This document shows, piece after piece, positions 1-64,000 of a DNA stretch of 64,000 nt. Made by a program: the position numbers and the translations under genes. The notes under the pieces are model-generated. The model saw only the letters and a program-made list of their open reading frames with translations. It had not been told where the DNA came from and ran no database searches. This DNA is from Taxawa tesnikishii (nom. ined.) (lineage: Eukaryota > Ascomycota > Dothideomycetes > Dothideales), in the NCBI GenBank assembly GCA_030247885.1, contig JAPDRO010000017.1:434001-498000 (forward strand), written 5' to 3'. How positions within the stretch are numbered: the first letter of the stretch is position 1; every line of letters begins with the position of its first letter.

Positions 1-214
1 GGGATTCGGACTGAACGCGTACACACGGAGGAGTGAATTCCAAGTAGGCGATGTGTAGGTCTCCATTTGCCCGTTCTATAAACTCGCGACCTTTCCGTCT
101 CTTGTTCCCTTCTTCCTGTTGCTTTTCACTGTATCTGTTCACAGAGCTAGCTGGTTTACTCCGTTGAGCTGCGATTTCACCTTATCGACTGTACTCTTGT
201 CGCTGTCGAACATC

Positions 215-2461
215 ATGGCCAGCAGCAGTAACACTCCCTCAGCCCTCTGCTCCATCGAGGAGTTTCTGGCAGAAACATACGACTATGTGATTGTAGGCGG
301 CGGCACGGTAAGACTTCCCTCTTCACAGTTCAGATCATTCCTCACGATGCTTACCCGATACAGGCGGGCCTCTGCGTCGCGGCGCGCTTGACCGAGAACC
401 CGGACGTCAAAGTCGCTGTGCTCGAAGCCGGTGCCGACCGCATGGACGATCCTGCAATCTCGACTCCTAGCTTGTATCCGACTCTGATCGGACGCGAGAA
501 GTACGATTGGTGCATGACGAGCACCCCACAGGTGAATTTTGTCTTGCTGTGGAGTTGGGAGGCGAACAGGAAGATGAAGGTTGATTGGTGAAACTAGGAA
601 ACGGCAGGGAACAAGACCTACTCCATGCCTCGGGGAAAGGTTCTTGGTGGTTCGTCGGCGATCAACTATCTCAGTAAGTTGTGTAGTCCGAATTTGCGGT
701 GAACGGGTATTGAGACGACCCGAACAGTGTACGTCCGCGGTTCTCGAGCAGACTACGATGGCTGGCGCAGTCTCGGCAATGAGGGATGGGGTTGGGATGA
801 CCTCGCACCCTATTTCAGCAAACACCAGACGTTAGTAAAACATTCGAACCACGATCTCGGCGTGTGATTTCAGAGCTAATTGAAGCACATAGGCTCGATT
901 CACCGGAGACTACGCCTCCAAACCCACAGTTCATGCCCCATGCCGCTGCAGACAAGTACCACGGTACGTCCGGTCCAATCCACACGAGTTTCAATGACTT
1001 CTACGCGCCCTTCGAGGAAGACTTTGTGACTGCTGCATACGAAGTCGGCGGCACAGGCAACACGCTCGTTGATGCTTGGAGCGGAGATCACCTGGGGTTC
1101 TACTCGAGCCTCGGCGCCGTCAACCGGACGACCGATCCGGGCAAGAGAAGCTATGCTGCAACCGGTTATCTGCGTCCTAATCTGGGCAGGAAGAACTTGA
1201 AAGTTCTCACGGAGGCGCAGGCCACGAGAATCGTGCTTGATGGGACCAGAGCAACTGGAATTGAGTTCGTACACAAAGGGGTGAGACACCAGGTATCTGC
1301 CGCTCATGAGGTTATCTTGAGCGCAGGCGTCATCCAAAGCCCGCAGCTGCTCGAGCTTTCCGGTATTGGCGACCCAGACGTCTTGAGAGCAGCAGGCGTC
1401 GAGTGTGTTGTAGAAAACAACCGGGTAGGCGCGAACTTCCAGGATCATGTGCTAGGCGGCATGTTGTTCGACCTGGCAGATGGTGTCCAGTCGATGGATG
1501 CATTGCAAGGCGCTGAATATGCGAAGGCCCAGCAGGAGTTGTATGAGAAGACCAACAAGGGACCATACGGGAGTCCCGGAATGCTGATGGGTTTCGTGTC
1601 ATATGCCTCGCTCGTCTCGAAGGAGCAGCTTGACGCGACAATTGCGGAAATACGAGAAAACTCACTGGCACAGACTGACTTTGAAAAAGCACAAGAGCAG
1701 GTATGGGAGAAACCTTCGAGCAAAAAGAAGGCCAAGGAGCATTGACTTACCGACTCACTGCCAGGTTATCGTTAACCAACTATCGGACCCAACGTTCGCA
1801 AACATCCAGGCCTTTTGCATCCCATGCCAGCTCGACGTCAGTGCAGGCTCGGATCAGACAAAGTTTTTCTCTGCCCCACCGGCCGAGAAGAACCGCTGTT
1901 CGCTGCTCGTCTGCTTGGAGCACCCTCTGTCGCGTGGAAGCGGTACGTTTTCCCCATTTTCTGTCATGGTGACATAGAAAGAAGCTGATCTGTCTAGTAC
2001 ACATCATGTCTCCAGACCCTCTCGCGCCGCCACGTATCGATCCAGGCTACTTCCGCAACGGAGCAGATCTCAAGATTCTCGCTGAAGGTCTCAAGTGGAT
2101 GGACAGAGTCGCCCAACAGCCTGTTCTCAAGAAGAGCCTTGGAGAGCGGATCCTCCCACCTCAAGACGCAAGCTTGGAAACCGAGGAACAGAGGATAGAG
2201 TACGTGCGGAACCATATCTCCACACAGTACCATCTGATAGGCACTTGCACGATGGGCGAGGTAGTTGATGACAAGCTCAAGGTGAAGGGCGTTGAGGGGT
2301 TGAGAGTGGTCGATGCAAGCGTCTTCCCGGGCCATGTGAGTGGTAACATCATGGCCACTACATACGCCGTTGCGGAGAAAGGAGCCGATCTCATAAAGGC
2401 GGATGGCCCGCTTGGATCTGGTCTGACTCGCTTAGACTCGCCCATGCAAGCCAACAAGTGA
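215..2461 (+). CDS. GMC-family FAD-dependent oxidoreductase
   Basis: Glucose-methanol-choline oxidoreductase, a flavoenzyme that oxidises alcohols or aldehydes; the substrate cannot be told from sequence. Proposed exons 215-307, 364-531, 598-673, 728-830, 893-1700, 1765-1942 and 1998-2461 sum to 1890 nt (629 aa), normal for the family. Near the N-terminus is the dinucleotide-binding motif VIVGGGTAG, which is split by intron 1. It is followed by GKVLGGSSAIN (GMC signature 1) and LSAGVIQSPQLLELSGIG (signature 2). The C-terminal domain carries HLIGTCTMG, with the active-site His region, and DASVFPGHVSGN. All introns are GT-AG. The start ATG at 215 follows a pyrimidine-rich leader. I see no clear signal peptide, so an intracellular protein is likelier than a secreted one. 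Aryl-alcohol, choline or glucose oxidase-like activity are all possible. Confidence 0.93.
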
Positions 2462-4425
2462 GGGGCAACGTCTTTTTACGACGCATGTAGACAATGTGAG
2501 AAAGAGGTGTCGACTACGAGATACGTCAAATTGTACTGGTGGCGCCATACCAGGCAACGTCATGACATGGCTAGCTACGTGTTTGTCGTGCGCCAGTGTA
2601 TGGAACGGCGTCGCATGTGCGTGATGCATCGTTCAGCTGCTGGTTCCCTGCAGGAAGTGTTGTTGGGCACGTCGTTTGTTGCGACGGGAATAAGATAGTC
2701 AGACAGTGGAAGCAGATGGAGATGGCCGTCAGCGGCTCAGGGAAGAAGGTTGTTTGCATTAGCTTTCGTTTCCGGGTTGCGGTTCGGTTCTTGGCGTCAG
2801 CCAGGTACCTGACCTCCACTTGCAAGGCATCCAATCAGTGTGTTTCTCCGTTCTCCATTTGCTATATTTTGCTTGACCGCCTGCGCCTCGTGACGTCGAT
2901 CTGCTCTACCGTTGTGCGCCGACCGCGAAAGTAGGGCTGCGACACCCACAACCAAAGCGCAGTGGCCATCGGAGAGGCTTGCATAAGCCCCATTTCGGGC
3001 GTTGTAGGAGAAAGGTGAACGAGCCGCGAAGGATTTCCCCCATGTGGACATCCTGTCCACTGCGCATTGTCCTAAAAGGGTGTCGAACGATGGGAATGTG
3101 AGTGATTCATGTCGACATAGTGACCAATATTGCAGCCAAAAAGAAACGAGAACACTAAGGTTTCCTGGTCCCCCATGTAGTCCCGAGCGAGAAACGTTTC
3201 CTTCGCGTACGATGTTCGCCACGGTTGTCCCGAAGGACCGAACCGTCCTTCGCACATGCGGATGGGTTTGAGTTGTGAGGTCGGTCAATGCTGGTTACCT
3301 GACACTTTCGCCGTAATCTTCTACCGAGACTTGACCGACAGCTAGGTAGGAACAGAACTACAGGCGGCGGTGCTAGGTTAGATCCATGCACAGGACATGT
3401 AGAGGACATGCGTGCGTCAAGCGCACTATCCAACATGTCTCATGTTATCTCGCAGCAGCGTGACGATCCATGCATCCATCAGATTGTTCGCAGGTCTGGC
3501 CGTGGCTGGACGTGCCACGACCCTCCTACGGGTTCCCCTGCTCCGGCAGCGTCGTGTGTGGTGTTGAGAGAAGCATAGTCCGCGCAACAAGATGTAAGAC
3601 GCCATACAGACTTCCCCACCCGCGACCCGGACTGTCTGAGCGCGAGGGTACCGCACGTTCTAGTGGCCGTCTAGCGCGCCATCGGCGTTCCCGCAGCTTG
3701 CCCTGAGGCAACTTGCAGCAACTTGGCAGAGCAGCACAGGACACTACAGGCGTAAAAGCGGATAGATGTCGCCTTGGCGCTAGTTTTCTGATGGGCACCC
3801 GTCAAAGTTTGACCACCCTCTCGCAAACACGGCAGACGAAAGTGCATTGCAACAAACTGCCCAGGGGGAAAGGAGAAGGGAAAGGGCATGCTTGACGGGC
3901 AAGCAGAAGCAGAGGTAGGAATGAATAGTATAGCGGTATGGTGCATGAGCAAGGGAGACAGAACGAGGTGAAGTACGTATGAAAGCAGAACGGCGCAAGA
4001 AGCATGCCTGCCATGGGTATCGTCGCAGGTAGAGTGAATGATGAACTGTGGTGCTATGCTGTGCTGTGCTGTGCTGTGCTCTGCCGTGCTGCGCTGCGCG
4101 TTGAAGCCGCACGCGTCTGCTGGGCTTTTCTTGGCAGAGCCCTGGCGAAGCCAAGCATCGCCTCGTCATTCGAGGGTGGAGAGAGCATTGATTCTCTCTA
4201 CTCACAAGCTGTACCTGTACCCGACAGACACGCCCACGCCCGCACCCACACCCACACCGACCACTGCCGCGTCCTGTTAGCACACCCCAACTGCTGGGAT
4301 TACAGAGTCCCGCCAGATCTGCTTAAATAGGTCAGTTCCTCCCTATCGCGCCGTAGCTCCATAACATCTCTCGTCGCGCGCATCTCAGCCAGCACCAACT
4401 TGCGCATCTGACGTCGCAACGCGAC
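2462..4425. other. Intergenic region, 2.0 kb, no supported gene
   Basis: No open frame here shows family features or a plausible splice structure. It holds the promoter and leader of the Zn2Cys6 gene downstream, with a TGCTG/TGTGC tandem run near 4056-4100 and a CCCACACC-rich stretch near 4230-4260. Confidence 0.5.
4056..4082 (+). repeat. TGTGC-type pentanucleotide tandem repeat
   Basis: The unit GCTGT/TGTGC is repeated about five times and decays into CTGCC/GTGCTGCGCTG on the right. It is a simple repeat in the region upstream of the Zn2Cys6 gene; no function is apparent. Confidence 0.75.
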
Positions 4426-7071
4426 ATGGCCGTCCTGATGCTATACCCGCAATACCCACAGATGTGCTCACACTGGCAGGTCCAGTCCTGGATGGACGCG
4501 CAAATGTCGACTTACCCGCCGCCTCCTCAGCCGGATCAGCAGCACTACAACCCACTCTATCCTGCTACTGCCGGCGCGCAGCAGCAACTCGATCCAGCCC
4601 AGCAAGACCAGCTTGCTTTCAATCAACTAAACCAGGCCATCTATCCCAAGGTTGAGAATGAGCCGCTAATTGACCCCAATACGGCGCAACAGGTCGAACA
4701 GCGTCTAGAACAATCACTCCAACAACACCACCAGCAGCAACAGCAGCTTCAACAACAGCAGCAGCAGCAGCAACAACCTCCACCTCCTCCACCGCCCCAA
4801 CAACCGCACCCGTTGTCACCGCACGCTCTTCCACCACATCCTCCGCAGCAAGGTCCCTTGCCTCCACATCTTGGTCATGCTGGCCAGCCAGGCCCGCCAG
4901 GTCCACCGATCGAGCAACAAACAGTCAAGACCAATCGCCTACGGAAAGCATGCGACTCTTGTAGTATAAGAAAGGTTAAGGTATGTCGTGGATATTGCTT
5001 ATAAATATGGAAGGGTTGACTTGACTGACACGCCAATGCACCAGTGTGACGAGTCAGGCCCACCATGTCGAGCCTGTGCGGCTTTGGACATACCTTGCAC
5101 GTTCGACCGTCCTTCTAGAAGGCGAGGTCCTCCAAATCGACATGCGGAAGCAATAAAGCGGAGGAGGCTCGAGTCACCTCACATGTCTGGCCCATCCGCA
5201 CCGTCGTCTCCGACTCACGCTGCTCAAGCGCTGGCAGCCCTCTCCTCGCATCCCGTCAACCTTCCAGGACTCTCTGCCGAATCCATCTGCCCTGTCGAGA
5301 TACTGGACCTTCTGATCAATGACTTTTCACTTACATACACCCTCTATGTCCATTCCCGCATGAACCAAGCTTTCGGGAAGCTTGGAAGCGAAGGGAGGAT
5401 TATAACAACAGGCCCTTCCTGGCTCTCTTAGCATCTATGATAGCAGCACTTGTGGCCTCGTTTCCACGAAAGCCACGATTGCACATCAAAGCTCAACGGA
5501 AAGAAAACATGTTCCCAAATCATCTAAGTCTCGTGCATACATGTTGGAAAGTGTGTGCCGCAGCTAGAGGTCCTGGATATCTCGAGAGCGAAACACTGAG
5601 CGTCCACGATGCGGCCACGAGTTATTTTTTAGCACTAAGCGGCACTTACACCTTCAGATGGCGGCAAGGGCGGCTATACCTCGGTGAATGTCTCACCATC
5701 CTCAGAGCTCTTGGGCTGCACAAGCCGACAGAAAACGCATTTGCGCCCTTGGGTAACCTACCCGCGAGCGCAGGATCCCATGGATCGAACTTTGAGGGAA
5801 GTAGAGACGAGACTCGCGATTACATTACAATCGAGATGGGACGTCGCATCTTCTGGACCATGTTCGTGACCTTCAAGTGAGTACCGATTATTTGCCGCTT
5901 GCCGCCGCCGCCCGATCATCGGGATATCCTTGGTTGATACTGACTGCATCCAGGTCTATACAGCAGGTTGGCCCAACCTTCGCCGAGTGTCAAATCCTGC
6001 CAGAGACTCCTTCTGACCCTTACCCGCCACTGCCCGTCGAGGTTGATGACTATTGCATCTACCCTACTCACATCGAACAGCAGCCTGACGGCATACTGCC
6101 TAGAGTCGCGGGCTTCAACGCCAATGTCCGGGTTTTCACGTCATACAATTCGCTGTCAACTTTGGAGATGGCGTGGGGCATTAGCACGATCGTTGACTGG
6201 GACCGGCAGAAGAGAGTCCTTTACGAGTCCTTGAAGAGATGCAAGGCTTCTATCAGCAACTTGCCGCCCGAACTCACTATATACTCAAACAGCAATCCTT
6301 TCGGTGGCCAACCACAACCACAACAACAACAACAACAACAACAACAACATGACCCGGCTGCTGCCGAACTTTATCATCAACTTAATCCCTACAGTGGGCA
6401 CCGAGACCCTGCCTACATGAACCTGCAAGAAAACCCTGCGCCAGAAGAGTGTCAGCGACTACAATTCGAAATCCAGAAGGCCAACATCCACGCCAGTAAT
6501 CTCGTGACCCGCTCTTACATTGTGGAGAAGTATTGGGCCCTCTGCGAAGCGCAGAATAGAGTGAAGACGCGGGATGCGTTCAGCCCTGGATCACCCGGCA
6601 TCGTGGGCAACATACTCGATGGCATGTTGGGCAACGCGTCCGCGAACAACCCTGATGTTGTCCAGCAGGAGATGTTCGATGAGAGAGAAAGCATTATCAA
6701 GGACCTCCTTCGGGTCCTCAGCAACATCAATCAGGTGAGCATGGAGCCCAACGGTGTCAGTCTCGTAAGTCCCAACAAACAATCCTTCCTGCATGACCTT
6801 TGCTAACCGATTGACCTAGGTCATGAAGATCCGCTCCGTTGCCAGCACGCTCCTTGACGTCCCGAAAGAGCGCAAGGGGTCGGTCGCGCAGCAAGCCGAA
6901 CAATACCTGGCAGCGTTCATGGACATTGTCATGAAGCTTGAGCGCGTCAGCACGGCTCACAGCGACCCCGATCACCCAGAGGATGAAGAAGCTGAACTCG
7001 AACACTGGGCCGATCTCAGAGAGTACCAGATGAAGTTTGCCCAAGAAGGCGGAGTTCTCGGTTTAGGCTGA
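4426..7071 (+). CDS. Zn2Cys6 fungal transcription factor with polyglutamine tracts
   Basis: Binuclear zinc cluster regulator. Proposed exons are 4426-4980, 5045-5876, 5954-6764 and 6820-7071. The zinc cluster spans intron 1: CDSCSIRKVK before it and CDESGPPCRACAALDIPC after it, giving the expected C-x2-C-x6-C-x6-C-x2-C-x6-C spacing, followed by a basic RRRGPPNRH linker. The N-terminus has a Q/P-rich region with a polyQ run (4733-4777), and a second polyQ lies at 6309-6348. The middle region (FREAWKRRED, RPFLALLASM, ASFPRKPRLH, EMGRRIFWTMF) is the fungal-specific transcription factor homology domain. Frame changes at the TTTT at 5324-5327: the protein runs ...LLINDF then (F)TYIHPLCPFPHEPSF one frame back. 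One extra T gives 2451 nt, 816 aa, with all exon phases agreeing. The target genes are unknown. Confidence 0.88.
4733..4777 (+). repeat. CAG/CAA repeat encoding polyglutamine
   Basis: Mixed CAG and CAA codons give a run of glutamines with rare interruptions in the N-terminal activation-type region of the Zn2Cys6 protein. A second, purer CAA run lies at 6309-6348 in the same gene. Confidence 0.85.
6309..6348 (+). repeat. (CAA)n repeat encoding polyglutamine
   Basis: Nearly pure CAA triplets inside the regulatory domain of the Zn2Cys6 protein. A pure triplet is likely to vary in length between strains. Confidence 0.85.
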
Positions 7072-7973
7072 GGAATGTGCCGAAGTGTGGGTTTGTTTAT
7101 ACGTTATCCAAGCAATACTGCCACACCCATGATGCAAACTTAATAACACAGCACGGCGCAAATTGAGGGACGATGCAGGGGTTGCAATTGAGCCGATAAC
7201 GCATCTATCGTGTTCTTGGCTTGATCAAATGGGTTGGGACTGGGAAACGGAAGGGGAAAAAGATACCAAAACTGCTTTTAGCGCATTGCATATATTGTAA
7301 GGGAACCTTTTGCTTTTCCATTGTCATTGCCCAGAGCTGTGGAAAAGCAGACTTGCTTGCGATACCCCTCCTCGTTGCTTGTTAGACTTGGCAAGCGATG
7401 CTACTTAGTATCTCAAGTGTACCGTTCATTCATCGCATACGCACTCGGTTGGTCTTAGCGCTGCATTGCTGCTTGCCGTCTCTATGGCCTTTCCCTCTTA
7501 CAACGTCAGCGCTCTAAAGTCGCCTATCTTCGGTGGATCGGAGGTCGTGAAGGGGCTTTCATTGCCCTTGGAGGATTTTCAAAACACAGTAGTAGTCCCG
7601 GGGAGGGGGATCATCTTCGTAGTTATCGGAGTCCGTGTAGACATCAGGCAATCCGGCCCAGAATCGCCTTGCGCCGAAGGCGGTGTTAGTGTCATTGTGG
7701 ATTTTCGCCTTTGTCTGTGACGTCCCGAACACGAATGGCGATGCCTGTCTGGGAGATTTTGCGCTCCTTGACCACCCAAAATGGATTAGGAACCCGTCAG
7801 AACATTGTTGTTTCTATCGTGTTGTTCTGTGTAGCATCGAAGACGTAGCCAGCCAGCCAGCCGTTAGGACAACCCAAGTTGTCAATAGCAGCAATGTCTA
7901 CATTCAGGTAGCAACGCCTCCAGTACTCCAATGCAGAAGTGGTTTTTACGAGTGCCCGGTGTGTCTCCCAAAC
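7072..7973. other. Convergent 3' region, no supported gene
   Basis: About 0.9 kb between the stop of the Zn2Cys6 gene (+) and the stop of the HET gene (-). It should contain both 3' ends; I see no coding signal that would support another gene. Confidence 0.5.
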
Positions 7974-10177
7974 TCATACAACAGTGATAGTAGCCAAGGG
8001 AGTATGCCGAAGCACAGGGTGTTCATGCGCACACTCAAGTCTGACATCAGCCGGCGCACAGAAACACGCCAGGCCGATCCTTTCGTAAGCATTTGGTGCT
8101 GCAGACGACGATCTAAGTATGATGCCAGAGTACTCGCATCCATCGTCGGGTTGCAGATTGTGGCACAGCTCCGACTTGCTACTAACCATGAGGAGTAAGC
8201 ACACGACCCTTTCCTCGTCATACTCTCTCGCCGGGTCTTCTCCAATCCTGTCCAGGCAGACGCTGAAAACGATCTCGTGGTAGCCTCGTTTGCTCCTTCC
8301 GCTGCTTGGGAGATGTATCCTCATGCTCGGTTTTCTTCCACTTGTCTTTGCTTGCATCACGCCGTCAATCAGCGGTCCCCGAATAGTCAGACAGCCACTT
8401 GCGACGGCGCCATAGGAGTCCTCCGTGTTCTTGGGAACACACCCAGTGCCCTTCCTTAGGACCTCTGCCAACGGTCTGTACTGCAGCTGTAGTGAAGCAT
8501 GGATGGGGAAAAACACGTTTGTGCCCGCCGATGCCCAGGACCAGGATGGTGCTACGAATGAGGTTGAAGCTGAAGTGGGAATTGCGAGGGGTGCTATCAA
8601 ACACCAGCAGAGCTGGAACGGTAACTGACGCGTCCACATCCCTGCTAGATAGGTACCAAGAGCATGCCGCTTAGCTCTCTGCGCAAGCGCCGATAATGCG
8701 GGAAGCCGATCCGTCTCGCGCGAGAGCTGGCGCTTCGAATAGCTCTCGATGATATTAAGCCAGATCCTTAGTGCCTCGGTCGGTTCCTCTGTTCTCACAT
8801 CCCAGGACTTTCTCCACGAAACAGGATCAGACTGCAGGAAGTCTTCGGCGGACTTGTGGAGCGACGGGTTTGCGGGAGGTGCAAATAATGCGAAGGGTTC
8901 CTCTTTGGTGCGCAAGTGATCTCCGAGTTCATCGCGGGGCTCGCATTCACACCAGGAGGCTGAGCGACATTCCCAGATGAACTCTTGTTCGTGACAGTGA
9001 AGCACGCGCTGCGCCAGGAGGAGTTCCTGATGGCACCAGGCGCGGGTAAATATAGGTTCCGGACCAGTGTTGAACCCTGAGTGATTGATGGGCTTTCGTG
9101 CATACATGACGGTGCCTCCGGCGCTGTTGTCTGCGGTGAGATTTGTGGGTGGGAGACGGGTGTTGAGACAACCGTAGCGCCCGTCCAGTGCGGATGTGGC
9201 TGCTATTACGAGGAAGGCGTTCTCATAGATCGCACCCATTTTGGCTGCTTCTGGGGCCCATTCGTAATCATTAGGATGTTGGACTATGCACAGCGAGTCG
9301 ATCCAGAGGTATTCGATTCGTAACCGGAGAGCAATCGTGACGGCGTCCTGGAAAGTTCTGGATAAGTTCGCCCACGGGATCGAAGACATATGCGCGGCCA
9401 ACGATGCTTTGTTGGTCTTCAAAGGGTGATACTCCTCCTTCTCGCCCCAACAGTGGCTCAGTGCTATGTACGGACCTGAACAATCTTCCGCCTGGCGAAG
9501 CCTGATCTGTGGAAAGCGGCTGTTTGGATTGATCTGCAACAGGCGCTTTGGTCTTTGAGGTGACGTCTCGCGGGGCTTGCATCTTGAGTGAGCATTAGTA
9601 CACTGCCGGATCCAGTTCTCTATTTTCCTCCAACTCTCGGTGGACAATGGATTTGTCGAGACAATTGCCCCCGGAGGAATAAACGACCATGGACTCTGAA
9701 CATCTGTGCTCGCTTCGGTGAGCCGAAAACTTGAACAAGAGAGCTGGAACGATGACTGTGCTAACCTGACTGTCTGCTCCCGGTCGTCTTGAAAATAGCA
9801 AGCTCCGCGGACCGTTGAGAGTTGGGAGTGGTCAGCATGATGTTACAAAAGGACGACGTTGACTGGAACAACCGGATCCTTAGATTTCCAGAGGGCGACA
9901 GGCCGGCACCAAGCTCCTCTCTCAGCTTCGAGAAGCCGTTCAGGAGCGCGTGGCAGAATGGGCATCCTTTTCTTTCTGATCGCTGGAGCTGTGACACTGT
10001 CAACCAGATGCTTTGCCCGTGATAATTCTTGCCCAGGGAGATGCAATTGCTGCACAGAGCCCGGGCATGGAACTTGCTCGCAAGGGCAGAATTATTCGTG
10101 GGACCAGAGTGGATCGCTTGCTGCTGTCTCGTTCCATCGTCGATACTAGCGAATAATTTAGTTTTGAAAAAACCCAT
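7974..10177 (-). CDS. Heterokaryon-incompatibility (HET) domain protein
   Basis: Proposed exons 10177-9766 and 9703-7974 with a 62-nt GT-AG intron; 2142 nt, 713 aa. The N-terminal part has a paired-cysteine region (CSNCISLG ... GCPFCHALL) common in front of HET domains. The HET domain starts at YIALSHCWGE and continues through LSRTFQDAV and YLWIDSLCIVQ, with the HQELLLAQRVLHC block about 100 residues later. The rest, with DRLPALSALAQR and WSWAS, matches the usual C-terminal extension. HET proteins mediate allorecognition and death of fused non-self cells; most filamentous fungi have many, and the partner is unknown here. The intron choice restores DVQSPWSF in frame after an in-frame stop at the donor. 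I see no frame problem in this gene. Confidence 0.92.
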
Positions 10178-10776
10178 TGTAAGAAAATCGAAGCCAGCTC
10201 TGTCATAGACATTGAAACCATGGCCGTAGGCGTCACTATTCCAGCTTTATGTGCAACACAACCGCCGAAACCTATGCGAACCGATAGGCATACTAGTCTG
10301 CCCTTAAATGTCGTGTAAGCGCGCATTATTCTTGTTTTATCGAACAGAGAACGAGAGACCAATGAATACGCGCCGCTATCAGCCGAAGCGTCGCGTTGTA
10401 TGTAGGTCGTTGCTGTGCCGCTTAGAACACCCAAAAGAAAAGTATTCAGGGAAGCGCTCATTTTGAGACTAGCCGCACGAATTCAACACACAAGCATACC
10501 TGCTGTAAATCAATTGTCGTGCCGACATGCGATGAGTGCTGGAAAATCGCATCCAGGCGTTCCTTCTGCGTCATACCTTCATTTATCCGGTCAGCAACTC
10601 CTCACCAGACCGGAACGACGTTGGAGATGATACATGGAGTCCTCGATGAAAGAAGTTCGTTATTCACATGGGGTATCAGAAATCTTGTATTAACAGCGTC
10701 CGCCACCAACAGCCTCTTCAAGCCTCCTCTTTCGGAGCCGACTCCCTCGTTCTTGCAGACTCCTGGTCCTCGAAAT
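10178..10776. other. Intergenic, no supported gene
   Basis: About 0.6 kb that should include the HET gene promoter and the 3' end of the small gene at 10777-11315. No other coding signal is convincing. Confidence 0.45.
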
Positions 10777-11315
10777 CTATGAGGTCGTCGAGTTGCTCCA
10801 GTATCGGTCTCCTAGAGGACCCGTTTTTGTTCTGGTTTTTGGCTCGGCATCGTCGGAAGGGAAGATGCTGCGGTCTTTGCGATCCTGGTGGAACAGGTTG
10901 GGGTCCTTGTAGTCGTAAATGGCTTTCGAGAAGTTGGCCTCATACGGGTTTCGGCCGCTGTATACAACGACGTAGGCATAGCTGACATTCTCGTCTTCGG
11001 CCAGCGAACGCCATGCCGTTTCCACCAACTCCCACTGTCTCAGTTCGTAGTCTCTGAAGCCTTCCTTGTTGTCGGTCTAACGTACTTGATGAGCGGCGGA
11101 CACGACTTCTAGCTCTCGTATGATCCACTCACGGTGACAAAGACAAGACGGATGTTGCTTGGGTCGAGCGGCTTCGGCGGCTCAGCGGTCCATGCGACCA
11201 TGAGGTGTTTCTTGAACGCAGTCCATGTCTCTGATATATAACCAGGTCGGGGTCCTTGTCGCGAGTCGAATATAACGCGTGGCTCTCCCACGGGCTTTAC
11301 TACGGGTTCCGCCAT
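10777..11315 (-). CDS. Small uncharacterised protein, 160 aa
   Basis: Two exons, 11315-11133 and 11076-10777, with a phase-0 GT-AG intron (acceptor GTTAG) joining ...LVFVT to TDNKEGFRDYELRQWE. The protein starts MAEPVVKPVGEPRV, contains aromatic-rich stretches (YISETWTAFKKHLMVAW; AYVVVYSGRNPYEANFSKA) and ends in a charged Ser/Thr tail. I do not recognise a family. It has no signal peptide and no membrane segment. It is divergent from the dienelactone hydrolase gene (start codons 211 bp apart), so they may share a promoter. The smooth splice and codon-like composition make it a likely real gene. Confidence 0.7.
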
Positions 11316-11526
11316 GTCGGTATATAGCGACCCGAACGGTGTTGCGAAAGTGGAAGAAGAGAGGAGGAGCTGTGTAGAAGTCTTTGTTATTATTAAGAGC
11401 CGTTCGAGACTTGGACCCTGCTCATCTGCCCCGCCATTTCCACTTCCGGGATCCGCGTCATTTACAGACGTCTCACCCCTACCAAACTCACGAGAAAGTC
11501 TATAGCAGTAGGACACACCGTAAACC

Positions 11527-12857
11527 ATGTCGGACGAAGACGTGGCTACCAAGGCGCCCGAGAGCGACGCTCAGGAGAACACTCCCATTGCCGGCGACAG
11601 TGTTGTCGACCAAGGCGCGAGCTTGGGAGTAAGCTACAAGCGTCCTGGTCCTGTTGTTGATATATGAACGCTCACTGACAGCAGTGACAGGAGCATGGCG
11701 TCTCAGACAGGCCAACACGTACCGAGTATCCTCCTACCAGCAGAAGTCACGTGCTGATTTGCCTACAGCAGCCGGAGAGACACCTACAGGCGTTCGTTCC
11801 CCAGGCGTGAACGTCCAGAGAAAGCTGGCTGAAAGGTCCTACAGGAGATCACCAAGATCGCCGACGTAGATGTATCGCGCCTCCCCTCATCCCGGATGAC
11901 AGCCTTGTCACAGTACGCCAGGCTCACAGCTGCAGGTCTACATCACCAAACCCGCCGACTATCCGCACTCGCCCTCGAAGCTGCTTCTCTTCCTCACAGG
12001 CGGCACAGGCATCCACTCCACAAACAACCAACTCCAAGCCGATAAATATGCCTCCGAAGGCTTCCTTGTCGTCATGCCGGATCAGTACGTTGTCACCGCC
12101 CTCCTCCGCCTCGATTCCTCATCCGTCATCCCTCTCGACTAATTCGCACAGATTCAACGGCGACACAGCCCCCAACACCAACACCACAATTCACTCCGAG
12201 TCTTCTCCCAGCTTCATCGAGCGCGTCAAACTCGGCATCGCCGAAGCCGCAAAGTCGTTCCAGATCGACATGTGGCTAGCGCGACACACGCCTGCAACCG
12301 TACTGCCACACCTACACCGCCTCCTGGCCGCCCTCCGCGACGAGTTCGCCGACGCGGTCGCAAACGGCGATGGAATCTATGCCGTCGGCTACAGCTTCGG
12401 CGCAAAGTACGTGCTGCTGCTGGGCTCCGACTTGGGCGACGAGATGGCGACCGGGCAGCGGGAGGGAAGCCAGGAGAGCAAGGCAGAGGAGGGGAAGATG
12501 AAGGGGCCGGCGATCAAGGTCGGTGCGCTGGCGCACGGCATCATCGACAGAGAGGACTTTGTGCACTTGAAGGTGCCGGTGGGTATGGTTTGCGTGGAGG
12601 GTGATCCGCTCTTCTCCGACGAGGCCAGAGAGGAGGGGTCAAGATCGCGAAGCAGAAGGGCGTGGAGGTTGAGAGTTGGGTGTACCCTGGTGTTCCGCAT
12701 GGCGAGTGCATTCCCAGTCCTTACTATTTCGAGAACAAAGGTCGCTAACAGATATGCTGTAGGCTTTGCGGTCGTTGGTCATTACGACGACCCCAAAATC
12801 CAAGATTCGCAGAAGAAGGCCTTCGATCAGATGCTTGGGTGGCTGAAGTCTCACTGA
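11527..12857 (+). CDS. Dienelactone hydrolase-family protein
   Basis: Alpha/beta hydrolase of the dienelactone hydrolase type. Proposed exons: 11527-11628, 11691-11718, 11769-11791, 11845-11871, 11936-12084, 12152-12701, 12763-12857, several very short (23-28 nt). The assembled N-terminus reads ...EHGVSDRPTP, then GEITKIADVDVYITKPADYP, the usual fungal form. Catalytic landmarks are the nucleophile-type motif GYSFGAKY (Ser in place of the Cys of bacterial enzymes), an acidic residue near CVEGDPLF, and His in VPHGFAVVGHY. The last intron starts GCGAGT and ends TAG, a GC-AG intron. Frame is lost at GGGG 12635-12638: EAREEG must continue as VKIAKQKGVEVESW. One added base gives 975 nt (324 aa). 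The physiological substrate is unknown. Confidence 0.85.
12702..12762 (+). other. GC-AG intron
   Basis: A 61-nt intron in the dienelactone hydrolase gene with donor GCGAGT and acceptor TGTAG. Splicing here joins VPH-G to FAVVGHY, a conserved block. GC donors are a known minor class of fungal introns. Confidence 0.75.
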
Positions 12858-13311
12858 GCGAGCGTTGTCGTGCTCCTTTCAGGAGGATCAGGCTTCCTTT
12901 TCAAAGGTTAATGTGATATGATACCACAACATAGAAAATGAATTGCTCGTCAAAGCATACTTCCCGACTAGTATTCCTCTCGTACTAAGGGTATCTCCTG
13001 CGCCATATGCGGCTTGCTTTCAAGCTCGACCACGCCAGACGCCTTCTACCCTCTCATCCCTGCAGACCACCTTGCAGCCCCTGTCGCCTGTCCCTCAGAG
13101 ACCTGCGATCTCGGCATCGTCACCTGACCTCTTCCCACCTCGGCACGAAAGGTCAAATGCGTGACCGTCAGAATGCGAAGCAGAGCCTGCATCGTCAAGC
13201 TCAACCGAACAATTGCTAAACCGCGCGTCGGACGTTTCGCTAGCCGGAACAAGTCGGGGCCGAGCAACCTCCGTCTCCACGCTTTTCACAATCAGCAACC
13301 AACCCGCCCCC
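12858..13311. other. Convergent 3' region, no supported gene
   Basis: About 450 bp between the stop codons of the dienelactone hydrolase (+) and SLD5 (-) genes. No coding signal is supported. Confidence 0.5.
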
Positions 13312-14255
13312 TTAAATCAACTCGACGTCCCCGGCAAGCACCTTGTCCCTCACCGCGCTCCACCTCAAGATCCACACGTCCCCGCGTCTCAGCTCCACCT
13401 CCCCCGTCCCCGTCTCTCCATGCACCTCCACGCTCCCTGCGTTCCTCAGCACGCGACAGAAGACCGCCGAGTCCAGGTCCGGGGTATCTACCATGCTGAT
13501 GCCGCCCGCGCTGTCGTCGAGCCGTTGCAGTTGAGTTGGGAAGGAGGAGAGGAAGGAGGTTGAGTAGTGGTGCGAAAGGAGCGAGACGTGGTGTTGTAGG
13601 TATTGGATCTCGGTCGGAGAGAGCAAGGACGTGGAGGAGGCATTGGACGGGTTCGACGGGAGGAGGGAGAGGTGGTGGTGGGGGTATTTGTCGATCTGGG
13701 GATAGGGGGCCGTCATCAGCCTTGCGCTTTAAGAGACTGGAAGGGAGTAGGCAAAGGGAAGAGAGAAAGGGAGGGAGGGAGAGTGAGGGGATATGTAGAT
13801 ACCTTTGCGATTCTGGACCGCAAGAACGAGCGGATCAGGAATTTGAAGCGCTCGAGTTCGGTTTGGATGACTATGAGCGAAAAGTTCGATTTCGGATCCA
13901 TGTTGCCGGTCATTTCTTCTACGAGCTCGATCTACTTTTTCGCAGTCAATCAGTCTTCCTGCCCTTGTGATTATCGTTCCCTTGTCCCCGATTGCATGAC
14001 CGGATTCTCGGCCGGTATCTCTTCAGCCATCTCTTGCTTGTTTCTTCATTCTTAGTACCCCGCGGTAGGGTAGACAGGTGGACATACTTGACTTCGCACC
14101 CGATCCATAACTCTGTCAATCAATTCTGTCGGGTACGGTAGTAGTTCCGGCGCTGTACGTTCGGCGACCCATGCGCGGGTTAATGCTTGTAGGTCGAGCG
14201 TGCGTTGTGGGACGCGAGGGCCGGAAACCGAGGCCAGAATGTCGTCGATGTCCAT
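13312..14255 (-). CDS. SLD5: DNA replication complex GINS protein SLD5
   Basis: Subunit of GINS, which joins MCM2-7 and Cdc45 in the replicative helicase in the nucleus. Exons 14255-14088, 13931-13803 and 13695-13312 total 681 nt (226 aa), the usual Sld5 length. It begins [10 protein letters not shown] and has [20 protein letters not shown], the conserved N-terminal helical block. The second exon supplies ELVEEMTGN and the conserved helix with [17 protein letters not shown]. The C-terminal exon carries [17 protein letters not shown] and the small beta domain ending in [18 protein letters not shown]. Introns are GT-AG and phases agree with no frame problem. It is convergent with the dienelactone hydrolase gene and lies just downstream of the ubiquitin hydrolase on the same strand. 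Confidence 0.95.
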
Positions 14256-14556
14256 TGTGTGTGAGGATATACTATTCCGATGATAGAGGCGTTGGACGAG
14301 GAGGTGTTCTATAGCCGCTTCAATGAACGAACGTAAAAGTGGAAGTGGGATGAGATGTGGGGGTTGAAATCAAGAACACGGACGCGACGCGCTTTCACGT
14401 GGGTCTAGATTGATTTATTCCCGATGCGGTAATCCACCTTAATGCGCCCCTCCCCCCCATTATTTCTGCTGTTGATCTCGCTATGCTATGCTGATGCTAT
14501 ACTAACCGTCCAATATCGTGGTCCAATACTTTTGTTCCAATTCGGGTTTCCATCGA

Positions 14557-17019
14557 TCATGCGTTCTCCCTGCGGAAAAAGTAGATGTACGCGAACTTCT
14601 TCATCTCCTCCACATCTCCGCCGAGAGCGACCTTGTCGTCGTTGAAGAGCGTCCAACCAGGCTCCTTGCGGATGAACGCGACGTAGTGACTGTTCCTTGA
14701 TCAGCGTCCTCGATTTGTTATGGCGGAAGACCTAAGATCGACTTACCCAGCATGTATCGAGCTACCCTTGTGACAGACGATAGATTGCAGCTTGAAGTGC
14801 GCTGGCTTATTGTCTTCAACTTCCTTCGTCTCTGGTGCGGCAGCGTCCTCACCGCTTGGCGCAAATTCGTCGCCAAAGTCACCAACAGCGTCAGGGTGGT
14901 TGAAAAGCCAGTCCACCGCTCTCTCGACATCACCTCCGGTCTCCTTGAGCGCCTGTCTGGCCTGAGGAGCACCAAAGCCCATGTTGCCGAGTGCTTCGAT
15001 CTTCTCGGGATCGGCCACGTGAGCACCACCTCCCTTAGTCGTACCACCAGACAGATCCATAGGCGTGTCGATGTCTGGGTCCTCCATGTGCTCGAACAGC
15101 CACAGACTCGCTGCCTCAGCGTCCATGTTTCCGGTAGCATGCAAAGCTTTTTCACATCTTACGCGTGGAAACCCCATGGCCTCCAGCATGCTCAGTGCAG
15201 TCTCGTTAGGTACGAATGCTGCGTTTGCTCCAGCACCGTCTGTGTCTGCGTTCTCCGGCAAAAGCTCCTCATCGGGTTGAGGACCTTGGCTGCGGTAGGC
15301 TTCGAAGTCTAGGACACCTTCGTCGACGATGACCGGCACATCTTGCTTTGTGGGTACCCAGTTCACAATCTCGAAACGGCGGGCGTTGACAGCAAGGATG
15401 GTTGGGAAGCTCTTGAACAGACTTTGCTTGGTAAAGCCCTTGCTACCGCAAGAGACACAGTTCAGCTCGACAACTTCCGCAGCAGTAAAGTCGTCCAGGC
15501 ACTGCTTGAGAGTGACCGACTCGAACTCCTCGGGTTCCTTTTCCTTCTCATTAGGTCCGGGCGTGGTGTTCTCCATTTTCGTGTCCTTGGGCAACCGCTT
15601 GATAGGCACCGCAACAGAGATGTTCTCCATCTCGTCCTGCCTGTAGCGGACCTTCTTGCAGTTGAGGCACTGCAGCTTCTGCTCCATGACGAAACGGAAG
15701 GCATCTACTGGATCAGAGACATCCTTGTACTGTGGCGCTGCTGCATTCTGCGAGCGTGTGATGAGTTTGAGCAGGTGCAGGAGCAACTCAAAGGAGTCCT
15801 GCTGCCGCATGGTTGAGAATTCTGCGTGGCCCTTACCCACGAGATGCTTTAGCATTGCTGGTGCTAATCCTTTCTGATGTGGCTGCTCTGTCGTTTCTAC
15901 CGAAGCCAGCACATCTGTGTCCGGCTTAGAATACCTTCCGGACAGCAGACCGTCCGCCAGCTTCCGGAGTTGGATCTCTAGATCCTCCGCTGGTCGCTCC
16001 GTGTATGGGATCTTCTCATTGGGCCTATAGTATCTGCTCGCAAACTCCGGCATAGCGAACATGCTTTGCAACACGCTAGCCAAGTAGCAGCTGTTGCCCA
16101 GATTCTTGAGTCCTGTGAATCCCTCTCCGAACATCGGCTTGAGCTCTTTACCCTCTTCGTTTGTCATGCTAAACTCCCACCGCAAGTTTTGCTCAATCTG
16201 CAGCTCTGTCAAGCCCTTCTCCGTCTTCTGTCTTCCTGCAATGTCGATACCCCAGTGTGCCAGGTGTGCTACCAGTTCCGGATCCACACGCTCCTCGTTA
16301 CAAGCGTAGCAGTAAATGTCCGCGCTGCCATCCGCTGTAAGAGAGCCTAGTTTAACCGCCACGGGGTGCCCTGTCGCGTCTGTATGTGCCAGCCCATGCG
16401 AGTTGCCTCCCACGCCACCGTACTGTGCTCTTCCGCATCCCAGGTTGCCGCAAGTTAAACACAGCCAAAGGTTCTCCTTCAGGTCGCACATGGAACAGTG
16501 ACCCAGGTCCTGAGAATCAATCTGCCGGGACTGATCCTGTTCCAAACATAGTGTGTGCTCGCAGGGTATCATCTCTTGTTCCCATGCCTTGACCTCTTCC
16601 TGCCTTGCAAATGTATTTGCCTTCATGACGCCGTCAACGACCTCACCCAGCTTGCCCTCCTTCGGCAAATTCTCTGCCTGGCACTCAAAGCACTTGACTT
16701 TGGTGACGGTGTCGTATCTGTCCTCTTCTGTCTCCGCGCTGATCGCGAGCTTCGATATCTTCTGAGGCGGCTCTTCTCTGTGCTTCCGCTTACGGGTTCG
16801 CTGGATGTTGACCGCCAGAGGGTGCTTAGCCTCTTGGGCGTGTTGCTGGCCATGTTGACGCTCGCTGGCACAGCCACCGTTGAAGCAGTGTAGACATACG
16901 TCGAGACCACCGGGTGTATCGATGCTGTCGAAGCAGAGCGTGCAGTCTTCGCGGTAGACGGACTGCGTGGGGCGGGGCGGTGAGAGGGAGGAAGAGGAGA
17001 TGTGAGGACAGGACGTCAT
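14557..17019 (-). CDS. UBP14: Ubiquitin carboxyl-terminal hydrolase 14 (USP5/Ubp14-like)
   Basis: Deubiquitinase that disassembles free polyubiquitin chains. Exons 17019-14747 and 14689-14557 give 2406 nt (801 aa), normal for the family. An N-terminal Cys/His-rich zinc region (residues about 20-60) is followed by a ZnF-UBP domain (about 150-230, with CSMCDLKENLWLCLTCGNLGC). The catalytic Cys box GLKNLGNSCYLASVLQSM places Cys at about residue 311. Two UBA domains follow at about 620-665 and 690-735 (MLEAMGFPRVRCEKALHATG; ALGNMGFGAPQARQALKETG). The catalytic His lies in GHYVAFIRKE, encoded across the only intron (phase 2, GT-AG). The frame is intact throughout its 2.4 kb, in contrast to several neighbours. 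Confidence 0.96.
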
Positions 17020-18021
17020 CCTGGGGACTGTTGTTTGGTCTCGTGTCGATACCCTGCCGTCTCTTCAAGGTGCGTATGGTGATTCGAAAGTTGTCGCTTA
17101 GCGGGAATACTTTGTAAACATATGTCGCTTGAGGCTAAGCAAAGAAGGCAAACATGCGGGGCGGTGAAATACGTCATCGTCGGAAATGAACCTGGGATCT
17201 GATCATCTGCGGGCTGAAGATCAGCAGCGGATGTGAATGGACTGTGGCCTGCAGTACTGTACACTACATGTAGGTGGGATCGTACATAGCCAAGTCGCTT
17301 CTTGTTTTCTTCGTCTGTCGTACTCCAGATTCGTTTCGCTTGATCGCGAGCGTCGCCACATGTCTTGCGGGAATCAACAGTTCAACATGCTCCACTCAGT
17401 ACACGCAGCTATCCACGGAGCTGGAACAACGAAACGATCAACAACAACAAGACACGCCACATCCAAATCAACACGTGCCCCTCAGTTTCGGCCCTACCAG
17501 CATCGACAGGGCCATCATGGAAACACTTCCGTGCCTGGCTCGCTGATGTCCAGTGCCGCTACAAAACCCGACGGGGCGGCGCTGTTCGCCAACGGTAACT
17601 ACATCCAAGAGACTCTTATGGGCTAAATACAACTACACGTTCGCAGAATAACTCATCTGGCTGGTGGCAGGTCAAGACCCGGGCGCAAAGAAGAACGCGC
17701 CCATACTAGAAGTCCCATTTTCATATTCTATCTGAACTCATCAACCCACATGATTGCCGGAGCCCAGAGATATTGTTGAATCATCTCCAAACGCCGACGC
17801 TAAATGCAAAATATCCGGCCTCTCTCGAGTCTATGTTGAATACACCTTCAGTCTACATCAGCTCAAGACTGACCGAAGTTGCAATGAAGCTTTTTTGGGG
17901 GTATCCGAAAAAACGCCATTCTACCGTTCCACGCAAAATAGCCGCCGTTGTTGTATGCTACGAAGATAGCCGAGACGCGGACGTGGAATAAAAAGGACAG
18001 TTACGGCTGGAGCTCAGTCGT
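17020..18021. other. Intergenic, about 1 kb, possible short transcript only
   Basis: It contains the ubiquitin hydrolase promoter and the 3' region of SAM synthetase. A short stretch at about 17380-17626 reads as plausible low-complexity protein in two frames (LSTELEQRNDQQQQ; SSAATKPDGAALFANGNY), but no splice model or family supports a gene. Confidence 0.35.
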
Positions 18022-19407
18022 CTAGAACTTGAGCTGCTTGGGCTTCTCCCATGGGAAGCTCTGGTTGGTGAAGTGACCGTTCTTGGCCGTCTGGCAGTCT
18101 ATCGCTGCTGTCAGAGAGAAGACATCGAAGAGGGAGACCGTTGTTAACTTACAGATTGGCTTGATCAAGTCAAGCTCCTTGACAATGACACCGGGGCGGA
18201 GATCGAAGTTCTTGCGGATGATCTCGACGAGCTCATCCGAGGACTTCTCAGAAGTACCGTAGGTCTCGACGAAGATGGAGAGGGGCTCAGCGACACCAAT
18301 GGCGTAGGAGAGCTGGACAAGGACACGGCGGGCAAGGCCGGCATGAACAAGGGACTTGGCGATCCAACGACCAACGTAGGCAGCGGAACGGTCGACCTTG
18401 GAGTAGTCCTTGCCGGAGAAAGCACCACCACCGTGGGCACCCCAGCCACCGTAGGTGTCGACAATGATCTTACGACCAGTGAGACCGGCATCACCCTGAG
18501 GACCACCAATGATGAATAGTCCGGAAGGTTGGATCTGCGAGCGTCAGTTTCTCGGTCAAAAGCCATGTCCAGTCGGAGAACACACGTGGTAGACGGTCTT
18601 GTCGTCAAGAAGGTTGGCTGGGATGACCTTCTTGATGATCTTCTCCTTGATCTCCTTGCGGAGCTCCTCGGTTGTGATGTCTGGGCTGTGCTGAGCGGAG
18701 ACGACAACAGTGTCGACGCGCTTGGGCACAACAGCACCGCCGTCGTGAGCGTACTCAACGGTGACCTGGGTCTTGGTGTCGGGACGGAGCCAGGGGAGGG
18801 AGCCGTCGTTCCTGGCGGCCTTCATGGCAGCGTTGAGCTTGTGGGAGAGCTGGATAGTCAATGGGAGCAGCTCAGGGGTCTCGTCGGTGGCATAACCGAA
18901 CATGATACCCTGGTCACCAGCACCAAGCTTCTCAAGAGCCTCATCGTAGTGGAGACCCTGAGCAATGTCGGGGGACTGCTGCTCAATGGCGACAAGGACG
19001 TTGCAGGTCTTGTAGTCAAAACCCTTATCGGAGTCATCATAACCGATGTCCTTGATGGCACCACGGATGATCTTCTGGTAGTCCAGCTTCGACTTGGTGG
19101 TGATCTCACCGAAAACCATGATCATGCCGGTCTTAGTCGCGGTCTCGCAGGCGACTTTGGAGAGGGGTCATCCTTCAAGCAGGCATCCAGGATGGCGTCG
19201 GAGACCTGGTCGGCGATCTACTAGGCGGTTAGTGGGCGGACTCGAGGGTTTGAGCGGTATAGTGTACCTTGTCTGGGTGACCCTAATCGATCGTTAGCGT
19301 GAGTGGTTGCGAGACACATACGGTTGCGTTCTTACCTCTCCGACGGACTCGGAGGTGAAGAGAAAGGTGTTGCCCTTGGCAGCACCGTTAACAGCGCCAG
19401 CAACCAT
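18022..19407 (-). CDS. S-adenosylmethionine synthetase
   Basis: Makes S-adenosylmethionine from methionine and ATP in the cytosol; the methyl donor for the cell. Exons: 19407-19336, 19282-19268 (15 nt), 19217-18586, 18534-18153, 18098-18022. With one base restored the total is 1179 nt (392 aa), the family length. The start [20 protein letters not shown] leads into the ATP motif SVGE-GHPDK, split by the microexon. Other landmarks are [48 protein letters not shown] and a C-terminus ending [11 protein letters not shown]. The frame breaks once, at CCCC (GGGG on +) 19164-19167, between CLKDDP and [12 protein letters not shown]. An essential enzyme with every other residue conserved makes a base-calling error likelier than a dead gene. 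It is divergent from GPN3. Confidence 0.93.
19268..19282 (-). other. 15-nt microexon of SAM synthetase
   Basis: Codes for Gly-His-Pro-Asp-Lys, the HPD part of the ATP-binding motif. It is bounded by AG (upstream intron end ATTAG) and GTACAC. Without it the motif is lost, so the microexon must be spliced in. Confidence 0.85.
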
Positions 19408-20111
19408 TGTGACGAAGTGAGATTAGCAAACAAAAACAGGACAGGAAAAAACCAAGAGTAAAATGCTCGAGGGGACAGTTGTGCGAGAGATGAGGGAACA
19501 ATAGTGAGAGGTGTATGCGAGTAGAGGAGGGGCAACGAGAGGATAAAAGCCAGGAACAGCGCGTGGGTCTTAGTGGGATGCGAGGGACAGATCTTTTGTT
19601 GACCGGCATTTGGCAATTGGAGAATCAAGCTCGTCATTTTTCTTCGCGCCGGCATTTCTCCGCCGGGTGGGGTATTGTATATAATGATGGCAACTTCCCT
19701 CTGAAGAGACGGGGCTAACAGCGCGATCGTTGTCCATCATGAGGCAAAAAGGATCCTTCGATTCTCTGAGACCTTTGTGCGAGAGGAAGAAAGAGAGAGA
19801 GGCCTTGCTCTACTGTTTTCTTGACTTACAAGGCTCCTTGAGGTCTAACCCCGCGTAAGATCGGTCTTCGGCCTGCAACAGTAACCAACCATCTCATCAT
19901 TACAAACGTCGCCCTTCGCAGCAGGCAGCCCCGCGGAAATCATCCCATCATCCCACGCGCTTCGACGTACCGCTCTTTCCTCAGATGAGCGAAGATTCCT
20001 TCCTTGGCGGCTTGCAGAAGGACGCATAAGGCATAACTGTAGCTCCTTCGCGACACCCGCCTTCGACTGTTCGTAAACCGACCAGCAGCACTGCGGCAGT
20101 GACTGTACAAC
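19408..20111. promoter_or_regulatory. Divergent promoter region of SAM synthetase and GPN3
   Basis: About 700 bp between two start codons on opposite strands, both housekeeping genes. I see no TATA-like box at a fixed distance and no clear operator. Pyrimidine-rich stretches occur near each start. Confidence 0.5.
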
Positions 20112-20999
20112 ATGTCCAAGTACGGCGTCCTCGCCATAGGCCCGGCCGGCGCAGGCAAAACGACCTTCTGTTCGGCCCTTATCCAGCATCTGCGAAACAA
20201 CAAGCGTTCGTGTTTCTACATCAACCTGGATCCTGCGGCCGAGGAGTTTGTGTATGAGCCGGACATCGACATCAAGGAGCTGATATCGCTGGAGGATGTC
20301 ATGGAAGAGATGCATCTGGGACCCAACGGAGGCCTGATCTACTGCTTCGAGTTCTTGTTGGAGAACCTCGACTTCCTGACCGATCCGCTCGAGGACATTA
20401 CCGAGGAGTACCTGATCATCATCGACATGCCAGGACAGATCGAGCTCTACACTCACGTACCCATCTTGCCGACGCTTGTCAAACATCTGACCAGAAGCAG
20501 TTTGAACGTCAACCTGTGCGCAGCGTACCTGCTCGAGAGTACCTTCATCGTGGATCGCGCCAAGTTCTTCGCTGGCACATTGAGCGCAATGAGCGCAATG
20601 CTGATGCTAGAGGTTCCGCACGTCAACATCCTGAGCAAGATGGACCTGATCAAGGGAACGGTGGCACGTAAGGATCTCAAGAAGTTTGTGGAGCCCGACA
20701 TGAGCCTACTCAACGATGTCCCCGCCGACGGTATCACCTACGAAGACACGGAAGACGATGCCGAAGATCCTTCAAACACTCACAGCCTGATGGCTGGCGC
20801 ATCGTTCGCGAAGCTCAACCGGGCCGTCGGGCAGTTGATTGACGATTTCAGCATGGTGTCTTTTCTGAAGCTTGATGTTCAGGATGAAGACAGTGTGGCC
20901 GCGGTGCTGAGCCATATCGACGACGCCATCCAGTTTCATGAGGCACAAGAACCCAAGGAACCTATGGACGAGCTTCGGGATGACGAGGACATGGGTTGA
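20112..20999 (+). CDS. GPN3: GPN-loop GTPase 3
   Basis: Small GTPase needed for assembly and nuclear import of RNA polymerase II, working with GPN1. Single exon, 295 aa. It begins MSKYGVLAIGPAGAGKTTFC with the P-loop at residues about 10-18. The family's signature Gly-Pro-Asn insertion is in LGPNGGLIYCFEFLLENLDFL (about residues 74-95), followed by switch-II-like DMPGQIELYTH. NLCAAYLLEST and the NxxD guanine motif region NILSKMDLIKG are present. The GPN3-type sequence separates it from GPN2. It ends in an acidic tail. No frame problem is seen. It is convergent with the downstream histidine phosphatase-family gene. Confidence 0.96.
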   Translation: MSKYGVLAIGPAGAGKTTFCSALIQHLRNNKRSCFYINLDPAAEEFVYEPDIDIKELISLEDVMEEMHLGPNGGLIYCFEFLLENLDFLTDPLEDITEEYLIIIDMPGQIELYTHVPILPTLVKHLTRSSLNVNLCAAYLLESTFIVDRAKFFAGTLSAMSAMLMLEVPHVNILSKMDLIKGTVARKDLKKFVEPDMSLLNDVPADGITYEDTEDDAEDPSNTHSLMAGASFAKLNRAVGQLIDDFSMVSFLKLDVQDEDSVAAVLSHIDDAIQFHEAQEPKEPMDELRDDEDMG

Positions 21000-21864
21000 A
21001 GAGCGGTCAACCCGGATGGAGAACAAACACTGCGCCTATGAGAGAAATTTGCTACCGAGGATAATGCGGGCTAGTGTCACACAGGACGGGAGGCTGCATC
21101 GAAGCAATGGAGCGCTGTCAAGCTATGTCAGTCGCATGCTTGCCTACCTGACTGCGTCAACTGTAGTCACCTGGTTGCAGGAGTATCGCCACAAAAGCGG
21201 ATACAAGCATACCCGACAGTGCACTTGCATTAATGGCGATAGCAGGGGATCATGGTGGCCGCAGCTCCTGTCGTACAACTTTTGAAGTCTTCCGGAAGGC
21301 ATCCGCCTCTGCCGAACGATGGAATTGCCGAAATGCAAGCATTGGGTAGATTTGATAGGCATCGAACAGATCTCTGTCTAACAAGCTACCTCTCTTCAGG
21401 CCGCCTCTTTCGAGCATCGTCCACCTGCCAGGCAGCCAGTATCAAACACCAGCGCCTGCTTCTCCCTATCGCCGGGCCCTGCATTGTGATAGTACCTTAT
21501 ATTCAACGCCATGTTTGGTCTGTTTCTCGGCACAGAGAGCCAATGACCGGCAAACCGAGCCCAGAGAATGGTTCTCAGTGTCGACTGATGTCTTCGTCGT
21601 ATCGTGTTCCCCGCGACATCTTGAGGGGCATCCGCAGTGTTCTGCACTGTTAGTTCAACCGACTGATTGGCTGCTATCGCAACGCGACTCAATAGCTAGA
21701 AACGCACCGTCGTGGCCCGAGTGCCAAGCTCTGTTACCTCTACAACTGCGGCTAAGCATCAGGGCCACGTATGGCGCAGTTCACACGCGCATGTGTTGTT
21801 TGTGTGCGGGCATAGCAGTAACGCTGCTGCCTTGCAATAGCAGTCAATCGTCTAGTTGAACTGA
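21000..21864. other. Convergent 3' region, no supported gene
   Basis: About 0.86 kb between the GPN3 stop and the stop of the histidine-phosphatase-family gene. Several short open stretches exist on both strands, none with recognisable features. Confidence 0.45.
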
Positions 21865-22636
21865 CTACCGAGAACTCGGTGTATCTGCCCTGTGTCTTCT
21901 CTCCATGCTCTCTTTGGTTTCTGCTATCTCAGCGTCGTCTTCGCCGTCTTCGCTCCCATGCTTCACAAACTCGAAAGTGCGATATTCCGCATCTTTCCAC
22001 CAGCCTATAGAGCTCAGCTTGGTAAACGTCAGCACCATGTTGTACTAACCAGTCGTTTGTTCTCCCTTCTCATTGACGTCCCCAGTCAAGAAGTGCGCGA
22101 TTTTCCCGTGGTTAACGAGCACGATTTCCTCTGCATCCTGTGCTTTGAGCCATCTCCTTAGTTTCCGGGACCTCTCCATAACCGTTCCGGGCTCTACGGC
22201 ATACTGCCCCTCTTTGTGATTCCAGCCCGGTTCAACATGAGAAATGTCTACCTTGTCGCCAAACAGCTCAGCGATTTTCTCACGAGAACTGCCGGTATCA
22301 GATATCTCGTTAGTCGCTTCTTGCGCTAACGGCATAGCGACGACTTTGAGGCCGCGCTCGATGCATGGCGTGAACGCGATCAGGCACGTCTCGATCGTTC
22401 GCCGCATAGGTGAGGCTACAAGCAGTTGGACCTTGCGTGGCCAGCCGTCAGCTCTGTCTCTCTCTCGGAGCCTTGAGCCTCACGCTAACATTTTCCTGAT
22501 GCGTGAAGCTGTCACCTAACTCTCGAGCTTGGTCAACACCCCGAGGTGTCAGTTCGGGGTCCTGAATCAGGTGGCCATCTTTGGCGACGGAGTGGTAGCC
22601 TTGAGCGTGGCGGACGATGTGGACGATAGGAGCCAT
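21865..22636 (-). CDS. Histidine phosphatase (phosphoglycerate mutase-like) family protein
   Basis: Exons 22636-22484, 22431-22050 and 22004-21865; 675 nt, 224 aa. The start MAPIVHIVRHAQGYHSV contains the RHG-type catalytic motif as Arg-His-Ala, the form common in fungal PMU1-like proteins. ELTPRGVDQARELG, ASPMRRTIETC (Arg and Glu of the active site) and VNHGKIAHFLTG (second catalytic His) follow. The C-terminus holds a Trp-Trp-Lys-Asp-Ala block and an acidic tail. This places it in the broad phosphatase branch rather than among glycolytic mutases; the substrate is unknown. The introns are short GT-AG and all phases agree. Confidence 0.9.
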
Positions 22637-23912
22637 GGCCTACAATCGCATCATTAACGACCCTGCATGTGTACATGTATTAGAGCCATGGCGCATGCTT
22701 GAAAGAAGTCTTACTGCTGCTGCACTTGGCGAAACCTCGTGAACTGTTTTTCAAACAAAGCCCACAGTATGCTTCAGACGTTGTTTTGCATGTTTGAACT
22801 GCGCCTGGCAGCTCCTCTCCGCGAGGCAGCCACTGTTAAAACACATGCTCTTGGTGGGATGAAAGTGTCCCCCCCTCTTCCTCCTCTGATAGTCATCGCG
22901 TCATCGTGCAGCTGACGAGCAGATAAGGCTGGAAACGTCCCGCAAGTGCGGAGAGTGGGTGAGTGAAGAGAAGCAACAACCGCTGTACACGGTATACGGC
23001 GCGTTCCAGACGAGTGTAGGTGTATTTGCGCTTTTGAACGACTTACGACACCCAGGACGCGCGGTGCAGAACGGATGTGAGGCAAGCTAAACAACCACGA
23101 CAGGTCTGTGCAGCCTCCCTCATCTTGCCTTTGCTCTCTCAGCTCTGCTCCGCCCTCTACTTGGATGAAGCTGCATGTTTGGTGATCGAATACCCCTATC
23201 GGCAGGACGGCGGAATCCCCCTCCTCCTCCCATACGACAGCTGGTTGGAAGGGTGCAACATTTGGTCGATACGAAGAATCCCATCGTGACAATTTGCTTG
23301 CAACTCCTCATGGCTTTCTCTGGGACAACAACCCCGAAAGCTTGTACGACACCAGGCTGTCCCGTCCGACTCTGGAACAAAGAGAAAATTGCAACACGGG
23401 CATGGGACGGCAACGCGGCAATTCAAATCAGGCATGGCAGCGCTTGTTTCTATTGTCACGGCACGAAAAAAAAGCAGCCAACAGCGCAATGCGAGCGATA
23501 AGAAACCTTCGAGAGAGCGGTCAAGGAAAGCAGGAGGTGTCTACGTCGAGGTACACGAGGTTGGAGAACTCTCATATGGTAAATAACGTGGGTCATTTGT
23601 TCGTCTCTAAGCTATGCTCTGCAAACAAGAACCCAATGTAGCGCACGGCGCAAAAGAAAAATCCAAGAGGTACACTCATCCGCCGAGCTTAACGCAAAGA
23701 TCACCAGTCTTTTTCTTGACTCTGAACAACGACGAGCTCGGAAGCACGGTGCCGCAACGTTCGCATGAACCAATCGGGGAGCGTAGCGGATACTTGGCGC
23801 GGTGGCTCAATGGGAAGGAAACGAAACGACAGTCTCTTCCGCAAGGGTGTTTAGTTGGCGAGGGGAAGGAGGTACAAGCGAAGGATGAAGTACAGCGTCG
23901 GCGTCGTGTCGC
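22637..23912. other. Intergenic, 1.3 kb, no supported gene
   Basis: It contains the histidine phosphatase promoter and the 3' end of the cupin gene. Open stretches on both strands (for example 22774-23292 on -) lack family features and have overlapping competitors, so I do not call them genes. Confidence 0.45.
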
Positions 23913-25076
23913 TCAAGCACCCTGCGAGCGCTTGTGCGCCGCACACCGCGCCAAGCACTCCTTGGTGCCCGGTAATGAGCCGGTGCCGACGGGTGGGATC
24001 TGGCCTGCGGTGCTGTTGTTCACGAGGTTCTGGTAGCCGGCGGCGGCGTTGACGACGTCGGCATCGAAGCCGCTGTTCATGAGCGCGTTCCAGAGGTTCG
24101 TGGTACCGGTGTCTTCACTGTTGAGTGCGGAGACGAGTTGCGCGTTGTCGCAGCCTGTTGGAGGGTCGGTATGTTAGCTTCAAGATCAATGCAGGTGAGC
24201 CGTTTTCGATCTACCAAGGGTTGGTGCGGGAGTGAATAGTGAGTGTCACGCAAGGAGAAGGCACAAGACGTGCTCAAGATCAAGCCGGGCGAGTGACGCC
24301 ACTAGCAAAAACCGGGTTGACGGATACGGTGTGTCAAAACAAGAGACTGCGGATGACAGCCTGCAAAACCCCGTCTGTCACAGCCGCTTCGAACTGCTGC
24401 AGGGGTGGGGTCGTGTGCAACGGGGGAGGTTGCAGTGCAGATCCCAGCAAAGATGCTGGAGGAACAAGAACAAATCCAGGTTAACCAGAACATGTCACTC
24501 ACCGAGGTTGTGCATCATGTGGACGCTGCCTGCAGGGAAAATGGTCATCTGTCCCGGGCTCAAGGTCTGCTTGACGGCTTTGTCGCCGTTCTCCTGGAGC
24601 ATGTACGTTGTGGTCGTGCCGTGGACTGCGACGACGTAATTGGACGCTCTTGGGTGCAGATGGGGCGGAAGCATCGAGCACGGTCCCAGATTCAGCATCG
24701 CCACTGTGGAGTCGTAAGCGATATGCCATGAGCAGGAAGAGATGTTGCTACTCACAAGTCATTCCATTCCCAGTCGTGGCAGGGAACGTGGCTTGGTTGG
24801 CATTGATCACGCCGCCGGGCGAAAAGGTGTAGTATGGTTGTTTCTGAGGGAGGTCAGGCAAATGCATAGCAGTACAGGTTGGTGGATCTCTCGTACGGTG
24901 AAGTCAAACAACCAATCGGAATCGTCATTGAGATAGTTCTGCTGGGCGTAGAGGTGGGTAGCAGAGCTCTTAATCCCCGCAACCTTTGCCTGGTCTCTGA
25001 CTTGATCGACAGCAAGGGCTCCAGGGGCAAATGCTGTGACGAGCAGAGCTGCCGCCAATGATATCCGTCCGAACAT
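23913..25076 (-). CDS. Secreted cupin (spherulin-1A/germin-like) protein
   Basis: Exons 25076-24897, 24843-24756, 24703-24503 and 24154-23913; 711 nt, 236 aa. The start chosen is the ATG giving MFGRISLAAALLVTAFAPG, a clear signal peptide that probably ends at ALA. The mature part has KQPYYTFSPGGVINANQATFP, then the cupin core PPHLHPRASNYVVAVHGTT, with the His-x-His metal-binding pair, and LSPGQMTIFPAGSVHMMHN. DNAQLVSALNSEDTGTTN is typical of fungal spherulin-1A-like proteins. The C-terminus has an extra tail with GTKECLARCAAHKRS, including two Cys. The last intron is long (347 nt). Role unknown; proteins of this type are linked to encystment or stress in other organisms. Confidence 0.9.
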
Positions 25077-27836
25077 GGCGATGGAGTTGGTGTTGTTCAA
25101 GCGAATCTTGTAGACGGTGGTACGCGGGAGCGAATGTGAACAAGCTCAAAGCTGGGAGGGAGCTACCGGCGTAATGTGTGACTTGAGGTTGAAGAAGGTC
25201 TGCAGGAAGGGTTGAAAGGGCCCACTCAAACCGAGTTCTGGAGCTGTCGCTTGATTGAACGGGAGAAGATGCTGTGGTTGATCGGGAGGAGGGGATATGC
25301 GGCCTTTTAACATTTCCGCCCCCTCCCAACAGGCACGGTAACAAGCTCCAAGCAAGCCATGCGCGACATTGTTGCTCTTCGCAAAAGCTCGGAGACCTTT
25401 TCGAGGCATCTAGCAGCATAGCCTGTTATAACCCATGTCTTTCCCCGGCGTCGTGTCTACCATGTTCTGGAGGCCGGTCTGCGATTGGATGGGGACCAGG
25501 TCTTACCTCTGCTCACCAACATGAAGCAGCCCGCGTGCTACCCAAACCTTCAGTAGCGCTTGAGGCTGTACAGTGACTAGAAGAAGCCGCTACGGCATTG
25601 GCAGAAGACGGGCGATGGAAGATGCAGCGACAACATGTCGATCGAAACCCCATGCTTTCGGAGCATTGAATCAACAGGCCACGGGTGCAGAGCCGACGAG
25701 AGTGCTGAACAAGCTACGCTACGGTAGGATCTTGTCCGCCGTGCAGCGCTCCCACATGCCTGGATGGGGCCTCAGCAAGCAGCGCGGCCGCCTACGCACG
25801 TTGTTCACCGTGGTCCATACTGCGCAGCGGTTAGGGTGTGTTGAAGTTGCAGAGTATAATTAGGTAGGTCCGTGCGTCACGGGAAGGAAGGCAGCCCGCT
25901 TGTGGCTTGGAGCGGCTGGACCTTTAACTTGGCAGCTGCGCAGACCGATTGGCTCGCAGCGTGCACAACCAACAGAAGCGCAGGGATGGAGGGATGATGG
26001 AGGGAATGCGACTGCGCCTGGCACATGGAGAACGTTGAAAGAAATTCGGTTCGGCATGCAGGTAGCCTCGAGTAGCCTTAAGGTAGCCTCCGGCAAAACG
26101 TCCTCAGCCCTGTGCTTCCCCAGCTTCAACACCACATCCCCTCCCTTCCTGATCCGGCTATACAGACGTTCTGGTGGTGTCAGGGCAACAGCCACTAATA
26201 CCACGAGAGACGACATGCACCTCTGCTGACAAAAATGAACAGGGTCTTCCACCTCGAGTCCTACAGGAGAATGCCTTGGACACAAGACGGTCATGTTAGC
26301 TTGAAACCGCCCTGCGCTTTGAGATTGGTTGGGGGCCGAAGGATCTGATCTGATCACTTTTCTCTCCGGTCCAGTGCCCGGCGCCTGCACCATACCCCTG
26401 GGGCATCCAGTTCCGATACCGTGTCAGTCCGCAAGTCTGGTGTTGGCTGCGGTTATGGAATAGACAGATGATGGCGCTGCATGGGTGAGAGCTATCTTGA
26501 CGCTAGCACTTCGCGCTCGCTTCTTTCTGGCACTTCTGCACCTCAGTCTCTGACTACCTGCTCCATCGCATTTACTACAAACGGCGATTTCGCCCGATGC
26601 AACGTGCCCCTTTAATGTCCCGTCGAGCACCAACACCATCCTCCAATATTCCTTCCGAGAGGCTACCTTATCGATCCATCGCTGGAGGTGGAGGTGACGC
26701 ACAACCTCGCACGATCGCAAAGCAAGTGTTGGTCAAAGCAGGATACTGAGCAACCCCAGGTTGGCGAGCTCACAGCCCACGGTGAAGCAAGCTAGACAAC
26801 TACGGCCTTACAAGCATGGCCTTACAACCTCAACCACTCAACCAGGTATACGGATAGAGGTACAATAAATACGGAACCACCGCGCGTGTAACATATTGGT
26901 AGATTTCTCGCTACACGTCGTCACGGAACAAGCGCATCTGATCTCCCGCAGCGGCGTTCTCGCGATCGATTCCATCCTTGTTCACATTCACAATTTTGCT
27001 TCTGCCTATTGTCGCACAATCGACCATCCGGCAAGAGGCCTCCCATCCGCCCCGTCCCGCCCCCTTCCAATAGTACGAGATCATAGTGCTTATGAGAGCA
27101 GCGTCATCGTTCCATCTCCACAATCTAAGCTTGATCACTTGCAGGCATCAGTGTGTGGGTTTTCCTCTTCCGGATCGTTAATCAGCTTCGGCCGTTTGAA
27201 GTTTAATTGGATCACTCGCTCCGTACCGGTGCTGCGAAGGCGGTGAGGTACTGTTCGTATTCTGTCATCTCCACTTTCTCCTTTGGCATGTCCGATGGTT
27301 AGAGTGACCTGACACGCACGACCTTCACACGCAACAAGCGTGTAGGCTCTGTAACATGTGCTGCTTCTTATTGTTGTGTGACCAGCAATGTGGCTTACCC
27401 TGTGTAGCCCGACCGAGCACCAAAAGCCATTCCGTAAAAACAGGGGAATTTTGAAGCACAACTCACCACTTTCCCTTGACTCCTCGTACTCCACAAGGCT
27501 GCAGCTCAGGTGCCTGGACCGTGGCAACGCGCCCCGAGAACAGGGCGCATTGTCGACTCGCGTATCACCACGCGTTCCTAGACACTATTGAGGGGTCGAG
27601 GATGAAACGGCAAACAGGCACCTTCCTTATCTTCCGAGATTGTACATCGTACACTGTACGTTGAGTTCAGGGTACCTGCGTCGCAGAAATAAACTCTTGC
27701 AGTACAGGGCATGTTCTAGAAAACAAGGTCGTCGTTGCGGACCGTTTGCTATCATACATAGTTTCTTTCGTGAATCTCACCCTCTCGGCCCTGATCCGAT
27801 TCGCGTTCTTCCGGAGAGGATCGACAGTCGACAAAT
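25077..27836. other. Long intergenic region, 2.8 kb, no supported gene
   Basis: This covers the cupin promoter on the left and the 3' end of the ComA-like gene on the right. Open stretches such as 25860-26393 (-) are low-complexity and have no recognisable domain. I see no transposon ends or coding relics. Confidence 0.45.
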
Positions 27837-29044
27837 TCAATTCTCATCTGGGCGGAAGGTCGTGATCTTTCCGAAGGTGTCTGACATGCCCCAAATGCCC
27901 GCGCGCAGACAGGCAAGCTGGACGATCTGACTGTGGTCGACGAAGACGTTCACATCCACTCCAAACTCTCGAATGTACCAGTTAAACACCTACGAACCGG
28001 ATCAGTTCCAAGCTCTTAGGTTGTCCAAATCCGAAACCACATGTTCACGAACCTTGGGGTCGGCTGCCTCAAACATCACCTTGTCCATCGGAATGTCCCG
28101 CAAGATAGCTTGGATAACGTCCGTCCTCCACTGCTTGACGTTCTCCGTGATGCCTTCAGATTCGATCATCATGCGCTCAACACCCGCGTCGATGAAGCGC
28201 TTGGCGAGGTTGATTACGCGAGAGGGGTCCGAAGTTCCAATGGACTCGAGCTCAGAGGCTTCCGTATCGCCGCCAGCACCGAACTGGATACCAAGCTCTG
28301 GCTTTGCTTTCAATCCGGCCTTGTGTACGCGATCCACGAGGCGTAGCCAGTCGTCTGCAGGGAAGGACAGGAAGCCGGAAGAGATCTCAACCACGTCAAA
28401 GCCGACGTCCTTGCATTTGGCCAGATAGCGGTCCACGGCTGTGTTGGCGTCTGACTGGGTGAGAATGTGCTCCATCCAGCCACCCTATCCGTAGTCAGTC
28501 ATCCGAATGGACACAAAGACTGTCCTCTCGTGCCAAGAAGCTCTACCGTAGAAACGTAAACTCCGTGTTCGTGTGCCAAATCAATCAGTTCCCTTAGCTT
28601 GTCTTCGGAGAATAGAGAGAAGGAGCCTGCAATCAACGTGAGCTTTATGTCTCCGATCGCCATCCGATACCGAACAGACCTCCGGCAAACTTGAGACCAT
28701 CGACATGATAGCCCATTCTACCTCTGCATCAGCCGGCGTCCCAAAGTCAAGAAACGAAGCCCTCTCGTTGCTCACGTCTCCAATACATCTTTCAGATATC
28801 GTTTACCCATGACCGAGTAATAGGGTCCTCGAATCTCAGTCACTCCAGTCTTCCTTGGCTTGGGCGGCCGCGGATTGTTGCGAATGAAGCCAAAGCCGTT
28901 CTCCTTATCCTGCAGCAGTATCTGAGGATTCTTAGCTGCCAGCACTCGGGCGGAGCTTGAGAATCCACGAAGAGTGGCCTTGCTCCTCGGAAGAGAGGCA
29001 CCTGCGCCTGCGCAGCGTCGAGCGAATGGTGCGAGGGCCGACAT
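27837..29044 (-). CDS. Phosphosulfolactate synthase (ComA/Hsa32)-like protein
   Basis: Exons 29044-28776, 28717-28680, 28626-28547, 28484-28053 and 27989-27837; 972 nt, 323 aa. It is a TIM-barrel protein of the family named after archaeal ComA, first step of coenzyme M synthesis, and plant Hsa32. Visible blocks: KTGVTEIRGPYYSVMGKRYL, GYHVDGLKFAGGSFSLF, LIDLAHEHGVYVSTGGW, FDVVEISSGF, KPELGIQFGAGGD, VERMMIESEGI and FEAADPKVFNWYI. The C-terminus ends GIWGMSDTFGKITTFRPDEN. The first 50 residues are rich in Arg, Ser and Ala (MSALAPFARRCAG ... RGFSSSARVLAA), a likely mitochondrial targeting peptide. Fungi do not make coenzyme M, so the true reaction is unknown. All five exons join in phase. Confidence 0.88.
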
Positions 29045-29734
29045 TGTGCAGTTGCGGGGGGTTTTTTCCCCTACAAAAACGAGATATAGAGATGCAACAA
29101 GGCCGCAGTCTTTTCTTTTGGTCTGCCTTTCTGCTGAGTTCAAGGAACGCGCACTCTGTTGGCGGACGTCTTCTGTGTTGATATGACCCTGGTCGCACTG
29201 ACATCATAGTATCATCAGGGCACCATATCGACCCAACAAGACGCATCCCCCAGCACGACCGTTGCGTAGCAGAGGGAAGCCGTGTGATGGCGACAGTGCA
29301 ACGCAGGAACGGAGTAGCTTTGTCACCGCTTTATATAGGCCGGCACACAAGGATCATGACTGACCGTGTTTGTTCACTTTTTGCTGTCATCTATCAACCG
29401 CCCTCCCCCTCACCTACTCGGTCCAGAGGAACAGTCCTACCAAGAAAGCGCCATGTTCATGTTTGAACCCAGGTTTTGCTCATTCCAGTTGTCTCTCTTC
29501 CCTTTGCAAGCGCCCAAGGAGACGTCCTACCTACGAGCGCCATATCTCCCAAATCCCGCTCGTCGCCGATCCGGTAACTAATCAACAAGCTCCGACTCTC
29601 CCATCCCAACCACTCCAGGCATAGAAAGCTCAGAAGGAAGGTGCACGACGTCTGACGCACACCGCAAAGCCACCTGGACAGGCTTGAGGAATGGGACCTG
29701 GGCCGCATTGCGTATGTGTGTGTGTGTGTGAGTC

Positions 29735-29766
<32 letters not shown>

Positions 29767-29843
29767 CCTTCACTCCAGGCTCGCACGTCCAACGCAGGCC
29801 CAACAGAAAGACCCAAAGCGCAAACCCCGACACGTCTCCCGCC
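29045..29843. other. Intergenic with dinucleotide repeats
   Basis: About 0.8 kb with the promoter of the ComA-like gene, the 3' end of the uncharacterised gene at 29844-31017 and a compound GT/GA microsatellite at 29713-29763. No gene is supported. Confidence 0.5.
29713..29763 (+). repeat. Compound (GT)n-(GA)n microsatellite
   Basis: About nine GT units (29713-29730), a short linker, then about fourteen GA units (29736-29763). It lies just past the stop codon of the neighbouring minus-strand gene, probably in its 3' untranslated region. Confidence 0.92.
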
Positions 29844-30422
29844 TCACTCCTCCGGTCCCTCCCAAGCCCCCTCCTTCCCCCAGCCAAGCACCACCGTCCC
29901 CTTCTTCCCCGTCGGCACGACCCAACCCTCCGGCAACCCCCACTTGGGACCATAATCGACCTCGCACCCACTCGCCTTGCCCTTCCCCCTCCGAGCCCAA
30001 AGTCCTCACCGTCCTGCACCGGCGCCCTGACGCCCAGCCTCTGCACCGGCGCCAATCCGTGCTGCAGACGCTCCATCCCGCGCTCGCGCACCGTGACGTC
30101 CGCGACGCGCGAGACGAGCTCGAGATCGGGGACGAGCGCGAGCTGGGCGCGCAGGTGCGCCGAGTTCGCGTAGCGCGGGTTCAGGGTGCAGATGAGCTTG
30201 CGGCGGAGCGCCTGGCTCACGGCGCCCGTGATGCTGATTGCGGAGACGGGCGCGAGGGTCACGAGGGCGTTCACTGCGGCCTTTGGCGTCGTGGTGGCGT
30301 GGCGCTGGAGCAAGGAGGAGGAAGAAGAAGGGGGATGGCTCCGTAGCGGTATCTTTCTCTCGTACCCGGTCGCGGCGGGCTGGCCATGGTCGGGCTGTCG
30401 GCGCGCTCGTCGTCGTTCTGGC

Positions 30423-30468
<46 letters not shown>

Positions 30469-31017
30469 CGTGGCGCCCGCGGTGGCCGGCGCAGTGCCGG
30501 CTCGGACGCCTTCGTCGCTCTTACGCGCACGTCTGGGTCGCGTGCTCCCGCCGCTCTTCGCTTGGTGGACTAGATCGCTCCACACCTTCGCCGCCTGCTC
30601 CTCCTTCTTTGGCAGCTGCACCGTGCTCGTGTGCACGTTCGGTCTCTTGTAGTCGTCCTCGGTGAACAATACCGGGCCCGTGACTACGATCTTCAAGTGC
30701 TGCAGGTTTTGGCAATAAGGGCGGTAAGCGAGGATGGCCATGGCCCAGATATCGTCGGCAGCATCGTCCCAGGTGGAGGTGTCGAAGATCAGGGTGAGCT
30801 CCTCGATGGCGCGGGCGGCGGTAGTGTTCGAGATGATGGCGAGAAGGTCCATCCCGGATCGACAGACGCGCTCTTGGTAGAAGCGTGGCGCGAGGATGTG
30901 GTCGGGGAGTGGTTCGTCTGCGGGAGCGGACCGCTTGCGTGGGATGAGTTGTGGCTGTGATGGTGCTTCCGGAGGATCCATCGCACGGCCGTTGCTGGAC
31001 CAGCGTATTGGGTACAT
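29844..31017 (-). CDS. Uncharacterised protein with polyasparagine tract
   Basis: I do not recognise the family. The chosen start gives MYPIRWSSNGRAMDPPEAP. A folded-looking block follows: RFYQERVCRSGMDLLAIISN, AIEELTLIFDTSTWDDAADD, LQHLKIVVTGPVLFTEDDY. A poly-Asn run of 15 (repeat 30422-30468) sits in the middle. The frame is lost twice, at GGGGG 30330-30334 and at CCCCC 29985-29989. The pieces in successive frames look real: AAVNALVTLAPVSAISITGA, HLRAQLALVPDLELVSRVAD, then VDYGPKWGLPEGWVVPTGKK. Adding one base at each run gives 1176 nt (391 aa). Both changes need an added base in a mononucleotide run, like those in the other genes of this window. Confidence 0.65.
30422..30468 (+). repeat. 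(TTG)n repeat, encodes polyasparagine on the minus strand
   Basis: About fifteen pure TTG units, read as AAC (Asn) in the minus-strand gene. It is likely to vary in length. Confidence 0.92.
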
Positions 31018-31710
31018 TGTGAGTTGTTCGTCACAAGAGAGACGTGGCTGTCTGCTGTGGTAGGTTGGAGTTTTGTGTGCAAAGTTGGAAGTTGGTGCCG
31101 GCGGGATGTATGTGGTGACGAGGAGGGGTTGGTTGTAGTTTTGCAACGAAGCTTCTGTTGATACCTGGTAATTGTGTGAAGGACGCTTTCCACGTCTGCT
31201 TTTTTGGGCAACGTGAAACTGCTCAATTAGTTATGAATGCCCTTGAAGGTACGATGAATCGTCTACCATAATTCCGGCGATAGTTGAAAGCCAATGACTC
31301 AAGTGAAGAGCGGATAAGATTAGCTGTAGCGGAAGTGATGCTCGAACCAAGTTGGAATGAAGCCTAAGTGAGGTTCAAGTGAGGGTCAACTGAAGCAGAT
31401 GGTACTTGCCAGGAACTATTTCGAAAATCCATATACATCCTCTTTCATCCTACTCTCCTTCCTCTCTTTTGAACGTCAACTTATCTTCACTTTGTCTCTC
31501 AGCCTCCTGGCTAATTACGAATCCACAAGACCCACGCATAGTCCCGGCCTCCCATATACGACAGCAATGAAGCATACGGCGTCCAAGACAGTTCACTTCA
31601 AGCAGCCACAAGATCGACACGGTAGCAAAAGGTTCCCGGAACGTGGGCGACACACTAGGGCGTCCTCAACAAGCCTTCGAGAGCGTCACGAGAACCAAAA
31701 GGCAAGCATA
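31018..31710. other. Intergenic, no supported gene
   Basis: About 0.7 kb with the promoter of the preceding minus-strand gene and the 3' end of the gene at 31711-33481. No coding signal is supported. Confidence 0.45.
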
Positions 31711-33481
31711 CTATGTCCGCTCATACGCCCTCCACCACAGAGCCATATTTGCCGCCACGATCAAATCCAGCATCTTCTGGCCCTCATCCTCGACAATCAA
31801 CTTCCCCATCTTTGCTTGCTTTCCGCCAAGTCCTCCACCCGCAAGCTCTTGGCCCAACGACAGATCGATATTCCCCTTTCGTCGCGATAACTCGTCCAGT
31901 CGTGGACCTGGAAGTCGTCTGACATTTCCGAAGACGTGCGCTGGTGAGCGAAGTAGGATGATCTTTTCGCCTCGGTCACTCCTGGACTTGGTGATGGTTC
32001 GGGACCGGAGGTTGGAAGATTGAATCTGAGCTCGCTGACTCCGACGGTGATTTCCTGATGTGATGCTGTAGCTTCAAGGGTGTGCTTGCACTACGATACC
32101 GTCAGTTACCGAGAACGTGCAACGTGTTCTTACGTACCTTTAAAGCGCGACCAGTCGTTCCTGTACTGAACTCGCATTTGCCGTTCCACGGGCTGCGGAA
32201 TGCATAACCTTTACTCCTGCGATCTATCGCCTTTGATGTTGACTGCCACTGGCGAGTACTAATCTGAAGTGACGGTCTTGCGCCAGCACTCATAGCAGAG
32301 AGATCCTGTGAGCCGAACTTCCGGTGACCGTAGCTGTGATCGGCGTATCTTGAACCCTCCAGCCACATCCTCCTCCTGAAAATGCCGTCAGCTGCTGAGG
32401 CGGCGAGATCAGAGTCCGTCGATGAGGTTGTCGAGCTGCCGCGCGAGACAGGGCGGGCCTGGTCAATTTGGATGAACTTCGTATATCCTGGATTGCTGAC
32501 TTCAAGGAACATCGGGGCACCGGAATTTTTCTTCGAGCCGAGACTACCGGCCAGGTCGCTGGAAAAGGACGAGACTTCGTGTACGGGTGGATCGTGAATC
32601 CGGGCGACATTCCATTGCGCGCCTGAGCTGGGGTCACGCCGTATGAGCGTCAAGGAAACGCCGCGGTCGTTCTGAGCATTCTGAGAAGATGTTGAGAGCC
32701 TAGGTTGAGCGCCATCATTGGTAGTAAGAATGTCGATGTTCCGAGAGTGATCCGATTCAGATTGCTGCACTTGATCGTACTGACTCCAGCGATTCCGGTT
32801 CAGCGGCCTTCGCGGAAGCGAAGGAGGCTGTTCGTCTTCTTCGTCGTCGTAAGAGTTCGATAAGGGCGAGTGCCGATTCCTCAGTAGAGGTTTGCGGCGT
32901 GGCGATCGCAACGGGATTTCCGGGAGGTTCAGTTCATCTGCAGAGGAATTGTCGGTCCGAGACGCAGCGACCGGCTTCCTTGCGGGTACTGAAAGACGTT
33001 TCGCGGCTTCTGGTGTGAGCTCGTCCGAACCCCTCGGTGATTGAAAACCTCCCGGCGGAGATACCGGTGGAGTAGGTAAAGGCTTCCGAGCGACGTGTGC
33101 TGAGCTAGGCGAAAGGGAGCCGTGCTTTGGGGTTTCGGATCTGTCCTCTTCGGCCGAGAGAAATTCGTCCTCGTGAGAATCTACATGCAAGAAGTACAAG
33201 GAGCTTTGGACATCCTGGGCATTGACAACCTTCTCCCTGGGCTTCAGTGGGGTAAGAAAGACATCTGAACGCCTATCAGTATCTGCTAGGTGCCAACGGA
33301 AGTGGTGGTTAGTACCTCTGCTACCCGGCACCCGCACGACATAAAGTGTGAGAGGTGCCCGCGGAGTTTCAGTCGGGTTGCGCGGATAAAGCGGCGGATT
33401 CGATGCTAGATTGGTGAGCGTTCCAAGCGAGTTGGCCTCTACGATGGGAAGCATGCTGATTGCTGTGGATGTTAAGACCAT
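31711..33481 (-). CDS. Uncharacterised fungal protein, Ser/Pro-rich middle
   Basis: Exons 33481-33316, 33264-32138 and 32084-31711. With one base restored the total is 1668 nt (555 aa). The N-terminus has PRAPLTLYVVRVPGSR joined by a 51-nt intron to DVFLTPLKPREKVVNAQDVQ and SSLYFLHVDSHEDE. A long Ser/Pro/Arg-rich linker with proline motifs (KPLPTPPVSPP) follows. The C-terminal half has SGAQWNVARIHDPP, RMWLEGSRYADHSYGHRKFG and SPWNGKCEFSTGTTGRALK. It ends KLIVEDEGQKMLDLIVAANM and ALWWRAYERT. The frame slips once at CCCC 31804-31807, between SKQRWG and KLIVEDEG. I know of no function; this looks like a cytosolic or scaffold-type protein (inference). It is divergent from prohibitin 2. Confidence 0.75.
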
Positions 33482-34189
33482 GTTTGCGGTAGAGGAAATG
33501 TGGGGGTATATCTATATCTCTTGTGCCAGGGCTGATGTTCTTGACCGATGGAGGGACGCGCGTGCAAGTCACAGCCACAGTACGAGGCAGCCAACGCTTC
33601 GCGTGAATCGCCGACGCAATGGTAGAACGGTCAGTCGGACACGAGGGAAGAGCGATGTGTGTGCAGTCAAGAAGGCAAGCGCGATCTTTATCGTTGGTTG
33701 AGGATCAAAGTAGGCCGAGTGCACCAAGCACTGTCTGCAACAGAGCGTCCACAAGCCGGTTGCTTGGGCTACAGTGCAGGTGAAGATCCCGGTTCCTAGT
33801 AATGCATGCATGCATGCACGCATAGAGTGTACCGCATCTGTCCCGACCCGTGCAGGCAGGACGTGCTCCAGCAAGGGATGTGTATTGTATCGCAACCTGA
33901 GGACAAAGTCGGATGTGCCGTTGGCAAGCAGGTAGAGGCCTGCCTGTACAGAGCAAAGCAACCCAAGCCAAACCGTCTATCGACTGAGTGTTAAGATAAC
34001 ATAACTGGATTGCCGTCCCGGAACGTTTCGGCTCTTGCCGGGCTCTTGGCATCCGCATCCGCAGGCGAACTTCGAGCTTCTCTCACAGCATCATCACTGC
34101 CACCGGAGGAAGAGGGCGACCGTGCAACTTGCGCCTCACTACAACCCGACACGCATCCAAACAGCCATCCTCCACATCACGTCGCCATC
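33482..34189. promoter_or_regulatory. Divergent intergenic region before PHB2
   Basis: About 0.7 kb between two divergent start codons. It contains an ATGCATGC-type alternating palindromic run at about 33802-33818. No gene or defined operator is supported. Confidence 0.45.
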
Positions 34190-35397
34190 ATGTCGGATCC
34201 AAGGGAAATGTGGAAGAACCTCCAGAAGAACGTTCAAAGAGTACAACAGCAAGGCGGAAGGTGCGCGCTATCCCGAGCTCGATAACCGCCAAGTAAGAGA
34301 GCAGCATACTGAGGCGTGCTTATAGGTTCGGTGCAGGAGGTGCAGGAGGCAACCCAAGAGGCGCATTAGGAGGCATCGCACTGCTGGGTCTCGGCGTTGG
34401 AGGTGTCTGGTTGTTCAACAATGCGCTCTTCAACGGTACGACCATCTCGCCGCTCCGCTACCGATCAAGCCCTCCATCCTTGCCGACGACGTACATACGA
34501 CACGAAGGCCGATGCTGACGTTCGACAGTGGACGGTGGTTGTCGTGCAGTCAAATACAGCCGGTGCGTTCTCTCCTACAGTTTCACGCCCAACTATGAAG
34601 CTAACAGTTCGACCAGTGTCGGTGGTGTAAAACCAGACATCTACCCAGAAGGTACACACATCAGGGTCCCATGGTTCGAGACCCCCATCGTCTACGACGT
34701 GCGCGCGAAGCCACGGAACATCGCTTCCCTCACGGGTACCAAGGACTTGCAGATGGTGAACATCACCTGCCGTGTTCTGTCAAGGCCTCGAGTAGATGCC
34801 CTTCCTCAGATCTACCGTACCCTCGGCACCGACTTTGATGAGCGCGTCCTTCCCTCCATCGTTAATGAAGTTCTCAAGAGCGTGGTTGCGCAATTCAACG
34901 CGAGCCAGTTGATCACACAGAGAGAGAACGTCAGTAGGTTGGTTCGCGACCAACTGACCAGGAGAGCGGCACGGTTCAATATCATGCTGGACGACGTATC
35001 TCTGACGGTATGTAACCCTCCCTTACCAGATCACACCTGTATGCATGCTCTAACGCACCCAACAGCATCTCGCCTTCTCCCCGAATTTACCGCCGCTGTC
35101 GAAGCCAAGCAAGTAGCTCAGCAGGAGGCCCAGCGCGCTGCCTTCCTCGTCGACAAGGCCCGCCAGGAGAAGCAAGCCACGGTCGTGAGGGCGCAGGGTG
35201 AGGCACGATCTGCCGAGCTGATCGGAGATGCCATCAAGAAGAGCCGCAGCTACGTCGACCTGCGTGAGTTTGAGAATGCAAGGAACATTGCCCAGATCCT
35301 TGAGAAGAGCAACAACAAGGTCTACCTCGACACTGAAGGCCTTGGCCTTAACGTAACACAGAGTGCACACGACAAGGCTGCGCGTGCGAGCAAGTAA
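34190..35397 (+). CDS. PHB2: Prohibitin-2, mitochondrial inner membrane
   Basis: Forms ring complexes with Phb1 that stabilise inner-membrane proteins and m-AAA protease. Exons 34190-34260, 34326-34435, 34529-34562 (34 nt), 34617-35007 and 35066-35397. With one base restored the total is 939 nt (312 aa), the yeast Phb2 size. The N-terminus MSDPREMWKNLQKN is followed by a Gly-rich membrane segment (GALGGIALLGLGVGGVWLF). The SPFH domain contains GTHIRVPWFETPIVYDVRAK and LPQIYRTLGTDFDERVLPSI. A coiled coil runs from EFTAAVEAKQVAQQEAQRA. The frame is lost at CCCC 35079-35082: HLAFSP must continue EFTAAVE. A gene caller would probably hide this by choosing ASRLLPEF. It is convergent with MSH2. Confidence 0.93.
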
Positions 35398-35776
35398 GAG
35401 GTCGCAGCCGTGGCTGTGCGCTGGCAGAAGTGGAGTCGGAAGAAGGCTTCATTTCGATTGTGGCTGAGCATGAGGAGAGGAGAACACAAGCAGGCGGATT
35501 CTGACGGACGTTCATGGTCACTTTTCCTTGGAGGGCGCACAAATGTGTAAAATTCAATATGGGCACTGGGTTGCTGAGCGACTTTACTTTAACCTGTGTA
35601 TATCAACTCCGCTTTTGTGACACATATCATCAGTTCTTACATGTTCAGGTAAGCAGCGCAATACGAATCTCTCCAAGCGTCCCGCATTCCGGTGAACACC
35701 CGACCCAGCTCGTCCCAGAAAAGATCTCTCCAGCACAAAGCAACCCGTCGTATTTGTACGGTGGTTCGTCAATCTT
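35398..35776. other. Convergent 3' region of PHB2 and MSH2
   Basis: About 380 bp between two stop codons on opposite strands; contains only 3' ends. Confidence 0.6.
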
Positions 35777-38509
35777 TCAGAGCACCTTCACCGTTTTGAA
35801 GAACGGGTTTGCCAGCAGTTCCTGGTTACCGTTGACCAATTCCTTCATCCTCCTCACCTGCTCTTCCTTTCCTAGTCCTTCCTTTTCCACCTCTTCCTTC
35901 CACCTCACCAACGTTTCCTTGAGTAGTCTGCTTCCTTCCTCGACCTCCTCATTGCTTGCCTTCACCACGTTCTGCTCGTGCTTTCCCTCAAAGTCTTCCA
36001 GCTCATCAGCCTTCCGTTTGGCCATGTTGACCACCTTGCTCGGGAACCTGACCAACTCGGCGACGTGGATGCCGAAACTCTGGTCGCTGACTCCCGGCTC
36101 GACCTTGTACAGCAGCGTGACTTGCCGATCGTCTCCGATGTGCGCCACAACGTGCAAGTTCTGGACCTGGCCGTACGTCGAGACGAGGGACGTGAGTTCG
36201 TGGAAGTGTGTTGCGAAAAGAGCAAAGGCGCCGATCTCACGGACGATGTGCTCTGATATCGCCCATGCCAAGCCAAAGCCGTCGTAGGTGCTGGTGCCAC
36301 GGCCCAGCTCGTCTATGATGATGAGGGACTCTGAGGTCGCGGACTTGAGGATATTGGACGTCTCAAGCATCTCGGCCATGAAAGTCGAGACGCCCTTGAG
36401 CTGCGAGTCGGACGCGCCAACGCGGGCAAGTATGCAATCGAAAATGGTCAGTTCGGCAGACTCGCAAGGGACGAAACAGCCGATTTGCGCCATCAACGCG
36501 ATGACGCCGACCTGGCGGATGTAGGTTGATTTACCACCCATGTTGGGACCGGTGATGATGAGGAAGGAGGACTCGTCGCGGATCAGGGATACGTCGTTGG
36601 TGATGAAGGAGATGTCGTCCTGCATTTCCATACATGGGTGACGAGCCTCCTTGAGAATCGTGTCACCGATGCCGCGGGGATGCATCTTAGGGCGAACGTA
36701 CGCGATGGGGGCGTGTACTGAGACGTGGGCAAAACTGACGATGACATCCAAATGCGCAAGGACACCAGCCAATTTCTCGATGATGGGGCAGTATGAGGCG
36801 GCGACGGCGACAACTTCGTTAACCAGCCCGGTTTGTGTTCGGTTGTAGTTGTCGGAGAGTTGGTCGAATTCCTGTCGCATCTCCTGGAGCTTTCTTGTTG
36901 TGAAGAAGACGCCATTTTTCTGGGTTGAAATCTCATGGTATACCTTCTTACCCCGAATGCAACCTGCCTCAGTACGCGTGAGACGAAAACACCAACCGTG
37001 GGTTTTGTGGTTCTCGAGAAAGAGTTTCTTTTCAATATCTTGATTGAGATCGTCGCCAACACGCTGGTGCTCTTTCTCCATGCCATACCTCAGCCCGTCG
37101 AGCTTCTTGCGGATCACTCTTAGTGAGTCGTCGAAATCGGGTTTGATGATAAACTCGTGATTGTCGAGCGCCTCCAGATCGACTGTTGTCTCCACCATCT
37201 CTTGGAGTTTTCCCAGCGCATCGGAGCACTCATTCAGCTTGGTGGTATATTGTAGATCCAGCGGGTCTTTGTAGGCTTCATCCATGACGCCCTCGAACGA
37301 GCCAAGCAAGCCAGGGAGGCGGGTTGTCACCTGGTAGACGCGAACGACATCTTCGAGGTTGGCGACCTTGCGCTGGAACTTCTTAGCCAGGCGATACAGG
37401 TCCGGTATCAGCTTCAGGTGATCTTCCTGAATGGTTTGTCGCAGCTCCGTGTCGTTCACAAAGGCTTCCACGAGCTGCTGACGCCGCTCAATCTCCTCCA
37501 GACTCATCAACGGTTGCTTCAGCCACTGAGCTAACAACCGGCTTCCTATGGGGGTTTTGCAGTGATTCAACAGACCATACAAGTTCATGGTCTTTGAGCC
37601 ATCCTTGGGCCCGGGCATGAGGTTCAGCGCTTTCACTGCAGATGCGTCGAGCTTCATGTACTGCGACAGGTCATGCTGGTATAGCTGGTATTGCCCAAAG
37701 TTGGATGGATCTGACATGACGCCAAGATATTTGATGAGAGCAGCAGCAGAACTCATGGCGAGCTTCAGCTCTGTTTGTGGTAAGGTACCTGCTGCTTTCT
37801 CGTCACGCAGCAACCGCGTCAGATCTTGTTCGATATCCCTGTTTCCGAAGTCGCTCTGCGGTCGGTCTGCGATTGCGCATCCGCAGCTGTCGGCGATCGA
37901 TCGTATTTTGGCCAGATCAGCGTCCTTTCTGGGACCATCGGCTTGGACCAGACATTCTCTGACACCGAGTTGAATAAGAAGTGACTCGAAATTGGAGTAT
38001 ACATCGTTATCGAGGAATTCGCTGACACCAAGCTCGCGTATGCTCGCATCAGCGAAACAGACACCAACGTTCCGTGCCTCAGCCGCCTTTGCCGAGACTT
38101 TTACTGCGAGGATGATGGGTGCTGAATCGATCTGGCCGCCTAATTCCTCTTCGACATCTTGAAGGTTTCCAGGAGATGCTTGTTTGGTGATTTTCCAGCT
38201 GTTGCGACCTGTCGTTTCCCAGATTTCTATCCGTTTACTAAGTCTGAGAAGACATTCTCGTAGGAAGTTTCGGAACACTGTGACTGTCATCGTGACTGAT
38301 GCAAGACCAGGGTCGCGGCCCAGATTCCGAAGTACTGATGTTGTCTTGTAAACAGTCCGGGCGATGAAAGCTGCGTCTTCCCCATGAGCCGTATAGAATT
38401 CACCCCGGTCGAAGACTCGAACAGTCTCGTCATCCCTGGTAGGCAGGTTGCGGAAGAATCTGATGAAACCGACCTCATCGTCGACCTTGAGTTCTGGTCT
38501 GGAAGCCAT
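35777..38509 (-). CDS. MSH2: DNA mismatch repair protein MSH2
   Basis: MutS homologue, common partner in MutS-alpha (with Msh6) and MutS-beta (with Msh3), which find mismatches and small loops. Single exon, 910 aa, uninterrupted. It begins MASRPELKVDDEVGFIRFF, the N-terminal mismatch-recognition domain, then the connector, and lever and clamp domains (about residues 290-620). The ATPase has Walker A GPNMGGKS at residues about 654-661, Walker B LIIIDELGRGTSTYDGFGLA about 70 residues later, and the ATHFHELT motif. The C-terminus has the dimer-forming helix-turn-helix block. All key residues are present and the reading frame is clean over 2.7 kb. Confidence 0.97.
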   Translation of the reverse strand: MASRPELKVDDEVGFIRFFRNLPTRDDETVRVFDRGEFYTAHGEDAAFIARTVYKTTSVLRNLGRDPGLASVTMTVTVFRNFLRECLLRLSKRIEIWETTGRNSWKITKQASPGNLQDVEEELGGQIDSAPIILAVKVSAKAAEARNVGVCFADASIRELGVSEFLDNDVYSNFESLLIQLGVRECLVQADGPRKDADLAKIRSIADSCGCAIADRPQSDFGNRDIEQDLTRLLRDEKAAGTLPQTELKLAMSSAAALIKYLGVMSDPSNFGQYQLYQHDLSQYMKLDASAVKALNLMPGPKDGSKTMNLYGLLNHCKTPIGSRLLAQWLKQPLMSLEEIERRQQLVEAFVNDTELRQTIQEDHLKLIPDLYRLAKKFQRKVANLEDVVRVYQVTTRLPGLLGSFEGVMDEAYKDPLDLQYTTKLNECSDALGKLQEMVETTVDLEALDNHEFIIKPDFDDSLRVIRKKLDGLRYGMEKEHQRVGDDLNQDIEKKLFLENHKTHGWCFRLTRTEAGCIRGKKVYHEISTQKNGVFFTTRKLQEMRQEFDQLSDNYNRTQTGLVNEVVAVAASYCPIIEKLAGVLAHLDVIVSFAHVSVHAPIAYVRPKMHPRGIGDTILKEARHPCMEMQDDISFITNDVSLIRDESSFLIITGPNMGGKSTYIRQVGVIALMAQIGCFVPCESAELTIFDCILARVGASDSQLKGVSTFMAEMLETSNILKSATSESLIIIDELGRGTSTYDGFGLAWAISEHIVREIGAFALFATHFHELTSLVSTYGQVQNLHVVAHIGDDRQVTLLYKVEPGVSDQSFGIHVAELVRFPSKVVNMAKRKADELEDFEGKHEQNVVKASNEEVEEGSRLLKETLVRWKEEVEKEGLGKEEQVRRMKELVNGNQELLANPFFKTVKVL

Positions 38510-40342
38510 GTTGCCGGGCGCTGGCAGATATGGACTGAACTTTCACACGAAGACAGGTGTCCCAATTCTCACTGGCTCAAACTGATAATACAAGCCGAGG
38601 CGATGGTGCGAACAGGTGCAGGTCCGTCCTGTCCTTTGTCGTTGTTGAAATGAGGAAGCAGTTTGCCGCCCTCAAGTGGCGTGCTATCGACTCTAGGAGA
38701 TAGCGATAGCAAAGGATTATCGGGATCAAAAGAAGCCGGCAAGAATTGAGAAAACCGTTGATTGCCGTGCGAAGAGTCGTCGTGTTGTGTGCATACATGT
38801 ATCTATGTCGGAGGAGCGAAACACGGAGACGCGTCGTGATCATCGTGAGGACGCGTTAAGTGGCGACGCGAGAATGCCAAGACATCTTCATTGTCTACGC
38901 TCTGCTCCACTGATCGCTCATGCTCATCTGACCCCGATCGACAACATGTAGACAGTTGTCAAGAGACATCCGCCATCACGGTCGCGATTGCAGAAGAACA
39001 CCTCGTCAGACAAGCCAGTGCGCACCCTCGGAGCGCATACAAGAAAAGCGCGACTCTTCTATGTCGTGTCTTTTAGCATCGGGTGCACGCTTCACGAAAC
39101 TACGGTCCTATTGGAGCACACCTCAGGACGAGGAGTGCCTTATTTCGAACTGGGGACACGTGCAATGATGGAACTCAAACTCAGGGCGAACGCCAATGCG
39201 GCGAGCGAACAGATGGCCAACGGCCTTGCATAAGGGTTGATTGTTTCTACGGCAAAGTGCTACATGAACGTCTTTAGGAAGCGTGGCCTTTCTTCTTGGA
39301 ACAGGGCCGTACATGGACAGATCTAGACTTCCTTTGCTATAGATCTTTGCGGCACCATCTCCTTCACTTTGTGCCAGCTTTGCGGCATGTATCGATGTTG
39401 AGGCACGGTTGCAGAAGTACCGCCGAAAGATTCCGGTTCGTATTCGCTGTCCATTCGTGCGGCCGCTTTGGACCGTTGTTGGACCTGTTTCGATTGCCAA
39501 CACTGGCTGCTCTCTCGTCGATCTTCGACAATGTTCCTGGAGTATCCATCATGCGACGTCTTCAGGACGATGTGGAGGATGAGTAGGTATGAGTAGCAGG
39601 GGATGCCAAAAGCATTGACTCTGGCGGAGGATGCCCGACTCTCCCCGTGTTCGGCGATCTTGCCCGGCCCGCATCGAACGAGCAGCACCTATACTTTGGT
39701 GCATCCGCACTAGCATCACGGGAACATGCACCTGCGACGCATGAGATGGCGGAAGATGCACGCTGTGAACAACAACCTGGGTCTATATCTGCATTGTTGT
39801 CTAGACAGGAATCGGGACAATGCTGACAGATTGGGCAAACGGTGGAAGCAGTTTCTATATGTCTCTTTGCTACATGCAGTTAGCACCCGCACTAAGCTTG
39901 ATTTGGGCGAGTCTCGATCGTGCCGTGGGGTGTGCTAGAGGGCCGTCCCATTCGAGAGGGAGGAGAGAGTCCTCTAAACATTGGCACGATAGACGGTTGC
40001 GAATTCATCTCCCGCTCTCTCCAGTAACGCACACGTAGCCACCGTCGCACGCCTTGCTTCGTCTGCTGCCTGTGCCAAACCTTTTCAGCTCAAACACCGC
40101 CGGCCTCATCATTGTATATACAGCAAATATCTCTTGGAGCATGTTCGGCGTCTTGACGTCCACCGCAGCAGCCCTCCCGCCCTCCACCCGTCGGATATGC
40201 ACCATTGCGGCATCATCATCGTAGCAGCTCTGCGACACGCGTTTCCTCAGATATCCATCCTGTAGCCCGTCCGGGGCCCTTTTTATGATATAGCGTCCGC
40301 GTGTGCAGATACCCGGCATCCTCTGTTAGACACCACCATACA
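38510..40342. promoter_or_regulatory. Divergent intergenic region, MSH2 and adenylate cyclase
   Basis: About 1.8 kb between two divergent start codons. Open stretches on both strands lack features. Long upstream regions are usual for adenylate cyclase genes, but no defined operator is visible to me. Confidence 0.45.
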
Positions 40343-43300
40343 ATGACGCGAAACGGACGAACCGACGGCAAGCGGCATGGCTCTACCGAGAGCTCCGAAT
40401 CGTGGCGCTCGGTCGACACAGTCAAGAGTAGTGCACTTGGAAGGCTGAAGGATACGCCCCGGAAGCTTAGGACGGACAAAAAGCCTCAGTATGTCACATT
40501 CCTGTTGCTGTGGCCTCCAATGCTGCGAGTTGTCGATGGCCCTGTTTGGATGGTTTAGGCGAAGACGAGGGCTACGTTTTGGCAAGGGAGTGAAGCGTTG
40601 TTACACATTTCGATGCTTTTTGCATGAAGGCTGTTGCTAGTCGCGCATGCATAGTGGTTTTGGAGAAGTGTGGACGCAGGACAAGTCGGGTTGTTTTTGA
40701 CGCAGAAGGCTGGCAGCAGGCGATTGTTCACCTGGTCTCTACCGGTCACTAGCTGGCTTTCATGAGAAACAGAGCATACGGACTAATACATGTTTCTCTG
40801 CAGATTCGACAACGATGTCGAGATATCGCCTGGCACCGCACTGACGCCCTCATCCAACGATCGCGCAAACGCCGCGCCGTGGGAGACTGCAAATGTTGGT
40901 GATCATCGCAAGGAACTCTCTGCGCTCCAAGAACCTGCTCCTTCAAACGTTCCTTCCTTGTCACGCCAACCGCCCACTGCAACATCGTCAATCTCGCCGT
41001 GGAACGAACCTCAATATTCAAGTTTGAAGAACGAACCCCAATACTCGAGGAGGAACCGTCCAGCCGGAATGATCTCGAGCGTCTTCAACTCGCCGTTCCA
41101 CTATGACTCCGGCGACGATTATCCTCAATCGCCGGGCTTCATCGCACCGCTCGGAGTTGGAGAACAGGGAATACTCGGTGAAGATCGCCGTCCTTCCGTC
41201 GCAAGCACAACGACAATGTCTTCATCAGGCTCAAAGAGAAGTATTGGGGCCATCAGCACCAAGTACAAGAAGAAGCTACAAGGGTTCTTCGGCGAAGAGT
41301 TCCCGGAGAGGAGAATGCCAGGCAAAATTCGGACGCCAGCCAAAACGTACCGGGACATGATGGAGCCTCGAATTTCAGATACGATGGAGCCTCGAGTTTT
41401 AGAGATGGTGCAAGAGACAGGAACAACTCGATTGGCGGCCCACGGCCTACTAGCCCTACTAGTTCTCGACCGAGGACGCCAGCTCCGGGGCCAAGCAGTG
41501 AGGTCACACCTTGGGAATTCCAGAACACCAAGGTAAGATATGTGATTTACTGCGTGGTTCCGAAAAACGTGTTCTCTGTTTGCGCGATGTTTGTTCTGCT
41601 TCATACACAAGGCCTATAGCGTGGATGCCTGCGTTCCTGATTGGCCGAGAGAAAAGGGCATCCCCAGAGGAGTGTCTGCTACGTCTCGCAGAAGTTTGGT
41701 CAAGCTTTCCTTCACTCAGCCGGCTAACGAAGATTGTGACAGGACGTGCCGCAACCTCTCGCTGACGATGCGGCTTCGACTCAGTCGTCCTTACCGGTTC
41801 GAGCAGGGAAAACTCGGTTGTTTACAACTCTCGGCTACACCTCCCCGGACATAGGCACAATCGCAGTAATGAAGAACCTAGAGTCCCGAATTCAAGTCAA
41901 GGTTATCCTCTTCGACCTGCTACCAGTCGTGAGCAATCTTTCAGCATCCGAGACGGGCAGGCTTCCATCAACACTGCCTCTGGCCTCCGGCCCCGCGCCT
42001 CAAGCCCGACACCGAGTATGAACAGTGCCAAATCCCGAGAGATAGGGGGCCAGAGATCACCAGGTGGTCACAATCATAGCGATGGTGGAAAGCGCTCGCT
42101 CTTCTCTCGTGTGACTGGCCGCCACAAGTACGACAAGGGTGCGCCGGACACGCTAAAGAATCTACCGTCTTCCACAGCTTCGCTTCCGGTGCCAACCAGG
42201 CCACAGGCTACCCGTGGTGATACAATTACACAAGCCAAGCACAACAGAAAAGTTGCTGGCGTCCAAGATGGCAAGCAATCGCAGGTGCCTTCGATGCAAC
42301 CCGCCTCCAGGAAAGAGCACGGCAGAATACCTTTCAAGAGCAAGCGGACTGAGCCGAGTGGGGAGTCCTACAAACCTAAGAAAGACCCGAATGCTTCCAA
42401 TCCTGAAGCGACTAACCAGGCTTCCGCACTCTGGCATCTGGATACCGACATGTCAACCATGGAGGGTATCGTCAACGCACAACAACAACCCCTGACACCG
42501 CCCAGCCATGAGATTTACACCGGCTGGCCTGGAGACACGGTAGTAAAGACGCCGGCTGAAGAAGATGGTGGAGCGTGGGAAGTGCCCGACAGTTGGGCTG
42601 TTAAGAAGGTCACTGATCAGAACGTGGGCCGGTTGCGCGAAGTCGACGAGGCAGGTAATCTCCCGAAAGGCGAAGATTCTGGGCCTATGTACTTCATGCG
42701 CGTTTTCCGGGCGGATAGTACGTTTGCTGTCATATCTGCAGGCTTGAATACTACAGCCTCGGATCTTATCCAGATGATGGCGAAGAAGACTTTCCTCCAG
42801 GATGAGCTCGACACATATCAGATTGTCATGAGGAAGCAGGGTTCTAGCCGACAACTGGATGGAGGAGAGAGACCTCTCGCCATACAGAAAAAGCTTCTGG
42901 AAGCGGCTGGTTACCAGGCGAACGATCGGGTTGAGGACCTTGGCCGAGAGGACCATGGATATCTCTGTCGTTTCACCTTCTTGCCAGGAAAGCTCACCGG
43001 TTACTCCAGTATTGAACGCGATCCTGGGTTCAATAAGATGCAAAAGTTCAACCACATCGATCTCACTGGTCGGAACCTCGTCACTATTCCCATCACGTTG
43101 TACCAGAAGGCCGCCGAGATCATCACACTCAACCTGTCGAAAAACCTGTCCTTGGACATCCCCAAAGACTTCGTTCAAAGCTGTACGAACTTGAGGGAAA
43201 TCAAGTTCACTGGCAACGAGGCATGGAGACTGCCAGCCAGTCTGAGTCTGGCGGGCAAGCTCACTATGCTTGATGTGTCCAACAACAGACTGGAACAGCT

Positions 43301-46300
43301 GGAGCATGCCGAGCTTTACAGGCTGTCCGGCCTGATCAGCCTGAAGCTCTCCAACAACATGCTGACCTCATTACCCAAGTATTTTGGTGCCTACCACTGT
43401 CTCCGCAGCCTGAACATTGCCTCGAATTCGCTTAGCGAAATCCCTGATTTCCTGTGTGAGCTCAAGACCCTTGTCGATCTGGATGTCAGCTTCAACGCCA
43501 TTTCCAACATTCCCAACGTCAGCAAATTGGTGAATCTGGAGAGACTGTTCGCTACAAACAACAAGTTGTCTGGACCACTACCGGAATCGTTCAAGGCACT
43601 GGTAAACCTGAATCAGATTGATGTCCGTTTCAACCAGATTGACAACATGGACATCACTTGTCAGTTGCCAAACTTGGAACATCTCTTGATCGGCCACAAC
43701 TCCATCTCCGCATTTGAGGGTTCCTTCTCCCGGATGAAAGTTCTGTACCTCAACCACAACCCGGTCACAAGATTTGGCCTGAACGCGCTGGTGCCTACTT
43801 TATCCGTGCTCAACATTGCATCGGCAAAACTGGCTCAGCTGCCCGATGACCTGTTCGTCAAGCTGTCCGGAATCACGAAGCTTGTACTCGACAAAAACCA
43901 CTTCGTCTCGTTGTCGCCGCTCATCGGTAGGTTGACCAGGCTTGAGCACCTGAGCATTGCCCGGAACGAACTTGCCAGCCTTCCTGCAGAGGTCGGCAGA
44001 CTTACAGAGTTGAAATACCTGGATGTAAGAGAGAACAATCTCAACCGACTGCCTTCCGAACTCTGGTTTGCAAGAAGACTGGAGACACTCAATGTCGCCT
44101 CCAACGTCCTAGCAGAATTTCCTAAACCTGGCATGCCATTGCCCGCCCTACCTACCGATGCTGCTCCAGCTACACCTGCGCAGACTCCGGGTGGAACTTA
44201 CGCCAGTCCGGACTTCGACGAGCTTGGGAAACTGGAAGCATTCCAATTGCGCCGTCCGAGCCAGGCATCCGGTGGGCCTAACATGCTCAACCAAGTGGGC
44301 TCCCCGGCACCGTTGGTAACAGAAACTCTTCGGTAGCATCTTCTGCTTACGGTGGGCGCAATCACTCATTAGCACGATCGTCCACGGAAACGAGTCTTGG
44401 TACTATCACGCCCGTTTCGCGTAAGGATTCGACATTGTCTGGCAGGCTAGCCACCACCTTTGCCTCGTCTCTTCGCCATCTCGTTCTCGCTGACAATCGT
44501 CTTTCTGACGATGTATTCGATGAGCTTGTTCTGCTTCCCGAGCTTAGAATGCTCAACCTCTCGTGGAACGACCTGTATGATCTACCTCCTAGAACGATCA
44601 AACGGTGGCAACACCTCACTGAGTTGTACCTGTCCGGAAACGAGATCACATCACTTCCCGCAGAAGATCTCGAAGATGGCTCATCGCTCCGGGTTCTGCA
44701 CCTCAACAGTAACAAGTTTCAAGTTCTGCCAGCTGAGTTATGCAAGGTTAACAAGCTTCAAACGCTGGATGTTGGCAGCAACGCCTTGAAGTATAATGTG
44801 TCCAACTGGCCGTACGATTGGAACTGGAACTGGAATCATCAATTGAGGTATCTCAACATGTCTGGCAACAAGCGACTCGAGATTAAGCCCGATGCAAACG
44901 CAAATCGCCGTGGGGAGGGCAAAGATCTTACCGATTTCACATCGTTGGCAAACCTCCGCATTCTGGGTCTCATGGATGTTACACTCACGATTCCTTCTGT
45001 ACCCGATGAGAGCCCTGACAGACGTGTGCGTACAGCCGGATCGGTAATTGGTACCAGCATACCCTACGGCATGGCGGATACTCTCGGCCGCTATGACCAT
45101 CTTTCCACCATAGACATGGTCATTCCTCAGTTTAGGGGACATGAGGATCAGACCTTGATTGGCATGTTCGATGGCCAGGCCCTGTCATCCGGCGGAAGCA
45201 GAGTAGCCAAGTTCTTGCACGAAAAGTTCAAGAGTTACTTCACCGAGGAGATGGAAAAGCTAAGGTCTGGAGAAACGCCAGCCGACGCGTTGCGACGTGC
45301 TTATTTGGGTTTGAACAAGGAGCTCTCTACCGTCGCGACACAAGCCATTGAGTCTCGAGAGCAAGCGAGCACCGCAGTTGTGCATAGGGGTAGCATCTCC
45401 GGTCCCGAACTTGCCGAAGAAGATCTTAGCTCCGGGGCTGTGGCTACAGTGCTCTATCTTCAGGGCATGGAACTTTATGTGTCCAACGTTGGAGATGCTC
45501 AAGCGCTGCTCATCGGTTCTGAGGGCGGCCACAGGGTGATCACTCAAAAACACGATCCTGCCGATGCCGGGGAACGCCAACGGATCAAAGAGGCCGGAGG
45601 CTTCGTTTCGCGACAGGGAAAGCTTAACGATGTCCTCGAAGTGTCGCGAGCCTTCGGATACGTTCAAATGTCACCATGTGTCATCGCTGCGCCGCACGTG
45701 GTTCAAATGACAATCAAGGAGTCGGATGAACTTATCCTCATAGCCTCACGCGAGCTCTGGGATTACCTGACACCGGGATTTGCTGTAGATGTCGCACGCT
45801 CGGAACGTGGCGATCTGATGCGTGCTGCGCAAAAGCTGCGCGATCTCGCAATCGCTTTCGGTGCCAATGGAAAGATCATGGTCCAGATCATCGGCGTCAG
45901 CGATCTGCGCAAGCGAGAACGGGCAAGATTCAGGACACACAGCATGAGCATGGGGCCGACTGGCTCGCCCGATGACTACTTTACTACTGCCAGACGCGCC
46001 AAACGTGGCCGCGACAATGTGGGCGATTCGAAACTGGCCAGGCTGGACCAGGAGGTCGATGCGCCAGAGGGAGAAGTCAGCTTGGTATTTACTGATATCA
46101 AGAACAGTACCATGCTCTGGGAAACGTATCCGATCGCTATGCGTAGTGCCATCAAGATGCACAACGAGGTCATGCGACGACACCTTCGCATCATTGGCGG
46201 TTACGAAGTTAAGACAGAAGGTGATGCCTTCATGGTCGCTTTCTCAACTGTCACCAGTGCCCTGCTCTGGTGCTTTACCATCAAAGTGCCCTTCTTGAGG

Positions 46301-47285
46301 TTCAATGGCCCCAAGAGATCCTCTCTTCTGTGCACGGACAGGAAGTCACTGATGCGGATGGTAATGTCATTTTCCGCGGTCTCTCCGTCCGTATGGGCAT
46401 TCATTGGGGTCGTCCGGTGTGTGAGCTTGATCCTGTCACGAAGCGTATGGACTATTTCGGCCCCATGGTCAACCGTGCCGCCCGTGTGTCCTCGGTCGCA
46501 GATGGTGGCCAGATCACAGTATCGGCCGACTTCATTGCCGAGATCCAACGTCTACTGGAAACACACATCGAGACGGACCGCTCTGGCTCTACGGGAAGCG
46601 AAGACACGATCGGGGACGACATGATCAGCGCAGCCATCCGTCGCGAACTACGCAGTCTCAGTTCCCAAGGCTTCGAGGTTAAGGACCTGGGCCAGCGCAA
46701 CCTGAAGGGACTGGAGAACCCGGAGTATATCTACCTCATGTACCCACACTCGCTTGCTAGTCGTTTGGTCGTCCAGCAACAGCGCGCAGAGGCCGACGCG
46801 GCCGGCGCGAACGGAGGAACGCAAGCAACCAAGTCGAAGAATAGCCATCTTACTATTGATGTGGATAATGTGTGGGGTCTGTGGAACGTCAGTTTGAGAC
46901 TGGAAATGCTCTGTTCCACTCTCGAATGTCCCGAGTCGATGGAACTCAAGGCGCCCGAGACCGCGCTGTTAGAACGCATGAAGCAGAACGGTGGTGAGAT
47001 TACGGATCGGTTCTTGATCAACTTTGTCGAACATCAAATCTCAAGGATTGAGGTATGGCTTCCGCTCCTGGTACTTCCGTTCTCTGTAAGCATTGTTCTA
47101 ACCCGCTTTCCTACCCACAGACTTGTATAACGGCGCTCACGCTCAGAAACATGATCTTCCCATTCAAGCCTGGCTTTCTCAAGAATTCCTGCCCGATGGC
47201 GGACATTCTGGGCGAGATCTCGAGCCAATTGAATGAACTGAAGATGATCAAAGAGCAAGCGGATTTTGACATGGCGCCGTCATAG
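40343..47285 (+). CDS. CYR1: Adenylate cyclase, fungal leucine-rich-repeat type
   Basis: Makes cAMP; in fungi it is driven by Ras and G-alpha and controls growth, sporulation and virulence through PKA. Proposed exons 40343-40488, 40804-41532, 41743-47052 and 47121-47285. With four bases restored the total is 6354 nt (2117 aa), within the family range. Domains in order: Ser/Pro-rich N-terminus; Ras-association domain (FMRVFRADSTFAVISAG ... YLCRFTFLPGK, about 42690-43000); more than fifteen leucine-rich repeats (43040-44900); a PP2C-like domain (MFDGQALSSGGSRVA, from about 45090); and the class III catalytic domain (VSLVFTDIKNSTMLWE, then GIHWGRPV and DYFGPMVNRAARVSS). The frame slips near 41302-41304, 41806-41808, 44302-44305 and 46282-46285, always one base short. 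The first two introns are long for this window, 315 and 210 nt. Confidence 0.93.
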
Positions 47286-48170
47286 GAAACCCGCGAAATC
47301 CGAAAGGGAGATATGGAGTTGAGCAATGGGTTTTGGGTGGAGGACGTTTCGGCATATCTTCATCCTTCTTCCAGCAGAGGGCAAGCCGACGGAGTGCAAC
47401 GTCCTTCCGTGTAGCGATGGGCGTTTAGGATTAGGAATTTTTTTGTGTTTTCCACGGGACATGGATGTGTCTTTGGCGCTGGTGGTGGTCCCCTAGCAGC
47501 TGGGGGTTAAACCAGGACGGCGGGAGGATCTGGATGTGGTGTTTCCAGAAGGCATGACTTGACGGCCTTCTCTTTCCTTTTCTTTTCCGTACTCATTTAT
47601 GAAGGCATGCTCCCTTATTCCAGGCAAGGGGAATGGAACATGGCGATCGGTGGACGGGGCTGTGTACTTGTTACGTACTTTTGGGAGGTGCTGGTTTTGG
47701 GTTCTATGCACCGCTGCATCTGGGGCTCGTCGCATTGGATCTTTCGTCTTCTTTCTTGTCATTATAGTTACATGTATTGGAACGTTGTGTGTTGCGTCTG
47801 CGGGTTGTGGTATTGCGTGGATGGTACCTTCCTCGCGTCACCCACAGTCTGCGTACTTGTTGTGGCCGTCAACATGGGACTGCTTTGAGGCAGCCGACTC
47901 TGTTTCCCAGGGACTTTGGCGTTGATGACCCTGATGGCACCTGCTGCCCCCGACAACGGAAACTTTACGGAATACAAAACGATGAAGAAGAGCACGAAGC
48001 TTTCTGTCTTCGTACAGTGAAGAAGAACAGGTCATTTCATCTCGCAAACCGTACAAGACCAAATAGTCCTACCCGGGTTTCCGTCCAAACGCCTTTTTGT
48101 ACCAATGCAACTCCTCATTTCCCCGCCTGTTCTAAACCCAAGATGCTTGCTACACTGCGTTGACGGGAGA
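47286..48170. other. Convergent 3' region, no supported gene
   Basis: About 0.9 kb between the adenylate cyclase stop and the DUF2235 gene stop. Open stretches here (for example 47559-47925 on +) are hydrophobic and Cys-rich but have no start context or homology I recognise. Confidence 0.45.
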
Positions 48171-49500
48171 CTACGAAGTGCCATCCATATCGACGTCAAA
48201 AGCAGCACACCACGTCCTCCACGTCTGTGCCGTTTTGCTAGGATATCTCTTTCCGTCCACGCCCGCAAGTTGAGCAACCGTCCTGTTGGTTTCTCCATAC
48301 TGGAGTAAGTCATAGGGGTACACTTCCGCATCCCGAGACGGGATCCGCCTGTCCCTGACTGCGAGCAGGAGCTTCACGACCTCAGTGGCGCCGAACAGGT
48401 CGATCTTATTGAACAAGCCGAGGACACGGCCGAAGGGAAGGTAGGTCAGGCTTGAGGAATAGACGTCACCGGAACCGATGCTGCTCTTCTTTGGATTTGC
48501 GATCGCACGCTGGAGGGCTGCAGGCTCGTATTGTGGAAGCCTGCCACCGTGGAAGATGTCCGGGTCCGGACAGTGCGTGTCGATGGCCTCGAGCATCCAG
48601 AGTAAGACAACGTCGGAGAGGACTTCGTTGGGGTAAACGGGTCGGCTGAGCGCAGTCGGAATCACCGACCACAGCCTTTCGGGCAGCGGCGCCCGCGCGG
48701 AAGAAGTTGAATTTCTGTCTGCCAAGGTCATAATGGCAACCGGGGAACCAGCATTCGTAGATCTTGGTATGCGAGAACTTGTTCCTCTGCGTCAGGCACG
48801 GCTGGAACAGGCTCAGCCGGTCATGCAGCGATACGGCGTGGTAGACGTTCTCTACCTCCGACGAGACGACCTGGTCCCAGAGCGTCGGATATACGGGGCC
48901 GTTTCCTGCTTCAAGGGTGGGGATGCCCACGCTGCCTACCGTATCCAAGAGGCCCAGAAACTTGATCGGGGTCTTAACGTCCCACGAGACAGCTTTGCGA
49001 AAATCCCCGGTTTGCTTCGATTGTGGTTTGTCCTCCTCGTAGGGGCTGCAGTATATCCTATACACAGCCTTGCAGAGGCTTTCCAGTTCGTCTCCGGAGC
49101 CAGAGCCAAAGAGGTTGCGGTTGATGATGCCGCAGTTGTTGATCATGCCTCCGACACACCGGACCGTGTACGAGCCGCGACTGAGACCGAACATCCAGAT
49201 TTCGGCTCCTGGTTCGTAGTTCCTGACAATGTACGTGTATACTTGTTCGCACATGGTGCCGATATCGTTCGCCGTGGCGCCGTTGAACAGGTAGGCCAAG
49301 AATGAGCTGCCGAGGCCGATGCCGTCGAAATAGCGAGCTTTGAAGGCGTGCTCCTCGTTGTACAGCTCGCGTTCGGAGTCTGGACCATTCGGGTTCAACC
49401 CAACCATTCTAGCGAGGAGGTGGATATTGGTCGTAGTTTGAGTATCCCGGCCACACCATGTGCCGTCACAGAAGATGAAGAGACGGGTGATGGGTGACAT
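48171..49500 (-). CDS. DUF2235 (Tle1-like) alpha/beta hydrolase
   Basis: Starts at MSPITRLFIFCDGTWCGRD, typical for the family; the frame stays open upstream to 49887 but that part is Leu-rich and not family-like. Landmarks: ARYFDGIGLGS, GTMCEQVYTYIVRNY, the nucleophile elbow GLSRGSYTVR (Ser in GxSxG), IKFLGLLDTVGSVGIP, YHAVSLHDRLSLFQP and ECWFPGCHYDLG. The C-terminus continues one frame over: LPERLWSVIPTALSRPVYPN, LLWMLEAIDTHCPDPDIFHG. The change lies near 48692-48694 (GGG on -). Unlike the other genes in this window, it needs one base fewer, giving 1329 nt (442 aa). Bacterial relatives are phospholipase effectors; fungal ones are uncharacterised and common. It is convergent with adenylate cyclase. 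Confidence 0.85.
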
Positions 49501-50275
49501 GTTGAGGGCCAAGTGGAACAGATATCGAGAGTCCGGGTACCACTTCGGGTCTCTCGATAAGCGGCTGTAAAATCCGAACCAACTAGATCTAATAGCTTGG
49601 AGAAGAGGCCCGAGAAAAAGCGATATGTGAGTTGTGGAATACCGTGAACAAAGAAGTGAGACGAGATTATAGGTCCAAAAGGCAGACTCTAGGAGGAATA
49701 GAAATGACGGATCCAAAGGACTGTCGAGTTCTGGAAGATACTTAACAAACAAAAGCCTCGATGGCACATGCACATAGTGGAATAGAAGCAGACATGTACA
49801 ATGTTGTAGTATACGGTTCAGGCCACACAAGTCATCATTGCCTGGCCTCGAGGACTTGGACGCCCTGTCTAGCTGCACCGTTGCCAAGAAAGGCAGCCCC
49901 GGCGTCAGACCTTCAGCTGCTGCGCCTGCGAGGATAATGTCAGCTCATGTACATCAATTCTCACCACAATGACTCTGCATCGTGTTTGGCCGAGTGTTGG
50001 TAGCGGCCTTGCGCGGCCTCAGCATCTTGCCACCTGCCTGAGCTTCACCTGAATGGAACCCGCTTTGAATCCATGTTCAAGACAATCGCTACCAAGGCTG
50101 ACGGGTACCACTACAGGGGCTCCAAGAACAAAAGTTGTTGCAGGCCATCTTTACGGGTTTGGATCGAACGCATACCAGGGATGACCCAGATGTATGTGTA
50201 ACATTTAGACACACGTATGCAGTGAAGCATACGAACGCCAACCACGGCAACACTGGCAAATTGTTCTATAGGACA
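49501..50275. other. Intergenic, no supported gene
   Basis: About 0.8 kb with the DUF2235 promoter and the 3' end of the MFS gene. The open frame upstream of the chosen DUF2235 start may simply be untranslated leader. Confidence 0.45.
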
Positions 50276-51976
50276 CTAAGCCTCACCCTCTGGCGTCCTC
50301 TTGATCTTGCCTTCGGCTTTCTCGGGGAGCCACCAGGTTGCCACTGTGAAGGTGATCGCTACGACGAATAAAACAACAAACGCAAGATACCCATCGAGGA
50401 TCTGGTTCCTGACGCCCGTAGCGTAGAGGCTTGCAAACAATGCTGGTACAAAAGCCCGGATGCCGCTGCTCGCCGCCAGTGCAAGAGCGTTGAGCGTACC
50501 GAGAACAGAGGGCGAAGGAGAGATATCGTTGAGCGCAAGCTGCACACCAGCTGTCATGCTATTAGCTTACACATCCATGCACACTAGAGCAGAAAGCCTA
50601 CTAAATGTCATGCTGCCTGCACTTCCCAAAATGGTGTTGAATATAGCGAGAGTCCAGAAAGGCGCGGTCAGCCCGCGTTTCAGGATGACGTTACAGAGAG
50701 GGCTGACAATAAATCCAATGGGCGAAGCCATGCTGCAATATCTCAGAACTCCACCCGTGCCGAAACGATGCTGCACCGGGGAAATACGAAGAGGAGCCAG
50801 AAAGCCTGTGCTAGCCCGGCGCAGCCGAGAAGCAACGAGATGTGGATAGGCGGCAGACCGTACCCACCAAGCTTGACACTGGTGAACCAGAATACTGGAG
50901 CGACCGCTGTCCAGGCCAGTCCGATAAATATAGAATGCAGGTACAGGTACAAAACCATGGGGACACCAGGTGATTCAAGAACTTCCCATGTCGAAAGCGG
51001 TGGTTCTGCTCCATGTTCGTGATCGCCTTTTGTTTTGAGTGTCTCCTTGAGGAAGAGCCCGTTGATGATAGCTGCGCTGCCGCCTGTTGCACCTGCCACG
51101 ATGCTGGGGAGAGCGTACGGGTAGTCTCTAAATAGCTGGATGTGCTTGAACGCGCCGGGATATTGCTCCGCCGGATTCGAAAGCGCTCCGCCAATCACAG
51201 GTCCCAGAAAGATGCCCAGGTTCCCAGCAAATGCGAAGAGGCTAAATGCGCGAGCCTGCGTCTTTGGCGTGCTATTCTCTGAGAGCATCACACGAACGGT
51301 CCTGTGCGGGTAACGTCCGTCAGCTTTCTTCAGGGGCGCGTTGCATTTGAGCGACGACTTACACGATAGTTCCAGCAAAGACACCAGCAAGACATCGGAA
51401 CACAACCATCTGCCAGATGGTCTTGCTGAAGCCGAACAAACAGGTAGCGAGAGAAACTCCGGCCAGGGAAAAGACGAGCACCGGTTTGCGTCCAAAGCGA
51501 TCAGCGGCACGACCCCAGGAGATCATAAGGAGCATTTGGGTACACGAAAAGAGGGATTCCTATTCGAAAGTAAGCGGAGCGCAAATAGCTGTCCGGAAAA
51601 ATTCGGAGCGCAGACGTCTTTCAGGATACCACATCGTTGTAGAAAAAGTCATGCCTACAATTAGTCCGCTATGAAAACCGACGTCGGTTTCCGCAATATC
51701 TCCCGTCTCTTCGATCATCTTGTTGATGAAAGGAAAGATTGAGAAGAAAGCGATTGGCTCGACAAGCCGAGCATAGCAGAGATAGAATATTTGCGCCTTC
51801 GGCAATGGCTTATCATCTTCCTCAACGGCATCGTTCGTTTCTTGTGTTGTGACGGGAGTGTCCTTGTTGATGTCGATAGTCTCCGCATTCGACTGAAGTG
51901 TTGGCCCCTCGGACGATGCGGCCAGCAAGGGCGTCGTTTCTGTCGCAGCTTCGTCCGCTGTTCTATGCGGCGCCAT
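50276..51976 (-). CDS. Major facilitator superfamily transporter
   Basis: Exons 51976-51659, 51559-51363, 51301-50602 and 50550-50276. With one base restored the total is 1491 nt (496 aa), normal for a 12-helix MFS protein. A hydrophilic N-terminus (MAPHRTADEAATETTPLLAA) leads into the first helix, QIFYLCYARLVEPIAFFSIF. The loop 2-3 signature is WGRAADRFGRKPVLVFSLAG, and GNLGIFLGPVIGGAL is the motif C-like helix 5. It resembles the fungal ZRT/Zinc-induced-facilitator-like branch of drug:H+ antiporters (inference). The frame is lost at CCCC (GGGG on +) 50778-50781: LLFVFP must continue (P)VQHRFGTGGVLR. The substrate is unknown. It is divergent from SUA5, starts 433 bp apart. Confidence 0.9.
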
Positions 51977-52409
51977 GTTGGCCGACAGTAGAGACCGACG
52001 AAGCAGAGTGGGTCACGGGAATATACAAAGAGATGACGATAAAGGAGATGGCGATGGAAGTAGGAAATGAGAACAATGATGCGACCGGTCACGTGGACAA
52101 GAATTGCCTTATCTGCGCGACCTTCCTGTTCAAGCTTGGCAGGGATTGCGTGTTGTTGATCTTACGGCAGAAAATGAACGGATGCAGCAAAGCTACGCTG
52201 CATTGTTGCAGAATAGTCGTAGTGTTCGCAATCCAAAAGAACGATAGCAAGCATCTCTTTCAACACAAAAGAGAGTGAGTTCTTGACGATAAGGGAAGCT
52301 ATCGGAGAGGGTAAAAATCTTCAAGATTACATAATAATCGAGAACATTTCCAACACCAGTACCGTCATACCTAAACAACGCATCAGATGTCGTTTGCGCT
52401 ATTAGCACC
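51977..52409. promoter_or_regulatory. Divergent promoter of MFS transporter and SUA5
   Basis: About 430 bp between divergent start codons. No specific element is identified. Confidence 0.45.
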
Positions 52410-54176
52410 GTGGTAATCTCAAAGCACGAAGGGACTCCATTTTGCATGCATGGATACCGGAAGATATTCTGCCCGATAGCATCCCGGTGTAATTGTTTGA
52501 CGAATCCTTCTTCAGCCACTGCTTTGTTTAATTACTTGCCCAAACCGGTAACCCAGCGCGGCCAGCGCAGCTACGCCACCATGGCGAACACCAATGTTGC
52601 TCCAAACATGAACACAAGGATACTGCCAATCAACCCAACACAGTTCGGAACGTTCCACGAAGACGAGAGCTCCGATCTTCCGCTGGAAGACTGGAGTGTC
52701 GAGCTTGGCAAAACCGCCGATGCTGAACACATACGGAACGCAGCAAGACAGCTTAAAGAATCGGATATACCCGTAGCATTTCCTACTGAAACGGTATACG
52801 GACTGGGGGCAGACGCCACCAGGAGCTTGGCTGTACGAGGCATCTACGCTGCAAAGCAACGACCATCGGACAACCCGCTCATTGTTCACTTCGCCTCCAT
52901 CAACCAACTCCGCCGGTTACTACAGCCTCACGATACTCACGATGGTAGCAAGCAGGATCCCATACCCGAGATCTACAAGCCTCTAATACGTAAATTCTGG
53001 CCGGGACCGCTCACCATCATCCTCCCCAATCCTGACAATTCAACACTGGCTCCGGAGGTGACTGCTGGTCTCAGCACCTTCGGTGCCCGTATGACCAGGG
53101 ACCTTACTGCTCTCGTCATGATCAAGTTGGCAGACGTCCCGGTCGCCGCACCTTCAGCCAACGCGTCCACGAAGCCTTCTCCGACGGCGGCAGAGCACGT
53201 GCTTCACGACCTCGCTGGCCGGATAGAGCTCATCCTCGACGGCGGACCATGCGATGTTGGTGTTGAAAGTACTGTCGTCGACGGTTTGTCAACGCCACCC
53301 GCAGTTTTGAGGCCCGGAGGTATCAGTCTTGGTCAGCTGCGTCAGTGTGAGGGATGGGAGAACACGGTCATCGGGTACAAGGACGCCTCAGCGGACAAGG
53401 ATGCGAGACCGAGAGCGCCGGGAATGAAGTACCGACATTACTCACCTAAAGCTCCGGTGATATTGTTCGAAGCCGGCGGGAAGGCGCCTGCGCTGGAGGA
53501 CTTTCGGGCTCATCTCGGACAAAGGAGGACTCTGGGAATTGTGCGGACGAAGACTTGGGAGAGATTTGCTAAGCTCGAGGCTACGCCTCCGGAAAGCCAA
53601 CAGCAACAGACAGACAGCAGCGTGGATTCAGCATCTGCGACGAACGGAGACAAAGATGGTGAGGCGGCGCAAGCGGACATGTCGGTCGAGATCCAGGCAC
53701 ACATTACTGGTAGCGAGGAATACGTGCCGACTGACGAAGCAAGTCTTAACAACCTTGAAGCAGGGATCCAGGCCCAATCTCTTGACGAACTGCTCGCAGC
53801 TGCGGGTTACAGCATAGTAGAAGAAGAAACCGGTGCTGTCACTTCGTCCAAGGCACAGCAGCAGTTAGAAGGCGTCGCCCAACGCTCGCCCATCACGGAA
53901 ATGCTCGGCGAGTTCAAGCGCCATCGTAAGCATAAAATAGAACGCTACGCCACCACGGGCAGTGGGGCTTCTGGCGAGTCGGCCGTGGTGGTCTGGGACC
54001 TCCAACTCGGCCCCGACACGGACGGGATAGCGCGCGGACTGTTCTCCGCTCTGAGGGATATGGATGCAAAGGACGTTGATGCTATCATCGTGGAGGGTGT
54101 TGACGACGACGAGAACGATGCCGCGGCTGCAATCATGAACAGGCTGCGCAAGGCCGCAGAGGTTAAGGTATCGTGA
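52410..54176 (+). CDS. SUA5: Threonylcarbamoyl-AMP synthase (Sua5/YrdC)
   Basis: First enzyme of tRNA N6-threonylcarbamoyladenosine (t6A37) formation, using threonine, bicarbonate and ATP. Single exon, 588 aa from the first ATG. The YrdC domain (about residues 95-290) has IPVAFPTETVYGLGADA, the AAKQRPSDNPLIVHF substrate loop, FWPGPLTIILPN, VPVAAPSANAS and VGVESTVVDG. After PAVLRPGGIS comes a linker, then the Sua5 C-terminal domain starting GMKYRHYSPKAPVILFEAGG. An acidic low-complexity insert (about 395-470) makes it longer than yeast Sua5. A second in-frame ATG at residue 58 (MANTNVAPN) starts the conserved part. The 57 residues before it are basic and Ser/Thr-rich (RGQRSYAT) and may be a mitochondrial presequence. 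Confidence 0.95.
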   Translation: MVISKHEGTPFCMHGYRKIFCPIASRCNCLTNPSSATALFNYLPKPVTQRGQRSYATMANTNVAPNMNTRILPINPTQFGTFHEDESSDLPLEDWSVELGKTADAEHIRNAARQLKESDIPVAFPTETVYGLGADATRSLAVRGIYAAKQRPSDNPLIVHFASINQLRRLLQPHDTHDGSKQDPIPEIYKPLIRKFWPGPLTIILPNPDNSTLAPEVTAGLSTFGARMTRDLTALVMIKLADVPVAAPSANASTKPSPTAAEHVLHDLAGRIELILDGGPCDVGVESTVVDGLSTPPAVLRPGGISLGQLRQCEGWENTVIGYKDASADKDARPRAPGMKYRHYSPKAPVILFEAGGKAPALEDFRAHLGQRRTLGIVRTKTWERFAKLEATPPESQQQQTDSSVDSASATNGDKDGEAAQADMSVEIQAHITGSEEYVPTDEASLNNLEAGIQAQSLDELLAAAGYSIVEEETGAVTSSKAQQQLEGVAQRSPITEMLGEFKRHRKHKIERYATTGSGASGESAVVVWDLQLGPDTDGIARGLFSALRDMDAKDVDAIIVEGVDDDENDAAAAIMNRLRKAAEVKVS

Positions 54177-55455
54177 AGGAAGGCGTGGAAGGAGTGCTTC
54201 GTACGCGGTTGGCTTGATAGATAGCACACACCTAATTGAAGAAGACATTTGGACCAATGAGCCACTGCCGGAAAGTGCTCCGGTTTTCTCAGTGTTTTCT
54301 CGAAGTGCGGCGGGATAGCTGTTCAGCTATTGCTGTAACGTGGCGCTATTTGCACATGTGTGAACTGTTCAGACGCGGAGCATGTCGTGCCTGCTGTCAG
54401 TGCTCAGCAGCAGTTGCAGTTCCCTTTTCTACTACAGGTACTAGTTCTGTAGTAGGAATGTTCACTGAGCGTCCATCTCCCTTGTTACACGGAAGACATT
54501 GAAGTAGCAGAGCGTGGGCTAGTGACAAATCGTAGGCGCTAGACTTGAACTTGTAAGTATATGGAAGGTTGGAAGGCTAAGGCGAGTGGTAAGTGTGTGG
54601 AAGGTTAGAGGTTCTGCCGCTTTAGCGGGCTCTGACGGCATAGGCGTGCCAAGTGTTGTGCATGACATGCGTGCGCCCGCGGTTTTGGGGTTCTTCACTG
54701 CTGCTCGAGATTTTCGCTTTGGTGACTGAGCACGACTGCGGAAGAAGAGCAGCAACTGAAACGCTAAGTCGCCGAGCGAATAGGAATAGGAATAGGAATA
54801 AGAATAAGAATAGGTAAGAGATGGGTTGATGTTGTTGCGGCTTCGGCAAACCGGCCGATTGTGTGTAGATCACAAGCATGCTACTGTCGGCCAAAAGCTC
54901 CGATCCAGAGAGCCGGGGAAAAAGGGTCTGCGCCTCGATGATCGGGCTCGCCTCGCCATGTGTATGTGTTGACAAAGAACCTATCCGAAGAAAGGGTAGT
55001 TGTGCCTACTTGGGCAGGCCGAGTGCTATAACGTCATACCACCCGATCCTTTGTCCAAGAAACCGGAGTCAAGTCCAGAATATTTTGCGCTACTTGACAC
55101 AATTGAAACTTGTATATGTATGTTGCCTCTTCTCCTCCCATGAGCCGTACTTTTTCTCATATGTGGGGCGCGTCTTAAGTGCTTAAGAGGACTGCTGGCA
55201 AAGCGCTTGACCCTCAGCTGTCACCATGGAGAAAAAGGGTGGTGTATATGTAGTTGTTCTCGGCAATGTCGACTGCGCCCTCGCAGGCAACTCCGAGATG
55301 CCTTTTCCCACACATGCACATTGACAACTTTCCCATCATCCCCTTCAAAAGTCGCTTTATCTGACATCTGTGCCAAGCTATCAGGCAATTCAAACCCCGA
55401 CACAAGTCAGACAGTAAAAGAAAGGCCCTCTCTGCCATCTTGCGCTGGCGAAAAG
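54177..55455. other. Intergenic, 1.3 kb, no supported gene
   Basis: It holds the SUA5 3' end, a short A/G-rich tandem repeat at 54781-54814 and the promoter of the pyroglutamyl peptidase-like gene. Short open stretches have no recognisable features. Confidence 0.5.
54781..54814 (+). repeat. GGAATA/AGAATA hexanucleotide tandem repeat
   Basis: The hexamer GGAATA/AGAATA is repeated about five times with a G-to-A change in the later units. Simple repeat in intergenic DNA. Confidence 0.85.
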
Positions 55456-56327
55456 ATGCAGAAGCGAGACCCTGTCAGTGCAAACTCGTCAGAGGATCCC
55501 GTCACTATACTCGTAACCGGCTTTGGCGTAAGTAGTGTCGATGTTTCTGCGACCGAGTCGACATGCCAAAGCTGCCGCTCGGCACCAAGATGCCGTCCGT
55601 GATCATGGCTGTTGGGCGTGTAAGCTTGCTTGTTGACCGACCTGACTGACCTTTACACTAGTCCTTCCAAGACAAATACCCAATCAACCCCTCCTCCTAC
55701 ATTGCGCTCAACCTTCCTTCGAGACTACCAAGGCGTCCAAATTCCTCTGTATCAGTTCGTATCCTCATCCATCCCTACCCGATACGAGTCTCGTATAAGG
55801 AAGTGAGAGATCTCATCCCCAACATCTGCTCCGGGTACGATGCGAACATCATCCTGCACATCGGCATGGCTGCTGGCCGCGACTACTACGCCATAGAAAG
55901 GTGCGCGCACCGGGATAGGTACACTGAACTCAAGGACGTAGAAGGCAAGGTGCTCACCAGCACCGACGGGGTCGAGTACTGGCCCGACTGCCCTGCCGAA
56001 CTCGAGACCTCCCTCCCATTCGACGACATCTGGCGACGGTGGAAGGAGGACACGAACAACCAGCCATCCCTGCGCGACGCCGACATTCGACCCTCGACAG
56101 ATGCCGGCCACTATCTGTGCGACTTCCTCTACTACTGCTGTCTTGCAGACCACCACCGGATGAAGAGAGACAACGATGCGGTTGCGGAGGTGGACAAGAG
56201 ACCGGTCATGTTCCTACACGTACCGGCTGATGCCTCACCGGCCGACATCAACAAGGGCCAGGAGCTGACGGTCAGCCTGCTGAGGGCGCTGGCGGAGAGC
56301 TATGCCGCCACGAAGAGGGGAGGGTGA
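55456..56327 (+). CDS. Pyroglutamyl peptidase type I-like protein
   Basis: Cysteine peptidase of family C15, which removes N-terminal pyroglutamate from peptides. Exons 55456-55527 and 55662-56327; 738 nt, 245 aa. The N-terminal motif VTGFG is joined by the intron to SFQDKYPINPSSYIALNLPS, the usual VTGFGPF-type start with Ser in place of Pro. RVSYKEVRDLIP and ILHIGMAAGRDYYAIERCAH follow; the catalytic Glu should be in this area. The nucleophile is Cys in DAGHYLCDFLYY, and the catalytic His is in VMFLHVPADAS. The first-exon start is the ATG just before ILVTGFG; an upstream start in the same frame is possible. It is larger than the bacterial enzyme, as usual for fungal members. Confidence 0.88.
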
Positions 56328-59113
56328 ACTGCTCCATGATTCTAGCCGCTTAGGCTAAGCGGGCTTTGGCGAGGAGGCGGGGCAAAAATTTCTTCTTTCC
56401 CATGCGCTGGGCAGGACGTGGCGTTATTGTTGGTAGTCCCACATGCGTTATGCATTTATTAACGTCGAGACGAAATGTACGGGTTGGCGCTGTCGGTTCC
56501 CCTTGACATTGTTTCTGTTTCGTCCTGTTCCTTTTCTTCAATGGCTCTCCGGCGACAGCGCGCACAATAAGACGATGATGTCGCATTCCGACGGCGTGAA
56601 TCCAGCAGAGCTATCTTTGTCTAGGTCGAGCAAGGGTATCAATGAGCCCCAAGAGGGTCCGTCATCCAGGCCATGTACGACATGTGGTTGAGCTTCATCG
56701 GACACGGTGTCCGAGTCCCCGGCGCAACTTCAGGGTATGTTACGACTTCGGGTATCTCCTTGGCTGTCCAATTGTTCCCCCTCTTCTTTTTGCGGCTTTC
56801 GTTTGCCATGTCTTGTCTACATGGGTCTCAATGCCTGCTGAAGAGTCTGTTCGCCGGAGTGGGGACCTCTCCGTCAACGGTAGGGGGCCGCTTAGGCCAT
56901 GACGGAACCATGGAGGCGGCAGTCACCAGAACCACACCGGCCTTTCTCGTCTTGCTTCCTGGAGATGTTGGGGTTCGATCTCGGGCTGCCCGTTGCTACC
57001 GTCCGGCCAGAGCGGGTATGGTAACACGCTTGGTAGAGCACCGTGTCCGACGGACGATGCGTGCCGTGACGACCTAGAGACGAACCGGGCGAGGCCTCTC
57101 TTGTTGAAGTGGCACGCGAGTCTCTCGCTAGCAGTGGTATGGAGTGAAGGTAGAGGAAGAGAGATGAGGGAAGCGAGAGAGGTCTCAGAAAGCTTGCCAG
57201 TTGGAGTCGGCTTAAGCTATCTATGAACAGTCAAGTACCGCACCGGAAGGCTGTCCGTGGCCGTCGTGCGGTACCCTGCCTCCTCACTCTGACGTTCACA
57301 AGGGTCTTCGCTCCCCATGTGCAATTGTGGACCTGAGCTCAAATGAGTCCCGTCGATATTGCCACGGTTACAGCCTCATACCGTTCAGATGCCTTTCAAG
57401 TACGGCCACGCTCACTCTGGCTACCTTCCAGCAGACAAGCGACTTGCATGGAGCGGTAGATACATGCTAGTTCCATGAACAGCACGAAGCTGACCGTGAA
57501 ATCATTCAGTAAATGATCCAGGAGCACCACGATGGACTGAAGGTGATCAGAACCGAGAAACAGGTCGAGCAGAGGGTTTGACGATAAGCGGTTGGATATG
57601 GGCGGATGCGAACTCCGGACTACTTTTCTTTGGGTCTCGTTAAGGCAATCAGGTGTGGTTTGTCGCGGATGCGGACTCAGCTCCTAGAGCGCGATCGATC
57701 TTGGCTTAGTTGGAGTTTCGGGCGCATCTTTTCACATGATGTTACTCAGAAGAGGTCTTGAGCTCCGAACAGGGGACCCTATGTACTTAAGATGCTTCTA
57801 AGACAGAATTTTCGAACACACGTAGAGTGGCGGACCGCTTGAACAAGGAGTGAAGGAGAGTAGAAGATTGAGATCGGCTAAGCGCTTGAGCGGCATGGTG
57901 GCCTAGAATCGAGCAAAGGGAATGACAGGAAGAGGCCGGGCTGCACTAACGAACGGAAAGTGAGGCGAGTGGTCAGCGATTGACACTAAATGGAAGCCAT
58001 CACTGCATGTCGGAGGCGGGTTCAGCCCCGATCCGCCACGTCTCCACTGACCGTACGACCGGGTCCGATTGCAAAGAAATGATGTTCCATTGAAATGCAG
58101 ACTACTATTAGCTAATGGCCTCCCTCACGCAACATCGGCATCGGGCTGTTACGTGTGGCAAGCAAGGCCACCGACTTGCGCCGCTTCGCGGTTAGTGAAT
58201 GCTACCCCTAGACCATAGTGGCTCTTCGGGCGCTCAAGAACCATCTCTGGATACTGAACAATACAGCTTGTGCGAAACGGTTGGAACAAAGTGTAAGCTA
58301 GTTGTCCAATACAAAACGCTTTGCCGGAGTTATCCGTGAGAGTATCGGGGAATATTCCTCGTGTTGTGCCAGAAAAGGCTGCTCAAGCTCTAGCAAATCT
58401 GTCGAACATTTGTATTGGGATTCACGTAAACACACAGTTTTGGAGACCACCAGTCGCAGACAGTACTTGGGAGGTCGCCGAGATGGAGAAGGCGCGCGCT
58501 CGCCTGCAGCGTCGGACTTGCTTAAGAGAGCTATCGAGCTGCCGAGCTGTCAAATCTTTCTACACATACATCACGGTGGTATGAATACTACAGCGGTGTA
58601 GGAGTGATACTATCGTTCAGCCATAGGTGTCAAGGGTTCGAATGCAAACTATGTCGTGTTCGTGCCTTACGGCTAGCCGCCACAACAACAGGATCACCAC
58701 TCTAGCATTTGCAAGCTACCTACACACGCCTCTGCGTTAAGCCCGCCGCCTTATGGTAGAGATCAACCGACTTTTGTAACTTTTTTGGGGAACACTCATT
58801 AAGCTCTGTTGTATCGCCGACCCGACAAGTACAAGTGATATCGGGCGTTAGTCCCATGCTCTAAATCCTCTGGCCAACCTTGTTGTCGTTCCTAACTAAA
58901 GTGCTACAAACATGATAGTGCGATCTTGAACAAAGCATGGAATCGTCTTATCACCATACTGAGTGTAAGACCATGTTCCACGGCGGATAGCCCAGCTCTT
59001 CCGATCATCATGACACGCCCTACAAAGTGCCGATCCTATCGAGAGAACCGTATCGGTTCTACGGCGAAGCTCGCAACACGATAGCAACGCCAGCGCCAGC
59101 CCCCAAACTTGAG
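56328..59113. other. Gene-poor 2.8-kb region
   Basis: The longest stretch in the window without a supportable gene, between two convergent stop codons. The longest open stretches are about 100-134 codons, overlap on several frames and have no recognisable domain. From 57230 to 58300 there is almost none. I see no terminal repeats, transposase motif, tRNA or rRNA. It may be decayed sequence, but I cannot show that by eye. Confidence 0.5.
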
Positions 59114-59818
59114 CTACAGCGCGCAGCCCGCGACTACGGACTGCGCTGTCTCGGCCTTACCCTTCGGCTCCCTGATCATACACCAGTGCTCAGCTCTGTC
59201 ATCAAGCCCATAGTCTCTCGCATTGCAATCCAGCTGCACAACCGGCTTGAACCCGTGGTGCAAATACAAAGGTTGTCCCGTCATCGTTGACTCCAGATAG
59301 ACCGGCAAACCCAAGGCCTCTGCCTTCGCCAACCCCCACTCCAACTGCATCGAGCCCGCGCCTCGTCCCTGGTGCTCGGGCGCCGTAGCCAGGATGTGCA
59401 GATACACATATGCTCGCCCACCCAATATAGCGCGCTTTGCTTTCGCCTGTGCTTCGCGGAACACGCTGATGACGCCGAAATCAATGTCCTCCACGGGAGC
59501 CTGCTCAGCCCGTTCTTGACGTGCTTTGGTCTCTTCTGCGTCCAATTCTTCACGACTCCGGGTGTTGGGTTGGAAATTCCATTTGGCTACGCTGATGATC
59601 TCGTCGGTCTGGCTGTCGCGTATGAGGTTGTATTGCGTGTTGACGTCCTTCAGATTCTTGGCGTGCTATCCCTGTAGATAGGTCATGACGCTCGGCGTTC
59701 GGCCCTGGGGATAGAATATGCGCAGATGGTTGCTTGGAGCGGCAGCGAACGCATCTTGCTGAATGTTGATGAAGGAGTCGATGTCCGAAGGCTGCATCGC
59801 CTCGAGTTGGAGGGCCAT
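59114..59818 (-). pseudogene. GNAT acetyltransferase with one in-frame stop
   Basis: Reading from ATG 59818 gives MALQLEAMQPSDIDSFINIQ, then PSNHLRIFYPQG and PSVMTYLQG, then a TAG at 59666-59668. The same frame continues with HAKNLKDVNTQYNLIRDSQT. It then has AYVYLHILATAPEHQGRGAG, the acetyl-CoA loop of GNAT enzymes (Q/RxxGxG/A), and LGLPVYLESTMTGQPLYLHH and GFKPVVQLD. Apart from the stop, the full 234 aa is open and of normal GNAT length. No GT-AG intron removes the TAG; the nearest GT-AG pair is about 28 nt, too short. A single substitution, by mutation or base-calling error, would explain it. The acceptor substrate is unknown. Confidence 0.75.
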
Positions 59819-60727
59819 GGTTATTTGACTCTCGTGGTGTTACGTTGGTAAACGTGTCACTGAGCAAGATATCTCTTAGATCACATTCACTGTTCTTGAG
59901 AATGTAGCAAAGAGCGTGGGGGTGTCAGTAGAACATAGATAAGCATTCACAAGACGGTGACTTCTTTCGTGTTTAGCGTCGATGTCGTCAAAATTGTTCC
60001 GTAACCGAATGCCAAATTCATCTTCCATAAAGGCAGCACTGCACGTCGTCCCAGCGAACAAGCCATCCAGACTACACGTCCGAAATGAGGAGATATACGC
60101 TCCGGTCAAAGACAAGTCGCTACTGGAACGCGCCGGATCAGTATAAGAAGAGTAAGGTAAGGTTTTGCTTTCACATGGTTCATCGGTTCGCCTTTCCGAG
60201 ACGGCAGGGGCTGGTCGTAGATCTCCCGCCACCTTCCCTAATCTGGTTTCAGGGACGTTCTTCATAGACAGGTCGTACGATCTTTCGACGAAGAATTTCT
60301 TGTGAGCTCAGCTGTTACACAGATATGTGGTTTGCGGCACTCTGGCCCGGACACGGATACCAAGTGTTCCGGCAAGGTCTACAACATCATGTCAGATCCG
60401 GTTTGTGGGCAGACTTTAATCTGATAGCCGAGCGTGCTGCGTCATGATCTCCAGCTGCTTCCGGCCAGTCGACAAACTGGATTGAAGCTCGTTCCTCCAA
60501 GTGGGCAGCTGGCATCATTTCAGGAGAGAATATTCGGATCGCGGTCGCGCCACTCTAGTTTTGGCGTCAACAGCCTTTTGCCTACATGATACACATGCAC
60601 TCGCTGGACTGTATATAACACCTTGACAGCGTCAACCCACGTCAAACCACGATCGGAATTTCAGCCCTATCATAACCGTACCTTGCCGCATAAGCAAGTC
60701 ATTCCGCATGCCGAAGTCTGCCGGCTA
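59819..60727. promoter_or_regulatory. Divergent intergenic region, GNAT and MBOAT genes
   Basis: About 0.9 kb between divergent start codons. A short TATATAAC at about 60611-60618 lies roughly 110 bp before the acyltransferase ATG and could be a TATA element. Otherwise nothing definite. Confidence 0.4.
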
Positions 60728-62908
60728 ATGACGGAAACATCGCCTTCAGGTCGTCCGCCTTTCGCGACACAGGACACGCTTGACACGGCACAGCTGGTAG
60801 GAAAGCTATTCCGAAATGGTATAGCAGCCTTGCAGCCGGGGCAGAACGTCTCTGCTCTGGAAAGCACTCCGTCTCTCGATGAAAATGACACCTCAATCCC
60901 CGAGCACGGCGCCAGCGGCAGCGGATTGAGCCCCACAGGCTCTGCCGTGTCCGATGACGATGTTGAGAATTACGATAACATGAAATCGGACCCTGGGACA
61001 ATCATAGAAGGGAGCTCAGGAGGAGCGCTGGAAGAACGTCTGTCGAGGACAAAATCAGACAACGAGCTGCCCTGGGCAGGTGCTGGGAATGATTTAATGG
61101 ACAAAAGACGGAGATCTACACCACTGGACGGCAGGCCTGCTTCCTTGCATCGCCGCAGAAGTATACAAGTTCGGTTGGAAAAGACGGGCAAGAGAGGACG
61201 ATATATTTTGACGGCAGATGATCCGGAGGTTCGGGAAATACTCAGAAGAGGCATTGAGCGAGAGGAAGCTTTATCAGACCCAACCAAACGTTCCAAAGGA
61301 CGCATACGGGATCTGGTGTTTACACGACAATGGACCACTTTCGACCGCAACAACCCTCTGAGCTCTGATTCGCCCTTCCACGGATTTTTACTCTCTTCTG
61401 GCTGGCCATGGTCCTTATGTTCTTACGGGTCTCTGCGCATAACTACAGAGACTATGGGAGCATATTTGGCAGGAACGAGATCATCAAGATCATGTTCGGA
61501 AGAGAAGTTGTAGTACTCGGAATTACCGATTTGGTAATGTGCCTTGCAACGTCCTTTGGAGTTTTTCTGCACAAAGCTATCTTGAAGGGCTACATCAACT
61601 GGAACAGATCTGGCTGGATCATACAGAACCTCTGGCAGTCCTTTTACCTCGCAGCCGTTGTGGGTTGGATGCTCTACCGCGAGTGGCCATGGACGCATAC
61701 CATATTCATCATTCTGCATACGATGGTCTTCTTGATGAAGCAGCACAGCTACTCATTCTACAACGGCTTCCTGTCAGGTGTGTACAGACGGAAGAAGATG
61801 CTGGAAAAGAAGCTGGTTCAGTTGCAGGATATGCAATCCTCGGCCTCAGCGCCGGACTCCCCTTACGGACCGGGCCCAACGTCCGTCTCTTCATCTGCTC
61901 TCGAGCAATCGTCATCCCTACCACAGCGCCGACGGTCTATGGGCCCAAGAACCTCTACGAATCTGGGCACTGAGACGTCAGACGTCGCGCACGTGGCTTC
62001 TGCCATGGATTCGGGAGAACCTCTAAACGACAGTCAGATGCAGGCATTCGAACGCATCTTGAAGAGCGAGATCGATGGTCTTGACAAGGATCTTCGCGGC
62101 AAATGTCCCTCTGGTTCCAACAAATACCCAAAAACCTTACGTTTCGCAATTGGGCCGACTGGATCTGTCTTCCAACTCTGGTATACGAACTTGAGTATCC
62201 ACGGCAAGAACGCATAAACTGGTGGTACGTGGCTGAGAAAACTGTTGCAACTTTTGGCACGATTGGTGTCATGATGGTAATCAGCCAGGCATACATCTAC
62301 CCTCCTGTCGCCCACACGGTCAGGATGAAGGAGGCTGGCATGTCATTGCAGGAACGCTGGAACGAGTATCCTTGGATTGTGTCGGACCTGCTGTTCCCGC
62401 TCTTGCTGGAACAGCTGCTGTCCTGGTACGTGATCTGGGTAAGTTCCTCGTATTTGTTCACGCTGTCCTGTTCTTGGTACTCATGCAGTCGCAGGAGTGC
62501 GTTCTCAACGTTGTCGCTGAGCTCACTCGCTTCGCCGACCGTGGGTTCTATGGTGATTGGTGGAACAGTGTCTCTTGGGACCAATACGCGCGCGACTGGA
62601 ACCGACCGGTGCATAACTTCCTGCTCCGGCACGTCTATCATTCGTCCATCTCGGCGTTTCACCTGTCAAAATCTTCGGCTACTTTCGTCACTTTCTTGCT
62701 CTCTGCGCTCGTGCACGAGCTGGTCATGGCTTGCTTGTTCAGGAAGGTCAGAGGGTATCTATTCACGATGCAGCTGCTTCAGTTGCCGCTGGTCAGTTTG
62801 AGCAGGACGAAGCTACTGAAGGGAAGGAACTTGCTGGGCAATGTAGTCTTCTGGATCGGACTCTTCGTCGGGCCGAGCGTCTTGACAAGTTTCTACTTGC
62901 TTATATAG
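60728..62908 (+). CDS. ARE-type sterol/diacylglycerol O-acyltransferase (MBOAT)
   Basis: Multi-pass endoplasmic reticulum enzyme that makes steryl esters or triacylglycerol from acyl-CoA for lipid droplets. Exons 60728-62438 and 62495-62908. With two bases restored the total is 2127 nt (708 aa), typical for fungal members. The N-terminus is acidic and Ser-rich (residues 1-130), then RRRSTPLDGRPASLHRRRS and RDLVFTRQWTTFDRNNPLSS. Membrane segments start at FTLFWLAMVLMFLRVSAHNY. Family blocks: MKQHSYSFYNGFLSGVYRR, FADWICLPTLVYELEYPR, FYGDWWNSVSW and the catalytic His in LLSALVHELVM. The frame slips at TTTTT 61385-61389 and at CCCAAAAA 62127-62134, each one base short. Choosing sterol over diacylglycerol needs phylogeny. 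Confidence 0.92.
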
Positions 62909-63337
62909 CAACGCTGTACACTTGTTAGGGGCTGACAAGGCGATTGCCGCTCAGCCTGCGAAAGAGTACGTGATTCTACGCATCGTGTCTCTATTTGAGC
63001 ACAACCTTTTTTTTTTGCATCTTGTTGGTGCCATTCATGTTTTTCCTGCGATTTTTATACGATGCGTGACTGCACATAGTGTACAATGTCAAAGAGTATC
63101 ATGGAGGTGAAAGGGCCAGGCGCAGGGATGATGACTAAGAATAAAGTCCGACCTCGGCCGAACAAGGCCTTGGAGAATCGCCGCCTCCTCCGCGCTGTAT
63201 GTCATAGTTTTGGTTCAGTCTGATAACTTCCATTGCTCCACCACCGTCACATCTTCTTCCTACACATCACACCATATCGCCCAAACTCGATCAGCTCACA
63301 CTACAATCACCCAAGAACCACTCAGATACTCGTCACA
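62909..63337. other. Short intergenic region, MBOAT to ISU1
   Basis: About 430 bp with the acyltransferase 3' end and ISU1 promoter. A T10 run near 63008-63017 is intact, so long homopolymers are not absent from this assembly. Confidence 0.5.
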
Positions 63338-64000
63338 ATGCTCAGGAGAGTCCTTGCCACTGTGCCAGCCCAGGCCAGCAGAGCCCTCACGGCCGCCAGC
63401 AGGCCATCCTTCACACCGTCTATCCGCGCCGTGCCAGCAGTTTTCAATGCCGGCAGCAGGAGGAGCTACCACGAGAAAGATAAGTTTCCTCATGACGGGC
63501 GACGCTTTTGCGCTGTACGGCATGCACGGCCAGCGCACCGCAAGCCGTATCCATACCTTCGCCACAGAACGCTCAGCTAACACTCGCAGCACTGCTGGAC
63601 CACTACAACCGCCCCGTAACGTCGGAAGCATGAACAAAAATGACACCGATGTTGGCACCGGTCTTGTAGGCGCACCAGCCTGCGGAGACGTCATGAAGCT
63701 GCAGATCAAGGTCGACCCCAAGGACAACACGATTAGCGATGTCAAGTTCAAGACTTTTGGCTGTGGTAGCGCGATTGCCAGCTCCAGCTACCTGACCGAG
63801 TTGGTCCGCGGTATGACACTTGAGCAGGCGGGAAGAATTAAGAACACCGAGATTGCGAAGGAGTTGTGCTTGCCGCCCGTCAAGCGTAAGTTGACGGTTT
63901 AACTCTGATAGCAGAGCGTCTTTGGGGGATACGGCTGCTGACACAAATGCGTACAGTGCACTGCTCTATGCTTGCAGAGGATGCGATCAAGTCCGCCATC
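63338..64000 (+). CDS. ISU1: Iron-sulfur cluster assembly scaffold ISU1 (partial, 3' end outside)
   Basis: Mitochondrial scaffold on which Nfs1 and frataxin build 2Fe-2S clusters; essential in most eukaryotes. Proposed exons 63338-63479, 63593-63885 and 63957 onward past the window end. The N-terminus MLRRVLATVPAQASRALTAA is a mitochondrial presequence. The mature part starts YHEK-VLDHYNRPRNVGSMNK and has GTGLVGAPACGDVMKLQI (first cluster Cys), KTFGCGSAIASSSYLTELV (second Cys) and NTEIAKELCLPPVK, joined to LHCSMLAEDAIKSAI (third Cys). The first intron appears to be AT-AC (see separate entry). The frame slips at CCCC 63612-63615 in NRPRNVG, one base short. Avoiding both by the donor GTTTCC would replace the conserved VLDHYN with nonsense (TAGPLQP). 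Confidence 0.93.
63480..63592 (+). other. Probable AT-AC intron in ISU1
   Basis: A 113-nt intron starting ATAAGTTTCC and ending CGCAGCAC, with a branch-site-like GCTAAC about 15 nt before the end. Splicing G|ATAAGT...CAC|TG makes the codon GTG and gives YHEK-V-LDHY, the exact conserved sequence. The alternative AG two bases earlier would give Ala-Leu in place of Val and insert a residue. The ATAAGT start resembles a major-spliceosome donor with G changed to A rather than the minor-spliceosome ATATCC. Confidence 0.65.

Follow-up and report, generated by a model that had tools for sequence, protein, structure and literature searches.

The ISU1 gene at the window edge

The 64,000-nt stretch of DNA analysed here (the window) ends within the gene of the iron-sulfur scaffold protein ISU1, which lies on the forward strand. 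Exon 1 (63338..63479) was delimited by translation. It runs from the ATG at 63338 to ...SRRSYHEK plus the first base of the following V codon, and likely encodes a mitochondrial presequence and the start of the scaffold domain. Its YHEK aligned to YHPK in PDB 5t0v, which we take to be yeast Isu1. The putative intron 1 (63480..63592) is 113 nt long and reads AT...AC (ATAAGT ... CTAAC ... CAGCAC). Exon 2 (63593..63885) encodes the VLDHYNRP block in one frame (frame a) and then RNVGSM...ELCLPPVK in another (frame b). Intron 2 (63886..63956; 71 nt) is an ordinary GT-AG intron (GTAAGT...TACAG). Exon 3 (63957..64000) encodes LHCSMLAEDAIKSA... and continues beyond the window edge.

The identity of the gene was examined with domain and structure searches. 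Exon 2 matched NifU_N at 123.2 bits, above the curated cut-off, and the best PDB match of this exon alone was 5t0v (130.2 bits). At exon 3, the C-terminal part of NifU_N matched with 18.5 bits, just under the curated cut-off of 22. When the block was appended to exon 1, neither the AT-AC reading nor the AT-AG reading discussed below had a match in PDB at E values up to 1, and the two readings are not separated by this comparison. The NifU_N search of the 29.4 Mb genome, in which two candidates were scored, gave a single match and no second ISU1 copy, and the window gene appears to be the only ISU1 of the genome. This scaffold gene is thought to be essential. Compared with ISU1/IscU scaffold proteins, the predicted protein has no unusual traits apart from a frame break in exon 2. 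No Rfam family reached its gathering score in the window.

The junction of exon 1 and exon 2

The first-pass annotation had proposed an intron that joins 63479 to 63593 and has AT and AC at its ends. All letters concerned were confirmed: G at 63479, the 5′ splice site ATAAGT at 63480..63485, the branch-site-like CTAAC at 63577..63581, CAG at 63587..63589, the 3′ splice site CAC at 63590..63592, and TG from 63593. We then listed the pairs with GT-AG, GC-AG, AT-AC or AT-AG ends whose donor lay at 63400-63544, whose exon 2 started no later than 63611 and whose intron measured at least 40 nt. The frame of the block stayed open in 71 of the listed pairs, and only 63480-63592 gave YHEK-VLDHYNR. In-frame GT-AG and GC-AG pairs retained the downstream LDHYNR, but they dropped YHEK or interposed residues. 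The proposed junction was therefore upheld as the sole one among the pairs tried that yields YHEK-VLDHY.

As assembled, the sequence has the features of a U2-type AT-AC intron. AT and AC stand at the ends of a junction forced by the exons, the donor is of U2 type (G at +5, GTAAGT-like except at +1), and the branch motif is of the major type. ATAAGT matches GTAAGT at five of six positions, with +1 as the only difference, and a random 6-mer matches this well or better with p = 0.0046. The CTAAC lies within the GCTAAC that had been described as of major-spliceosome type, and that description held. Its A at 63580, the candidate branch point, precedes the AC end by 12 nt and the CAG end by 9 nt. 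A single stop was found within intron 1 in the frame of exon 1, at 63578. The coding-potential model, which is weak here, scored intron 1 at -15.5, -5.5 and -0.5 in the three frames and exon 1 at 0.0 at best.

To examine the spacing from Y to HY and for the run-length comparison, 160 homologues were used, namely the 80 highest-ranking loci among the matches listed in viral contigs and the 80 highest-ranking among those listed in bacterial genomes, with ISU1 exon 2 as the query. The homologue loci with names were bacterial, and no fungal locus was recognised among them. The AT-AC junction keeps the Y-to-HY spacing of the homologues, which is the same in 159 out of 160 (the usual residues in 157, others in 2). 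The same spacing is seen in PDB 5t0v, YHPKVIEHYTHPRNVG. None of the 159 readable homologues was one residue longer in this interval, and the 160th (L147) is itself out of frame. In the public record of this locus, from Ottowia beijingensis, the N-terminus of IscU is out of frame through an apparent frameshift.

A frame break in exon 2 and the quality of the assembly

The first-pass annotation held up for the junction, the donor and the branch-like motif, but it overlooked a frame break about 20 bases from the junction. RNVGSMNK... is read in frame b, one base off the frame a of VLDHYNRP, and the two frames meet at a run of four C (63612..63615). Because of this one-base break, the AT-AC product as assembled is truncated: it reads ...YHEKVLDHYNRPVTSEA, with an early stop in exon 2, and ends with ...NRPVTSEA. 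We regard the break as a probable assembly error, caused by homopolymer shortening and not part of the biology, since long homopolymers are in short supply and similar breaks occur in other conserved genes.

The shortage was measured in 264 kb of the genome. C/G runs of length five were found 121 times, of six once and of seven twice. Simulations built from the same 264 kb sequence predicted about 36 (order 2) or 33 (order 3) C/G runs of at least six, whereas 3 were observed; order 4, for which the already shortened runs served as training data, predicted about 11. For A/T runs of at least six, 19 were observed versus about 57 (order 2), 45 (order 3) and 23 (order 4). The long-run shortage and the one-base breaks at runs in conserved genes are those of a homopolymer-shortened assembly.

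A frame-switch scan of the 264 kb gave eight candidates, all of which had in-frame GT-AG pairs. The score of a pair was its number of donor matches, raised by 2 where a branch motif was present. At one switch (C9 relative 109672), an ordinary intron with a score of 7 accounts for the change of frame. At three of the eight, the best pair scored only 4 and the protein continued across the switch; these were in an adenylate cyclase, a DBP2-like helicase and an AP endonuclease. In the adenylate cyclase (ORFs 44435-46624 and 46270-47130), the frame switches in the middle of the domain, near 46283-46297, without a good intron. Guanylate_cyc matched on both sides of the break, with the upstream match (14.9 bits) under the cut-off. 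A one-base assembly error is probable there, and the lost base is placed approximately. The two halves of the DBP2-like helicase match consecutive parts of Dbp2 in PDB 8ark (268-343 and 357-422), so there is no room for an intron. For the AP endonuclease, the upstream half was identified by Pfam, and the downstream half by eye from its likeness to Apn1. Elsewhere on C9, a frame change at C9:525556 (C9 relative 91556) affects a protein resembling, by eye, a RasGEF N-terminal domain; it may come from either a short intron or a lost base.

Protein kinases were also searched for breaks. Twenty regions were fetched, and five split matches were examined, of which two were ordinary introns and three were one-base breaks (L185, C7:260763-260777; L186, C14:362503-362519; L187, C4:427742-427757). 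The three lie at runs of four identical bases (A, G or C), as placed by eye in the DNA, and they suggest that homopolymer shortening is genome-wide. Together with the C run of ISU1, these are the breaks seen at runs in the DNA. On contig C2, several kinase matches formed pairs or triplets with similar scores, and in-frame stops were shared by some of them (C2:413883, 810272 and 878577, as well as C2:446460 and 965342). A transposase-like frame was recognised by eye near C2:225305, and this contig may be rich in recent duplicates.

Frames broken at homopolymers are described for nanopore-only fungal assemblies in PMC7500977. The likeness to the present assembly is partial, since the errors left after polishing are given there as too long more often than too short.

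Could the AT and AC ends be sequencing errors?

Homopolymer shortening leaves no single base of the region beyond doubt. A true donor GTAAGT could have been misread, with the intron ending at the CAG at 63589, which adds a residue, or at an AG miscalled at 63592. The shortage of long C/G runs, even against the order-4 simulation, and the one-base breaks in other conserved genes and in exon 2 itself make such an error conceivable. So do the frame breaks reported in PMC7500977 and the tables of PMC8011154, according to which nanopore consensus keeps some mismatches. Against this, two substitutions are needed, and they would have to fall at positions described in PMC8283771 as compensating each other. 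Otherwise, one substitution is needed together with a residue insertion found in 0 of 159 homologues. The frame breaks placed so far are single-base losses, and no substitution error happened to be noticed. A check for misreading of AAG|GTAAGT on both strands of the 264 kb found AAGGTAAGT once and AAGATAAGT twice, counts too low to weigh either way. Because two substitutions are needed, the AT-AC ends would be less easily an error than the frame break, yet they rest on the same doubtful sequence. We consider an error unlikely but a serious contender; this estimate is rough, and the error rates behind it are borrowed from other assemblies.

Other readings of the intron ends

If the A at +1 is real, the intron might end at the CAG (63480-63589, AT-AG), giving YHEK-A-LLDHY. 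This CAG is a normal acceptor 9 nt past the candidate branch A, and its use keeps the frame. The AG, 3 nt upstream of the AC end, would insert one residue into the spacing common to 159 of the 160 homologues, and a residue at this point is present in none of the 159 that can be read. In addition, the terminal G-G of yeast introns is exchangeable for A-C only, as reported in PMC8283771. An AT-AG intron is thus improbable.

A reading free of any error splices GTTTCC (63484) to GCAG (63589) and takes the frame difference in exon 2 as real, which gives YHEKDNTAGPLQPPRNVGSM. It has GT-AG ends and an uninterrupted frame as assembled, and its product matched 5t0v at 183.2 bits, with a two-residue gap in the block. 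This pair had been named as the best GT-AG alternative and as one that destroys the conserved block, and indeed DNTAGPLQP stands where the block should be. The H-Y block, whose spacing is constant in 159 of 160 homologues as well as in two relatives from PDB, 5t0v and 8tvt, is replaced, and its loss would hit the only ISU1 found in the genome. The donor is weak, and the frame difference must be real despite the long-run shortage. We regard this splice as very improbable.

Spliceosomal RNAs in the genome

Rfam models were used to search the 29.4 Mb genome for spliceosomal RNAs. U11 (RF00548), U12 (RF00007), U4atac (RF00618) and U6atac (RF00619) had no match. U2 (RF00004) had five matches and U6 (RF00026) had three, each of the latter covering model positions 1-66 of 105. 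None of the six models matched in 14 control genomes, which are prokaryotes as far as they are named; for this reason, absence of the minor snRNAs from the genome is likely and not proven. The first-pass view that filamentous ascomycetes generally lack a minor spliceosome agrees with these results.

The U12-type donor and branch consensus sequences are ATATCCTT and TTCCTTAAC. Intron 1 departs from both, with ATAAGTTT and GCTAAC. A minor-spliceosome (U12-type) intron would share the AT-AC ends, and minor-spliceosome RNA genes are reported for one fungus, Cutaneotrichosporon oleaginosum (PMC7072748), so that absence from fungi is not universal, but the U2-type ATAAGT and CTAAC, the lack of any minor snRNA match in 29.4 Mb in which U2 and U6 do match, and a large survey reporting minor introns as completely absent from Dikarya (PMC10639083) make this reading hardly credible.

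A probable U2-type AT-AC intron in ISU1

We conclude that intron 1 of ISU1 is probably a U2-type ("type II") AT-AC intron of 113 nt, judging from the assembled sequence. The earlier reading of the intron is in this way partly supported. That the AT-AC intron is genuine seems somewhat better than an even bet, and this is a soft estimate.

The mechanism can be outlined from published yeast work. ATAAGT would be recognised by U1 and U6 from its bases downstream of +1, in the same way as GTAAGT, and U2 would bind CTAAC. In the second step, the A at +1 would pair with the C at -1, replacing the usual G-G pair. Through this A-C pairing, the spliceosome would skip the CAG at 63587-63589 and join at CAC|TG (63590-63592), and YHEK-VLDHY would be restored. 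We infer both the splicing at the AT-AC ends and the identity of the acting snRNAs. On this outline, there is about an even chance that the only ISU1 found here, in a genome with no detectable minor spliceosome, carries a natural counterpart of the A-C double mutant of yeast, where A at +1 causes the CAG to be ignored and the CAC to be used.

If this is true, the choice between the correct ISU1 and a form one residue longer depends only on the last base of the intron. A real intron would be a clean natural test of the terminal-base rule, in which a CAG and a CAC three bases further on compete after an A at +1; which of the two must win can be read from the protein sequence. If the ends are an error, gene models and non-canonical splice sites taken from the assembly need polishing first.

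Such introns did not show up as a class: on both strands of the 264 kb, ATAAGT followed by CTRAC and then YAC occurred 3 times, and with these motifs CTAAGT (3 times) was as frequent and TTAAGT (5 times) more so.

Comparison with known AT-AC introns

The first-pass annotation had called an AT-AC intron rare for a filamentous ascomycete. The rarity stands, as AT-AC introns are given as 0.019% of annotated fungal introns (PMC7072748). The surprise is smaller than claimed, because AT-AC introns have already been reported in filamentous ascomycetes. In Trichoderma longibrachiatum, AT-AC accounted for 69 of 14305 junctions in RNA-seq data (PMC4324775). In Fusarium graminearum, also by RNA-seq, AT-AC is named within the 0.31% "other" of 2604 introns, and non-canonical sites of seven genes, given without their end pairs, were confirmed by Sanger sequencing (PMC3577648). 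PMC6176087 describes minor-spliceosome components as unidentified in its fungi, in which AT-AC junctions nonetheless made up 0.09-5.19%. The Fusarium and Trichoderma introns have the same ends as intron 1 of ISU1 and likewise come from filamentous ascomycetes; theirs were recognised from transcripts, whereas that of ISU1 was recognised from protein conservation alone. Among the matches listed in the literature search, none described an AT-AC intron in a gene for an iron-sulfur scaffold. The ISU1 case would add an important gene to the known ones, on a doubtful sequence base.

The type II AT-AC introns of sodium-channel genes also have AT...AC ends and G at +5 (PMC2831892). They belong to another gene and another kingdom, and in the view of that paper's authors they derive from U12-type introns. 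For intron 1 of ISU1, descent from a GT-AG intron by changes at +1 and -1 would be simpler.

Another counterpart is a yeast mutant. Parker and Siliciano reportedly obtained, in 1993, a compensatory double mutant in S. cerevisiae, whose intron carries A at +1 together with C at -1. In the account of PMC8283771, A-C is the sole working replacement for the terminal G-G pair of S. cerevisiae introns, and the pair in that double mutant is the same as in intron 1 of ISU1. The yeast double mutant was made in the laboratory, whereas intron 1 of ISU1, if real, is a natural sequence.
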